A stretch of 64,000 nucleotides of DNA from Owenia fusiformis (Eukaryota > Annelida > Polychaeta > Sabellida > Oweniidae), in assembly GCA_903813345.2 (NCBI GenBank), contig CAIIXF020000010.1, positions 11,659,181 to 11,723,180 of the forward strand, read 5' to 3'. Each line of letters opens with the position of its first letter. Position 1 is the stretch's first letter. The notes beneath the pieces are model-generated. The model ran no database searches and was not told the origin of the DNA. It saw only the letters and a program-made list of their open reading frames with translations. This document shows positions 1 through 64,000 of the stretch, piece after piece. Both the position numbers and the translations under genes were made by a program.

Positions 1-109
1 GAATTTAAATAATACTAAGCACATTTCATGGTAAACTTTGGGACATTCACTTAATAGTAGTTGAATTTTCAGCATTTGAAGCATTTCAAATGTAAATCGT
101 TTTCATTAG

Positions 110-3100
110 GGACAAGGTACAAAGAAAAACAAGACAGCAGGATTGGAGAATTGGGAACAGTCTGCAAAAAAGGTAAAACGTTGGAATGTCCATTTTACTA
201 CTGAGACTGTTTAAACTGACTTATATGCTAATGAAAATTAGAACAGTACATTTCAAGATAATGCCTATATCAGTCGTATATCACCATCTAGCAATACAAC
301 AATACATTCAGAATGAATTATGTAAGCCAATTTAATAACTGTAAAAGCGTCTATCATATATGCATCAAGCAAGTTCAGTCTTGGAATCATAATTAACAAA
401 GTGTATTATTTTTCCAACTAGGGTAACATGCAGGCAATGACTGCTCTTGGATGGTATGCCCTCAACCATGAAAGGAATTACACTAAAGCTTTAGAATATT
501 TAGAGGCTGGATTTAAGCGTGGCATGCCTGACGCGGCCTACAATCTTGGCCACATGCATCATTATGGACTTGTCCCTGGTCAAGCAAGCAACAAGGTAAA
601 CAAGAATAAAATTATAAAATATTTTGAAATCATTTTTCTCATGAACTCTTAAGATGATAACCCTTTTTATTATTATCATAACACGTACTGACCACATTTA
701 TACGGTGATCTGTCTCCCCTTACTTTATACCCAATTCATAATCGTTCTCCTGAAAGCTCGTGTAGGTTAGGCGATTGTTCGGGCTTGGCTATTGGGCGCC
801 GTAACCACGAGGTTGCGAGTTCGAGACGCTTGTACTCCTTGTGTTTATTCATTTACAATAATTCCCGTGGAATCACAATTTTTGTTACACTCTAATTGTA
901 CCTTCTGATTGTTTTCTTTCTAAATATTGCAGGTGAAGGCGTTCGAGTACTACTCCTGGGCGGCGTCTAGGGGGCAGTGGGAGTCAGGCATACACGTAGC
1001 AACGTTCAATATTAGAGGTGGACCTCCTGTTAATAGATCACCTCGTGTTGCAGTTGAGTAAGTGATGTCCGCTGCACTATTGTTATTATGCATCAAGCTT
1101 TTTTCGAAGGACTTCATTAATGCTTAAATCATATAAAATACTATATACCCTTGCTACAGGGATGTTTATGGTAAATCAAAGATAGAGAGCAACTTTTTAA
1201 CACATATCTCATTTTTTCAATTTGATTTATCTTTAGAATACCCAAAACTGATATGCTGTGGGTAATGATCCCATCTTGATGTTGCAATAAATGTAAATAT
1301 ATTTTTTGAAAATTATGGAAAAACAAATCAGTGAACTTACGGCGATGAATTCATCAACTTAACTTCATCAAAACAGTAGCCAAGTTCATTATCGTATGAT
1401 GCCTTTTGTGTTTTCTCGTAACGCTAAGTGTATGCATATTCAATAAATTGTGTCTCATTCTCAGGTTACCACATTGCCAACACCCATCACGGAAATAAAT
1501 TATTCATAAAAAAGCATACTGTTAGTAATGGAGACAGTAGACTGATTTGGCAACCATGTTTTCATGAAGAACTCTATCACCATAGCATGATATAACGATT
1601 GTGTTACTATTTTTCAACAATATTTGAATATTTCTCTGTAACAGCCTTTGTTCTTTATTTAGCTGGGCAAGATATATAGCGGAATTCAACCCTGTCATTG
1701 GGAAAACATTACACAAAGCACTTAAAGCGTATAGATATCAAGATTGGTGAGTGTGGGTTTAGTTTTCTTATAAATCTTATCACATCTTGATTCGAAATGT
1801 CTCAATATTCGTGGATAATGGACATCACCTGGATGCCATTGGAATCCGTACTAGTTGTACCAGATTTTCCCTAAATGTCATATATTTATATAATTCGTCT
1901 GTTTCATAAAGAAAAGTGTGTATCATTTGAAGGTCAACAGCAATGTTGTATTACATGGTGGCAGCGGATACAGGAATAGAAGTGGGAAATTTCAACATGG
2001 CTTATCTGTGTGACGAAAACAAGGTGAGAATGACTTGAGTCATTTCGGAAACTATAGTTGATGAAGACATGATAATTTATCCTAAAGCCTTTTAATTCCA
2101 AGGTGAACTATCGGTTGCTTTGTGAAGTAGCAAAATACATACATATTACATGATCTAATTTACTATGTACAGTAGAGCCATGAAATTGACACTTTATCTT
2201 TACTTACTTTTTAAGTACTTTTACTTTGTTAATAATATTTAAGTTCATATCTAGATGAACCATATAGCATACCAAAGGATGGAGAGTTTAATGGGCTTTA
2301 ACAACTCATCTCCAGTCTTTGTAAACTCAAAACTTCTACTTGTTTCGTTTGCTTAGGTGCCATATTAGGTCAATCAATATATAGCAGACATTTTTTTAGA
2401 ACGGGCTGAACCACTACATTGAAAAGGAATGTGTGTGGAGATATTACAACTTATCCACGCTTAGAGAGCCTCAGTTTGTCAACTCATATGGTGAGTGAAT
2501 ATACCAGCTCTAAAGCCCCAGTCACATTTGCTCTACGGTGGCCGTACGGCGGCCGTAGATTTACGAAAACGTGATAGAAAATCTACAGCGCACTGCTTAT
2601 CCCTATATTTGATGCTGCATATTTCTCTCGATTTTAAGAAGCTACGACCGCCGTACGTTGCCGTAGAACAAATGTGACTGAGGCATAGTCCAATTTTTGC
2701 AAAATTTCTTGAGTTAAAGGGATAATACAGGTACCTGTAATACTCATCCTAAATAGCCATAAAGAATATTTAATTCGTGAGACCATCAGTCTGAATGAAA
2801 ATTGAGAGCATTTTGATGGTAAACCACATAGTTGTCAGTTATACTGGACTATCCTTTAAACAATAATTCCAATAACAAATATTTCTATAGATGTCCATCA
2901 CCATTATTAGTAATACCATTACCTACGTATATTGCATATATTCCTAGTTTCTCAGTTTCTTAACATGTGAACCATTTACGCCCTATAAACAACAATTTTT
3001 TCAGTTATGATACAAAAAGTTATATCACATATATCTTATTATTCTAAACACTTTGTAGCCCTGATTAAAATGGGTGATCATCATTGGTATGGGTGCAGGT

Positions 3101-6100
3101 CAAAGAGAAATGTTAGCCTGGCTGTTGATTATTATTCAAGAGCGGTTCAGAAGGGAGATCCGCAGGTAAGTCAGACAAAAGCAATAAAGATTAATTTTAA
3201 AAGTACATGCTGGAAGGTCCATTGTTGATTTTATACGCTTGAAGCTTCGAGCTTTGTTGTTTAAATAGCTCTGTGGGTTCTTCATAAAATAATATGGATT
3301 GGTCTTGTAATGTAAAAAGACAAGATTAACACAGAATTAATATACTCATAAAACTATACTTTATTCCAAGTAAAAGACTAAACATGTACAATTACACTCT
3401 TCAGTATAAAATAAAACTGTTCAAAGATAAAGAAAGAATGAAAACGAGATTAATAAGATGAAAAGAAATGATGTGTGATGTTCCCCCCGATCTAACTCTC
3501 TACTGAATGAAGCCCAAAATTTCTCTTAAATACCCCCAAGTTATAGGAAATGAAAGGCAATCCCTTACCCTACAAAACCTATAAGAAACCCATTGAAAGA
3601 TGGCAGCACAATACGGTGAATCAACATGAAAAATGCTATACAACCCCCACCCAAATAAAATGACAATTCTCCTGACATTGTACGTACTAAAAAAAACCTG
3701 AAAATACGCAAAATCTAAATAAATGTATATGATATTTTAACAATGTCCTATATGAATGTTTACTAACACAGTGCCGCATACATAGTTCGTGTATAATCCA
3801 TATCCATATCCAATATCCATATGAAATATCCACGCAGAGTTCGTGCAAATATCCTTGCTTCATAGGTAGTTCCTGTTGATAAACGTCGTTATAATAAACC
3901 ATAATAAGTTCCGATTTTATAATCCGCGTATCTAGTCCTGGATCCAATGCGATGCTGTAATACGTGCATCTAGTCCACGATGTAATGTTTTCGAATCCAA
4001 AATATGCACCGTCTTAGTAGTCGAAATAATATCCATAATCCGATATATCACATGCACGTCCGCATCGTGTCCATTATCGAATATGTCCGTATCCTCGCTG
4101 AAGAATCCATAATAAAATATCCATTTCCTTGTAGCAGTGTTCATAATAAACGTTTTCGTTGGAGAAAAGAATTGTTCATAATAACAGGAGATCGTACATC
4201 TTCAGCTCCTTCATCAGTTGTCGAAATCCTCTGTGGCTCCACTCCATCCGAAATCCGCGTCGTCTGCATCTCCATAAGACATAGGCATCGCCTTCACAGG
4301 TCATCTTCATCGCTTCTTCACGGTTAGGTAGTCGTCATCTACTTCAGGTCGTCATAGGAAATCGCTTACTGGGATCCCGGGCAATTAATTTTTTAATTCT
4401 CAAAAAGTTCTCCAAAAGTGTCTTTAAGAAACATTTTTATTAACATGTCTTTAACTTGCTTTTCTATGTGACATAAACAAGTCTTCTTCGTGTTCTAAAC
4501 TCTTCATGAATTTAATTTTCTTCAAGACATCAATTTCTCTTCATTGACAAGTAACTAGTCTTTCTATCTCTTCAACATACAAACTTTTCACTTGACTTGT
4601 CTTTCATGACTGAGCGTTTTTCAACTCTTCAACTCTTCTAGCAACTCTTCAACTTCAACTCTTCATGAAATTATTTACATTTTCTCTCTATTCTTCAAAA
4701 TAATCTCTGATTGTTACTTGTGAAACCTGTCTTTATCTTTAAAATGCACTGAGTGGTTAGTCTTTTAAAATAAAAGAAGCAAATTGCTTACGAACAGTAA
4801 GAAAGAATATAAATATGGCTTAACATGTTTTCCATAATAGGCAGGACAAATTCCAAAAAGTATTAACACAATTATACATATCTAGCGATTTAACATCAAC
4901 ATCAATAATGCAACATGGGTTTCAGACTCTGCCAAGATTACTAAAACCTTTTCATCAGGTCGCCCCCTCTTGCTAGGACTTTATTTCCGAAAGTAAATCA
5001 GTAACACCTCAGTGCACAATAGCATTTTACTTTTGATTTTCCAAAGAATTCTATATTTTCATACTTAGCGCTATGTATTGCACAAATACAAACAAATTGC
5101 TATATTCAAATATAAATGACTAATCTCTCATGTATTCATTTCACTAAACCTGATGATTGATGGCTGTCATAACAAAATCTCGTTGTAGGATCCACAGTTT
5201 GTACTTTCTTACAAAACTGAGAAAACCACTTGCCTGGGCTTCAATTCAATTCTCTATTGAACCCTAAATTTGACAATTTATGATCGTCATCATAACATTA
5301 TCCAGTTGCCGCTCGGGAAATAACCATTTATTTCGAGCATGTACATGGCAAAATCTCATATAACAATTAGTGCAGAATAAAACAATAAAAAACAAAATCA
5401 GAAACTTAAAGACAAGATATCCCAAAGATAACATTATCCCGTCCAGCAGGAATATGTTTCTTGATAGACTAAAATCATCATAATCTTATGATGCAATTTC
5501 CACAATACACAAACAGAAAAACATGCGATATACTTTTATGCTTTTCGCATCCTGAAAAGATACAACTTGCTCACTGTAAGTAATATTTAAAATTATTAGC
5601 CATTTGATTCCTCTTAAAGTCATAGCAAAATTATTCTCCAACCCTGGTTTATGAGGCCGAGTCTTAAAACAAAACTGCACTAATTCTACATAATACCGAG
5701 TAATTCCAACTAATGTTATTTTCGACAAGCACACGTTTAATTACTGTAAAACATAAATTGTCTTCAGAAATCTCATTTTAAAAGTTACTTTTTCAATCTT
5801 CTCATTATCTTAAATGCTTACTTCTTATTGTTCACTCTTAATTGTTTACTTCTAATTACTTATTTCTAATTGTTTACTTCTTATTGTTACTTCTAATTGC
5901 CCGGGCAACCACATATTACAAAAATGACAAATCTCATTCATCCATTCAGCGACACAAAACAAACATGCATTCTTGCCAAATACGGATGTTTGACTCTTTC
6001 TATGCATAATTAATAAAGAAAAATGTTTTTCAATACTACAAAATGGTCCTGTTTTCATACTTGAAAGGCTTTACCTCCCCTGAACAATTCTTTTGCAAGT

Positions 6101-9100
6101 CATGTTTTCATCCACTAGCCATTAAAATATACCTATGCAATTCCATTAAGAGTTTGAAATAAAAGATGTTTTAAGGTATGCATTGATGACTTTTACTTAA
6201 CTCTGTATTATGTACTTTTTCCCTTTTAAATAATCACGAGATAAACAATGCCCATGCAGCACACATTTAACTAACTTACTACTAACCGACTATCTACCTA
6301 ACTACCTAACTAACCAACTAGCTAACTAAATATATTCCCTTTATATTTACTTATACCAGAGACATATAAAATGTTTTATAGGTCTCTGCTTATACACACT
6401 ATATACATTCTTTGACTAAACAATCAATTAATCCCATCCATATCTTGTAGGCGCTCTTCTATTTCTTGCATTTCAATATTGAAGCAAGACTACGCCTTAA
6501 TAAACCATCCGACGATTTCTTTTCTTCATTTTGATTTTCAGGTGAAACCGTGATTTTGCCATCTGTGTCTTTCTCGTCATGGAGACTTACATTTTTATCT
6601 GACCAAATCAAATCAAAGTTTTCATTATTTTCGTCTTTTTCATCTTCATTTTCCCCAACGGCACCTAACACGACAGAACACCCATTTTCACATTGATCCT
6701 TCCCCTCCATATTCACAAGGTATCAACTTCTATTTAATGAATGAGCTATAATCTATACGTAATATCAAAACACAAACAGAATCAAGTACGCTTTTATCAT
6801 CAATACAGGGATTTTTACAAAATACAAAAACCAAAAACTAGATCTCGAACATTCAAATCAAATATTCTCAATTCATAATTTCGTCTAACACCAATTCGGG
6901 ACAATCCTAACACTATAGCCACAGCCAAACAAATAGATACGCGCTCGATTTTGCCAATTTTAAAGCAATGCGTCTTAGCATGCACAATTGTAGAAATAAA
7001 GGATAGAAAGAAAGTAAAAGAAAGTGTTTTTGAAGTAACTAAAACAGGAGCCTGTTACATGAGCTTCTTGTTGATAGCAAATACAGAAATTAGTACAACG
7101 CTGAAATGCAAGCGTTTTCGTATTTCAATTTTAAAAGTAACTACAACGGGAGCCCGTCTTCATTACTAAATGATGATTCCCTTAACAATAGCACGTGTAA
7201 ACATAAAATATTCTCGACTCTTTGTCTTCTCTTTGTTCACAAGATCAAGGTAAAGTTACGCATAAATTAACTGAGCGTACACAAACGCAAGATCATTATC
7301 AGTCTTTTTAAGTGAAGATCGTCAACTTAAATGCATGCATAAACAAACATTGTGCATAAAGACAAAGTTAATATCTAATAGTACAGTGAACACAAATACT
7401 CTTCATTCAAAGTAAACTGATATGAAGACAAAATCCTAAAGAAAGAGTTGAAGAGAACTAATATTCACTCTTCAGTATAGAATGAACCTAACTTAAAAGA
7501 AAGAAACGAAGAGAACTAATCTCCGCTCTTTTGTAAGAGTAAAGCTAAATTGAAGATGCGAAGAGAACTAATCTCCACTCTTCAGTAAAAGTTAATCAAA
7601 TTTAAAGATGTGAAGAGAACTAATCTCCACTCTTTAATGAAAATAAAGACACCTTAACTGCGAAAAGAATCTCTTTACAAGACAAAGACCAATCCCACCG
7701 CTGCCACCAATGAAGCTTCGAGCTTTGTTGTTTAAATAGCTCTGTGGGTTCTTCATAAAATAATATGGATTGGTCTTGTAATGTAAAAAGACAAGATTAA
7801 CACAGAATTAATATACTCATAAAACTATACTTTATTCCAAGTAAAAGACTAAACATGTACAATTACACTCTTCAGTATAAAATAAAACTGTTCAAAGATA
7901 AAGAAAGAATGAAAACGAGATTAATAAGATGAAAAGAAATGATGTGTGATGTTCCCCCCGATCTAACTCTCTACTGAATGAAGCCCAAAATTTCTCTTAA
8001 ATACCCCCAAGTTATAGGAAATGAAAGGCAATCCCTTACCCTACAAAACCTATAAGAAACCCATTGAAAGATGGCAGCACAATACGGTGAATCAACATGA
8101 AAAATGCTATACGCTTAATGGATGCAATTAATGTGGTCGCGGTTATTTTGTGTGGAATCTGACGCTCACGTTGGAAAGGACGAGAACAATGACAATGATG
8201 ATTAAGCTACTACAGTCATAAAGTGACAGTAAACCAAGTTTGAATAGTCCATATATAAACATATCTGATACTTAATATATATTTATAATGAAGTTGGTGT
8301 TTTGCCAACAAGAAAACAACGAGATCCGGTCACAAAAAGACGTCATGGAAAGCGTCATACGCGCATAGTTACCAGTATAACATCGGTATAACAATTATTA
8401 TCTCGATAAAATTTACTACTAATTAACATAAATGTGCTAAGTGATGTTTCCTCGATACATCAATTATTTCATTGCTTTTTGCTAATTGAAAGTAACTTAT
8501 GTCGATGCTTCTTGTCACTGACGGCTGAGTGTCTGGCAACGTAGTACATTGTTCAAAGTGAAAAAAAATAAGGTTGGGTTTATTGGCCGTCTCCCGGGCT
8601 GTCTCGCTAAACCCTATCAATTAACAATGTTTCAAATTAATTAATATGTTGTTACAGCTAGTCTAGTACTAGTCTTGTTCTGGATGAACTATTTGATTCT
8701 TATATTGATCTAGAATAGTGTATTTCTTTTCTGCTCAATTTTGATTAAATTCCTCATGCTCAGGAAAATGAAATACCGCAAAGTATAGAATAATCGACAA
8801 ACGATCAAGAAACGATCTAATGCGGGGACAATATTATTCTAGATTCCACAATGTCTGTATTCTGCATTCTGATACTCATCACATCTTTCTGCCTTCAACT
8901 AGAAATATGCTTCTAGAGAAAAGCGAATAGAATGCCATGATTTCTCATGATGGTATTCTGATACTCAGACCATCTATCTCTCTTCCTTGCAAAGAAAGGA
9001 ACTGATAGGAGACTGTTATATCTCAAGATGCTATGCCTGAATTCTTGAACAGTCGCTGCTTAGTGCTTACATCTCTATACTAATTGTCAAAACGTAAAAA

Positions 9101-9988
9101 AGCTGTTATTCTAGTCGTCATTAAACGAGTGGTTTGTTGTTTAATCCTAGGCTATCTTCAATCTTGCCTTTCTTGTCGAACAAGATGTCACCCTTCCAGC
9201 GTCCATTCTAGACCGTCTGCATGTTCCCAAAGAGCGTCAATCTAATAATGTTACTATATTACTGGACCTTTATTCGAGGTGAGTTGCTCTTCTATGTTTT
9301 TGCTTGCTTTTTGTTTAATGCATTTGTGTAAACTTTATATTGAGGTGACTATCATTTTTTTTGTTCAAAATAAACCTTATTTTTGGGCTTGTTTATGCCA
9401 CAATCGCACCCCCTGACTGAAAACCGAATATTTTCTGGCGCTCGCACCACCCTGACTAAAAGCTGGCTACGCCCCTGCAGTACCTTCTATGTATTTAATC
9501 AAAGTATTATATTGTTTTGTAGATGCGCCGAATCTCGACAAACCGAGGCGTATTTGCCTTGTAAACTAGCCTTCTTCAGAGTTCAATTCATGGATATGTG
9601 GGTCAGATACCAATTTATGATGAAGGTATGCAAACTAAGTAACACACGTATTAACTGTATAACGTAACAGTTTAAATAAGACATTTAATTAGTCAAAGAC
9701 ATCTTCTTATTAAAGGAGCACTTCTGAACATCCAAGTAACAATAATTGAAAACAATAATTATGCCTCCTCAATCGAAATTTCTGCCTGACTTATTCACTT
9801 TCTACAAGCATGTAGCTCTGTCGTTGCATTGGTGAATCGCAAACTTTCTTGACATGTTAGACAATTAAATTAACTTGATTTGATTTCAGCTTTCTAGCAT
9901 CTTTGGAGCAGTTGTCGTCACTTCCTTAACGTTAACGTGGATATTTGCGTACATTAGACGCATTCGCTTAGATGTGACAACAGTTTAA
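110..9988 (+). CDS. SEL1L3: SEL1L3-like Sel1-repeat membrane protein, C-terminal part (10 exons)
   Basis: The 5' end lies outside the window. Exons I assembled: 110-172, 422-595, 933-1057, 1663-1746, 1933-2023, 2400-2490, 3059-3165, 9151-9278, 9523-9625 and 9890-9988 (TAA at 9986). All have AG/GT borders and matching phases, giving 354 residues. The protein has successive Sel1-type helical repeats (ALGWYALN, AAYNLGHMHHYG, AMLYYMVAADTG, ALIKMGDHHWYG, AIFNLAFLVE) and the CVWRYYNLSTLREP stretch that I recognise from SEL1L3. The last exon encodes one hydrophobic segment (SSIFGAVVVTSLTLTWIFAY) and a short basic tail, so the product is probably membrane-anchored at its C-terminus. Sel1 repeats are protein-interaction modules; SEL1L family members are secretory-pathway proteins. 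Exon 9151 continues the reading frame of exon 3165 directly (GDPQ then AIFNLAF), so the LTR element between them did not remove coding sequence. The SEL1L3 name is moderately to highly sure; no function is proven. Confidence 0.85.
765..840 (+). repeat. tRNA-like SINE fragment in SEL1L3 intron
   Basis: This intronic stretch carries a sequence resembling an RNA polymerase III B box (GGTTGCGAGTTCGAGAC at 811-827), preceded by a GGCTTGGCTATTGGGCG stretch that could be a degenerate A-box region. No complete cloverleaf folds, and there is no clear poly-A or tail repeat. I read it as a relic of a tRNA-derived SINE. A chance match cannot be excluded. Confidence 0.3.
2515..2684. mobile_element. Palindromic MITE with GTCACATTTG ends
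   Basis: About 170 bp, beginning just downstream of the exon that ends at 2490. The left end GCCCCAGTCACATTTGCTCT is mirrored by AACAAATGTGACTGAGGC on the right, with a second inner inverted block around CTACGG...CCGTAG. The outer GTCACATTTGCTC resembles the ends of the MITEs at 19300, 40885 and 41011, so it may belong to a related family. It has no coding capacity. Confidence 0.6.
3240..3640 (-). repeat. LTR (3' LTR of the antisense element)
   Basis: Begins TGAAGCTTCGAGC on the plus strand and ends at AAAAATGCTATA. I see no mismatch with the copy at 7711-8111. It lies 75 bp downstream of the SEL1L3 splice donor at 3165/3166. Confidence 0.85.
3790..4330. repeat. Degenerate ATCCATATCC / TCCGCGTCGTC-type low-complexity tract
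   Basis: Part of the LTR-element interior. Short CCATATCC and ATCCGCGT-like words recur in an irregular array. The open frames here in both directions are products of this composition and do not resemble a known protein. Confidence 0.4.
7440..7645. repeat. Four ~57-bp tandem repeats inside the LTR element
   Basis: The motif GAAGAGAACTAAT followed by CTCCACTCTT recurs four times with spacing of about 55-60 bp and increasing divergence toward the left. It lies just inside the primer-binding site, in the leader of the element. Function unknown. Confidence 0.7.
7691..7709 (-). other. tRNA-Leu-type primer-binding site
   Basis: The plus strand reads AATCCCACCGCTGCCACCA, which matches the 3' end of an animal tRNA-Leu acceptor/T arm plus CCA as I remember it. 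Its complement on the minus strand is therefore an 18-19 nt primer-binding site. A single base separates it from the LTR. Many metazoan Ty3-type elements use tRNA-Leu, but class cannot be fixed without a polymerase. Confidence 0.75.
7711..8111 (-). repeat. LTR (5' LTR of the antisense element)
   Basis: Second LTR copy, sequence-identical to 3240-3640 as read by eye. In element orientation it is upstream, ending GCTTCA, one base before the primer-binding site. It should contain the element's promoter on the minus strand, but I could not pick a TATA box with confidence. Confidence 0.85.
9390..9480. repeat. Dispersed repeat with ATCGCACCCCC and GGCTACGCCCCTGC blocks
   Basis: Contains CACAATCGCACCCCCTGACTG and AGCTGGCTACGCCCCTGCA. 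The same words recur, in one orientation or the other, near 13395-13436, 15045-15090, 32885-32920 and 50690-50770, so this is a small dispersed repeat family. It lies in the intron between SEL1L3 exons 9278 and 9523. Confidence 0.6.
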
Positions 9989-10726
9989 ACAACGGACTAG
10001 ATCATTCACACGATGAATTTCTTCATTGACAATGTATGGTCGTCAAAACATCTTCGAACAACCCGTTTTCAATTACAGGCCCTGGTAGAATGGATCTTAT
10101 AAACGCTCCCATGTCGATATCTGATATTGTTCAACGGTATTTGCACGTATTTTGAAAGAATGTTTAAAGTCATGTTTTAAATAATCCCATTTGATAAGTA
10201 ACAACTTCAATGAAGTCAGATCTGTATCGCAATTGAAAGGACATTTATTACATTGAACTGCTTTTATGTAAAAAATATACGTATTTATAATGTCGTATTA
10301 CAACGAATGAAATACAATTAATATTTGAAAGAATAAAGAGAATCGTTCCTATTTATAAATAAATATGTTTTTGTAAAAACATTACACACAACGTAGGTTC
10401 GTGGATATTATGAGTGATGTTGAGTATTAACCAAATCGACAGTCAACAAAGACCAGACACAAAACACACAACTATTAATGTGTAATGGTATTGGCAATCA
10501 CGAGTTATATATTTCGGATATTTTGAGAAGTATCACTTGGCAATTTACTTGATCACTCCAAGATTCATATTCTAGTCCTCGAAGCGCAGCCACTAATTGG
10601 TATAGTTAATTAGTTTTAGCATAGTTTTACATAGTCTCCACAATTTAACTTCAGCGGAATATGTTTTTCTCACCTGCAGAATATGCCTTATACCGTAGGT
10701 GAGTATCGCATATTTTTGAACAGTGA

Positions 10727-11116
10727 ATGTTGAAGTTGTTTACAACTAAAAAAAACGCGAATGTTGATCACTGCTCAAAAAACTTTAGAAACAACCTTTT
10801 CTTGACAACAGAGAACATGCCTAAGAAATACAAAATACCCCCAGATATGCTGGATAGAGCAGTGAACAACTTCAGATTTTGCGTTGGAGCAGTCATCCAG
10901 AACCGTGGAGTATGAATTGAGGGCACCATCCAGAAATCAGGCATGTCTGTTGATACCATGTATCTTCTGCTAGATTTAAGACTGATCGGTGACCTTTATG
11001 GTACATACGAAAACGTTAGACCTTCCTCTGAAATATGTAAGAAAATTAGCCCATTTGTGTGGATAGTAACTGAGATATAGGTTGTTGCAACGGTTCGCTT
11101 TTTGGACCACCCTGTA
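10727..11116 (+). pseudogene. Decayed IS630/mariner-type transposase C-terminus
   Basis: The frame from 10727 contains MPKKYKIPPDMLDRAV then NNFRFCVGAVIQNRG, a stop, and IEGTIQKSGMSVDTM in the same frame. The order (RAVNNFxxRVxAVIxNxG-hIEG) resembles the C-terminal end of IS630/mariner-family transposases, which typically finish with a CIxxxGxHxExL motif. A sequence of transposon-end type (TTTTTGGACCACCCTGTA) follows at 11099-11116. No catalytic aspartates are visible. I treat it as a truncated relic with an internal stop. Confidence 0.4.
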
Positions 11117-11308
11117 TTTAAAAAGAACACTTGATATTAAGAGTATTAACAATAGAAAACCTGAATTATCAAGATTCACATTACGAGGTCACCTAGGATT
11201 CAATATTCAACAAATAATTTATCGATGCTATTTTAATGGATTATATTTAGTATCATAGGATAGTATAATGTATGAGACAAGTCATCATTTTGTTGGATAG
11301 CAAGCTCA

Positions 11309-13284
11309 TCAATACAACACCGGGTCCGTACAGACGTATCCACATCCATTCGAGCAGCACTTTTTGCTGCCTTGACATTCACCATCACTTTGACATCGAA
11401 CTTCACATGTTCCAATAGTGCCAGGGGGCAATGTTGGACAAGACGCAGATTCAACTGAAACAAAATCAACAGCATCTTCGTGATCTCCGGTTTTCCTCGA
11501 ACGCAGAGGTTTATTCATATCGCCACTTAGATATGACAATAAATTTGACTATGGTCTGTGGTCTTCAAACACCTCAAATCTATTGATCGTGTTTCGGTCT
11601 GAACACCAACGTCGATGAAAACACATACCGTCCATTAGGGATTCTCATAATTAAAGCCCATCTTTTAATTTAGTTTCTTTCAGTGAGGACCAAGCGTTGA
11701 AAAATATTTTGACTTTGAATATTCCATATGATTAGATTTAACTTAACTATTTGTATGGTGTTTTAGAATACCTTGTTCTGAAATATATTTATTAGGTCCT
11801 TTAGCTTAACGCTCATCAGAATGTAAATCATAAAATAAATCATAACAAGTACAGAAATGGACGTTCAATATCAATTATGAGTTTGAAGAAAGTCTCTGCT
11901 TGATCATCCTATAAACTTAAATGTTTGATGAAAGAAATATAAAATAAAATGTACCTGGAACCTCTTCTTCAGTTGCATCGATATCAAATGGTTCCATCAA
12001 GATTTCAAAGTCCGGTTCTATATCTTCATCTACAAAATATCATATGTCAATACCAATAGGCCTAGCATTTCCTTCCGTTATATTCATCTTACTGTTTTTG
12101 TGTTTACCCTTTCCATTGTTGTTTTTCTATAAACCATTAAAACTATGGAGGGATGTGTTCTCTTTGGGGAGTGGGTGTGTGTGGATGAAAATGCAAAAAA
12201 TACAACGTACAATACTAAAAAATAACTTTAAAATAAGAAACGTCATAGGTCCGGGTTCATGTACAAACATCGAATCTGAGTTTCCCACGACTGTTGATAT
12301 ATGTTGCCGGGGCTATATATAGGAAACATCTTACCAGTCGGATCTTGGAGTGCGGGATCCATACAGGCGTATCCACATCCATTCGAGCAGCACATTTTGC
12401 TGCCTCGACATTCACTATCACTTTGGCATCGAACGTCACATGTACCAATGGTACCAGGGGGTAATGTTGGACAAGACCCAGATTCCGCTGAATACGAAAT
12501 AAAATCAGCAACATTTTTGTAACACATACATATCATTTGCCCCTTATGTAAAGAGGGACTCGCATACTGCACGTTGACATCAAATTCCAAATAATTGCAA
12601 TTTGTATAGTTTCTAAATAGCTGGATAACACGCGGACATATTAGATGTCACCCTTGTTTGGCTTTGGTTTTCTTTTGCCAGACCTCCATTAATATTCGCT
12701 TCAATGCTAGAAACTTGCAATAGTCACTTAACTTCATGATTTATCAAAAAGTGTTGGTTGAATCTGTCTGAAACTCGAATGGCATACTACTGGATGACCC
12801 TGTCAATGAACATATTGTGATTAAACATGAAAATGTTGGTTGCCATACGAATAAGCCAAGGTTTTAATGAATTTTAGCATTTAGTAGGGCCAAATGTCAT
12901 GGGAAATGATTCAAATGACATAACCGTATAAAGCTATTATTGGAGAAAACTTGTCAATGAATTCAAATATGCTATCAAAAATAAAGAAAAGGTGTAAGTC
13001 ATTAGAGGTAAAACGTGCAAATCTCTTAAAATCACATGAAAACGAGAATTAGCGAGATTTCAAAGCTATCTAGAAACTCCGATCGTGGTTTATGGCTTGT
13101 ACTAAAAAAGCGCACAACTCCTTCTTTTATCCAATGGCCCCAAGGCTGCGTTTGCGTTTGTAGCATTTGATTGGTTCAAATAAGAGTTTTGAGATCGTTG
13201 ATATAGTGAGGTCGAGCTTTAGTTGTTTTAATTACCTTCAGCGACAAACCCAATAATCGCAATGACCAACAGTAACTTCATCAT
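11309..13284 (-). CDS. Secreted protein with two WAP (four-disulfide core) domains
   Basis: Coding exons on the minus strand: 13284-13236 (signal peptide MMKLLLVIAIIGFVAE), 12487-12335 (WAP 1), 12029-11955 (acidic linker, EDIEPDFEILMEP), 11454-11309 (WAP 2, TGA at 11311-11309). Every intron is phase 1 with GT/AG borders; total 140 residues. Each WAP domain has all eight cysteines in the family order (SCP..GTC..RC..EC..KCC or MCC..NGCG..C), with proline after the first. The two domains are nearly identical, pointing to a recent internal exon duplication. WAP proteins are usually secreted protease inhibitors or antimicrobial proteins, and some occur in mollusc shell matrix; which applies here is unknown. 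A non-coding first exon and TATA box probably lie at 16339-16387. A GATAAA variant poly-A signal sits at 11223-11218. Confidence 0.85.
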
Positions 13285-14205
13285 TATGATCTGAAACAAA
13301 TTATACATTCAAATTATTTTTATATATACATAGTTTATGGTTATGTATTTCATGAGCTTTTAATTTTTGAAATGTGAACCCCCATGTTTGTTTTAAAAAG
13401 TGACCCCCTCCTTGGTAAAAGCTGGCTACGAGCCTGCTATAATGTGTATTGTATGCAAGGGGTAGATAGGATCAACGGAAAGATATGACTCGTAGTCTCG
13501 TACACGGACTTTTTCCAATTATGTGCATGGTAAAACACGCGATCGAGTACGACTCTACACGAGGGATGTCCCCACGAGCTGAGTAGTTTAAGATACTACT
13601 GAAACATGAACGTAGGCAGCTTGCATTCAGGGGGGTGCGGGGTGTCTGGAGTCCTTGGGTTCGGAGGATTGTGAAATACAACATCGATGTCATAAAGCCA
13701 ATGAATTCAAACCTAAATGCCATTTAGTAAATGGGTTATTGTGAAATTCTTTTGGAACACTCGGTGCATGTGAACATAACAAAAGGCAGTCATTGATATT
13801 ATACTAAAGTATATTTTACTTATCAAGAGTCGTTTCGATTTCTAAAGTGCATTCAGTTGTTCATATATATAATTTTTTCTGATATCAAAAAACATAGGGA
13901 AAAAAACATAGGGAAATTAATAAGCCTTTTTATTCTCACTTTTCAACACTACGCATTGGTGTTTTGGCGTACGTTGTTCCTACGCCACTGATTATACTAA
14001 AGTATATTTTACTTAGGAAATAGTCGTTTCGATTGGTAAAATGCATTCATCAGTTCATATAGTTATAATGTTTAAAGTTTTTCTGATTTCAAAAAGCATC
14101 AAGAATGAATAGTTTTCCACGCAACAATTCCGATGAAAATGACATCACACACTTGAAATATAAAATGTACAAATGAATTTAGACGTATGTAGTGAAATCT
14201 GTAAA

Positions 14206-16195
14206 GTGGAACCTCTCTAAAAGTGAAACACGTCTGTGAGTGGAACACTTTTCAGAGTCCTATAAGTGCAGAGCTGTCAAGTGTCCCGCGAATGGCGGGA
14301 TCATCCCGCGAATTCGATCAAAATTAGGCTAATTCGCGTGTCCCGCAATGTCCCGCGAAGTCCCGCAAATGTGGCTTTCGACCTCCGCGAATTTCCAAAT
14401 TGTTGCAATCCCCTATATGGTGATTATCTTATCTTATATAAGAAGCTAAGTTTTTGCACTTTTGAGGAGTAAAGTTTACCTAATTTTAAGTACCTAGCAT
14501 GCTGTTGTTTGGTATCAAAATAAAGAGGAAGGGTTCAACTTTCATTTTAATTACGACAATAGGGATGTAGGTCACAAATAGTTCCAACGTTGGCCTTTTT
14601 ACTATCCGTGTGGCCTTCATCTCAGAACTGAGCAAATGTTAGCAAACGCGAGTTACAATAAATGGACGCTGATATCTAGAAAGGGTTTGTAGAAAAAACC
14701 GGGTACCGGGTAGTAAATCCTCCATGCTGGGTTCAAACTTGGTACCCGGTACCCGGTCAAAAAACGGGTACCCAAAAAATGAAAAATACGAATATACGAG
14801 TATAACATAATTAGATTATCAGAAAACGTGTAAGATTTGTTTTGAATTTACAAAAATGTATGTAACATCCTTCAAAATTGAGCTAGAAGCTTCAAATAAA
14901 AAGCATATTTTAAGGCTCTTTTCTTCCTCTATCGTCATGACCATATTTTCATTGGTTATGTTCACGTACCAACATACGAACTCATTGAAAATAGAGTAAA
15001 ATTGATTTGTCTTGTTATTCAAATCGTCTTACAATGTCATTGGCGTAGCCAGGAGAGGGTGTGATGGTGCGATCGCACCCCCTCCCCCTTCATTACCAAT
15101 GAAAATATGACCATGATGATAGAGGAAGAAAAGAGGCTTAAAATGCTTTTTATTTGAAGCTTCTAGCTCAATTTTGAAGGAAGTTACATTTTTGTAAATT
15201 CAAAACAAATCTTACACGTTTTCGAATGATCTAATTATGTTGTATATTCGTATATTTCGTTTTTTGGGTACCCGGTTTTTCGACCGGGTACCAAGTTTGT
15301 CTACGTAAATTTTATTTTTATTATTAATTGCATTACACTTACATGTACATATTTATATTTACATTTACATGTACATAAATAAGAATGAAGGAATAAAAAA
15401 AAAAAAAAGTTTGAACCCAGCATGGAGGATTTACTACCCGGTACCCGGTTTTTTCTACAAACCCTATCTAGAAAAGTAACCTCATTCCCTATAATTTGAT
15501 GTAGATTAATCGAACCCCTATATCATGCCTACAGTATGGTAGTAGTTGGTCACGACGCCAGAAGCAGAGAAGTGCAAAGTATTGTTCCAAATTTTTGAAT
15601 TTCGTGTTAGATTACGATACTCACACCTCAAGCATGTTTTTTGTTTTTGATAAATTACAATAAAGTTTAATAATATTTCTATGCGTATTTTGTGAAATTA
15701 TGTTGACGTTTATTTAAGTTACAATGTAACGGTGCATTATATTTGATTAATCAGTATCTGAAAGTTTGATTCAAGTACTTTTACACGCTTTTACATTAGT
15801 CCAAATTACGCAAATCCCTTGAATGTCCCGGGACATCCTGCAAATTTAGGTGGATGTCCCGCGAAATCCCGCAAATTTAGGGCACTTTTTCTGTAAATCT
15901 GTCCCTCTATGAAGTTTTTGCTGGTAAACCTGTTAACTGTCCCGCAATTAGGGTGTTTGTCCCTCGAATGGTCCCGCGAAATCACGCGAATTTGATAAAA
16001 AAAATTGGCCTATAAGCGCAATCACGCAAATCCCTTAAATGTCCCGCGAAATCCCGCGAATTTAGTGGATGTCCCGCAAAATCCCGCGAATTTTGGGCAC
16101 TGGGTCTAAAAAATCTGTCCCGCGAGAAAATCTTTGGGGGTTGACAGTACTGTAAGTGGACTACCTCCGAAGAGGAACACTTATACTGTATTTCT
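14206..16195. repeat. Composite element with CCCGCGAA-rich arrays and pogo-like ends
   Basis: Both sides of the foldback element carry short arrays of TCCCGCGAAATCCCGC words (14285-14370 and 15825-16130). Beyond them lie AAGTGGAACCTCTCTAAAAG (left) and a poorer inverted counterpart with GAGGAACACTTATACTGTA (right), which look like Tigger/pogo-type terminal repeats. I read this as an older DNA transposon or satellite-like unit into which the foldback element inserted. Boundaries are approximate. Confidence 0.4.
14683..15464. mobile_element. 782-bp foldback element with 10-bp target site duplication
   Basis: Left end GGGTTTGTAGAAAAAACCGG is mirrored by the right end (CCGGTTTTTTCTACAAACCC). The arms extend inward as a long inverted repeat, with an insertion of about 100 bp of T-rich DNA in the right arm. 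The direct repeat TATCTAGAAA flanks it exactly (14673-14682 and 15465-15474). A 9-10 bp duplication is typical of Mutator-like (MULE) elements, so this is probably a non-autonomous MULE-type foldback. Its centre holds one copy of the GGCGTAGCCAG...GTGCGATCGC repeat. Confidence 0.8.
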
Positions 16196-16338
16196 ATTTT
16201 ATTCATATGCGTAAACATAGTTCAAAAAGGTTTTTCATAAGCTGTAATAAAAATAATACTCCAGAAAAATCATTCTTAGCCCACTGCTTAGCCCTTGTAC
16301 TTTTGCTTTAATTATTGAAATTGGACGAAGAACCTTAC

Positions 16339-16387
16339 CTTGTTGTTGCAACACTAACGTACAGACACAAGTTTAGGAGATTTTATA
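16339..16387 (-). promoter_or_regulatory. Likely TATA promoter and non-coding first exon of the WAP gene
   Basis: On the minus strand a TATAAAAT box (16387-16380) is followed about 40 nt later by a strong donor (CAACAACAAG then GTAAGG, exon end 16339). The signal-peptide exon of the WAP gene begins with an acceptor at 13290, six bases before its ATG, so it needs an upstream non-coding exon. The same arrangement is seen in the two vWA genes of this window. The link across 3 kb is inference. Confidence 0.5.
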
Positions 16388-16530
16388 GCAAAATCTTTCT
16401 ACGTCGTGTATCATTCCGTTCGAACTCTGATTGAAGTCTGGTGACCTAGGGAGTAGAGATATAAGTTTGAAAATGGTGGTTATATAACGGGTGGCATGGT
16501 TCTCAGTATGTTTGAAACAAAACTTTTTTA

Positions 16531-17970
16531 TCGCACTTTGAAAAAGTGCTATATTGTTGTCGTCTTGTGCTGTTGGGCGGGCGGGCGTGCGGGCGGGCGG
16601 GCGGGTCATAAACCAAATCTTGTCATCAAATTTCCAGGATAACTGCTTACCTGTTCAACTTGAAATTTTTACAGATGCAAGAGCAGACTAGTACCAAGAT
16701 CTGATTAGGTTAAGGGCATGCTGGGTAAACTACGTGGCGGCCATTTTGAATTTTTCAACAAATCTTGTCATCAAAATTCCAGGAAAACCACTCATCCGTT
16801 CAACTTGAAATTTTTACAGATGCAAGAGCAGACTATTGCCAAGATCTGATTAGGTTTTGGGTATGCTGGCTGAATTACATGGTGGCCATTTTGAATTTTT
16901 CAATTTGGCGGCCATTTTGAATTTTTCAACTTGCTCCAAATTGACCAATTTTTTTTTAAAAAAACATCTACAAGTTCTCAGAAGTTCAAATCTGACCTTA
17001 GATTTCAGATTTGACCTTTCATTCACCTTCAGTGACCTTGAAAAGGTCAAAAAAGTTGATTTTCTAAATTGATATTTTGGATTTAAATTTAGGTCAGCTT
17101 AATTACAAAACACCTACTGAGGTCTGAAAAAGTGAAATTTTCAAGGTCGAAGGTCAAGGTCATTAAACTAGGCCACAAATGATGTTATCCAAGTTTCTCA
17201 GAGTTTGAGACTACAAATCAATCTTGTCATCAAAATTCCAAGAAAACGGCTAACCTGTTCAACTTGAAATTTTTACACATGCAATAGCAGACTAGTGCCA
17301 AGATCTGATTAGGTTAAGGGCATGCTGGGTAAACTACGTGGCGGCCATTTTGAATTTTTCAACAAATCTTGTCATCAAAATTCCAGGAAAACCACTTATC
17401 CGTTCAACTTGAAATTTTTACATATGCAAGAGCAGACTATTGCTAAGATCTGATTAGGTTTTGGGTATGCTGGCTGAATTACATGGTGGCCATTTTGAAT
17501 TTTTAAATTTGGCGGCCATTTTGAATTTTTCAACTTGCTCCAAATTGACCAATTTTTTTTTAAAAAAACATCTACAAGTTCTCAGAAGTTCAAATCTGAC
17601 CTTAGATTTCAGATTTGACCTTTCGTTGACCTTCAGTGACCTTGAAAACGTCAAAAAAGTTGATTTTCTAAATTGATATTTTGGATTTAAATTCAGGTCA
17701 GCTTAATTACAAAACACCTACTGAGGTCTGAAAAAGTGACATTTTCAAGATCGAAGGTCATCAAATTAGGTCACAAACAATGTTATCTAAATTTTCCCAA
17801 AGTTCAAGACTACAAATAAATTCTTGTCATCAAAATTGCAGGAAAACCGCTAACCTTGTCAACTTGAAATGTTTACAGATGCAAGAGCAGACTAGTGCCA
17901 AGGTCTGATTAGGTTTTGGCCATGCTGGGTAAATTGCATGGTGGCCAGTTTGCTCTTCAAAGTGCGATAT
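16531..17970. repeat. 604-bp tandem repeat, two full units plus a partial
   Basis: Units start near 16616, 17220 and 17820 (the last is partial, to about 17955). Within each unit the first ~145 bp (AATCTTGTCATCAAAATTCC...GGCGGCCATTTTGAATTTTT) is itself repeated, followed by GACCTT/AAGGTCA-rich sequence. The array is bracketed by TCGCACTTTGAAA (16531) and its inverted copy TTCAAAGTGCGA (17956), suggesting terminal repeats of a larger element. Open frames near 16857 and 17461 are repeat-derived. Confidence 0.8.
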
Positions 17971-18237
17971 TTATCACTGTGTGTCTTGTTTTAATAATTA
18001 TTTGGTAAATCGCTTGTCAACTTGACATGATTGTCATTGCTGGGTTGGGCTGACATGGCCGATCACAAACTGACACACAAAAGGTATAGTCCAGCCAATG
18101 GCGTAAGCTACTCAATGAATCAACGGATTGCCTTATTTTGCCATAGTCCTGGTATGAACTATGAAATTCCTAGGACGACTAATAAAAGAGCTGCTAACAC
18201 AATGTAGCGCAGCATTACACATGTCCCGTTTTGTTTT

Positions 18238-18580
18238 TATGTCACCACCAAAAAGTGGTGACATATTGTTATGGTCTTCGCTTTTTTTGTGGCGAAGATC
18301 GGCGGTTGATGGTTGGCGATCGGCGGAGGGCGTCCGTAACAAATTATTAAAACTTCCAATAACTTAACAAATACTGTTTAGACAGATTTCAAGCTTTTTG
18401 AAAACCTTTATTTTGACCTTCATTGACATTTTCAAGGTCAAGAAAGGTATTTTTCAAATTGCTTCAAATTGCCCAATTTTTTCAAAATCATCTACAAGTT
18501 CTCAGAAATTCAAATCTGACTTAGGATCGAACTAATAATTTTGTGAGTAACTACTGTAGGTGGTGACATTTTGTCATGTT
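18238..18580. repeat. Dispersed GTGACATATTG-type element
   Basis: Starts with the inverted pair TGTCACCACC / GGTGGTGACA (ATGTCACCACCAAAAAGTGG) and ends with GGTGGTGACATTTTGTCATG followed by TTAATGCCTTGTTTATTATGG. A related 3' end occurs at 60538-60578. It includes AAGGTCA-rich sequence shared with the 604-bp array. No coding potential. Confidence 0.55.
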
Positions 18581-19299
18581 AATGCCTTGTTTATTATGGT
18601 CGTTCATTATTCTTAGGGCCTCTGGGCTGAATTATGCGTATCATTAGCAGGGGTAAAATATATTATTTAAACACTTAATCCCCTTTCTACATTTTGGCGT
18701 ATATAATGCATAATGCTACAGAAAATTAGATGAAGTAAATTTTGAATGTATGTTTTAGGTTTCTCAGCTATAAATCTGAGGTTATTTTTTAAAATATACA
18801 AACAAATTACTTAATCAGTACATCATCAACATTTTGAATAGTTGCTTCAATATTGGAGATGTAAACGCATCAATGCATCGTTTTTATTTTAGTTGGCATA
18901 TTCTAAAATTGTGGTCGTTTCTTTTTTAGATGTGGACTGTGATCGCCAAGGGTCAACTATCAATAAAGGAGGACTTATTCCCATTCTTTTTGACTGTGGC
19001 TACGGCTAATAACTATACTCCTCAAAAAAAGTTAAGGACCACTTTTTACTTTTTGTATAACTTTTTCAAATGACATTGTTTACAGCTAAAAGTGCTATTA
19101 TATAACTGCACTGAGTGCCCTCAATCACACTCAAATCAACTGCATACATGATCAGTTTCAGTTATTGCATAATATGTTCTGGTTCATTACACATCCTGAA
19201 TTGTTGGTTTTAGGGGCATGAACTGACCTCATGGAGTGTAACAAAAGGTGGGTCAAATGCATTTTCTTGCATAACTTACACTACTGCTTACATTACTTA

Positions 19300-19439
19300 T
19301 GCCTTGGTCACATAGGCTCCGATTTTCACTACGGCGCCCGGCCGATTGAGTATTTTGTTCAAAATTGAATACAATATTGAACAAAACACTCAATCGGCCG
19401 GGCGCTGGCCGAAGGATCGGAGCATATGTGACCCAGGCA
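19300..19439. mobile_element. 140-bp palindromic MITE (TGCCTTGGTCACAT...) with TTA duplication
   Basis: Inserted upstream of the transposase ATG. Ends TGCCTTGGTCACAT and ATGTGACCCAGGCA, with a long GC-rich inner palindrome (CGCCCGGCCGATTGAGT / ACTCAATCGGCCGGGCG). TTA flanks both sides (19297-19299, 19440-19442), fitting a PIF/Harbinger-type 3-bp TWA duplication. A near-identical copy is at 41011-41150 and a shorter one at 40885-40985. Confidence 0.8.
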
Positions 19440-19463
19440 TTACAATCAGACAACATTTTGACA

Positions 19464-20492
19464 ATGCCAAGACGTCGCTTGAATGCAACTGAGGTTGCTA
19501 GAGCACTAGGGATGCTGGAAGCTGGCTTTAGCCAGCGAAGGGTAGGTGAAGTGATGGGTGTATCCCATAGTGTCATAAATCGAGCAAGCCAACGGCACAG
19601 GGAGACAGGGCAATACACAGAGAGGCCCCGCAGTGGCCGACCATCTGCAACAACCCCCAGAAATGACCGCTATTTGATGAATCTCAGCCTCCGCAACCGC
19701 TTTAGTAGTGCCCGTCGACTCAATAATGCCTTTGCTGATGCTACTGGAGTCATTGTTTCCACTCAAACCATCCGTAACAGACTTCATAGAGCCAATATGC
19801 ATGCCCGAAGGCCTGTAACGCATGTCCCACTGACCCCTGCCCACAGAAGAATCCGTCTCAACTGGGCCCGTGAGCATGTCAGATGGACCCGACTGCAGTG
19901 GGGCCATGTTCTGTTCACCGATGAGAGCAGGTTCACTCTTGATCACAATGATGGACGTGTTAGAGTCTATAGAAGACAAGGAGAGAGATATGCTGATGCT
20001 TGTGTCACAGAACATGACCGCTATGGGGGAGGCAGCATCATGGTGTGGGGAGGCATTTCCTATGATAACCGTACTCGGCTGTATGTGGTTCCCGGGGGAT
20101 CAATGACAGGCGTACGATACAGGGATGAGGTCATTGATCCCATTGTGTTACCCTTTGCAGAAAATGCTGGGGAAAACTTTGTTTTTATGGATGACAATGC
20201 CCGCCCCCACCGAGCTAGGGTGGTGACCGAGTACCTAGAGGACCATGGGATCGACCACATGGACTGGCCTGCAAGATCACCAGACTTAAATCCGATTGAG
20301 CATACCTGGGACATGTTGGGGAGGAGTATTGAAGAGCTTGAAGTTCAACCAGTTGGGATACAGCAGCTAGCAATTGCTCTAGAGGCTGCATGGGACGCTA
20401 TGGACGTAAGAGATGTCAATGACCTCATAAACTCGATGAGACGGCGATGTCAAGCTGTTATTGCAGCTAGAGGTGGCCATACTCGATATTGA
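19464..20492 (+). CDS. Tc1-family transposase, uninterrupted, DD34E
   Basis: Cuts and re-joins the element at TA sites. I chose ATG 19464 (MPRRRLNATEVARALG) because the in-frame ATG at 19365 lies inside the inserted MITE. That gives 342 residues, the usual Tc1 length. The N-terminus has paired helix-turn-helix DNA-binding regions (about residues 1-110, with GRPSATTPRND between them). The catalytic residues are visible: D in FTDESRF, D in MDDNARPH and E in SPDLNPIEHTWD, with 34 residues between the second D and E. WGGISY precedes the second D as in other Tc1 proteins. No stop or frameshift, so it may be active or only recently silenced. Confidence 0.92.
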   Translation: MPRRRLNATEVARALGMLEAGFSQRRVGEVMGVSHSVINRASQRHRETGQYTERPRSGRPSATTPRNDRYLMNLSLRNRFSSARRLNNAFADATGVIVSTQTIRNRLHRANMHARRPVTHVPLTPAHRRIRLNWAREHVRWTRLQWGHVLFTDESRFTLDHNDGRVRVYRRQGERYADACVTEHDRYGGGSIMVWGGISYDNRTRLYVVPGGSMTGVRYRDEVIDPIVLPFAENAGENFVFMDDNARPHRARVVTEYLEDHGIDHMDWPARSPDLNPIEHTWDMLGRSIEELEVQPVGIQQLAIALEAAWDAMDVRDVNDLINSMRRRCQAVIAARGGHTRY

Positions 20493-20759
20493 GACTGATT
20501 TAAAGACATTCAAACCAAAATCTTGAAAAAAATGTGTTTTGACTTTTGATCCTGTATGTCCATTTTGAGATCCGTCCAAGTGCTCACCCAAAAAATGGCA
20601 TCAAATGAAGTGAAAAATGTTTCATTTCTGTTTTACAATAAGAACACAATCTAGACAAATAAAACGTGAAAGAATAGCACCTCATTATCTACATTGAAAA
20701 AAGTTATGTGAAAATAAAAAAGTGGTCCTTAACTTTTTTTGAATATTCATTCAACAATA

Positions 20760-23040
20760 ACATTGACCATGACTTGTTAATAAGACATATGTATGATTCT
20801 CATTAACAAGTGTTTGGAACTAAATTAGCTTGAGCAATTAAACCACTTCTAAACCACTATATCACACCCAGACCTCTAGTTGTTTTAAAACCACTATGTC
20901 GCATATGCCTCGATCTAGTTCTTTGCAGCCTAGAGCACTTAGAACAACTTGAAGGTCATATACTATATGTATCAAAATATAAGTAAAAAGCTGAAAGGGA
21001 AACAAAAATGAGTGTACATTCCATGAGTACGCAGCCTATTTTATACCTATGTAGTATCATGTAATAAATTGAGTCATCGTGTAAGGGTGTGTTTGATGGT
21101 ATAATTTAGTCATATAGGCCTATATATAACATTGTGGGTTTTCGTCATGATTGTCTCATGTTCTTTTTTTCCATTTCTGATAAAATGCAAATATACTTGT
21201 ACGTCTCTATTTCTAATTTGAGTACTTTCGTGATTTCATAGATGCATGCAGTGTCGTGATCGAGATGATTATAAATATTTAACATTGGTTTTATTTTTCT
21301 CATTTACAAGAGTTATTTTATTTGTAAAGTATCATTTAATTGCTCGTCTTCAAATGAGAGAGTTTACTGCTTTATTGTTTCCTTGAAGATGTTGCTGTTT
21401 ATATTGTGGATATTAATTTAGATAAAATGACCCTTCAGACCTTATTTTGATGAAAAACAATTGCGAAATCAGAAAATACTGCCAGACAGTATAAAACAAG
21501 CCATTAACATGATAAAGTCAATTTGAGGCAAGTTGAAAAAAAAAGATTTCGACCTTTTGTACCTTGAGATGGTCATTAAAGGGCAAGTCTTCAATCTAAA
21601 AATCACATTTTAACTTCTGAGAACTTGTAGATGATTTTGAAAAATTGGTCAATTTGTAGCAAGTTTAAAAAGACCTTTTTGACCTGTTTTGGACCTTGAA
21701 AAGGTCATTGAAGTTCAAATCTCAAATTTCAGATTTGAACTTCTGAGCACTTGTGGATGATTTTTTAATTTAATTCTCCTTTTAATCCTTTTATCCGTTT
21801 AATAATCAAGAGGATGTATACATTCTATAAATGAGGTAATGTCACATATTGAGAACGTCATGCACCTGTAAAACATATACATCATTATTAGATGCCATTT
21901 ATATTGGTCTCTAATTCATAAACCTTGTTGGAAGGGAAGCCATAGCGCCAACCGACAATAATGCTTTTAGTAGCTTAGACGACCATTTCATCTCTGGGAA
22001 AGATTTATACTCAAAATACTTGAGTGCTAATGAGTGTAAATATCAGTTAATCTCTTTGAACAATGTGTCTTTTATAATAAGTACATCTAAATTACTTTAA
22101 GTTGTCCCTCTATATCACGTAGATGATGTATTTTGATTTTGTGCGCTCTTTAAACGTTACTGACCTTTAAGAATGGGACAGATGCGGGGTACAATATGTA
22201 GGTCTAACAATGAGTGCAATGTTCCGTTTGAAGTATTGATTGAACAGTATTTATAGTTACGTTAGATTATGTAAGTGGAGATTCTTTATTAGAGTGTAGA
22301 AAATTTGAATTGTTCATATCTAAGTAGGCTAGAGTGAAACCTTTAATGATAGGAGCTTTGAAAAATGTCCGAAACAAAAATAGCGGTAATTAACAAAGAA
22401 ATGCATCGCTTTCCAAATCAGTTTTTTCATTTCTTAGGAATGAATTCAAATTTCCAAGGCTCTTATCATTTAATTAGGCACATATTCTGAAAAAATCAAA
22501 AGATTAGATGTATTGTGACCTTTCTGATAGTACAACTTTTAGCTATTTTCAGTCATATTTTCAGAGGGCTGAATATGCTATTTCATCATGTTTAGAGTTA
22601 TTTTGACCTTGCCAATCGTGATTCTGGTTAATGTAAATGATATGTGATAGTAAAACAGACTATAAAGGAAAAAAACAGAACTATGTTATCTTAGTTTAAA
22701 AAAATCAAAAACCCAGCATGTTTTTTGGAATTGTCACTTCCTCCTTTGTTCTGTTAACGACCATGGTACCTTAACAGTGCAACATAACAGTCGCTAATAG
22801 AAAATAGATCGTTTTTATACTGAGAGCACATCAAAACATTGATGTGGGATAATTAACTTGACGTCACTTCAAAATCACGAGGGAATTTAAATATCGCACA
22901 TAGCAGCCTAGTACTGTAAAAAACTCATCAACATAGTAATACTACAAATTCTCGGGGCTTTTTAGCTCATTTCATTTGTACTTGTGCCCATGGTATTGTA
23001 ATATAAAGAACATAAAATCACAAAAGGTTCTGCATGTCAC
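20760..23040. other. 2.3 kb without a recognisable gene
   Basis: No splice-bounded coding exon found. A segment at about 21540-21780 holds AAGGTCA/TGACCTT-rich sequence shared, inverted, with the arrays at 16.6-18.5 kb. The rest is AT-rich unique-looking sequence. Confidence 0.5.
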
Positions 23041-23049
23041 TTATTGCTA

Positions 23050-23218
23050 TTGTTATGCCATCGTGAAATCGTAAACTTTATTGACATCTAAGACAATTTA
23101 ATTAACTTTGCTTGATTTCAGCATTCTTCCATCTTTGGAGCAGTTGTCATCACTTTCTCAATAACCTCAACATGTACATTAGACGCCTTCGCATCTAGAT
23201 GTCACAACAAACCTAAAC
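23050..23218 (+). pseudogene. Decayed duplicate of the SEL1L3 last exon and its acceptor
   Basis: Aligns by eye to 9834-9990: both have the intron end (AGACAATT[T/A]AATTAAC...TTGATTTCAG) and the exon start (CATCTTTGGAGCAGTTGTC). The copy lacks about 14 bp in the middle of the membrane-segment codons and the frame is lost, so it cannot encode the same tail. It lies about 13.2 kb downstream with the WAP gene and the Tc1 element between. Confidence 0.75.
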
Positions 23219-23888
23219 ATAATTATGAAAATAGTTCCCGACAACCTACTTGAATATGTACAGACATGATAGAAATTGTGCTAAAAACACCATTTGTGAA
23301 ATTCAAACCTAAGATGTTCTACCGACTGGGCTACCTGAACTTCAGAAGGAAAATTTTGAGAAAACCACATGTTAGAAGCACCTCATCTTTTGCGAAAATT
23401 AATTAACTAGGATATTGCCATAGTTTTACATCGCGAAAGACAAGATTGGAATACGGGAATGTTTATATTAGAATAAGCCCCATGGGTAAATAACTATAAT
23501 ATTCTTAGCTTCGAAAAAGCCTAAATCCATTTTAAAGTTAACAACGGGGTATTTACAACACGTCATACTTAGAATACAATAGGTTTAAGAATCCCTCAAT
23601 TTGCAACTTGTCGAGAAATCATGGAAATGTACCCCCAGACGATTCATTTCCCTCCCTTACACATATCCTTATCTTGTAGAGACTATCCTGTTGTCGTTTA
23701 AATCTCAATGATCCAATAAATATTTAAACACTCACTGCGTGTCTTATCCCACTGATTAGAGCGTTTTACCACAGAGATAATATCAACTTACCAACCTCCA
23801 GACTCCATCCCAGGCCTCGCGGGACCCTCTCTTCAATTATTGTCAGCCAGTCTACATTCATTCTAGTGTATGGGTTGAGTACGCTATG

Positions 23889-24231
23889 TACAGGGTGAGC
23901 CAGAAAGGTAACCCAAACAAATGTTTATAACTCAGTCATTCAGCATAGGTTTAAAGTCATATTTGACACAACTAAACCTTGTTCAATGTTTTCATTCTAC
24001 CAAGTTTTCATTGGTCTATTCTACGATTTTATGGCTATTTTACAAAACATGCTCAAAATGCCGTTCACATCTCTGGATGCAAACATTCAGTGAAGTTGTT
24101 TGCTCATAGATATATTGTGTAAAGGCTCTAATTTTCACTCTAATCTCTTTTTTCAACTCGCTGATACTTCTAAGCCACTTCTGGATGACATACTTATTTA
24201 CACATGATTGGCTTTCTTGGCTCACTCTGTA
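23889..24231 (-). mobile_element. Internally deleted mariner/IS630-type element
   Basis: Inverted ends TACAGGGTGAGCCAGAAAGG (left) and CTTTCTTGGCTCACTCTGTA (right) start and finish with TA. The minus-strand frame 24225-24040 encodes the extreme C-terminus of an IS630/mariner-like transposase: basic helix, then SLNVCIQRCERHFEHVL and stop, matching the family CIxxxGxHFEHxL ending. Everything upstream, including the catalytic core, is gone. Confidence 0.75.
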
Positions 24232-24568
24232 TCTACTTTATAAAATCACTGTTGATATATTGCCTAGTAATCTATTAAGTAAGACAGAAGAAGGCGTAGA
24301 CAAAATAATTAACTTATCACATATTATTATAGTACATAAAATAATATATTTGTAGCCTCTGCTGATTTAAATTATATTACATCCACGGTGTCTTATATTG
24401 CACTATTGTTCATTGAGTATTATCATTTAGTACATCTTTGTATCCGAGGCATTCCCCGCCCCCTCCCTAGTTGAGTATATTGGCTTAAAGGGACATTTCT
24501 ATTGTAATGAACAGCGTATTGTTTTGTTTGGCATCTGCTTGGAGACCAATATGCGGGGGAGGATGTCA

Positions 24569-24577
24569 TATATAAAG
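24569..24577 (+). promoter_or_regulatory. Putative TATA box of the RFamide precursor gene
   Basis: TATATAAAG lies 118 bp before the predicted ATG at 24695. That spacing would give a 5' leader of about 90 nt contained in the first exon. No other core element could be seen. Confidence 0.4.
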
Positions 24578-24694
24578 TAGTACAAATGCAAATAAAAACA
24601 CACATATCATTGAGCATTCAGATGCAGAATCCTTTATAATATCTATAGATGCCAAACTTGACTTGAGTGAGTAAGAACATCTTAGTTAGGAATC

Positions 24695-27600
24695 ATGAAA
24701 CAACTCACATCAGTTATGACTCTGCTTTTGCAAAGTACTTTGACATTATTTTTAGTGCTGTGTTCCACAGAGATAAGGGTAGACGCCTTCACAGTTTCGT
24801 CAGACAAAGAATTGAAAGATATTTTAAAAGATGTTATACAAAATGTATTATTGGAATCTTCGCCAACATTTCAACTAGACAATAGAAATACAGGTAACAA
24901 CATTTTTATATACATTTATATTTAAACAAAAGGAGTGGTATCGATATGGAGAACTGAATTCAACACTGTTTTTCTCTTAAACCAATCATTGAAAACATTC
25001 TGTAAAAAACACGGTATTTTATGTAATGTTGACTGATTGACAACAATTTAATGCGAAAATAATTTAGAAATATTTTATATAACTGTTTTTGTTAACATTT
25101 TTTGTTTTTTAGTGCAATTGTTTTTGCTCCTTTCTACCAATTCTTGAGAATGAAATAAAATGTCTTTCCGAACCTTGTTGGAACAAAATAGCATGTTTTA
25201 GACCTCTCAATATTATAGTTATACAAAGGAATTTTTGGTTGATTTTAAAAAGTATTCCAAAAATTAAAACAAAATCCCCCCAAAATAGATAAAAATCAAG
25301 ATAAACCTTTTATTTCATTAACAAGATACTTTTTTTAAGTCAACCAAAATTCCCTTTGTACAATTACAATATTGAGAGACCTAAACATGTTGTGTTTATG
25401 TCGTTTTGTTCCAATGAGGTTCGGAAAGATGTTTCATTTCACTCTGGAAACATGATACCCAGAACAAAACAAGTGTTTGACATGTTTTCTAAAACAATAT
25501 AGATGAAAGTATATAATTATATATGTTTTTCAAATTATATTGTTACCATTCAAAAGATGAACATTAAATTGACGATGTGTTAAATTTTTATATTTTTTTA
25601 TGACTAGTTTAAGAGAAAAGTTCTCCATATCGATACTACTCCTTTGCGAGCATTTAATGGGCGAAAGCCAAAGCTAGTAAAGTATTTAATATTCTATTAT
25701 ATGATTACAATATACTGAGAAAATGCATATTTTTGAAAAAAGTAAATTTTTGAGAAAAGGATTTTCAGAAAAATGATTTTTTCTGAAGAAATTTTTGAAA
25801 ATGGAAAAATAGGGGGACGACCATGTGAATATGATATCAATACGGGGACGACTGGTTGAATTTTCAAGATCAGTCATATGGTGTTATTCAACGATTTGAG
25901 TGAAATACAGAAAAAATTCCCGAGAAGGTCTGTATTTCACGATGCGCTAGTGGAGTGAAATACAGACGTTCAAGGGGAAAATATTTTCTGTATTTCACGA
26001 GAAATCATTGAAAACGTTTTTATTCCATTATTACTCATATAAACCCCCCAAAAATCAAGTCCATTTTCTTGGCTTGACCGGAGAAACAGAGCAATCTTCT
26101 TTTTGATCGATATTCCTTCAAATGCTTATTGTATTCTACGGCACGTTTGATTTTCTGTCTTTTCTCTTTAATTTCATCAGCTAGAAGTGCAGTGTAGCGA
26201 AACGTTTTTTGACTTTCGTCTGCCATATCGGATTTTTACGAGTTGATGTACATGCTTCAAAGTGAATTCTTATATTAACAAATGCGTAATTTCTATCCTA
26301 AAATTATGAATTGCGATGATCAAAGTGTCATTTCCTGATATTCAAATTTTCGAGTAAAATGCAAAGATTAACATGCGTTTAGTGAAAACTAATCGCCATT
26401 GATTTTTTCAGAAAGTTGACGTTATTTTCACTCGGTATCCAACGCTATGTGGAAAGTGCGGGTAAATACAAGATATCATTTAAGTCACATGGACCAATCA
26501 GATTGCAGGGAATTTCACCATCATGGAATAAACTTGAGTATTTGATTGAATCAGTAATGTTTCATCCATATTATTTTAATCGCTGTCCACCAGGCAATGG
26601 TTTGGTTGTTTTATTGATTAACATGTTGTTTTTTGTTTATTTTGATTGTTCTGTTGGTAATAAAGTAATGCATTGTTGAGATTATGTTACAATAAAATAT
26701 GTAGGAAGTTTGTCCTCGGTGTTGGGATTATGTCCAACCCCCCCCCCACCCTTATATCGTTGGTCCGTTGGAATATAAACTCAATCTGGCTGTAGTTAGG
26801 TAGCTACATGATATACTGCGGCGTATAGCTATTTTGCGAGAACTAAATTCTTACATGTGCCTACTAGAGTTGTTTCTGAAACCCTCCCTGTTGCGACAAC
26901 AAGTCATTAAGAATGTATTAAATGAAATGAATAAAATAAAAACATCAAAAAGACCAGATTAAGTACACCAAATAACGTGCACGAAACTGAGGAGAACTCG
27001 AAAAATAAGAAGCAACAAAAGCGCGTATGACCGTTTACCCTTAAAGGCCCCATATAAAGTTTAAGCCACTTTGGTTTATATTTCAAAAAGTGTTTTTTAA
27101 GAGACTTTGTCCGAAAAATCGTGAATTTATTCAAAACTGAATTTTAGATCTCACATATATCTTTTAATAAGCGATAATTCACACCAATGCGTAGCATGCA
27201 TAAAAATAAGCGATGCATCCATACACGAAAGTGTTTCAGAGAAAAATGCATTCTAAAATTTTGGTTCTCATTGAAACCAATGTAAGTAATACTTAAAACA
27301 AAACATATTGTTCTTTTCAACCTAGTAAACAATCAACATTGGTTTATTTTAAAAGTTTGGCATATTTAGAAAAAATTGACTTAAAAAATTTTGAAACAAT
27401 TTTGCACCCTAAATGACATGACGATGATGTCACTAAGGGTGCATTTTTTATATGCTAAATATTAAATTGGCACGTTGCATACTAGTATGATATTTTGTTA
27501 TTGAAACAGTATGTTCTTTGTTTAATCTTCACAGTGGTGTTATTAAAAATTAGTATGTTTTGCACTAGTGGAATATTGATGATTTAAAAATTTCAACTTT

Positions 27601-29399
27601 TAATTGAAAAATGCTGGGGGAAAAAAGCTGACAACTTTTTCCCTCAATTTTTCAAAAATCTCTAAAATAACTTTTAAATCATGAGAAATAGTAAATGAGT
27701 GATAAAAACATAGGATGGGGCCTTTAAATATACAGTGACGTCTCTTGAATCAAACTACTTGAAAGTTTCTTGAAATATGAATGACTGAATTTTCTAGAAT
27801 TGGCCCCTATATCAAATATATTAACTTCTGTGTTTGTAATATTTTGTTGGTATATTATGGATCTATTTTAGGTTTAACTCTAAAAGGACTATTGCTTACA
27901 GTGCCAGAAGTTGAACAACGCGGTGAAAGGCAGCATCATAAGTCAATCGCAGAATTTCCAATATACAAAAGTGAGTTGATTCTGACCAATTGCAAATTCC
28001 TTATATATCTGATTCTCTATCATTGCTTACAATATCACTTTAAAATCAAAATTCTTATAAAATCACTGTAACGTTTTCATTATCAGCTGCATTTCCTATT
28101 TTCCCTTGTTTTTGTTTCATAAATATAAGCTTATAAGACAACACAGTATTTCCAGGTAGTATGAATGGTGCAAAACACTGCGCTTTACAAATTCTTTACA
28201 ACACCGACCCCCTATTGGACTACATGTTGAGACCTCTTCATGTTTTATAGATTTCCTATCTATTGTTATTGAGGAAAATGATATATTAATCATATAGTCT
28301 ATCAAGAGGAGATTACCTTGTAGTGCACGTTATTGACCTCATAAATAAATCTTCCGCGTAAACCGTATCGTATAGTATACAACTTCCCACCTTATTTTAT
28401 TTCATGGCCTTCACATAATTTGTACCAAATCTTTGGCATTGTCGTGAAAATAATTTAATCACAGATTCAATGAATTGTGGGTAATTTAATACACTTGTGT
28501 CTTTAATATCAAGCCTTTAAATCCGTGCTCCCGCCCTCATTCAAAGTCTTATACAAGACCCTCGTGCTTAGAATCGCCCACAACTTATTGACCCCAGGCC
28601 ATCTAGCGATTTTCTAAGAAAGTATAAATTGGGAAACAATCCCAACATTTTAACTTAGCATCAGGTGCTACACAACATATCGGAAATCAATGACGACGCT
28701 TTATTGTAAATAGTTTGATATACATACATGTATCTGACAGATACCAGGTGTTTTAACGTCTTCCTCGATGCCAGTAGATAGTTACCAATTTCACCACCAG
28801 GTGGCTAATTCGGATCAGATAACATGGCAGATATATTAGAAATTCGAATATTCCTCAGTTTAAGAGAATCAATTTTCATATTACCCTTATGTACCTGATA
28901 ATTAAAAGATGCCCTATAAAAAGTATTATCCATCCAATGTAAGAAAATATGTTTCACTTTTTGTGGTTTTATAACATGGGGTATATGGGGAATCTCCCCG
29001 ACATAAAACTCACATTTTCAAAGAAAGTTAAATTTTTAAAAAAGTAGATAAACAATTTTTGAAACACATTTGGATATGTAATTTTACATGTAGATTTCGA
29101 ATATGATATCTAGTCTATTTTAAATTTTACTTTAATTACCCTGTCCCTTTTTATTCTAGTGTGTGCACCCATTCCGATACGTAAATACCCCTATGGAGTC
29201 GATAATGAAATGTTCATGTTCGTTGCCCATTTGCTATACATTGTTAAGGTTTGCATATACTCTCATTTCAGGGGCAGGTATGCGGGGAGACATACCAGCC
29301 AGTAAATTTGATGCCCTCATCCGCAAACTTTTGGGTCTATCGGGGAAATCAGATGATGACATAGGAAGAGCAATTCAGATCAGATTTGGAAGAAAATAG
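24695..29399 (+). CDS. Candidate RFamide neuropeptide precursor (3 exons)
   Basis: Exons 24695-24893, 27872-27970 and 29272-29399, with GT/AG borders and phase-1 introns throughout; 141 residues. The N-terminus is a signal peptide (LLLQSTLTLFLVLCSTEI, cleavage perhaps after VDA). A basic pair KR is created across the last junction (PIYKR, then AGMRGDIP). The precursor ends AIQIRFGRK-stop: Phe, an amidation Gly, and a dibasic Arg-Lys. Processing at KR and RK followed by amidation would yield a 38-residue peptide ending QIRF-amide; an internal RK (residues 17-18) or the single R before AIQIRF could give shorter forms. I cannot place it in a named family: it lacks the RPRF end and paired tyrosines of neuropeptide F. 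Secretion and regulated processing are inferred. Confidence 0.7.
24928..25645. mobile_element. ~718-bp foldback element in RFamide-gene intron 1
   Basis: The left end AAAGGAGTGGTATCGATATGG is matched by CCATATCGATACTACTCCTTT at the right. Inner arms also pair (for example CTTTCCGAACCTTGTTGGAAC with GTTCCAATGAGGTTCGGAAAG). No coding capacity. A clean target duplication was not found. Confidence 0.7.
25897..26010. repeat. TGAAATACAGA inverted/direct repeat cluster
   Basis: Four occurrences of TGAAATACAGA or its reverse complement TCTGTATTTCA within about 110 bp, arranged so the segment can form alternative hairpins. Likely a transposon relic. Confidence 0.5.
26035..26226 (-). other. Short lysine-rich open frame, status unknown
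   Basis: A 63-codon frame starting MADESQKTFRYTALLADEI and continuing with a charged helical stretch (KRQKIKRAVEYNKHLKEY). It looks more protein-like than its surroundings but has no signal peptide, no recognised domain and no clear splice sites. It may be a transposon-derived fragment within the RFamide-gene intron. Confidence 0.2.
27045..27723. mobile_element. TTAA-flanked DNA transposon derivative, ~680 bp
   Basis: Ends AGGCCCCAT and ATGGGGCCT are inverted repeats, each bordered by TTAA (27041-27044 and 27724-27727). A TTAA duplication is typical of piggyBac and Kolobok elements. No transposase frame remains. It lies 150 bp upstream of the second exon of the RFamide precursor gene. Confidence 0.7.
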
Positions 29400-31080
29400 T
29401 GCTCCGATTCTCCGAGCCATTTTAGGCTGCACCGGCGCTCTACAGTCGATACCATGGTGGATAAAGTAGAAATCGAGACTGTCTTGGATTCTAAGAAAAC
29501 TAGGACGTAATTTACAAATTTGACGTTCAGCAACGTGCCCAGAGACAAGTGTTCACTAGAGAGGAGGAGTCACCAAGACAGGTTTTATTGTACATCCCCT
29601 GTGAAGAGTTTTCATTTCTTTACAACTCATTTATCTATGATGATAAATATATGAAAAATGCCTACATTCGAACTGTTACAGTTTTTGACTTAGTTAAGAA
29701 TTTGCTCAAATGGCCAATGCTTCTGAATGATGAGTTGCAATCATTCCCGTCGTAAATATAGCCAGCATTTTCTTTCCCGGGTAATTTAACTGAGTTGTAT
29801 TTTCCTATCCAAGCTTGCTTTCTACATTTTTGGTATTTTGATTTGAATATGCAATCTTATATTATTAGTATTGGTATTAGTAAAAATTTATTACGACGTA
29901 TTATCACTAATAAGGCATTCTTAGTTCACCGACAATGACCGTAATTGTGTGATGCAATAATTCAACAACACGATAAAAACCTGATCATAAACATTCAAAA
30001 TCAGAAATGAAATGGTGTTGAGGTGTACAACTATTACTTTACCACACATTATTCTCTTACTATTTGGACATGTACAACCGAAAGTGTACGGAGTTCCGCG
30101 TGAGCACTGAGCATTCCCAGCCTGGGATTCCAAGTGAACGCAGTCCATTATGGATTACAATCATACCCGCAGTGGTCGGTCTGGCGGACATGAAATCAAA
30201 ATTTAACTACTGTTTTAACTATATCTGGAAAACTGGTCAATTTCCATTCAACATATGAGTAATAACAATGGATACAGAGTACCTCCTTTGTCATCATAGG
30301 GAGTATCTTCTTGTTAAACTATTTGTTTTGCCCACCGACGCCCACCACCGTCTGTACCAAGGTTTTCAAACGGTGAGCCCACACGGCCTATTAGTGTGAC
30401 AGCTCCATATATGCCAAACAGTCATGTTTCAATGGTAACATCTTTCTCGGGTTCAATTAAGTGAATCTGATAAAGGCGTTGATATTGTAAGATATGTTTA
30501 ATAGGGAGGTTAAGTTGTACACCTTTTTAAGAGAACTTGTAATTGAGCGTGTAATATTAGACCCCCATGGATTACCGCCCCGCTCTCATTTTACTTTCTA
30601 ATGGCCCTAAATTCAATTAGTTTCAGGAAACTTTTTATACTCAATCGGCCAAGTAAACACTTCAAATGGGACAACAAATCCATATAGGACTATAATTCTA
30701 CACGTTCACATACACGTTTTTTAAAAAGCGTTTAATATAACAGCCCTAATTCTCTAAAGGCGGAGTTATTTAATGCGGTAATATAGCTTGACGCTCGTTA
30801 ACAACATTGTTTATTTCTAAACACCAACTAATACATGTATCTACTTTATATAAAAGGCAATAAAGATGTGCATGCGTAGAATATTCTATCATTCTAATTC
30901 TGCAAGCCTATTATAGAATTAGTCATATATATAATATGTACGTACTACGACATGAATACAGTAATAAAAAATCCGAATGTGTATTTTAATGTATCGCAAT
31001 CATATGCGGTGAAGAATAAGAACGCATGATAGAATGTTGTTTTAGAACTGTTGCCATGGATACCTGGATACCAGCAAAAT
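29400..31080. other. 1.7 kb with no recognised gene
   Basis: The first part is presumably the 3' untranslated region of the RFamide gene. A minus-strand stretch at 30148-30030 with spaced cysteines (CVHLES, QCSRG, GCTCPNS) drew attention, but it lacks convincing splice borders and I make no call. Confidence 0.4.
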
Positions 31081-31081
31081 G

Positions 31082-31087
31082 TTTATT
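31082..31087 (-). terminator. Poly-A signal AATAAA for the 31.1-kb gene
   Basis: TTTATT on the plus strand is AATAAA on the minus strand, about 50 bp past the stop codon at 31137. Confidence 0.6.
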
Positions 31088-31136
31088 GAACATGACAGTT
31101 TGAACGCGTAATCTATCCTTCGTATATTATCTATGG

Positions 31137-31613
31137 TCAAAAAGTATTGTTCAATTTTGACTGCATTTCTTTGATTCGCTCAAGTCCTTCTGCTATACGA
31201 TGCTGCAGCTTCTCAGATTTTACTTGCATATTTTTTACAAAATCTTTGTGTCCATTTGACCGATTCTGCTCAACCTGGCCAAGTTTCTTAATACCATTGA
31301 GTATGTAATTATTAAGATCATCAGCGTCCTCGTCAACAGGGTTCTTCACCAGTATCTCACTTTCGTTAAAGAATGCGTTCATTGCGTCATTTTGCCTTCT
31401 TCTGAGAGCTCGAAGGCGTTCGTGGACTTTCCTTTTTTCTTCAGATATATCCTCAAATGGTTCAGGAGCTTTCTTATGGAAGTCATGTTTGTTGAAATAG
31501 CCAATATCATCTAACTGTTTAGTGGCAATGTAATCGTATAGGACCCAAAACAACCCTGTACCAATTCCAATCGCTATGATTTTTCTGTAACTCATCAATT
31601 TTCGAATTACCAT
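31137..31613 (-). CDS. Single-exon type II membrane protein with coiled coil, unknown function
   Basis: 158 codons on the minus strand with no intron. Near the N-terminus is a hydrophobic segment (KIIAIGIGTGLFWVLYDYIA) after a short basic stretch, predicting a signal anchor with the rest outside the cytosol. After a charged linker (about residues 45-75, EEKRKVHERLRALRRRQN) the C-terminal third is helical with heptad-like character (VKSEKLQHRIAEGLERIKEM). A canonical AATAAA follows the stop by about 50 bp, which supports a real transcription unit. The layout recalls the anchor and stem of Golgi glycosyltransferases such as polypeptide GalNAc-transferases, but there is no catalytic domain, so it could be a small independent protein or a truncated copy. 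ATG 31613 was chosen; the ATG at codon 7 is an alternative. Confidence 0.6.
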   Translation of the reverse strand: MVIRKLMSYRKIIAIGIGTGLFWVLYDYIATKQLDDIGYFNKHDFHKKAPEPFEDISEEKRKVHERLRALRRRQNDAMNAFFNESEILVKNPVDEDADDLNNYILNGIKKLGQVEQNRSNGHKDFVKNMQVKSEKLQHRIAEGLERIKEMQSKLNNTF

Positions 31614-32049
31614 TTTGGATTTTTTAGAATTGACGTGCTACATGTATGTGCAACTTCTTAGTAATAGGAATGTAGTCATGATAAGTGTATTGATTCAATT
31701 GCTTTAATTCTTCATTTTTATTCAATTAAAATTGATTTTAAGGTTTTTATGGAAATAAAAGAACAGATGCTCAAGAAGTGATTGAATTATCATACAGCTC
31801 AATGTAAGGAAGGCATATTATTGACTTAAATTAAGGGAGATAGTTTTACTATATCTAACAATATTTAAATCGTTGCTTTAATTTGAATGAAAATCTTATC
31901 AGCCCTAGTTGATATTATAGACATCTTAATTTTCCAATAATTGCAATGTTTGTCTGAATGTCTGTACGATTATCTCCTTTATTTACTTTTTTATTTTGAC
32001 CAAACATTTTAATTTATATTTCTGTCATTCTCGTGCACTGGTTTATAAA

Positions 32050-32757
32050 AGGAGGAGGGAAAGTATCGCAACAGATTTCGGACAGTCATATGTTAGATTT
32101 TGACTATTTTCTGAGGTGCTAAACAGGTGCATATTTTAGGCCAACAGGAAAAGCAGGAAAAGCACTCATAGAGATGATAAAATAATTTCGACTTTGAGAC
32201 AGGGAAGATGCAAACAACCAACAAACATGTTTTTTCTGAAATGTTATCCTGATTTTCAACCCCTTCCACCCCTGCTTTTTCAATTTTTGTTGCATCAATA
32301 ATCATCCTTAAAGGAATTAGTAATTCCTCTTCGATAAAGTGGAAAACAATATCTCCCATGAAATTTTCCCACAGGGAAAACTCATGCGCTCCGTTGCTTT
32401 CAGCTAATTTTGGTCATCCATAATGGATATCTTTAAAACCCCTGAAGGAATTACTTATTCCTTTAATGGGGTTAAATGTGTGTCAAAACATAAAATACTG
32501 ATGCATCAAAAATTGAAAAATCAGGGGTGGAAGGGGTTGAAATTCGGGACAGTATTTCAGAAAAACATGTGGGTGGGTTGTTTGCATCTTCCCTGTCTCA
32601 AAGTCGAAATTATTTTATCATCTCTATGAGTGTTTTTCCTGTAAGTAATGCATTGACCTAATATATGCACCTGTTTAAATCCTTAGAAAATAGCCAAAAT
32701 CCAACATCTGACTGTCCGAATTAAATCTGTTGCGCTACTTTCCCTCCTTCTTTACAA
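32050..32757. mobile_element. ~700-bp foldback element, GGAGGGAAAGTA ends
   Basis: Left arm (AGGAGGGAAAGTATCGCAAC onward) and right arm (to GTTGCGCTACTTTCCCTCCT) are inverted repeats of about 300 bp, including AGACAGGGAAGATGCAAACA and its complement. A related single arm lies at 45405-45660. No coding capacity. Confidence 0.8.
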
Positions 32758-33480
32758 TGTCGATGTGCTCTAAAATTCCAATAAATTGAAACTTTTCAAA
32801 TATGTTGTCATAAACATGACCCTATTTCACATAAACTTATAACCACCTTAGTCTTTGAAAACAGAATTGTACTACATATTTACATAGGCGTAGCCAGGGG
32901 GGGGGGGGGTGATGGGTGCGATCGCATATAACGAAATGAAGTTTACAAAATACGTAACTAAATCGCTTTATTTCATATCAAGTGTACAGGTCGAGATCTT
33001 TTAGAAACTTTATGGCAAAACACCAGGCAAGAGTTGGAGACTTCCAAGGAAGATACAAGTCTGTCGGACGTTATTGCCTCATCTTTATTAGGAAGGAACG
33101 TTCTTTGTAACTATGTGTAGCCTATATGTAATCTTCGCCAGTCGTTGGCCTGGCTGTTCCCGCACCTTAAGAAACGAAACACAAATAATCAAAGAACTAT
33201 AAATATGTATTTATACATCGAATTTTATCATTGGCTATACATTTGAAGGACGATCGAAAGTTCCGAATACAATCATAAACTAGAACAGTCTTTTATTATA
33301 CCACACAAGTTTGCACTGGGCAGCAATATACACGGTGTTCTACATGTATGCACCCCCTTTAAACGTAAACATGTAGCATTGTCACCCTATTGAAGTTATA
33401 TTTCGTTTTGTTTCTCGTGGAAAGTTACATGAGATTGCAAAATTCAAGAATCAACCGTTGTCCCTGAAAAAGGGATATAA

Positions 33481-34522
33481 TACCAGGTCGTTCAATAAGT
33501 TCATACAAAATCATTCTCATTTTTTTGTTTTTCAATGTTTTTCCTTGAAACTTTCACAAAACATAGAAATTATATCTACTCATTAAAAAACAAAAAATAA
33601 ATTACTTTGTTCTGCTTGGTCAAAAGTTATGGTTGCTATGGTAACCTGTGTTTTGGTCACGCGGGGCAATTTATGACGCGAAAAACTCTTGTGAATTATA
33701 AGTTGCACATGTACACACTATAAAACATTGTATTTTCAAATTGAAGATTCCTACCAAACATGTCACTTCATTGAATGCTCAAAATATTCCCCTTTATACT
33801 GGATGCATACATGTAGTACCTAGCACTTCACCCATTCTTCATATTGAGCCATACAATAACAAGGGAATTTAGTGCGCAAGGCACTCTGGGCAGCTGCAGT
33901 GAGCTCTGTCATGCAAGCATACCGAACACCTCTCAGTTCATCTTTCATCCTATTGAACACCCCAAGTCCAATACAGCCTCATTGGTGAGTATGCACCCTG
34001 GTCTAAAACTCCCATCTGTAGGGTATCCCGGATAGAATCTTGAACCATATTTGCTCGATGGCATGGGACATTGTCTTGGTGAAATAATTTGAAGAAGGGG
34101 TTAATTTTAGGCCGTTTCTTTTGTAGAGCTCGCTCCGGGCGGAACTCGCTTAAGGTGGCGTTAAAGAAATAAACTATGATTATATTACATTACAAATTTA
34201 ATTGTGATGTTATACAACATGTTAGTTGCTACCATTGCAACAATAGCTGTTTTATTCAAAATGAAAGAATAATGTGCTTGCAATTATAACTTTCTCCAAA
34301 CTTTAGACTTAGGATTCACAAACAGAAAAATATTGCCCCGCGTGACCAAAACACGGGTTACCATAGGAACCATAACTTTTGACCAATCAAAATAAAGTAA
34401 TTTATTTTTTGATTTTTAATGAGTATACATTTTTTCTATGTTGTGTGAAAGTTGCAAGGAAAAACATTGAAAAATAAAAAAAATGAGAATGTTTTTGCAT
34501 GAACTTATTGAACGACCTGGTA
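33481..34522 (-). mobile_element. Mariner-type transposon, degenerate
   Basis: Terminal inverted repeats TACCAGGTCGTTCAATAAGT (left) and ACTTATTGAACGACCTGGTA (right) begin and end with TA. The similarity of the arms continues inward for nearly 200 bp, so the ends are unusually long for mariner. Confidence 0.8.
33800..34110 (-). pseudogene. Mariner transposase fragment with frameshift
   Basis: Minus-strand translation shows LFHQDNVPCHRANMVQDSI (the second catalytic-aspartate block, DN.P.H), then LDQGAYSPMRLY, a frame change, and RMKDELRGVRYACMTELTAA followed by AQYEEWVKC-stop, the family C-terminus. The sequence between the catalytic block and the C-terminus is shortened and out of frame. Non-functional. 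Confidence 0.7.
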
Positions 34523-35003
34523 CATCAACGTATGCGGGTATGGGGTCATTTAAAGGTATTTTTGGCCCCCAGTCCAGTGATCTGTTCAATTTGTCTGCTC
34601 ATTTTTTAGTGACAAAGGTTGTACCATAGTTCTCGGCCTCCCTATAAGCTGTGCGAATCCTGTCAATATATCTTTAAATAACTGTCACACACATGTAGAC
34701 TGAACTATGATGACAACTGTCCGGACAACTGTTAGACATGTGCAATACAGAAACTAAAAACCTTAAATTACTCTCTAAATGACGCTGTACCCACATACTT
34801 TGATGCATTGTATCCTTTTTCAGGAACACTCCTGGATTCTGGACATGATATGGTGACAATGCTACATGTATAAGTTTGGAGGGGTGCATACATATGAAAC
34901 ACCCTGTAATTATAACTTTATCATAATGTCGTTATTGTAATGTGATGGGTTAAACTAAAAATGTGTAGCGATATGCTACCCTTGGTTCTCATTAGAACGT
35001 ACC

Positions 35004-38000
35004 TTATATTTGTACGCAAACCTCCTCTGCCACGGGCTCTAGAATATTACCTAGCTCAGAAAACGTATCCAGTTCAAACAGGTACTCAGAGGCGGGTTCG
35101 CTTACCACCTATAAGATGGAAATCATCATAAAATTAAAAAAAAGCTCCAAAACCCACAATTTATTCGAATTTAGTTTTTGGATGTCTGATTTTGACATTC
35201 TTCATAGATTGAAAAGTGATTCAATTTTGAGAGGTCGCAAAAGTAATGAAACTAACTGCAGACAATCGTTACACCGACACGCCGTTGCCGAAATACCGGT
35301 TACTCAAAGGGTAGCTACTATGAACATTGATTGAGTCGTTACAATCGTTGGACATGTACAGAATTAATGCTCGGGGGTTTAAACATATAACAATGAGCCT
35401 TAATGGAATTGCTAGATGTAAGAGTAAAGAGCCTAAACAAGTTCATTTACCTGTTCCCATTCATCTCTTCCAGACCTTCCTCTATCATTAGGAAGTCCTA
35501 AAACATATATTTTGTCCCCTGCTTCTTTTGCTGCAGTTGCATACTTGAATGTTTTCTTATCGAACCTAACTGGATACGTGCGTCCGTCCGTTGCCAATAT
35601 GATTACATTTGGGACATTTGGTCGATCACCTAATAAATCAAAAACACATAATAATAATTGAGTCTCAAGCAAACAAAGTTGTCTACAAAATTATAATTTC
35701 ATGACTTTTCATAAAATCAACTACCGAGCATAGTGACTATGTACATTTTACTAACCATTGCCTTCTGTAAAGAAAACCTCACTAGCGGCTAGCAGAGCAA
35801 GGTCAGTCCTTGTGTGGATACCGTTTACCAGGGGAATTGCGTCCAGCGCTGCTAGAACATCATCCAAGTTATCAAAGTCATTCAGTTGAAAGTGCTGGAA
35901 TACCTCACGGTTAAAACTCATGGCAGCGACCTGAGTTTGGAAGCCTAAGTTTCCAATGTCAAACCTTGAAGTCATATTCTTAAGAAATGATACTACCTTC
36001 TGTAGATCGGGTATTGTAATACTGTTAGAGACATCTAAGATAAAAACGATGTCCAGTGGCTCTCCACACATCTCGATAAAATCTACAAAATGTAATTTAG
36101 TCTGGTAAATTTGAAAGTATATTGTAATGACTGAAACTGCAGATTTGATTGATAAAATATGTGATCAGTTGTTGGATGAAATGAAAATGATTTTTAATCA
36201 ATTTTGAAATGGATGATTTTTACACTAAAATTAATTTAGCTATAGATGTCAGTAAATCTTCTACTGGAAACACAACATTAAAACATGGTCGTATTACAGT
36301 AAGGAAATACAATTACGACGACGCTAATTAGGAAAACAATTAAAACATTGAATTGATTAAACGTCAGTAAAACCAATACCCCAATTTATAAATGAAAGAC
36401 ACACATAGGAGGGACTTTTGAAATTGTTACCTTCTGGACAACTTAGTTGCTCATTACTGCTCATTGCTGTTGATATCTCTTCCGCCATTTCCTCTGCATC
36501 GCCCTCTAAATCAAACTCTAGTATACCTATTGTAGATATGGCCTCCCATTCCATTGAACCGTCTTTGCTTTTGGAATTTTGAAACGCTACCACCATTGAC
36601 TGAAAGTATCAAATGCAGTCACATTTGTAAGAAGATTTCCAATTAGTCTTGATATTTCATGCTATCCGCAATATATCGTACTACTCTCTGTGAACAATAC
36701 GGTTCTTTTGTTCAGGCGAACAAATTTTGACCCAATATTTAACTAGGGGGGTAGTAGATAGCACATTACATTTCAATGCTGTCAACTGATTACACTTGCA
36801 ATTTAAAAAAAGTATTGTTTTTGTTAAAGAAATGAAACACACAAATAAATCCATTTATGTTAGTCAGTACATCTACAGTATAAGGTAACAATAAAAGCAA
36901 TGGATAGAATTACAAAATATACTCAAAAAGTTAAGAAATTCGGCAAATATATTCCCTTAACAAAAATCGAAATTGATATCCACACAGCTATTGTGAAAAT
37001 ATATAACGAACTCATTATACTCATACCTCAGCACCCGTTTCTTTCAGTTTAGCAGCGCTTCTAATAGTCAGTTTGTATTTCGATGCTGGTGACGTCACAC
37101 CATCAGTCATCATAAGATGGAAGTTTGTATTATTTGCCCTGTCCCCATTTTCAGGATTAAAAAAGTCTGTCCTAATTCGATCCAGAGCTGTGTATGTTGT
37201 AGTTCTACAATCAACTGGCTGCAGACTGGCTTTTCCAATAGCGTCCAACAGAGCCTCTTTGTCACTATATTCATTGAGGAAGAATACATTTTGTACACCT
37301 CTGTTGAAGGTTAACAAGCCGACTTGATAATCATTTAAACCAGTACCTATAGTTCGGAAACTACTGACTACAGCCAGGACTATTTCTCGCATGACTTCTC
37401 TGTCAGCGTCTGTTATTGAACAACTTGTGTCGAGAGAAAAAACGACATCTAAACAACCTGAAACATTCAATGAGGGATTATTATTTTTGAATGCAAACTT
37501 GGAATCTCCATTTCCACAATTTTGTGACACGGAATACATCAAAGTCATCCAATGACTTATTGCTCAAATTAGGTACAATTATGTATTGATTGATTTAATT
37601 AATCGAACTATTTAAGCATTAAAATATGAATACTTCAGAGGAAGACTAAGAACTGATTAATCTATAAATGTACAGTCAATTGACTCACAGTTGTAGCCCT
37701 TGATTTGTAATTAAAATGTCATAAATAATATGAATGTGGGAAAGATCTGTACAAATGCCAATTTCAATAATGGAATGCTATATGCAGAGCTGTAATGTGA
37801 GAAGGGCTGAACTGTTACTATTATTGTCATTTTATATGTTGATAAGTTTGGGCGTCGTTCACCTCACAGGATGCACTATTTATGAGAGTAAAAAAAACAC
37901 ATATCATGAAATTTCTTTTAGATCCGTGTAAATCACCGTTCGAATTTGTGCCGAAATTTTTTATTAAGTGTTTGTGCAGGGAAAGAAAAGGACAACCAAA

Positions 38001-38637
38001 TCTACCTTGATCTTTACCTTGAACTTGAGCAAAGGACCGCGAGTTGTTTGTAGAATGAATCTGGGGAGCGTTTTCATGCTTAACTCGCGGTCCTTTATAG
38101 CAATATTCAAGGGATTTGTTCGAATTTCATCTTGATCCATTTTACAAATAGCTGTTTAGTGATGCTTGATATAACATTACGCTTTCATTTCCTTGAATGA
38201 TTACATACTTAGTGTGCAACATTTTGTAGTTTTGTCTTTAGAATCTGTAACTTATGACACGACCTTTGAAAAATCTGACTTGTAGAGCTCACTTTGCAAG
38301 ATTCCTACACACGTTGAATATTTCATGAATTTTTTTCAAATGCGTAGACTTTACAAAAAAACAGTAAAACCTGTCTAAGTGAACACCTCTCTGTAATGAA
38401 CACTTGTCTCCCGTAGACATCCTTTTTCCATACATACTCTACTGACTTCTGTATAACTTACTATATAACTCTCTGTAGAGAATACAAACACTGGACGTTT
38501 TTTCTTTCAAGAAACTGTTCAATATACACAGGTTATACTCTACAAATATCCACCACTCTTAACATTTACTGAGAAAACTCACCTGATGCAGTCCATACGT
38601 GAGCCAATAGACCAAGAATTACCGTTATAGTCTTCAT
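35004..38637 (-). CDS. Secreted two-vWA-domain protein, copy A
   Basis: Coding exons (minus strand): 38637-38583 (signal peptide MKTITVILGLLAHVWTAS), 37457-37027, 36599-36431, 36082-35756, 35629-35451, 35108-35004; borders GT/AG; 421 residues. vWA 1 starts CLDVVFSLDTSCS, vWA 2 starts DIVFILDVSNS. Both hold complete MIDAS metal-site motifs: DxSxS, a conserved Thr (TTYTALD; RTDLALL) and TDG (MMTDGVTS; LATDGRTYP). Such domains bind protein ligands through a divalent cation. There is no transmembrane segment or other domain, so this is a short extracellular vWA protein, perhaps of extracellular matrix. The acceptor at 36082 adds three residues compared with copy B. The last exon encodes the closing helix (SELGNILEPVAEEVC). 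Family-level assignment is sure; role unknown. Confidence 0.88.
38031..38096. repeat. GC-rich 15-bp perfect hairpin in vWA-A intron
   Basis: AAAGGACCGCGAGTT (38031-38045) pairs perfectly with AACTCGCGGTCCTTT (38082-38096) around a 36-nt loop. It lies in the intron between the signal exon and vWA 1. Could be the end pair of a short MITE. Confidence 0.6.
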
Positions 38638-39117
38638 GCTATCTCTGAAATAAATGTATAAACATATATCATGGATATATCGGATGTCCCAAAAACTGAA
38701 ACACTTTTTGACAAGTATTTTCTCGACAACTGATGAACCACATTCACTGAAATTCGTTCCAAGTAGCCTAAAAGTATTATAAGCAAGTTGTAGAAATATA
38801 AAAAAGATCAACTAAATATTCTGTGAGAACTAAGAAACTCAAAATAGCATGTCAAAAATTCCCATACCAGAGCTCTGCGATGAGACCTTAATAGTGTTTG
38901 TACCAGCTCTCTGTATCATCTCTCAATCAGTCAAAATAGCTTGTCTTTGTGTCATGGCTTATCAATTTGTTTCATTCTTCCCAAATATCCCAAACCATTC
39001 ATTCTCAAAATTAATTGGAGGTGATTGTTAGATTGTTATAATATGAGACAAATCTCTAACATATTCATGGCGCTAACAGAAGATACTTTTAAGTGCCTCA
39101 ATTAAAGTTCTTAAAGA

Positions 39118-39152
39118 ATTTGGCTCATCTATTGTTGATGAGCCAAATTGCC
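39118..39152. repeat. TTGGCTCATC hairpin
   Basis: TTTGGCTCATC is followed, after a seven-base loop, by its exact complement GATGAGCCAAA. Inside the first intron of vWA copy A. Confidence 0.6.
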
Positions 39153-39334
39153 TTCCCATTTTTGGTACAAACGCTATGAAGTTATTGAGTTGCTCCGGTA
39201 TGGGATCTTTTGACATGCTATCAATTGAATTTCTTAGTACTCATATAACATTTACTTGATCTTTTTTTATATTTTTGGTTCTTCAGTTGCCAAGAAAATA
39301 CTTGTCAATATATACTATATATATACGTAAATAT

Positions 39335-39432
39335 AGTAGCCTTGCCCAAGTCGGTATTTTTTACTTATCTCATCTTCGATTATAAAGTCAAAAAAATAAA
39401 AAGACTCAGACTTGGGCAAGACTATAAATATA
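39335..39432. repeat. Inverted repeat with GCCTTGCCCAAGTC ends
   Basis: TAGCCTTGCCCAAGTC at the left and GACTTGGGCAAGACTA at the right frame an ~100-bp AT-rich unit. One further end-like copy is at 55706-55726 (CACCGACTTAGGCAAGGCTA). A small MITE family. Confidence 0.55.
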
Positions 39433-40071
39433 GTCGCAACATGAAATTGAAAAGCAATATGTCACATGTGTGACAACAATGATAACACAAAATGAGAGGT
39501 TGCAAAAATAGGATACAGAACTGTCACAAGAGATAATTACAAAGGGAAACATTAAAGGAAAATGGCGACCCTTTTGAACCATAAAATTGTTAATCAAAAA
39601 CATGAAACACATTGTCAAAGGATATAAAGGTTTAGAGGATATAATACCAAATTCATTTAAATTAATTCAAAGAATAGAATTTCAGTTCGAAATGAACAAT
39701 AATGAACAAAAAATCTATTTTACTATTTTGTGTGATTGTTAGTGCTCAGTAAAGTCTAGAACTGGAGATGCAGATTATAAAAGTCCTTCCGTGACCCTTT
39801 CGTACTAATGAGGGGCACTCACAATGAATGCCTTTAAGGCAATGCCCCAAATTGTAATTGTTTCAAAGTTTTAAATTTGATTTTTCATCTTTTATTATTC
39901 ATATAATATTATATTTTTTATTTTCTATATACTTATTTCAAATATCTGTTTTTTGGTATTAAATCTTAGTTCCCATCTTGTTCTTCAAAGTGAGAAAGAT
40001 CACATGATGTATTTAACTTTTAGATTATTCTATCAGTTAATTTAACAAAAATAAGTTTAAAATAAAATTAC

Positions 40072-40250
40072 CTTTTCTATGTAGGCTCTATTAGGTCCGA
40101 CGTGTAATCCTATGTTGTAAAGACAGGGAGATCCGATGAGGCATATAACTCCCTTTATTGTTGTATATTGCTAATAAGCTTAATTGATATAATGGCGAAA
40201 ATTCAATTTGTCATAGACTTACAAACAAGTAGCCATACACGTGAGGTTTT
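40072..40250 (-). promoter_or_regulatory. Promoter and non-coding first exon of vWA copy A
   Basis: On the minus strand a donor (CATAGAAAAG then GTAATT, exon end 40072) is preceded by sequence homologous to the promoter of copy B: GGATTACA about 40 nt upstream of the donor, a weaker TATA-like CTTTACAAC in place of CTTTATAAC, and further upstream an ATAACTCCCTTTATTGT block (given on the plus strand) and ATAATGGCGAAAAT. The signal-peptide exon starts with an acceptor seven bases before its ATG, so a leader exon is required. Confidence 0.65.
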
Positions 40251-40486
40251 GAGTCAACCAAGCGTGGACATTAATGTTGCCCATAATGTCAATCTTTTTA
40301 TCATACTACTCCACAGATTATTGAAAAAATCATGATTTATGAGTGACAAATGCGTTTGGAGAGTCGCTGCACAATGCAAATAGTTTAAATACATATTATA
40401 CAGTTCTGCTTTGTTTAGTTTCGTGAATATATCTCATTAGTGAAAAACGAGATTTTCAACGATTCGGTTAAATATGTTGTGTATTC

Positions 40487-40492
40487 TTTATT
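40487..40492 (-). terminator. Poly-A signal AATAAA for vWA copy B
   Basis: TTTATT on the plus strand, 65-70 bp past the TAG of copy B. Copy A has no AATAAA in the equivalent place, only a GATAAA at 34922-34917, at the edge of the transposon relic described above. Confidence 0.55.
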
Positions 40493-40556
40493 TTTCTTTT
40501 AACAAAAATATATGAAGGGTGTTTTGCATTTTTTCTACCTTTGCTTGTATGCTATA

Positions 40557-43500
40557 CTATACTTTTTGACAAACTTCCCCTGCTATTGGATCTAGAATAC
40601 CATTCAGTTCAGAAAACCGTTCCAGTTCAAACAAGTAATCGGATAGTGGTTTACTGGCCACCTATACGTTCAAAGAATAGATAGCAACTAGAATTAAAAT
40701 AGTAGCTCATCACATATAATTTGTTTAGATGAAGAACGTGATTTCAATTTTATAGAGTGACTGCAAATATACAAATCAATGTTATAATGTTTATATCATC
40801 TTGTTTCACAATGTTTCAGTTGCTCCAATTGTTATAACGCCCTGCTGAATGTCGAAGATGTGTTTATATAACAAAGGTTAATGTATGGGTCACATTTGCT
40901 CCTATTCATCGGCCTTCGCCCGGCCGATTGAGTATTTTGTTCAATATTGTATTGTAGTGAAAATCGGAGCAAATGTGACCAAGGCATTATTCATGTAGAG
41001 TACTATGTGATGCCTTGGTCACATTTGCTCCGATTTTCACTACGGCGCCCGGCCGATTGAGTATTTTGTTCAAAATTGAATACAATATTGAACAAAACAC
41101 TCAATCGGCCGGGCGCAGGCCCATGGATCGGAGCAAATGTGACCCAGGCATAAATGGTAACAATAGGGACTAAGGAGTCTGAATATAAGCATTTACCTCT
41201 TCCCATTCATCTCTTCCAGACCTTCCTCTATCATTAGGAAGTCCTAAAACATATATTTTGTCTCCTGCTTCTTTTGCTGCAGTTGCATACTTGAATGTTT
41301 TCTTAGCGAACCTTACTGGATACGTACCTCCGTCTGTTGCCAATATGATTACATTTGGGACATTTGGTCGATCACCTGAATATAAATAACACAAACAATC
41401 TATAAATAATGGGCAGAACACTCTTCAAAATTGAATAAGTAAAATATAATTCATTCATTGATCTATTGGAAAACTATTTTTTATTTTCTCGCTGACTCCT
41501 ACGTAAATACTCTAAATGCTCAACTAACCATTTTCTTCTGTGAAGATCACTTCTCTAGCGGCCAAGAGAGCAAGGTCGGTCCTTGTGTGCTTTGCGTTTA
41601 CCAGGGGAATAGCATCCAGTGCTGCTAGAACATCATCCAAGTTGTCAAAGTCGTTCAACTGGAAGTGCCGAAACACTTCACGGTTAAAACTCATGGCAGC
41701 AACCTGAGTTTGGTAGCTCTTGCTTCCTATATTTAACTTTGAAGTCATAGTTTTAAGGAATGAAACTACCGTCCGCAAATCAGGTATTGCAATACTGTTG
41801 GAGACATCTATAATATATACGATATCCATTGGCCTTCCACATATTTCTATAAAAGAGATAAACATGTTGATAAATGACAGTGTCTCTCTTTTGATCCAAG
41901 ATAACTCCAAATTATCTGATCCACATTGCTCTTCACCAACGATTGCACGTTGCCTATTTGGTACAAACCTTTTCTGAAAATATCAAACTTGAAAAAGTCC
42001 TAAATTGAATTTTACTCCTCTCGGCCCATTTCAGTTTTTCAAACTTACTCAACTTGAAATATGATTTTCGGCTATTTTAAAGTCTACTGATGGTACAAAT
42101 ATGTTAATATTTTTAGTTTTTGGAGAGGTTGACAATTTTACATTTTCCTAGAATAAATGGGGGAAACAATGAGCCTTTTTATTATTTACCTAAGCACTTT
42201 ATTTTCTCGTTCGCTTCCATTGCATCTGATATACTTTTACCCATTTGCTCCACCTCTTCTTCTACTATATCAAGTCTCAGTATTCCTGCTGTTGATATAG
42301 CCTCCCATTCTTCTGTACTTTCATTTACTTGTTTTTTGCTTTTGGGTTTACTAAATGCCACCACCATTGACTGAAATTTGAATCGTTAAGAATAAAGCAT
42401 TTAGAATCTGTTACTTACAGACTTAATTGAAGGTGTTCGAGTGTTTCGAGTTCTTGCAACATTGTCAACTGAGTCGCTGAAGTTATGATGGATGGATTTA
42501 GAATGGATGGTTGTCGAACTGGATGTACACATCGTATTAGCAGCTGCACATTAAGAATGTTTTCCAATATATTGGTAATTTTCAATTTTTCCAATTTAAT
42601 ACATAAATTAATCAACACGAAGAAACAACATTAATTTGAAAAACGTGCTCTTTCTCTCCCATTTACCTCAACTCCTGTCTTTTTCAGTTTAGCAGCGCTT
42701 TTTAAAGTTACTTCGGATCTCTTAGTTGGTGCGGTTACACCATCTGTCATCATGAGATGGAAATTCGTGTTGTTTTTCCTCCCACCAGTTTTCCGATGAA
42801 AAAACTCTGTCCTTACTCGATCAAGAGCTATATACGTCAGACGTCTACAGTCAAAAGGCTGCAGATCGGCATTTTTGATTGCATCTAGCAACGCGCCTTT
42901 CTCAGTATATTCGTTGAGGTAGAAAAGCTTTTTAACACCTCTATCGTAAGTTAACATGGCGACTTGATAGTCATTCTCCCCAGTACCTATAGTTTTGAAA
43001 CTGTTGACGACAGTCATGACTATTTCTCTCATAACTTCTTTATCAGCAACTGTTACTGAACAACTAACATCAAGAGAGAATACGACGTCCAAACAACCTT
43101 GAACAAAGAACAAAGGGGTAGAATGATTTTCCATGGTTGTAACCCTGGAAAATGAGAGAGTTTTGGATGTTGATATTCAGAATAAGGAACATGTGAAATG
43201 TAACTTGCTTTGGTCCGGTTCATAAATTAAAGATTATTTCCATTTCGCTGGAAGTTTATGATTTTCCCTCTAATCAGCTGTTTCCTTAAAATCGAAATCT
43301 TAAATTTGGGTTGGGGCTGAGACGAAACTTTACTTTTGTAATGAATAAATCCAAAAGAGCCATATTCAGTTTGAATGGCTGATGAGCATGTCTCTACGAT
43401 ATTTTAGTGCATAAGCGTTCGGTATTTCAGTGCACTTTTCTCGAACTTTTTCTCGATGTACATCGCGATATGCATCGATGTTTACTACTGAAAATTGCCG

Positions 43501-46500
43501 ATGCATCGATGTACGATTATGGCACATCGCGACAGCACTAGTCTCTAGTAGCAGGGAATAATACATTCTAGGCATGTTAAAGGTTATGAACATGTGTGAT
43601 ATAACTTGGCTTTCCGACAAAAACATGGTTTAACGAAAAAATCAATTCAATTAAATTCAATTTATTATTCAATTCTAGTTTTCATACAATATTAATTTAC
43701 AAGTGATATGAAAAGGACACCCCGAGGGGTGTATGGATTCCATGTTCTGAAAAAATAAAATGTGTTATACATAAAGCATGTAATGTTAGAACACTTATTG
43801 TAATGTACAAATTTACAAAGCATACATTTTTAATTATCTTGATGTAACATAGTGGAAGTATGGTTCAAACTAACTAATAATGACTTAACAAATTGGACTT
43901 AAACTTTCGTTGAAACATTTTTATATGAATTGAGTTTCTCAAATCAGTAGATAAAGAGTTATAAATTGATGGGCCACTTGTCCCGATTGATTTCCTTCCA
44001 TATTATGTTCTAAAAGGTTGAACAATCAAATCATTTTTGATTTTGTGTCATGTGAGTGAATTGTTGATCTTAATGAGAAAAGATGGTTGATTTTTTTAAA
44101 AGGGGGATCAATCCATGCATCAATTAAGAAGTATTCTATTTGCAAATTGTATCAAATAGTATATCGATTATTTTTGAACTCCTAATATATTTATGAAAAA
44201 CAAGTGCGTGATACAGGGGTTGCCATTTTAGTAAAGGGTGTAAATACGTTTCTGTGCTTGATACAGGGTATATTTAATGGAAAAGGTTAAATTATGATGT
44301 TGAATTATTGGTGTCTATCATATATTTAAGAACTGCCATTTATATATGAATATAAAGTTTAAATAACTAACGTGATCAAAAGATTAATGAGATTCTGATT
44401 GTTTTGTTCTGAGAATGCTGCTGCCATCTTTGAATAAACTCTAAATTATCAATGATATAATTATAATCTATTGTGATAACGAACACCTCCCAATCTGAAT
44501 GTTTTTAACTGCACGGTGGCATTTGGATTAGACAGGTTTTACTGTATGAGTAATAGTAATACTGAAATTAAAAAAAATCTGAAGGCCTAGTCAATCTATT
44601 TTGGGAAATATTCTCAGCTATTTGAAATGAAGATCAACTTTGTAAGAAGTCTCTATAATTATTTTTTTAATTTATACAATAACATTATACTCAACTTTAG
44701 TTCAAATTCCAATGCTCTGGCCTTGGCTAATCAAAACAGTTCATTGCAATTGTTTCATCAATTATTATATTATTATATTAATATATCATAATTATTTCAC
44801 ATGCAAATACTGTACTGCCACTAATATTTGATGCTGTTATCTTTCACAATTTTGCAATTTTGAAATTTTGCGGATGTCAATTTTCGCTAATTATAATTTT
44901 TTTATAATTTTGTATCTATTTCTTTCACCATCATATCATTTCTCAAAAAAATTTCCAGCTTATTTGATTACATGTTTTTAAAACCAAGAAATATGAATGA
45001 AACAGTACCTTCTTACCTTTAATTATTGCTATACCATGTACTTAAAGCCTTTACATGACACCTATCAGCTATCACCTGCTTCAAAAGCATAGGTGAAACT
45101 AAACTATTGAAATCAAGTGCTCACTTTAAATTTTTTTTATATTTTCTGTTTGGGAAAATCTGTTAGTTATCAGCTGCATTTTTGTCAGTCAAGATTTCTC
45201 TTCATCAAACCAAATCAAATCCAAGGAATGTTTAGTCAAATATCCAGTTGTTCAGGAATCGAACTCAATTCAAAGAATGATTAGTTCCATAGTGTAAACA
45301 TATACAACTTTGAACAATATTGGTATCAGCCATTATGTTACATTAAAAAAAAAACAGAATGTAAAACTGTAAAAGACTTTCATGTAAGCAGGAAATTTCT
45401 TGAAAGAATACTAAAGGTTTCGCAACAGCATTTAGACGGTCATATGTTGAATTGCAGAAATTTTCTGAAAATGTAAGGTGTGTATGTTAGGCCAATGCAT
45501 TATCTAAAGGAAAAGTACTCATACAGATGATAAAAAAATTGGAGATTGAGACAGGGAAGGTGCAAAGACCCCATCAACATTTTTTTTCAAAAATGTTTTC
45601 CTGATTTTCAGTTCCTTCCATTTTTTTAATAATGTTTTCACATTAATATGTTGCATTTGTAGACAAAGTTAACATACTAAAGAGAAAATATTTTCCTTTT
45701 AAGAGTTTATTTGTGTCTCCAAATGCAACATACTGATGCATAAAACATTTATAAAAATTGAGTAGAAGGGGAAATTTTAAATTCAACGAACATATAGGCC
45801 CACTGGGCATTTATTTTGCACATGGCCTTTATTAGAAAGAACTCAAAATAAATGCCATTGGCTTTTATTAAGACTAAGAGGGAAATTGAAAACATTTTTC
45901 CAAGGGGACAGGCATTTATTAAGAGGGAAAATAGCTTTCCCAAGCCAGTGGGTGTTTATTTCGAGGCGTATTATCAATCGAAGAGTTGACACATGGCCTT
46001 CATATACTCATGCAATAGTATCTATCATCTCTGATTGCACACTTCTGTTTTACCTTTCAAGCATTCGATTTGGATTTTGGAATGTCATAAAGCTATGCGG
46101 TCAAAAGTAATCTTAATACTTTTTAGTGAAAATGCATTTATATTTTTAAAATGCAGAATCTTGCGAATGCAAAATCCTCGAAATCCGATCACCTCCACAT
46201 CTGAATGTTTTTTTTAACTGGTCATGGTGTTTTAACTGGTCATGGTGGCATTTGGATTAGACAGATATTACTGTATAAGTATTAGACAGATATTACTGTA
46301 TAAGTATAATAGTATTACTGGAATTCCAAAAAATCATAACGCCTACAATGCTAGTAATATTAAGTGAAAATGCATTAATATTTTTTCAAAATCAAGAATC
46401 TTTCGGATGCAAAAACCTCGAAATCAGACGTTTAAATCTGAATGTTTTTAATTTGTAGCGGTGGCATTTGGATAAGACAGGTTTTACTGTATAAGTATAA

Positions 46501-49500
46501 TAGACATTAATAGTATTACTGGAATTCCAAAAAATCATAAGGCCTATAGCAACAATCATGTGAACTTCAGGTCAAAATTCCAATGCTCCCTTGGCCAATC
46601 AAATCAGTTCATTGCATTTGTTTCATCAATGCTCTCAATATCATAATTATTCCACATGCAAATACTGTACTACCGGTTAATTTGCGAGTTTAAATTTTAT
46701 GAATTTTGAGAAATACCAATTTTGCGGCCATTAAATTTTGCGGATATCAAAGGTTTAACTTCCATTATTCTCTGAATCCTCAAAATTAATTTATCTTATC
46801 TACAGTAATTACACCTACCCAATATCATATACTTTGGATAAGATTTACAATCTCTAGATCTTAGTCAATGGCATGTTGCACCTCAGCCTTTAATTGGCGA
46901 TATTCGCGAATATTAATTTTCGTAATTTTTACACAACCGCGAAAAGCACGAAACTAAATTGCACGCGAAAAATATCGGGAGTACAGTACATTGAAACCAT
47001 ACACTCTTATATTTCATAAGAATTTGCAATCAAGCCTAACAAATCTATTGGCAAAATATTAAAAGGCCAGCAAATGTACACATGCTAAAGTGATGAAACT
47101 TTAATGAATTTTAATTTTGCCTATACTGAGATGTGTTAAACTCTATTTGGGTTAGATTTATTCGGCTACACCCTCTACTTACAGCCTTAACATGCCTCCT
47201 ATCGGCTATCACCCGCTTCAAAATCATAACAGGTTCCTTTATATCTTCCTTTATCTTCTGTTTAAGAAAAGCTGTTAGCTATCAGCTGTATTTTTGTCAA
47301 TCAAGATTTCTCTTCATCTGTGAATTACCTGAGTCTCAGGAATTACTCAGCGAGAAACCAAAATGGCAATTTTGATGGAAAGACACAAAGTACCAGTCAA
47401 AATCTCTGAAGATTTCCGGGCAAACAATGGCAGCTCTCCCAGTTAGGTTTTAGACTGTCTTCTCATATTTTGTCAATTTTATTCAATTTCAAGTATTGTT
47501 TAGAGTTGTGCGTTCAACATATTCGAGAAGTCAATAGCTATAATAAATCTGCAGATTTTGCTCGCATTTATGTAAGCTTTTCTCTTTTGACGGATACTTT
47601 GTGTCTTTCCTTGAAATCATGACAGGTGTAACTGATCTACTGAAATCAACTTCAAGTGCTTACTACTATCTCCCAATGTGAGCTACATCAGTGCTTTTTG
47701 TTGAGAAAATATGTAAGTTATTAGCCGCTTTTTTGCCGATCAGGATTTAAATTCTCTTTATCTGTCATGTACCTAGCAAGATTCAGAGATTTTGACTTGT
47801 ACGTCATGTCTTTCCGTCAAAACTTCCATTTTTGGTTTCTTGGTAAAGAGTAGCTTCTCAATGTATAATGAGAATTTGCTGTTCGGCACAGAAGCAACTT
47901 TTAATTTTTTTTCGATTTTCGCGGAGGACACTAACACAATTTTGAAGCGGTTGATAGGGGGCTCTAAAGGCTGTTCTAACATATCAGTCACAGCCTCTGA
48001 AAGAGCTAGATCTAAGGCTCTAGCTTTAGGCTAGTCTAAGTCCTATAGATCTAGTAGTCTAGGCCTAGAGTCATAGCCCAGGCATAGGCCCGTAAAAATG
48101 TAAAGAAATAAAGCTTACAGCATGTTCTATTTAAGTGAATTTGACTCATGTTATACATGTTCCGGGCCTATGCCTAGTATAGTCCCGCAGAAGAAGATAG
48201 AATGTAAAAATCAAATTGAAAATCAAAATAATCGAACGAAAAAAAATTGAAAAAGTTGAAAATTCGATTTCGATTCAATTTGATTTTCTGCCATTATAAA
48301 TGAAATACTGTACTTACCAACATGTTTCTCGGATATATATGTTGTTCTTACTTTATCTTCGCCGAAGATCGATGTTTATTTATATATAACAATCGAATAA
48401 TCGACATAATTCAAACTCATCACTACGACACAAAAATATATCACTTTCGAAACCATGTAAACTGCTAAGATGACGTCATTTATATCCGGGATTGCTTTGC
48501 AAACTCCACACAACAGACTGTCCCATCTTTTCTCCTGCTTTCTCCCGATGCAATTCATACATTACTCGGAGATTACTGTCAAACGTTCCAAGTTTTACAA
48601 TTTTAGCATGTTTATTACGATCTAATTCCTGCCAGTATCAATGAATAAATCTATTGACCAACAGATTGGAAATATGTATTCCAGCGATACCCTCATTTTG
48701 ACGAAAGAATGGTACAAATATGTCCACTATTTATCGAGATATCGTGTAGAAAAATTGAAGAAAGACATCGCTTAAGAAATTTCTATTTCTAGACTGAACT
48801 GTTCACGCTCGCAAGTGGCATCTCCAACTCCATATATGGGCAAAAAGGTGGAGTTAACAATAAGCAATGCAGGGATTGACACGATTGAACCCGATTGACA
48901 CGAAGAAGTCTCGATGAATCTCGCTTAAACTCCGCCCCTTCTTCGTGAAAAATCACGTGAATTCCGGCTTTTGCTGGGACATATCCGGGCATCTCGGCTT
49001 CGAACCCAATCAGAAGTTTCAATTTTGACTGGCGCCGCATACATTATCTCAAGTCTCACCCAATATATTTATGTATACGTTAATCATCAGCTTACTTGGA
49101 AGCGTGATCATGATGAATGTTATTAATATAAATATAGTAATACTCGAATGGGTGGCAAGTTTAAGAAAGTGTAAGAAGATGTGTTTCAAACATTCCTGAC
49201 AAATCTAAGAATAGTTGATAGGGTGGGCCAAAAAACGCCACTTTTTTTTCAAGACACTATAACTTTTTTATTTTCCAACCTACATACCCCAAATTTTGCA
49301 GTTATATAGTGCCAAGGGTTCTTAGTAATAATATAATGTAACAAGTCCTTCAACTGGGATTATATTTGATCTAAAAAGAAGAGTTCAATTGGTCCGCCAC
49401 CCCATTTGAAGATAAATTTTAGTTTTAGTCGCCTTGCTGATATAGCAGTATCAATGAAATGTTAGCTATATTTTTTTCAATGTGTCTTAATTGCCAGCTT

Positions 49501-51099
49501 TCACAGGCTGGTATCGAAAGATTTGTCCGCTGTGACGGAGCATGCTATTTTTCATAAAAACACTAAGAATGCTTCACGATTTAATTTTTAACTCATATGT
49601 TTCGTTATATCAAAGATAATTACTTACTCCATGCAATGGATATATCATTTGCGTGTAACCTTCACTTCTGTTTGAAGTCCAATAACGCTAGGAGTAAAAT
49701 CTATTGAAAACGGCGCCAGAGTATCAAACTCTAAAATGTACCATTTCTTTTTTAACTTTTTAATGGCATGATATAGTGACACGATAATATTAACATATGT
49801 TTTCAGCATAACTCTGAATGTATTAATGAGATATAAATGCATTTGGGTCTTTTAAATCTTTTTATAAAAAATAATATTAATATTTTTTGTCCGCTGTGAC
49901 GGAGCATTTTCACAGTTCACATTTGCAACTGCTCCGTCACAGCGGACAAAAAAATTAAACATTATTTTTTATAAAAGAATTAAAAAGACCAAATACATCA
50001 ACATCTCATTTATACCTTCATAGTTATGCTGAAACCATGTGTAAATATTATCGTGTCACTATATCGTGCCATTAGAAAGTTAAACAAGAAATGGTACATT
50101 TTGAAGTATGATACTCCGGCGCCATTTTCAATAGCTTTTCTTCCCAGCGTAATTGGACTTCAAACAGAAGTGAAAGTTATCCGCAAATGATATATCCATT
50201 GCACGGAGTAAGTAATTTTGTATGGTATAACGAAACATATGAGTTAAAAAATAAATCGTGAAGTATTCTTAGTGTTTTTATGAAAAATAGCATGCTCCGT
50301 CACAGCGGACAAATATTTCGATACCAGCCTGTGAGGCTTTAGTTAAGCAATTTTTTAGATCGGGTGCCTTCATACCATCTCCTGGAGACCTCCCCATGCC
50401 CTATACTCACTTGGGTTTGAATTAGGGCTATTAGCTTGTGGTCATCAGGGCGTATCAGTTTAGGAACATTATGCAAATTATGCTTATTTCTCATGGCACA
50501 CCACATGTTTAAGTGAGGCGCTGGTGACATATTTTATTCAAGTAAAAGTGTATAATTCATGATCAATGGCTAGATAACAACCTCAAGTTTCATTTGGTAC
50601 ATGAATTATGATTTTGTATCAAAAATTAAAAAAGCTATAGCATTTTGAAAAAAATTGTCGTTTTTTTGGGCCCACCCTGTATATTGCAGGGGCGTAGCCA
50701 GCTTTCAGTCAGGGGGTGCGATCGCCTAAAAAATCTGTTTTCAGTCAGAGGGGTGCGGTTGTGGCATAAACAAGCCAAAAAATAGGATTTCTTCAAAATT
50801 GAGCTAGAAGCTTCAAATAAAAAGCATTTTAAAGCTATTTTCTTCTTCTATTTAACCCCCCCCCCTCCCCCTGCTACGCCTACATGATATTGTATTACAT
50901 TTAATACTACAATTACAGGGATATTATAAGAATATCTTAGACCGAGTATTATAGTACTGAATGTGACATTGAATCTCGTGACTCCATACACTTAAAATGG
51001 GTTTTGACTGAAATTAAAATGTTGTTACTCAATATAAATCTTACCTGATACGATGCAACCCTGGGCAAATACACCAAGAATTATAGCAATCGTTTTCAT
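40557..51099 (-). CDS. Secreted two-vWA-domain protein, copy B (tandem paralogue)
   Basis: Coding exons (minus strand): 51099-51045 (signal peptide MKTIAIILGVFAQGCIVS), 43097-42667, 42370-42190, 41846-41529, 41375-41197, 40661-40557; 422 residues. Exon phases equal copy A throughout, and four of the six exon lengths are the same. vWA 1 (CLDVVFSLDVSCS, MMTDGVTAP) and vWA 2 (IYIIDVSNS-type start, RTDLALLAAREV, LATDGGTYP) keep intact MIDAS residues. The exon after vWA 1 is four codons longer than in A, with a lysine-rich insertion (SKPKSKKQ). The first coding intron is 7.9 kb and packed with transposon pieces. The shared structure shows a tandem whole-gene duplication including the promoter. Role as for copy A: extracellular, ligand unknown. 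Confidence 0.88.
40885..40985. mobile_element. Shortened GTCACATTTGCTCC MITE copy
   Basis: Has ends TGGGTCACATTTGCTCC and GGAGCAAATGTGACCAAGGCA with the CGCCCGGCCGATTGAGTATT core in one arm only. It is 26 bp from the full copy at 41011, in the last intron of vWA copy B. Confidence 0.7.
41011..41150. mobile_element. 140-bp palindromic MITE, second full copy
   Basis: Nearly identical to the copy inside the Tc1 element at 19300-19439 and of the same length, from TGCCTTGGTCACATTTG to CAAATGTGACCCAGGCA. It ends 46 bp before the exon-6 splice donor of vWA copy B. Confidence 0.8.
43435..43525. repeat. ATGCATCGATGT-rich repeat
   Basis: ATCGATGT/ACATCGCGA words recur several times, with TGCATCGATGT twice about 36 bp apart. 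In the large intron of vWA copy B. No function assigned. Confidence 0.4.
43640..49200. repeat. Transposon-rich intron of vWA copy B
   Basis: No exon found. Repeated segments include GGATTAGACAGGTTTTACTG at 44527 and 46472, a diverged version at 46252 (pogo/Tigger-like ends), a recurrent TGCGAATGCAAAAACCTCGAAATC-type unit at about 46150 and 46400 (approximate), an A/T-rich tail of AATTCAATT type near 43640 that could be the 3' end of a LINE, and a CTAG-rich tract at 48005-48070. Around 48900-49050 a GC-richer patch (CTCCGCCCC, CACGTG, CCCAATCAG) may be an old promoter-like sequence. Confidence 0.45.
45405..45660. mobile_element. Single arm of the 32-kb foldback family
   Basis: Carries TTCGCAACAG, GGTCATATGTTGAATT, GAGACAGGGAAGGTGCAAAG and CTGATTTTCA in the same order as the left arm at 32060-32280, so it is a diverged relative. 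The matching right arm is absent or unrecognisable. Confidence 0.65.
49217..50683. mobile_element. Element with ATAGGGTGGGCC ends containing a giant palindrome
   Basis: ATAGGGTGGGCCAAAAAACG at the left is mirrored by GTTTTTTTGGGCCCACCCTGTAT at the right. The outer parts between these ends and the inner palindrome differ from each other; the right part holds a 63-codon minus-strand frame (MSPAPHLNMWCAMRNKHNLH) that may be transposase debris. Confidence 0.6.
49495..50337. repeat. ~0.84-kb near-perfect palindrome
   Basis: Two arms of roughly 410 bp in inverted orientation surround a centre of under 20 bp (CACAGTTCACATTTGCAA region at about 49910-49927). The word TTTGTCCGCTGTGACGGAGC occurs at both ends of each arm, four times in all (near 49520, 49889, 49931 and 50292). 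The arms differ by scattered substitutions and small indels only. It lies in the first coding intron of vWA copy B. Confidence 0.85.
50690..50880. repeat. GGGGCGTAGCCAGC...GTGCGATCGC repeat
   Basis: The fullest copy of the dispersed family also seen at 9390, 13395, 15045 and 32885. Downstream it includes AAATTGAGCTAGAAGCTTC, a sequence shared with the arms of the foldback element at 14683-15464. Confidence 0.65.
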
Positions 51100-51887
51100 G
51101 ATACGTGTAGCTCTGAAATAGATATTAACAATTAGATGTATTCCTGGCAGTGAAAAGCCAAGCAAATGTTTGCTATTAAAATTTTGATGTAACCCCAATG
51201 GTCCTTTTCCATATAGCTTTGAAATCTCGTTAAAGTCTCGTTTTTAATGATATTTTAGTATATCTGCATTTTTAACCATTGAAGACTAACATTTTCTTCA
51301 GGCATACTTGACTTGAATTCTGTGTGTAATTTTCTATCAAAACAACTTCGATTTGCACCATTGTTTACATTTATTCAAATTCTAATGATTTTTTAGTTGT
51401 CTACAAAAAGGTCGGGCTAAATCCCCATTGACACAATGATGAAAAACCTTTAAAAGTTCATTTACAAGGATTGCGATTCTAATGTGAAATCACAATCCAC
51501 ATGTCAATAAGATCATATAGTTATATTCCAATGGTGTTTTAAGTTGATCCAAATGGAATTACTTCTAAAATCGAGAAGTTAAGTGACTCTGGCAATACAT
51601 TTACATGTAGTCTAGCCTTACTCAGCCCTACCAATACCCATGATGCCATCTATTTTCCATTTATATGGAAAAGGTCAACCGTATGCATGTGTCAGAAGTC
51701 AATACTGATAAATAAAGAGCTTTTGAGATATATCTTTAAATTATATTGCAATTTTATTTGACCTACATTTGTCTTTGTAAATCAAATATAATAGAATATA
51801 AACTGGTAGTGTCCATGGTTGCTTTTTAGTGTGAATCAATCAATATATTCAATGAGAATATCTGGAAATTGTTAAATTACAAAATAC

Positions 51888-52085
51888 CTCTTTATTTGGC
51901 CCTATTCGGTGGTCCAGCTTGTAATCCAGAGTTATAAAGGATATTATTTAGATCCATTGGCGTATATTACTCCCTTTATTGTAAGTTTATTGCTTGATTT
52001 ATTGTTCATTTATTCTAATATTGACATAATAGCGAAAATCTAATTGTAAATTGAATAAAATGTCACAGACCTACAAGCGATATGT
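51888..52085 (-). promoter_or_regulatory. TATA promoter and non-coding first exon of vWA copy B
   Basis: Minus strand: CTTTATAAC (TATA core 51939-51932), then GGATTACAAGCTGGACCACC, then a donor AATAAAGAG/GTATTT ending the exon at 51888. Upstream the plus-strand blocks TTACTCCCTTTATTGTA and TGACATAATAGCGAAAAT are shared, in order, with the region 40140-40210 of copy A. Confidence 0.7.
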
Positions 52086-52887
52086 CAATCAATCATCTGC
52101 CATATAAGATTGTTTTTTTAATCATAACTACTGAGAATGCTTTCCTAGAAGGAATAGGCAATGTCAAACATTGCTTTGTTTATTAGATTTGATGACAATA
52201 GCATCTCATGTTTTTATCGTCTTTATCCATTATCTTCGTAGCACTAGGATGTTAGAAGTCATGACCACCATTTACGGTTGACATCAATATCATTTTCATA
52301 TCAATCCTGGAAATCGATCGATCATTGCCATTCTTTCAACTTAATTTGTATTTGAAGTAAACTGTTTATTTCTGACATGTATTTCGTATTCATAATGTAA
52401 GGTTTGGATTAATTACTTAAAAATTTATAGATTTGCTAAAGTAATGAGGAAAGTTGGGATATCGTTACTTTTTAAGCATTTGCGTAGTAAATGATATGCA
52501 AAGAAATGAAGAAATAGTCTTTAGAAAGAAAAGTGTTACATACTCTGAAAATGTTCTAGACAACTCAAGTACACATTCTTCAGCCTCGGTCTCTTTTAAA
52601 TGTGTGTAGCAGGCGGGCAGGGTACCTGGCTGTATCTGAACTTTTAAATTTCCCGCGTAAAGCTCAATTAAAGTTCAATCATCCTCAGTCTATGAGCTAC
52701 GGTACTAATCATTTTCTCAATTTCGTTCGTTCAAAGCAATCCTTGAGCATAAAATGTTCATAACAAATTCAAAATATGTAGATATATTCCATAATCAACA
52801 TGTATTTACCTGAAGTGGGCAAACAAATGAGAGAAATACAAGATCAACATCAAACGGATTACTTAGACTGAGGTACGTTGCTACATG

Positions 52888-52927
52888 TGACGTCACCTTG
52901 TTTTCATTTATTCCAATATGGCGGACG
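52888..52927 (+). promoter_or_regulatory. Candidate promoter: CRE plus YY1-like site
   Basis: TGACGTCA (52888-52895) followed 20 bp later by AATATGGCGGAC (52916-52927), a match to the YY1/initiator-type motif often found at transcription starts. The TTC24-like gene begins with an exon that has an acceptor (56244) before its ATG, so a leader exon must lie upstream; this is a reasonable place, but the link is inference. Confidence 0.3.
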
Positions 52928-53933
52928 AATGAAAAATCTGATTTCCAACTTCAAATGTAATATATTGTAAATTGTGTAGATTATATTGGTTTGTAAGAGC
53001 TGTGTATGATAGAATAAAAATAAGAGGTGAGTTTCTGAATGTTTATATATGTGTTGTATCATGTGTATGACCGTACAAATATCTGAAAATTGAGTTTTTC
53101 TTGATCTTGTCGAACTTGAACTTGAACATGTGAAGTTCAAAAGTTGAACTTCAATTTTTCAAAGATTAGAAAATAAAATCAATTTTCAAGTTCAGTTGAA
53201 GAAGTTGAACATCATGATGATCATATTTATAGAAGTATTATTATTTAATTTCTTCAGTCTTCCTTACAGCTTTAGAACTTTGCTCGAAGTGTGAGGTAAT
53301 GTCGACATGAGAAATGGGGTAACTTCAAAGCAAGGTGTCAAAGGTACCTGTTACACTGCTGGGTTGAGTCTAACGAACCATTTTTGTAACGAAGGTTAGA
53401 GAAAAAATTGTGTCCACACTGGCTTAATCCAACCCTAACGAAGCAATTATTTGGTGTTACACTGCATTTAAAATGCTTCGTTGCGCGTGCGCATTACTCA
53501 TCTGCCCCACCCACTTATTATGATTAATATTTTTATTCCTTTGATATAAACCATTGATCAAACTCAAAAATCTAATTTTTAATCTTTATTTTAACAAATC
53601 AGCACAGAAAAAGACTAGTTCAAAATTCTCGGGAAAATAAAACAAGCTGAATGTGATCATTCCGTACACATGTCCATACATTTTTCCTATCATTTCGATT
53701 TTTATATATTTCAGCTGTCAATACGATTACAAGTATTGTTTTCATTTTCTATTATTTCCTTTGGAAAACATATGGAATAAAATAGGCCTATGTTAATTAC
53801 TAGGAGGAATTGGATTTGGGGTTTATACTAGTATGTAATATCGTATAAAAACGTTCAATTTCCAAATGGACTTCTCAGTTATATTTCAAATAGTGAAGCC
53901 ATTACTAAAATATCTCGGTGTTCGGCTGGTGGT

Positions 53934-54303
53934 TTATTAATTTGAATTTTCGACCTTCCAGATGCTTGAAAATCAAGGATTGCAAGTCTCATACTGTACC
54001 GTTTTTCTTCAAACCTATACCATTAAAAGCAAAACAAAATTGCCTCTCTGTCGGTGCATTACTTTATTGTAAAGAGTCCTCGTTCTAGCAGCGTTTTGGT
54101 CCCCAGCTGTTAGAAAGGCCTTTTTACAGCTAGGGACCAAAATGCCGCTGGAAGTAGGGACTCTGTTTAGGAGAATAATGTACCACCAGAAAGGGATTTT
54201 TGTTATGCTTTGAATGGAACAAGTTTGAAGAAAAACGGTGCAGTATGAGACTCGTAATCCTTGATTTTCAAACATCCGGTAGGTCAAAAGTTCAAATTAA
54301 CGG
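53934..54303. mobile_element. ~370-bp foldback MITE
   Basis: TTAATTTGAATTTTCGACC pairs imperfectly with GGTCAAAAGTTCAAATTAA. Inner arms pair well (CTTGAAAATCAAGGATT / AATCCTTGATTTTCAAA; AGCAGCGTTTTGGTCCC / GGGACCAAAATGCCGCT). The centre is CAGCTGTTAGAAAGG. Intergenic. Confidence 0.8.
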
Positions 54304-54309
54304 TCGAAG

Positions 54310-56244
54310 TTAGAACCGTGTGTACTATTTCATGACTTATTCATTTTAATATGAATATTACCCGTCTCGCCAATACTCCATGCATATTTGAGTGAGTTTG
54401 ACATAAATTAGTATGTTAATCCATCAGCCGTCCGTTGAATTCGCAAATAGGAAGACATTTGAATATCAGTTGTAAGCATCGTCTTACGACACATCAATAG
54501 TGTTTGGGGCTGGCCTAAAACATGCAGCCTCTCTGTGGCAAATATCTGTCGACAAGAAACAATTTTGGCCACCGTTCCTTGTCCGCAGGTTTTACCGTAT
54601 TTGTATACGGAAGTTTTGAAACGTTAATTAATTCAATATATTTAAACATGAAGTTTAAATTCAATTACAATTTAAAATCGTCGAAGAATAAAATAATGGA
54701 ACGACTAGTACAAGTACATGTATTGCAATGGGGTGATAGCCTGTTGAATACGATTTCTGAAGAGGGACATTTTCGAATCAATCAAATCTGTTATATTCCC
54801 TGATGTGATTCACCGGGAAGCAATTGTATCAGTATCATGGTATTAACACCTTTAGAATTACATTCAAGGTATAATTCATATTTAGTTTCCAATACTGCAC
54901 CAAAAGCGAATGTTGTGATGTTTCAATTTTAGTTTGTTGTTTATCTTTTTTTGATTTAAGGGGTAGTCTTATTTCAATGCATCATTCTTAAACTTTAAAT
55001 GTAAGCGGCTAATTTACACCCCAATTTAAACTAACTTTAGATATAGCAATTAAACCTCAATTTAACAAATATTCTGGCAGGTGGAAAACCTAAAATAATG
55101 GTGTCACATGTACTGTTTGAATTTGAATCAGTCAGAAATTAATGTTATTTTATCAAAGATGAATAAATAAATTTCTTCATGATGCTATATTCTTAGAGAT
55201 TGCGTCATCATAACATAAACACTGTATGTCTGAGTTCTGCCAATACATATAGGCTGACCTTGGGAGACCTTGACCTTGGGAGGCCCTTTATTTGGGCAAG
55301 AACCAGAAGTGAGAAACTTCCATTAGCTCCAACATTGCAGTATTGCAATGCAAGGATTTTGACATGTGACAATTGACCATTCAAAACCATCTCAAAACAT
55401 TACAGATTTGCCTCAATAAACAAAGCAAACTATGACTTGTTTGTCAATGATATGATTGAAAATTTCTTCCGAATTTCAATATATTGTGCAATGAAATTGA
55501 TATTCATCTGAGAACATATTTGTATTTTCATGATGAATTGTCCAAGATTTGTTTACGAAAAGTGTACTTCTTTTGACTGTGCATAAATAATGAGCTAACG
55601 CTGCAGTGCCATTGCTGATTGGTCAAAGTTGACAGACAATAACAAACTGTTGGTAAAGCATATGTAAAATTTAAAGGTGAAACTAACATTTAAAAATAAA
55701 AAAGACACCGACTTAGGCAAGGCTAAATTACCCCAGACCAGTGGAGAATATAAAAAGCACTAATTTAAAAACAATTATGATTTGTACAGCATTTATTTTA
55801 TGTCTAAGCTTTGGACCTATCAAATCCCAATAAATACAAAACCAGTTTCATTGAAAAGATCAAAAATACTTTAACAAAAAGACATCATTCTATTTCATTC
55901 TTATCCCATCATAATGTTATGCCTAACCCAACAAGATACAGCATACTGAGCAGTAGTATTGAATGTTCAAGTCTCATTACTTAAAACAACCTTTAAACAA
56001 ACAGCCAAGTTCCTGACAGAATAGAGAGGGATTGCTCCCTGGAGACTTTAATCTCATGCAAAATATATTAATGCAAAATAAGGAAGGTTAAAAATCCCAT
56101 GATTCAATGATCCACATTCCATTTTAGCATTTTCTGATTGGATTCAAGAGAGTTGAATTTTCCTCCTGAAAATGGTATCTTGGTAAACTAGCATGCGTAG
56201 GTGTAATAATGTGATCATAACCAGAGTTTTCTAATCAATTTCAG
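54310..56244. other. Intergenic / TTC24 leader intron
   Basis: No coding exon recognised. Part is probably the first intron of the TTC24-like gene. One end-like piece of the TTGGGCAAGGCTA MITE family lies at about 55705-55726. Confidence 0.4.
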
Positions 56245-56271
56245 GAGTGAATTAGATTATGATACGTTACT

Positions 56272-63349
<7,078 letters not shown>

Positions 63350-64000
63350 GTAAAAATAGAGTTTAGATATACATCATCTTGAAAGAACATGTTGCATGTA
63401 CTTGTTTGACATGATAGCTTAATGTCCATTACCCCAAATCTGGGCATAAATCACTGACCAGGGGAAGGTGACTTGTCACAGTGATGTGTTATCCTTTTTT
63501 GGCAAAAAATCGATTTCAAGGTATACATTTAATCACTTTGTGTATGTATATTCTATATTTTTTGTAAAATTGTCATTTGACTTTTGCAAACAAATGTAGG
63601 TATAGACAGATGTCACGTCACGTGGGCTTTTACATCTTCAGTTATTAGCATGGTACTGATTTCTCTGTACGGTGTTTAGATTCATGCTTCATCACACATT
63701 ATAGAGCTGAAATGAGAGAATGAAAATGTCATTTAATACAATTGTAGATATTTAGTGTTCAATAATTTGCATGGTCAATTCATGCTCATTGGTTTAGCTG
63801 CAAGTTTTCTATAATAAGCTTTATCCTAATGTATCAGTTTTCAATTGTGACATCATACACACATTATGTACTTAATAGAACAAAGAGTTATTCCAATTTA
63901 CAATTTAATAACAAATCATTTAAGCTGCATTAACATTTCTAATGGTGACACATCTAAAGCTGTTCATACAAATGAGAAAAACATACAACTATAAATTAAT

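What the first reader, a model, noticed from the sequence alone, without database searches (positions are those of the whole stretch)
24695..29399. Unassigned RFamide-type neuropeptide precursor with a predicted 38-residue amidated peptide
Seen: signal peptide, a KR pair made across an exon junction, and a C-terminus IRF-G-RK-stop, the classic prohormone cleavage and amidation layout, from three exons with matching phases. Known: Phe-Gly-dibasic ends give Phe-amide peptides. Inference: one long helical RFamide (AGMRGDIP...AIQIRF-NH2), with shorter forms possible at an internal RK. It lacks the RPRF and tyrosine pattern of neuropeptide F and the repeated copies of FMRFamide precursors, so it may be an undescribed or lineage-specific family.
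Basis: partly seen in the sequence, partly recalled or inferred. Interest (0 to 1): 0.82.

Follow-up and report, generated by a model that had tools for sequence, protein, structure and literature searches.

The report
Candidate gene for long RFamide neuropeptide
An animal genome, probably a marine worm's, seems to hold an unnamed gene for one long nerve-signalling peptide ending in Arg-Phe-amide; the layout is convincing on paper, but no RNA, peptide or relative in another species has been seen.

Summary
Three GT/AG exons (24695-24893, 27872-27970, 29272-29399, +) give a 141-residue precursor: signal-like start, a KR made across the second junction, a 38-residue peptide, then FGRK-stop as predicted. 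Searches found one copy in the 498-Mb assembly and no Pfam or relevant PDB match. A signal-like first exon followed within 6 kb by an amidation-type exon occurred in 2 of 400 random windows, none ending RFG. Codon usage helps only weakly.

Best reading (0.68): a real proneuropeptide releasing one long amidated RFamide, probably lineage-restricted. It fails tested defining features of neuropeptide F, NKY, FMRFamide, pleurin and QRFP; iPTH/QSGamide and CRF/ELH are inconclusive. An RGWamide-type gene, 498 Mb and at least 12 large contigs suggest an annelid near Owenia fusiformis, unproven.

New here: the genome also encodes a GPCR whose best PDB match is the human QRFP receptor; lophotrochozoan QRFP receptors were listed as orphan in 2021 (PMC8557429). 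A pairing is testable, not shown. A two-exon model starting at 27781 would give the same peptide. Transcripts, peptides and homologues could not be examined.

The parts
24569..24576 (+). TATATAAA, possible TATA box 126 bases before the ATG
   Evidence: 3 such sites on the + strand of the window, so suggestive only
24695..24893 (+). Exon 1: signal-like start (cut predicted by eye after residue 31, base 24787) and start of propeptide
   Evidence: donor CAG|GTAACA
24929..25645 (.). Palindromic repeat element inside intron 1, not part of the peptide
27781..27970 (+). Alternative first exon of a two-exon model, in frame with exon 2
27872..27970 (+). Exon 2: rest of propeptide, Lys codon at 27967-27969 and first base of the Arg codon of the KR site
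   Evidence: donor AAA|GTGAGT
29272..29399 (+). Exon 3: last two bases of Arg, mature peptide, G-R-K, TAG stop
29274..29387 (+). Predicted 38-residue amidated peptide, AGMRGDIP...AIQIRF-amide
   Evidence: cutting and amidation inferred
29388..29396 (+). Gly amide donor and Arg-Lys cleavage pair
30859..30968 (+). First two AATAAA on the + strand after the stop (30859-30864 and 30963-30968), possible polyadenylation signals
   Evidence: 192 AATAAA in the window on both strands, so not informative alone

Best explanation
A protein-coding gene for a secreted proneuropeptide. The signal peptide sends the 141-residue precursor into the secretory pathway; a prohormone convertase cuts after KR (residues 99-100); a carboxypeptidase removes the C-terminal RK; PAM turns the exposed glycine into an amide. 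One 38-residue peptide ending AIQIRF-amide is released and would act on a rhodopsin-type GPCR. Shown: open spliced frame, splice signals, KR directly before the peptide, terminal FGRK-stop, one copy found. Inferred: transcription, splicing, cutting, amidation, neuronal release, receptor. Most likely it is a lineage-restricted RFamide outside the families tested.
For: Layout. Rarity against random DNA: paired exons in 2 of 400 random windows, RFG-ending pairs in 0 of 400; RFG[KR][KR] ends 1 against 0 in 60 random windows. Signal-like starts with a donor: 5 in the window, this one included, against a mean of 0.96 in 25 random windows. Exons 1-3 score above 89%, 84% and 98% of 803 other ORFs for codon usage. 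TATATAAA at a fitting distance. One copy found, so not a repeat.
Against: No transcript, peptide or homologue seen. The CDS scores -4.6 bits in all for codon usage, per codon below 7 of 8 Pfam-confirmed stretches, and exon 2 does not prefer its own frame. Donor 1 and acceptor 2 are mediocre. Chance layouts of this kind must exist in 498 Mb. No Pfam or relevant PDB match. Recalled: SMIM20/phoenixin also ends FGRK and its standing as a hormone is debated.
Confidence: 0.68

Rival explanations
1. Chance assembly of open frames, or a gene whose real product is not a hormone: the amidation-like end has no function.
For: Weak codon score, mediocre donor 1 and acceptor 2; no family or homologue; a genome of this size must hold such layouts by chance; 2 of 400 random windows show the paired layout without RF.
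Against: The specific RFG ending with a signal-like exon did not occur in 400 random windows; exon 3 exceeds 98% of other ORFs for codon usage; KR falls exactly before the peptide.
Confidence: 0.22
2. The gene is real but has two exons: translation starts at 27781 and reads through the supposed exon-2 acceptor. The mature peptide is the same. (Compatible with the best explanation.)
For: Frame open from 27781 to the exon-2 donor; its start also passes the signal rule. Acceptor 2 is mediocre.
Against: Exon 1 has a more classical signal peptide (judged by eye) and the TATATAAA at a fitting distance.
Confidence: 0.2
3. A divergent member of the lophotrochozoan NKY family (long single RY/Famide peptides).
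For: Length 38, RF-amide end; by eye PAS and D[VI]GR are shared with the scallop NKY printed in PMC5996578. No NKY was found elsewhere in the genome with that query: one match, E 2.87, judged spurious.
Against: Alignment not above shuffles: 756 of 5000 (local) and 556 of 5000 (global) reach it. No N-terminal Lys, C-terminal Tyr or NKY-1/NKY-2 motif.
Confidence: 0.07
4. A divergent QSGamide/iPTH peptide acting on a PTH-type secretin-family receptor, perhaps as the 20-residue form released at the internal RK.
For: Long amidated peptide after KR; the 20-residue form would have Ser-Asp at 8-9, near the Ser-Asp at 7-8 (alignment numbering) stated for iPTH.
Against: The whole peptide has Ser-Asp only at 26-27 and Gln, not Pro, at -4; the Tribolium precursor extends beyond GRR, this one stops.
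Confidence: 0.04
5. A secreted amidated peptide used outside the nervous system, for example for defence.
For: Helical prediction; such peptides can share the processing (general knowledge).
Against: Net charge only +2 before termini, no clear amphipathicity.
Confidence: 0.06

Closest known systems
QRFP / 26RFa (chordates)
   Same: One long RFamide per precursor (PMC4062910 passages; C-terminal position in the precursor recalled); an apparent QRFP-type receptor is encoded in this genome
   Different: 0 of 4 listed conserved residues in the last 25; no N-terminal Gln
NKY (lophotrochozoan)
   Same: Long single peptide, 38 residues in oysters, up to 43 elsewhere with an RY/Famide end
   Different: No N-terminal Lys, C-terminal Tyr or central motif; alignment to scallop NKY not above shuffles
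Neuropeptide F / NPY
   Same: 36-40 residues (listing), RF-amide
   Different: No RxRF, no tyrosine; the genome's own NPF frame ends at a GT inside the last Arg codon (GGAAGACCAAG|GTAAG), here RF lies inside one exon
iPTH / PXXXamide / QSGamide
   Same: Long amidated peptide after KR
   Different: Ser-Asp not near the start of the 38-mer, no Pro at -4, no C-terminal extension
FMRFamide, SLRFamide and pleurin precursors
   Same: RFamide end in some members
   Different: Multi-copy or PRX-type peptides; single-copy pleurin sits directly after the signal peptide

Membership tests
Proneuropeptides in general | Signal peptide, convertase site, amidation Gly before basic residues | tested here: met
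   By sequence and simple rules only
Proneuropeptides in general | Neuronal expression and processed peptide | not testable with these tools
   No RNA or peptide data held
QRFP | Single-copy RF-amide peptide | tested here: met
   (amide inferred)
QRFP | L4, A8, K18, G20 in the 25-residue form | tested here: not met
   R, G, G, A: 0 of 4; positions from PMC4062910
QRFP | Activates a QRFP-type receptor | not testable with these tools
   Candidate receptor L012 present
NPF/NPY | RxRF or RxRY end | tested here: not met
NPF/NPY | Pfam Hormone_3 match | tested here: not met
   No Pfam family up to E 10; the genome's NPF is at C1:41204880
NKY | N-terminal Lys, C-terminal Tyr, NKY-1 or NKY-2 motif | tested here: not met
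   definition from PMC6425005 passage
NKY | Similarity to a known NKY peptide | tested here: not met
   One scallop sequence only; 756 and 556 of 5000 shuffles reach the score
iPTH/QSGamide | Ser-Asp at 7-8 (alignment numbering), Pro at -4 (mildly conserved) | tested here: inconclusive
   Ser-Asp at 26-27 of the 38-mer, 8-9 of the shorter form; Gln at -4
FMRFamide precursors | Several short RFamide copies | tested here: not met
   One RFG in the precursor
CRF/DH44/ELH | Pfam CRF or ELH match | tested here: inconclusive
   None for this protein, but neither model found anything in the genome at E 10, so they may be insensitive here
Pleurin | PRX-amide end | tested here: not met
   Ends QIRF; definition

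The most novel reading that the evidence does not exclude
The peptide is the missing ligand of the lophotrochozoan QRFP-type receptor: the receptor was kept from the bilaterian ancestor while the ligand changed everywhere except its long single-copy form and RF-amide end, so similarity searches missed it.
Probability: 0.08. Interest if true: 0.75.

Novelty: new member of a known kind. Interest (0 to 1): 0.42.

Why it matters
If expressed, it adds an unnamed long RFamide to a spiralian nervous system. It would also be one concrete candidate for receptors still listed as orphan in lophotrochozoans, above all the QRFP type, of which this genome carries an apparent example. One receptor assay could decide that pairing.

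Tried and rejected
Empty or uninformative: Pfam for precursor and peptide, 0 families up to E 10; PDB sequences, one irrelevant hit at E 2.6; paralogues in the own genome, none found; CRF and ELH models in the genome, no match at E 10, the ELH control silent and the CRF control ringing once below cut-off; COX1 to identify the organism, none. Paper search for QIRFamide, QIRFa, QIRF-NH2, QIRFG, IRFGRK, AIQIRF: 2 papers, both off topic by title and abstract start.

Organism: APGW-GKR pattern, 0 matches; a repeated GWGK[KR] pattern, 2 matches, RGWamide-like. This makes a mollusc less likely; it excludes nothing. Fit to Owenia fusiformis (505.8 Mb, 12 scaffolds; PMC9977687 passages) is a resemblance.

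Receptors: of 113 matches to human QRFPR (830 first-look candidates, 115 scored), 8 loci were cut. Four (L010-L013) were tested back against the PDB; only L012 returned QRFPR. L014-L017 were translated but not tested back. Four more regions (L018-L021) were fetched and compared, not tested back; L018 looked like an allatotropin/orexin-type receptor by eye, from recall. The PDB holds mostly vertebrate receptors (recalled) and no tree was built.

NKY: query with a printed scallop peptide gave one match, E 2.87, without an NKY motif in the frames printed. iPTH sequences were sought in PMC7224569 and PMC9552230 and not found in the passages.

Not run: scans of viral, metagenome and prokaryote collections, which are not expected to hold an animal homologue.

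Changed after checking: confidence lowered from 0.72 to 0.68 because the codon result is weaker than first written; iPTH moved from 'not met' to inconclusive; NKY comparison added.
Full report
What is there. Three + strand pieces, 24695-24893, 27872-27970 and 29272-29399, join into an open frame of 141 residues. Both introns begin GT and end AG and are phase 1; of five junction combinations tried, only this one is free of stops. The start looks like a signal peptide: Lys near the start, a run TLLLQSTLTLFLVLC, then RVDA|F (judged by eye; a simple rule also accepts it; no dedicated predictor was available). Dibasic pairs are KR 99-100, directly before the predicted peptide, RK 117-118 inside it, and RK 140-141 at the end. 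IRF-G-RK-stop is the usual layout of an amidated peptide (established knowledge).

Is it more than chance? Of 817 stop-to-stop ORFs of at least 35 residues in the window one ends RFG[KR][KR]; 60 random windows of the same dinucleotide make-up gave none. For any [FYWMLIV]G[KR][KR] end it is 1 against a mean of 0.15. A signal-like first exon with a donor and, within 6 kb on the same strand, an amidation-ending exon with an acceptor occurred in 2 of 400 random windows, never with RF; single RF-ending exons averaged 0.01 per window. The real window qualifies twice, since an ATG at 27781 also passes. The rules were set after seeing the candidate and so that it passes; the phase match and the KR were not required. 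Codon usage, trained on 834 codons from eight Pfam-confirmed stretches, puts exons 1, 2 and 3 above 89%, 84% and 98% of 803 other ORFs. But the CDS sums to -4.6 bits, and exon 2 scores lower in its own frame than in both others. Left out in turn, seven of the eight training stretches lie above 97% of those ORFs and one (WAP) above 38%. So codon usage is weak support. TATATAAA stands 126 bases before the ATG, one of 3 on that strand. The first AATAAA after the stop are at 30859 and 30963, common motifs here.

Copy number and surroundings. Searches with peptide and precursor match only this locus in the 498-Mb assembly. Intron 1 holds a palindromic element, 24929-25645, with 39 other near-full-length copies at 89-93% identity listed; 40 of 3432 first-look candidates were scored, so this is a lower bound. 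Other frames in the window: VWA exons (35.7-43.2 kb, minus strand), TPR exons (56.2-59.9 kb), WAP (12243-12647, minus strand), a Tc1/mariner-like transposase (19350-20492). None bears on function.

Which animal? A neuropeptide F-type frame at C1:41204880 ends ...GRP-AG|GTAAG, so a protostome is likely. Two exons with KRGWGKR repeats (L008, L009) are RGWamide-like, which PMC8557429 (abstract) gives as the annelid orthologue of mollusc APGWamide, with orthologues in nemerteans, brachiopods and phoronids. APGW-GKR gave no match. C1 is 62.2 Mb and C9 38.9 Mb long, and C12 holds matches beyond 36 Mb, so there are at least 12 numbered large contigs. Owenia fusiformis has 505.8 Mb in 12 scaffolds (PMC9977687 passages). 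I regard an oweniid as likely, not proven.

Structure. AlphaFold2 on the 41-residue piece without an alignment gives helices 9-21 and 28-38, mean pLDDT 77.5, pTM 0.46: helix-turn-helix at best. Hydrophobic moments are reached by 654 and 2289 of 5000 shuffles for the two helices.

Families. No Pfam family, no relevant PDB sequence. Tested and not met: neuropeptide F end and Pfam model, NKY diagnostic residues and motifs, pleurin end, multi-copy FMRFamide, QRFP conserved residues, 0 of 4. NKY deserves care: the scallop NKY printed in PMC5996578 (section 40 and passages) shares PAS and D[VI]GR with this peptide by eye, but 756 (local) and 556 (global) of 5000 shuffles reach the alignment score. 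That query found no NKY elsewhere in the genome, so a diverged NKY is unlikely but not excluded. iPTH/QSGamide is inconclusive: Ser-Asp lies at 26-27 of the 38-mer, but at 8-9 of the 20-residue form that a cut at the internal RK would give. CRF/ELH is inconclusive because the models find nothing in the genome.

In print. Of the papers, PMC4208409 (outline and abstract) names five mollusc RFamide genes; PMC8398477 (sections 19 and 24, passages) adds oyster pleurin and SLRFamide; PMC3890597 (sections 11 and 12, passages) names annelid families including SLRFa and CCRFa; PMC8557429 was read in sections 5, 6, 7 and 10 and in passages. PMC4200219, PMC6425005, PMC7737342, PMC4062910, PMC5818035, PMC7224569, PMC9552230, PMC9539403 and PMC9977687 were seen in passages only. 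None of this text describes a long single-copy IQIRF-amide. Supplements were not available, so absence from print is not established; searches.

A possible partner. PMC4062910 states that QRFP-type receptors occur in lophotrochozoans without identified ligands; PMC8557429 (passage) still lists them as orphan in 2021; later work was looked for only. The third best, L012 (C9:26378256-26379206, 34% identity), returns the two QRFPR entries first, 146.8 and 146.5 bits, ahead of the orexin-2 receptor at 130.7 and NPFFR1 at 127.5. L010, L011 and L013 return NPY2R, NPFFR1 and NK3R. So an apparent QRFP-type receptor is present; no tree was built. The peptide has the form of QRFP (single, long, RF-amide) but none of its four listed conserved residues. 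It could work like one; it is not shown to be one.

Verdict. Observation confirmed. An RFamide proneuropeptide is the likeliest reading (0.68), without RNA, peptide or homologue. The QRFP-receptor pairing is a bold guess worth one assay.

Noticed in passing
24929-25645: Palindromic repeat element in intron 1; 39 other near-full-length copies at 89-93% identity listed in the own genome, a lower bound.
   Followed up: partly
27781-28071: Open frame with a hydrophobic start running through the exon-2 acceptor; an alternative start giving the same peptide.
   Followed up: partly
L012 (G000:C9:26378256-26379206, minus strand): GPCR with its 7TM region in one open frame; best PDB match is the human QRFP receptor.
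   Followed up: partly
L008 and L009 (G000:C5, about 24.995 and 24.999 Mb): Two neighbouring exons with KRGWGKR repeats, RGWamide-like; L009 has its own signal-like leader.
   Followed up: no
L002 (G000:C1:41204880-41204981): Neuropeptide F-type frame ending at a GT inside the last Arg codon.
   Followed up: partly
19350-20492: Long frame with Tc3-type HTH and DDE domains, Tc1/mariner-like transposase.
   Followed up: no
35751-43176: Four VWA-domain exon frames on the minus strand, two similar pairs in tandem.
   Followed up: no
31137-31637: 166-residue minus-strand frame with a hydrophobic anchor-like start and no Pfam match at E 0.01.
   Followed up: no
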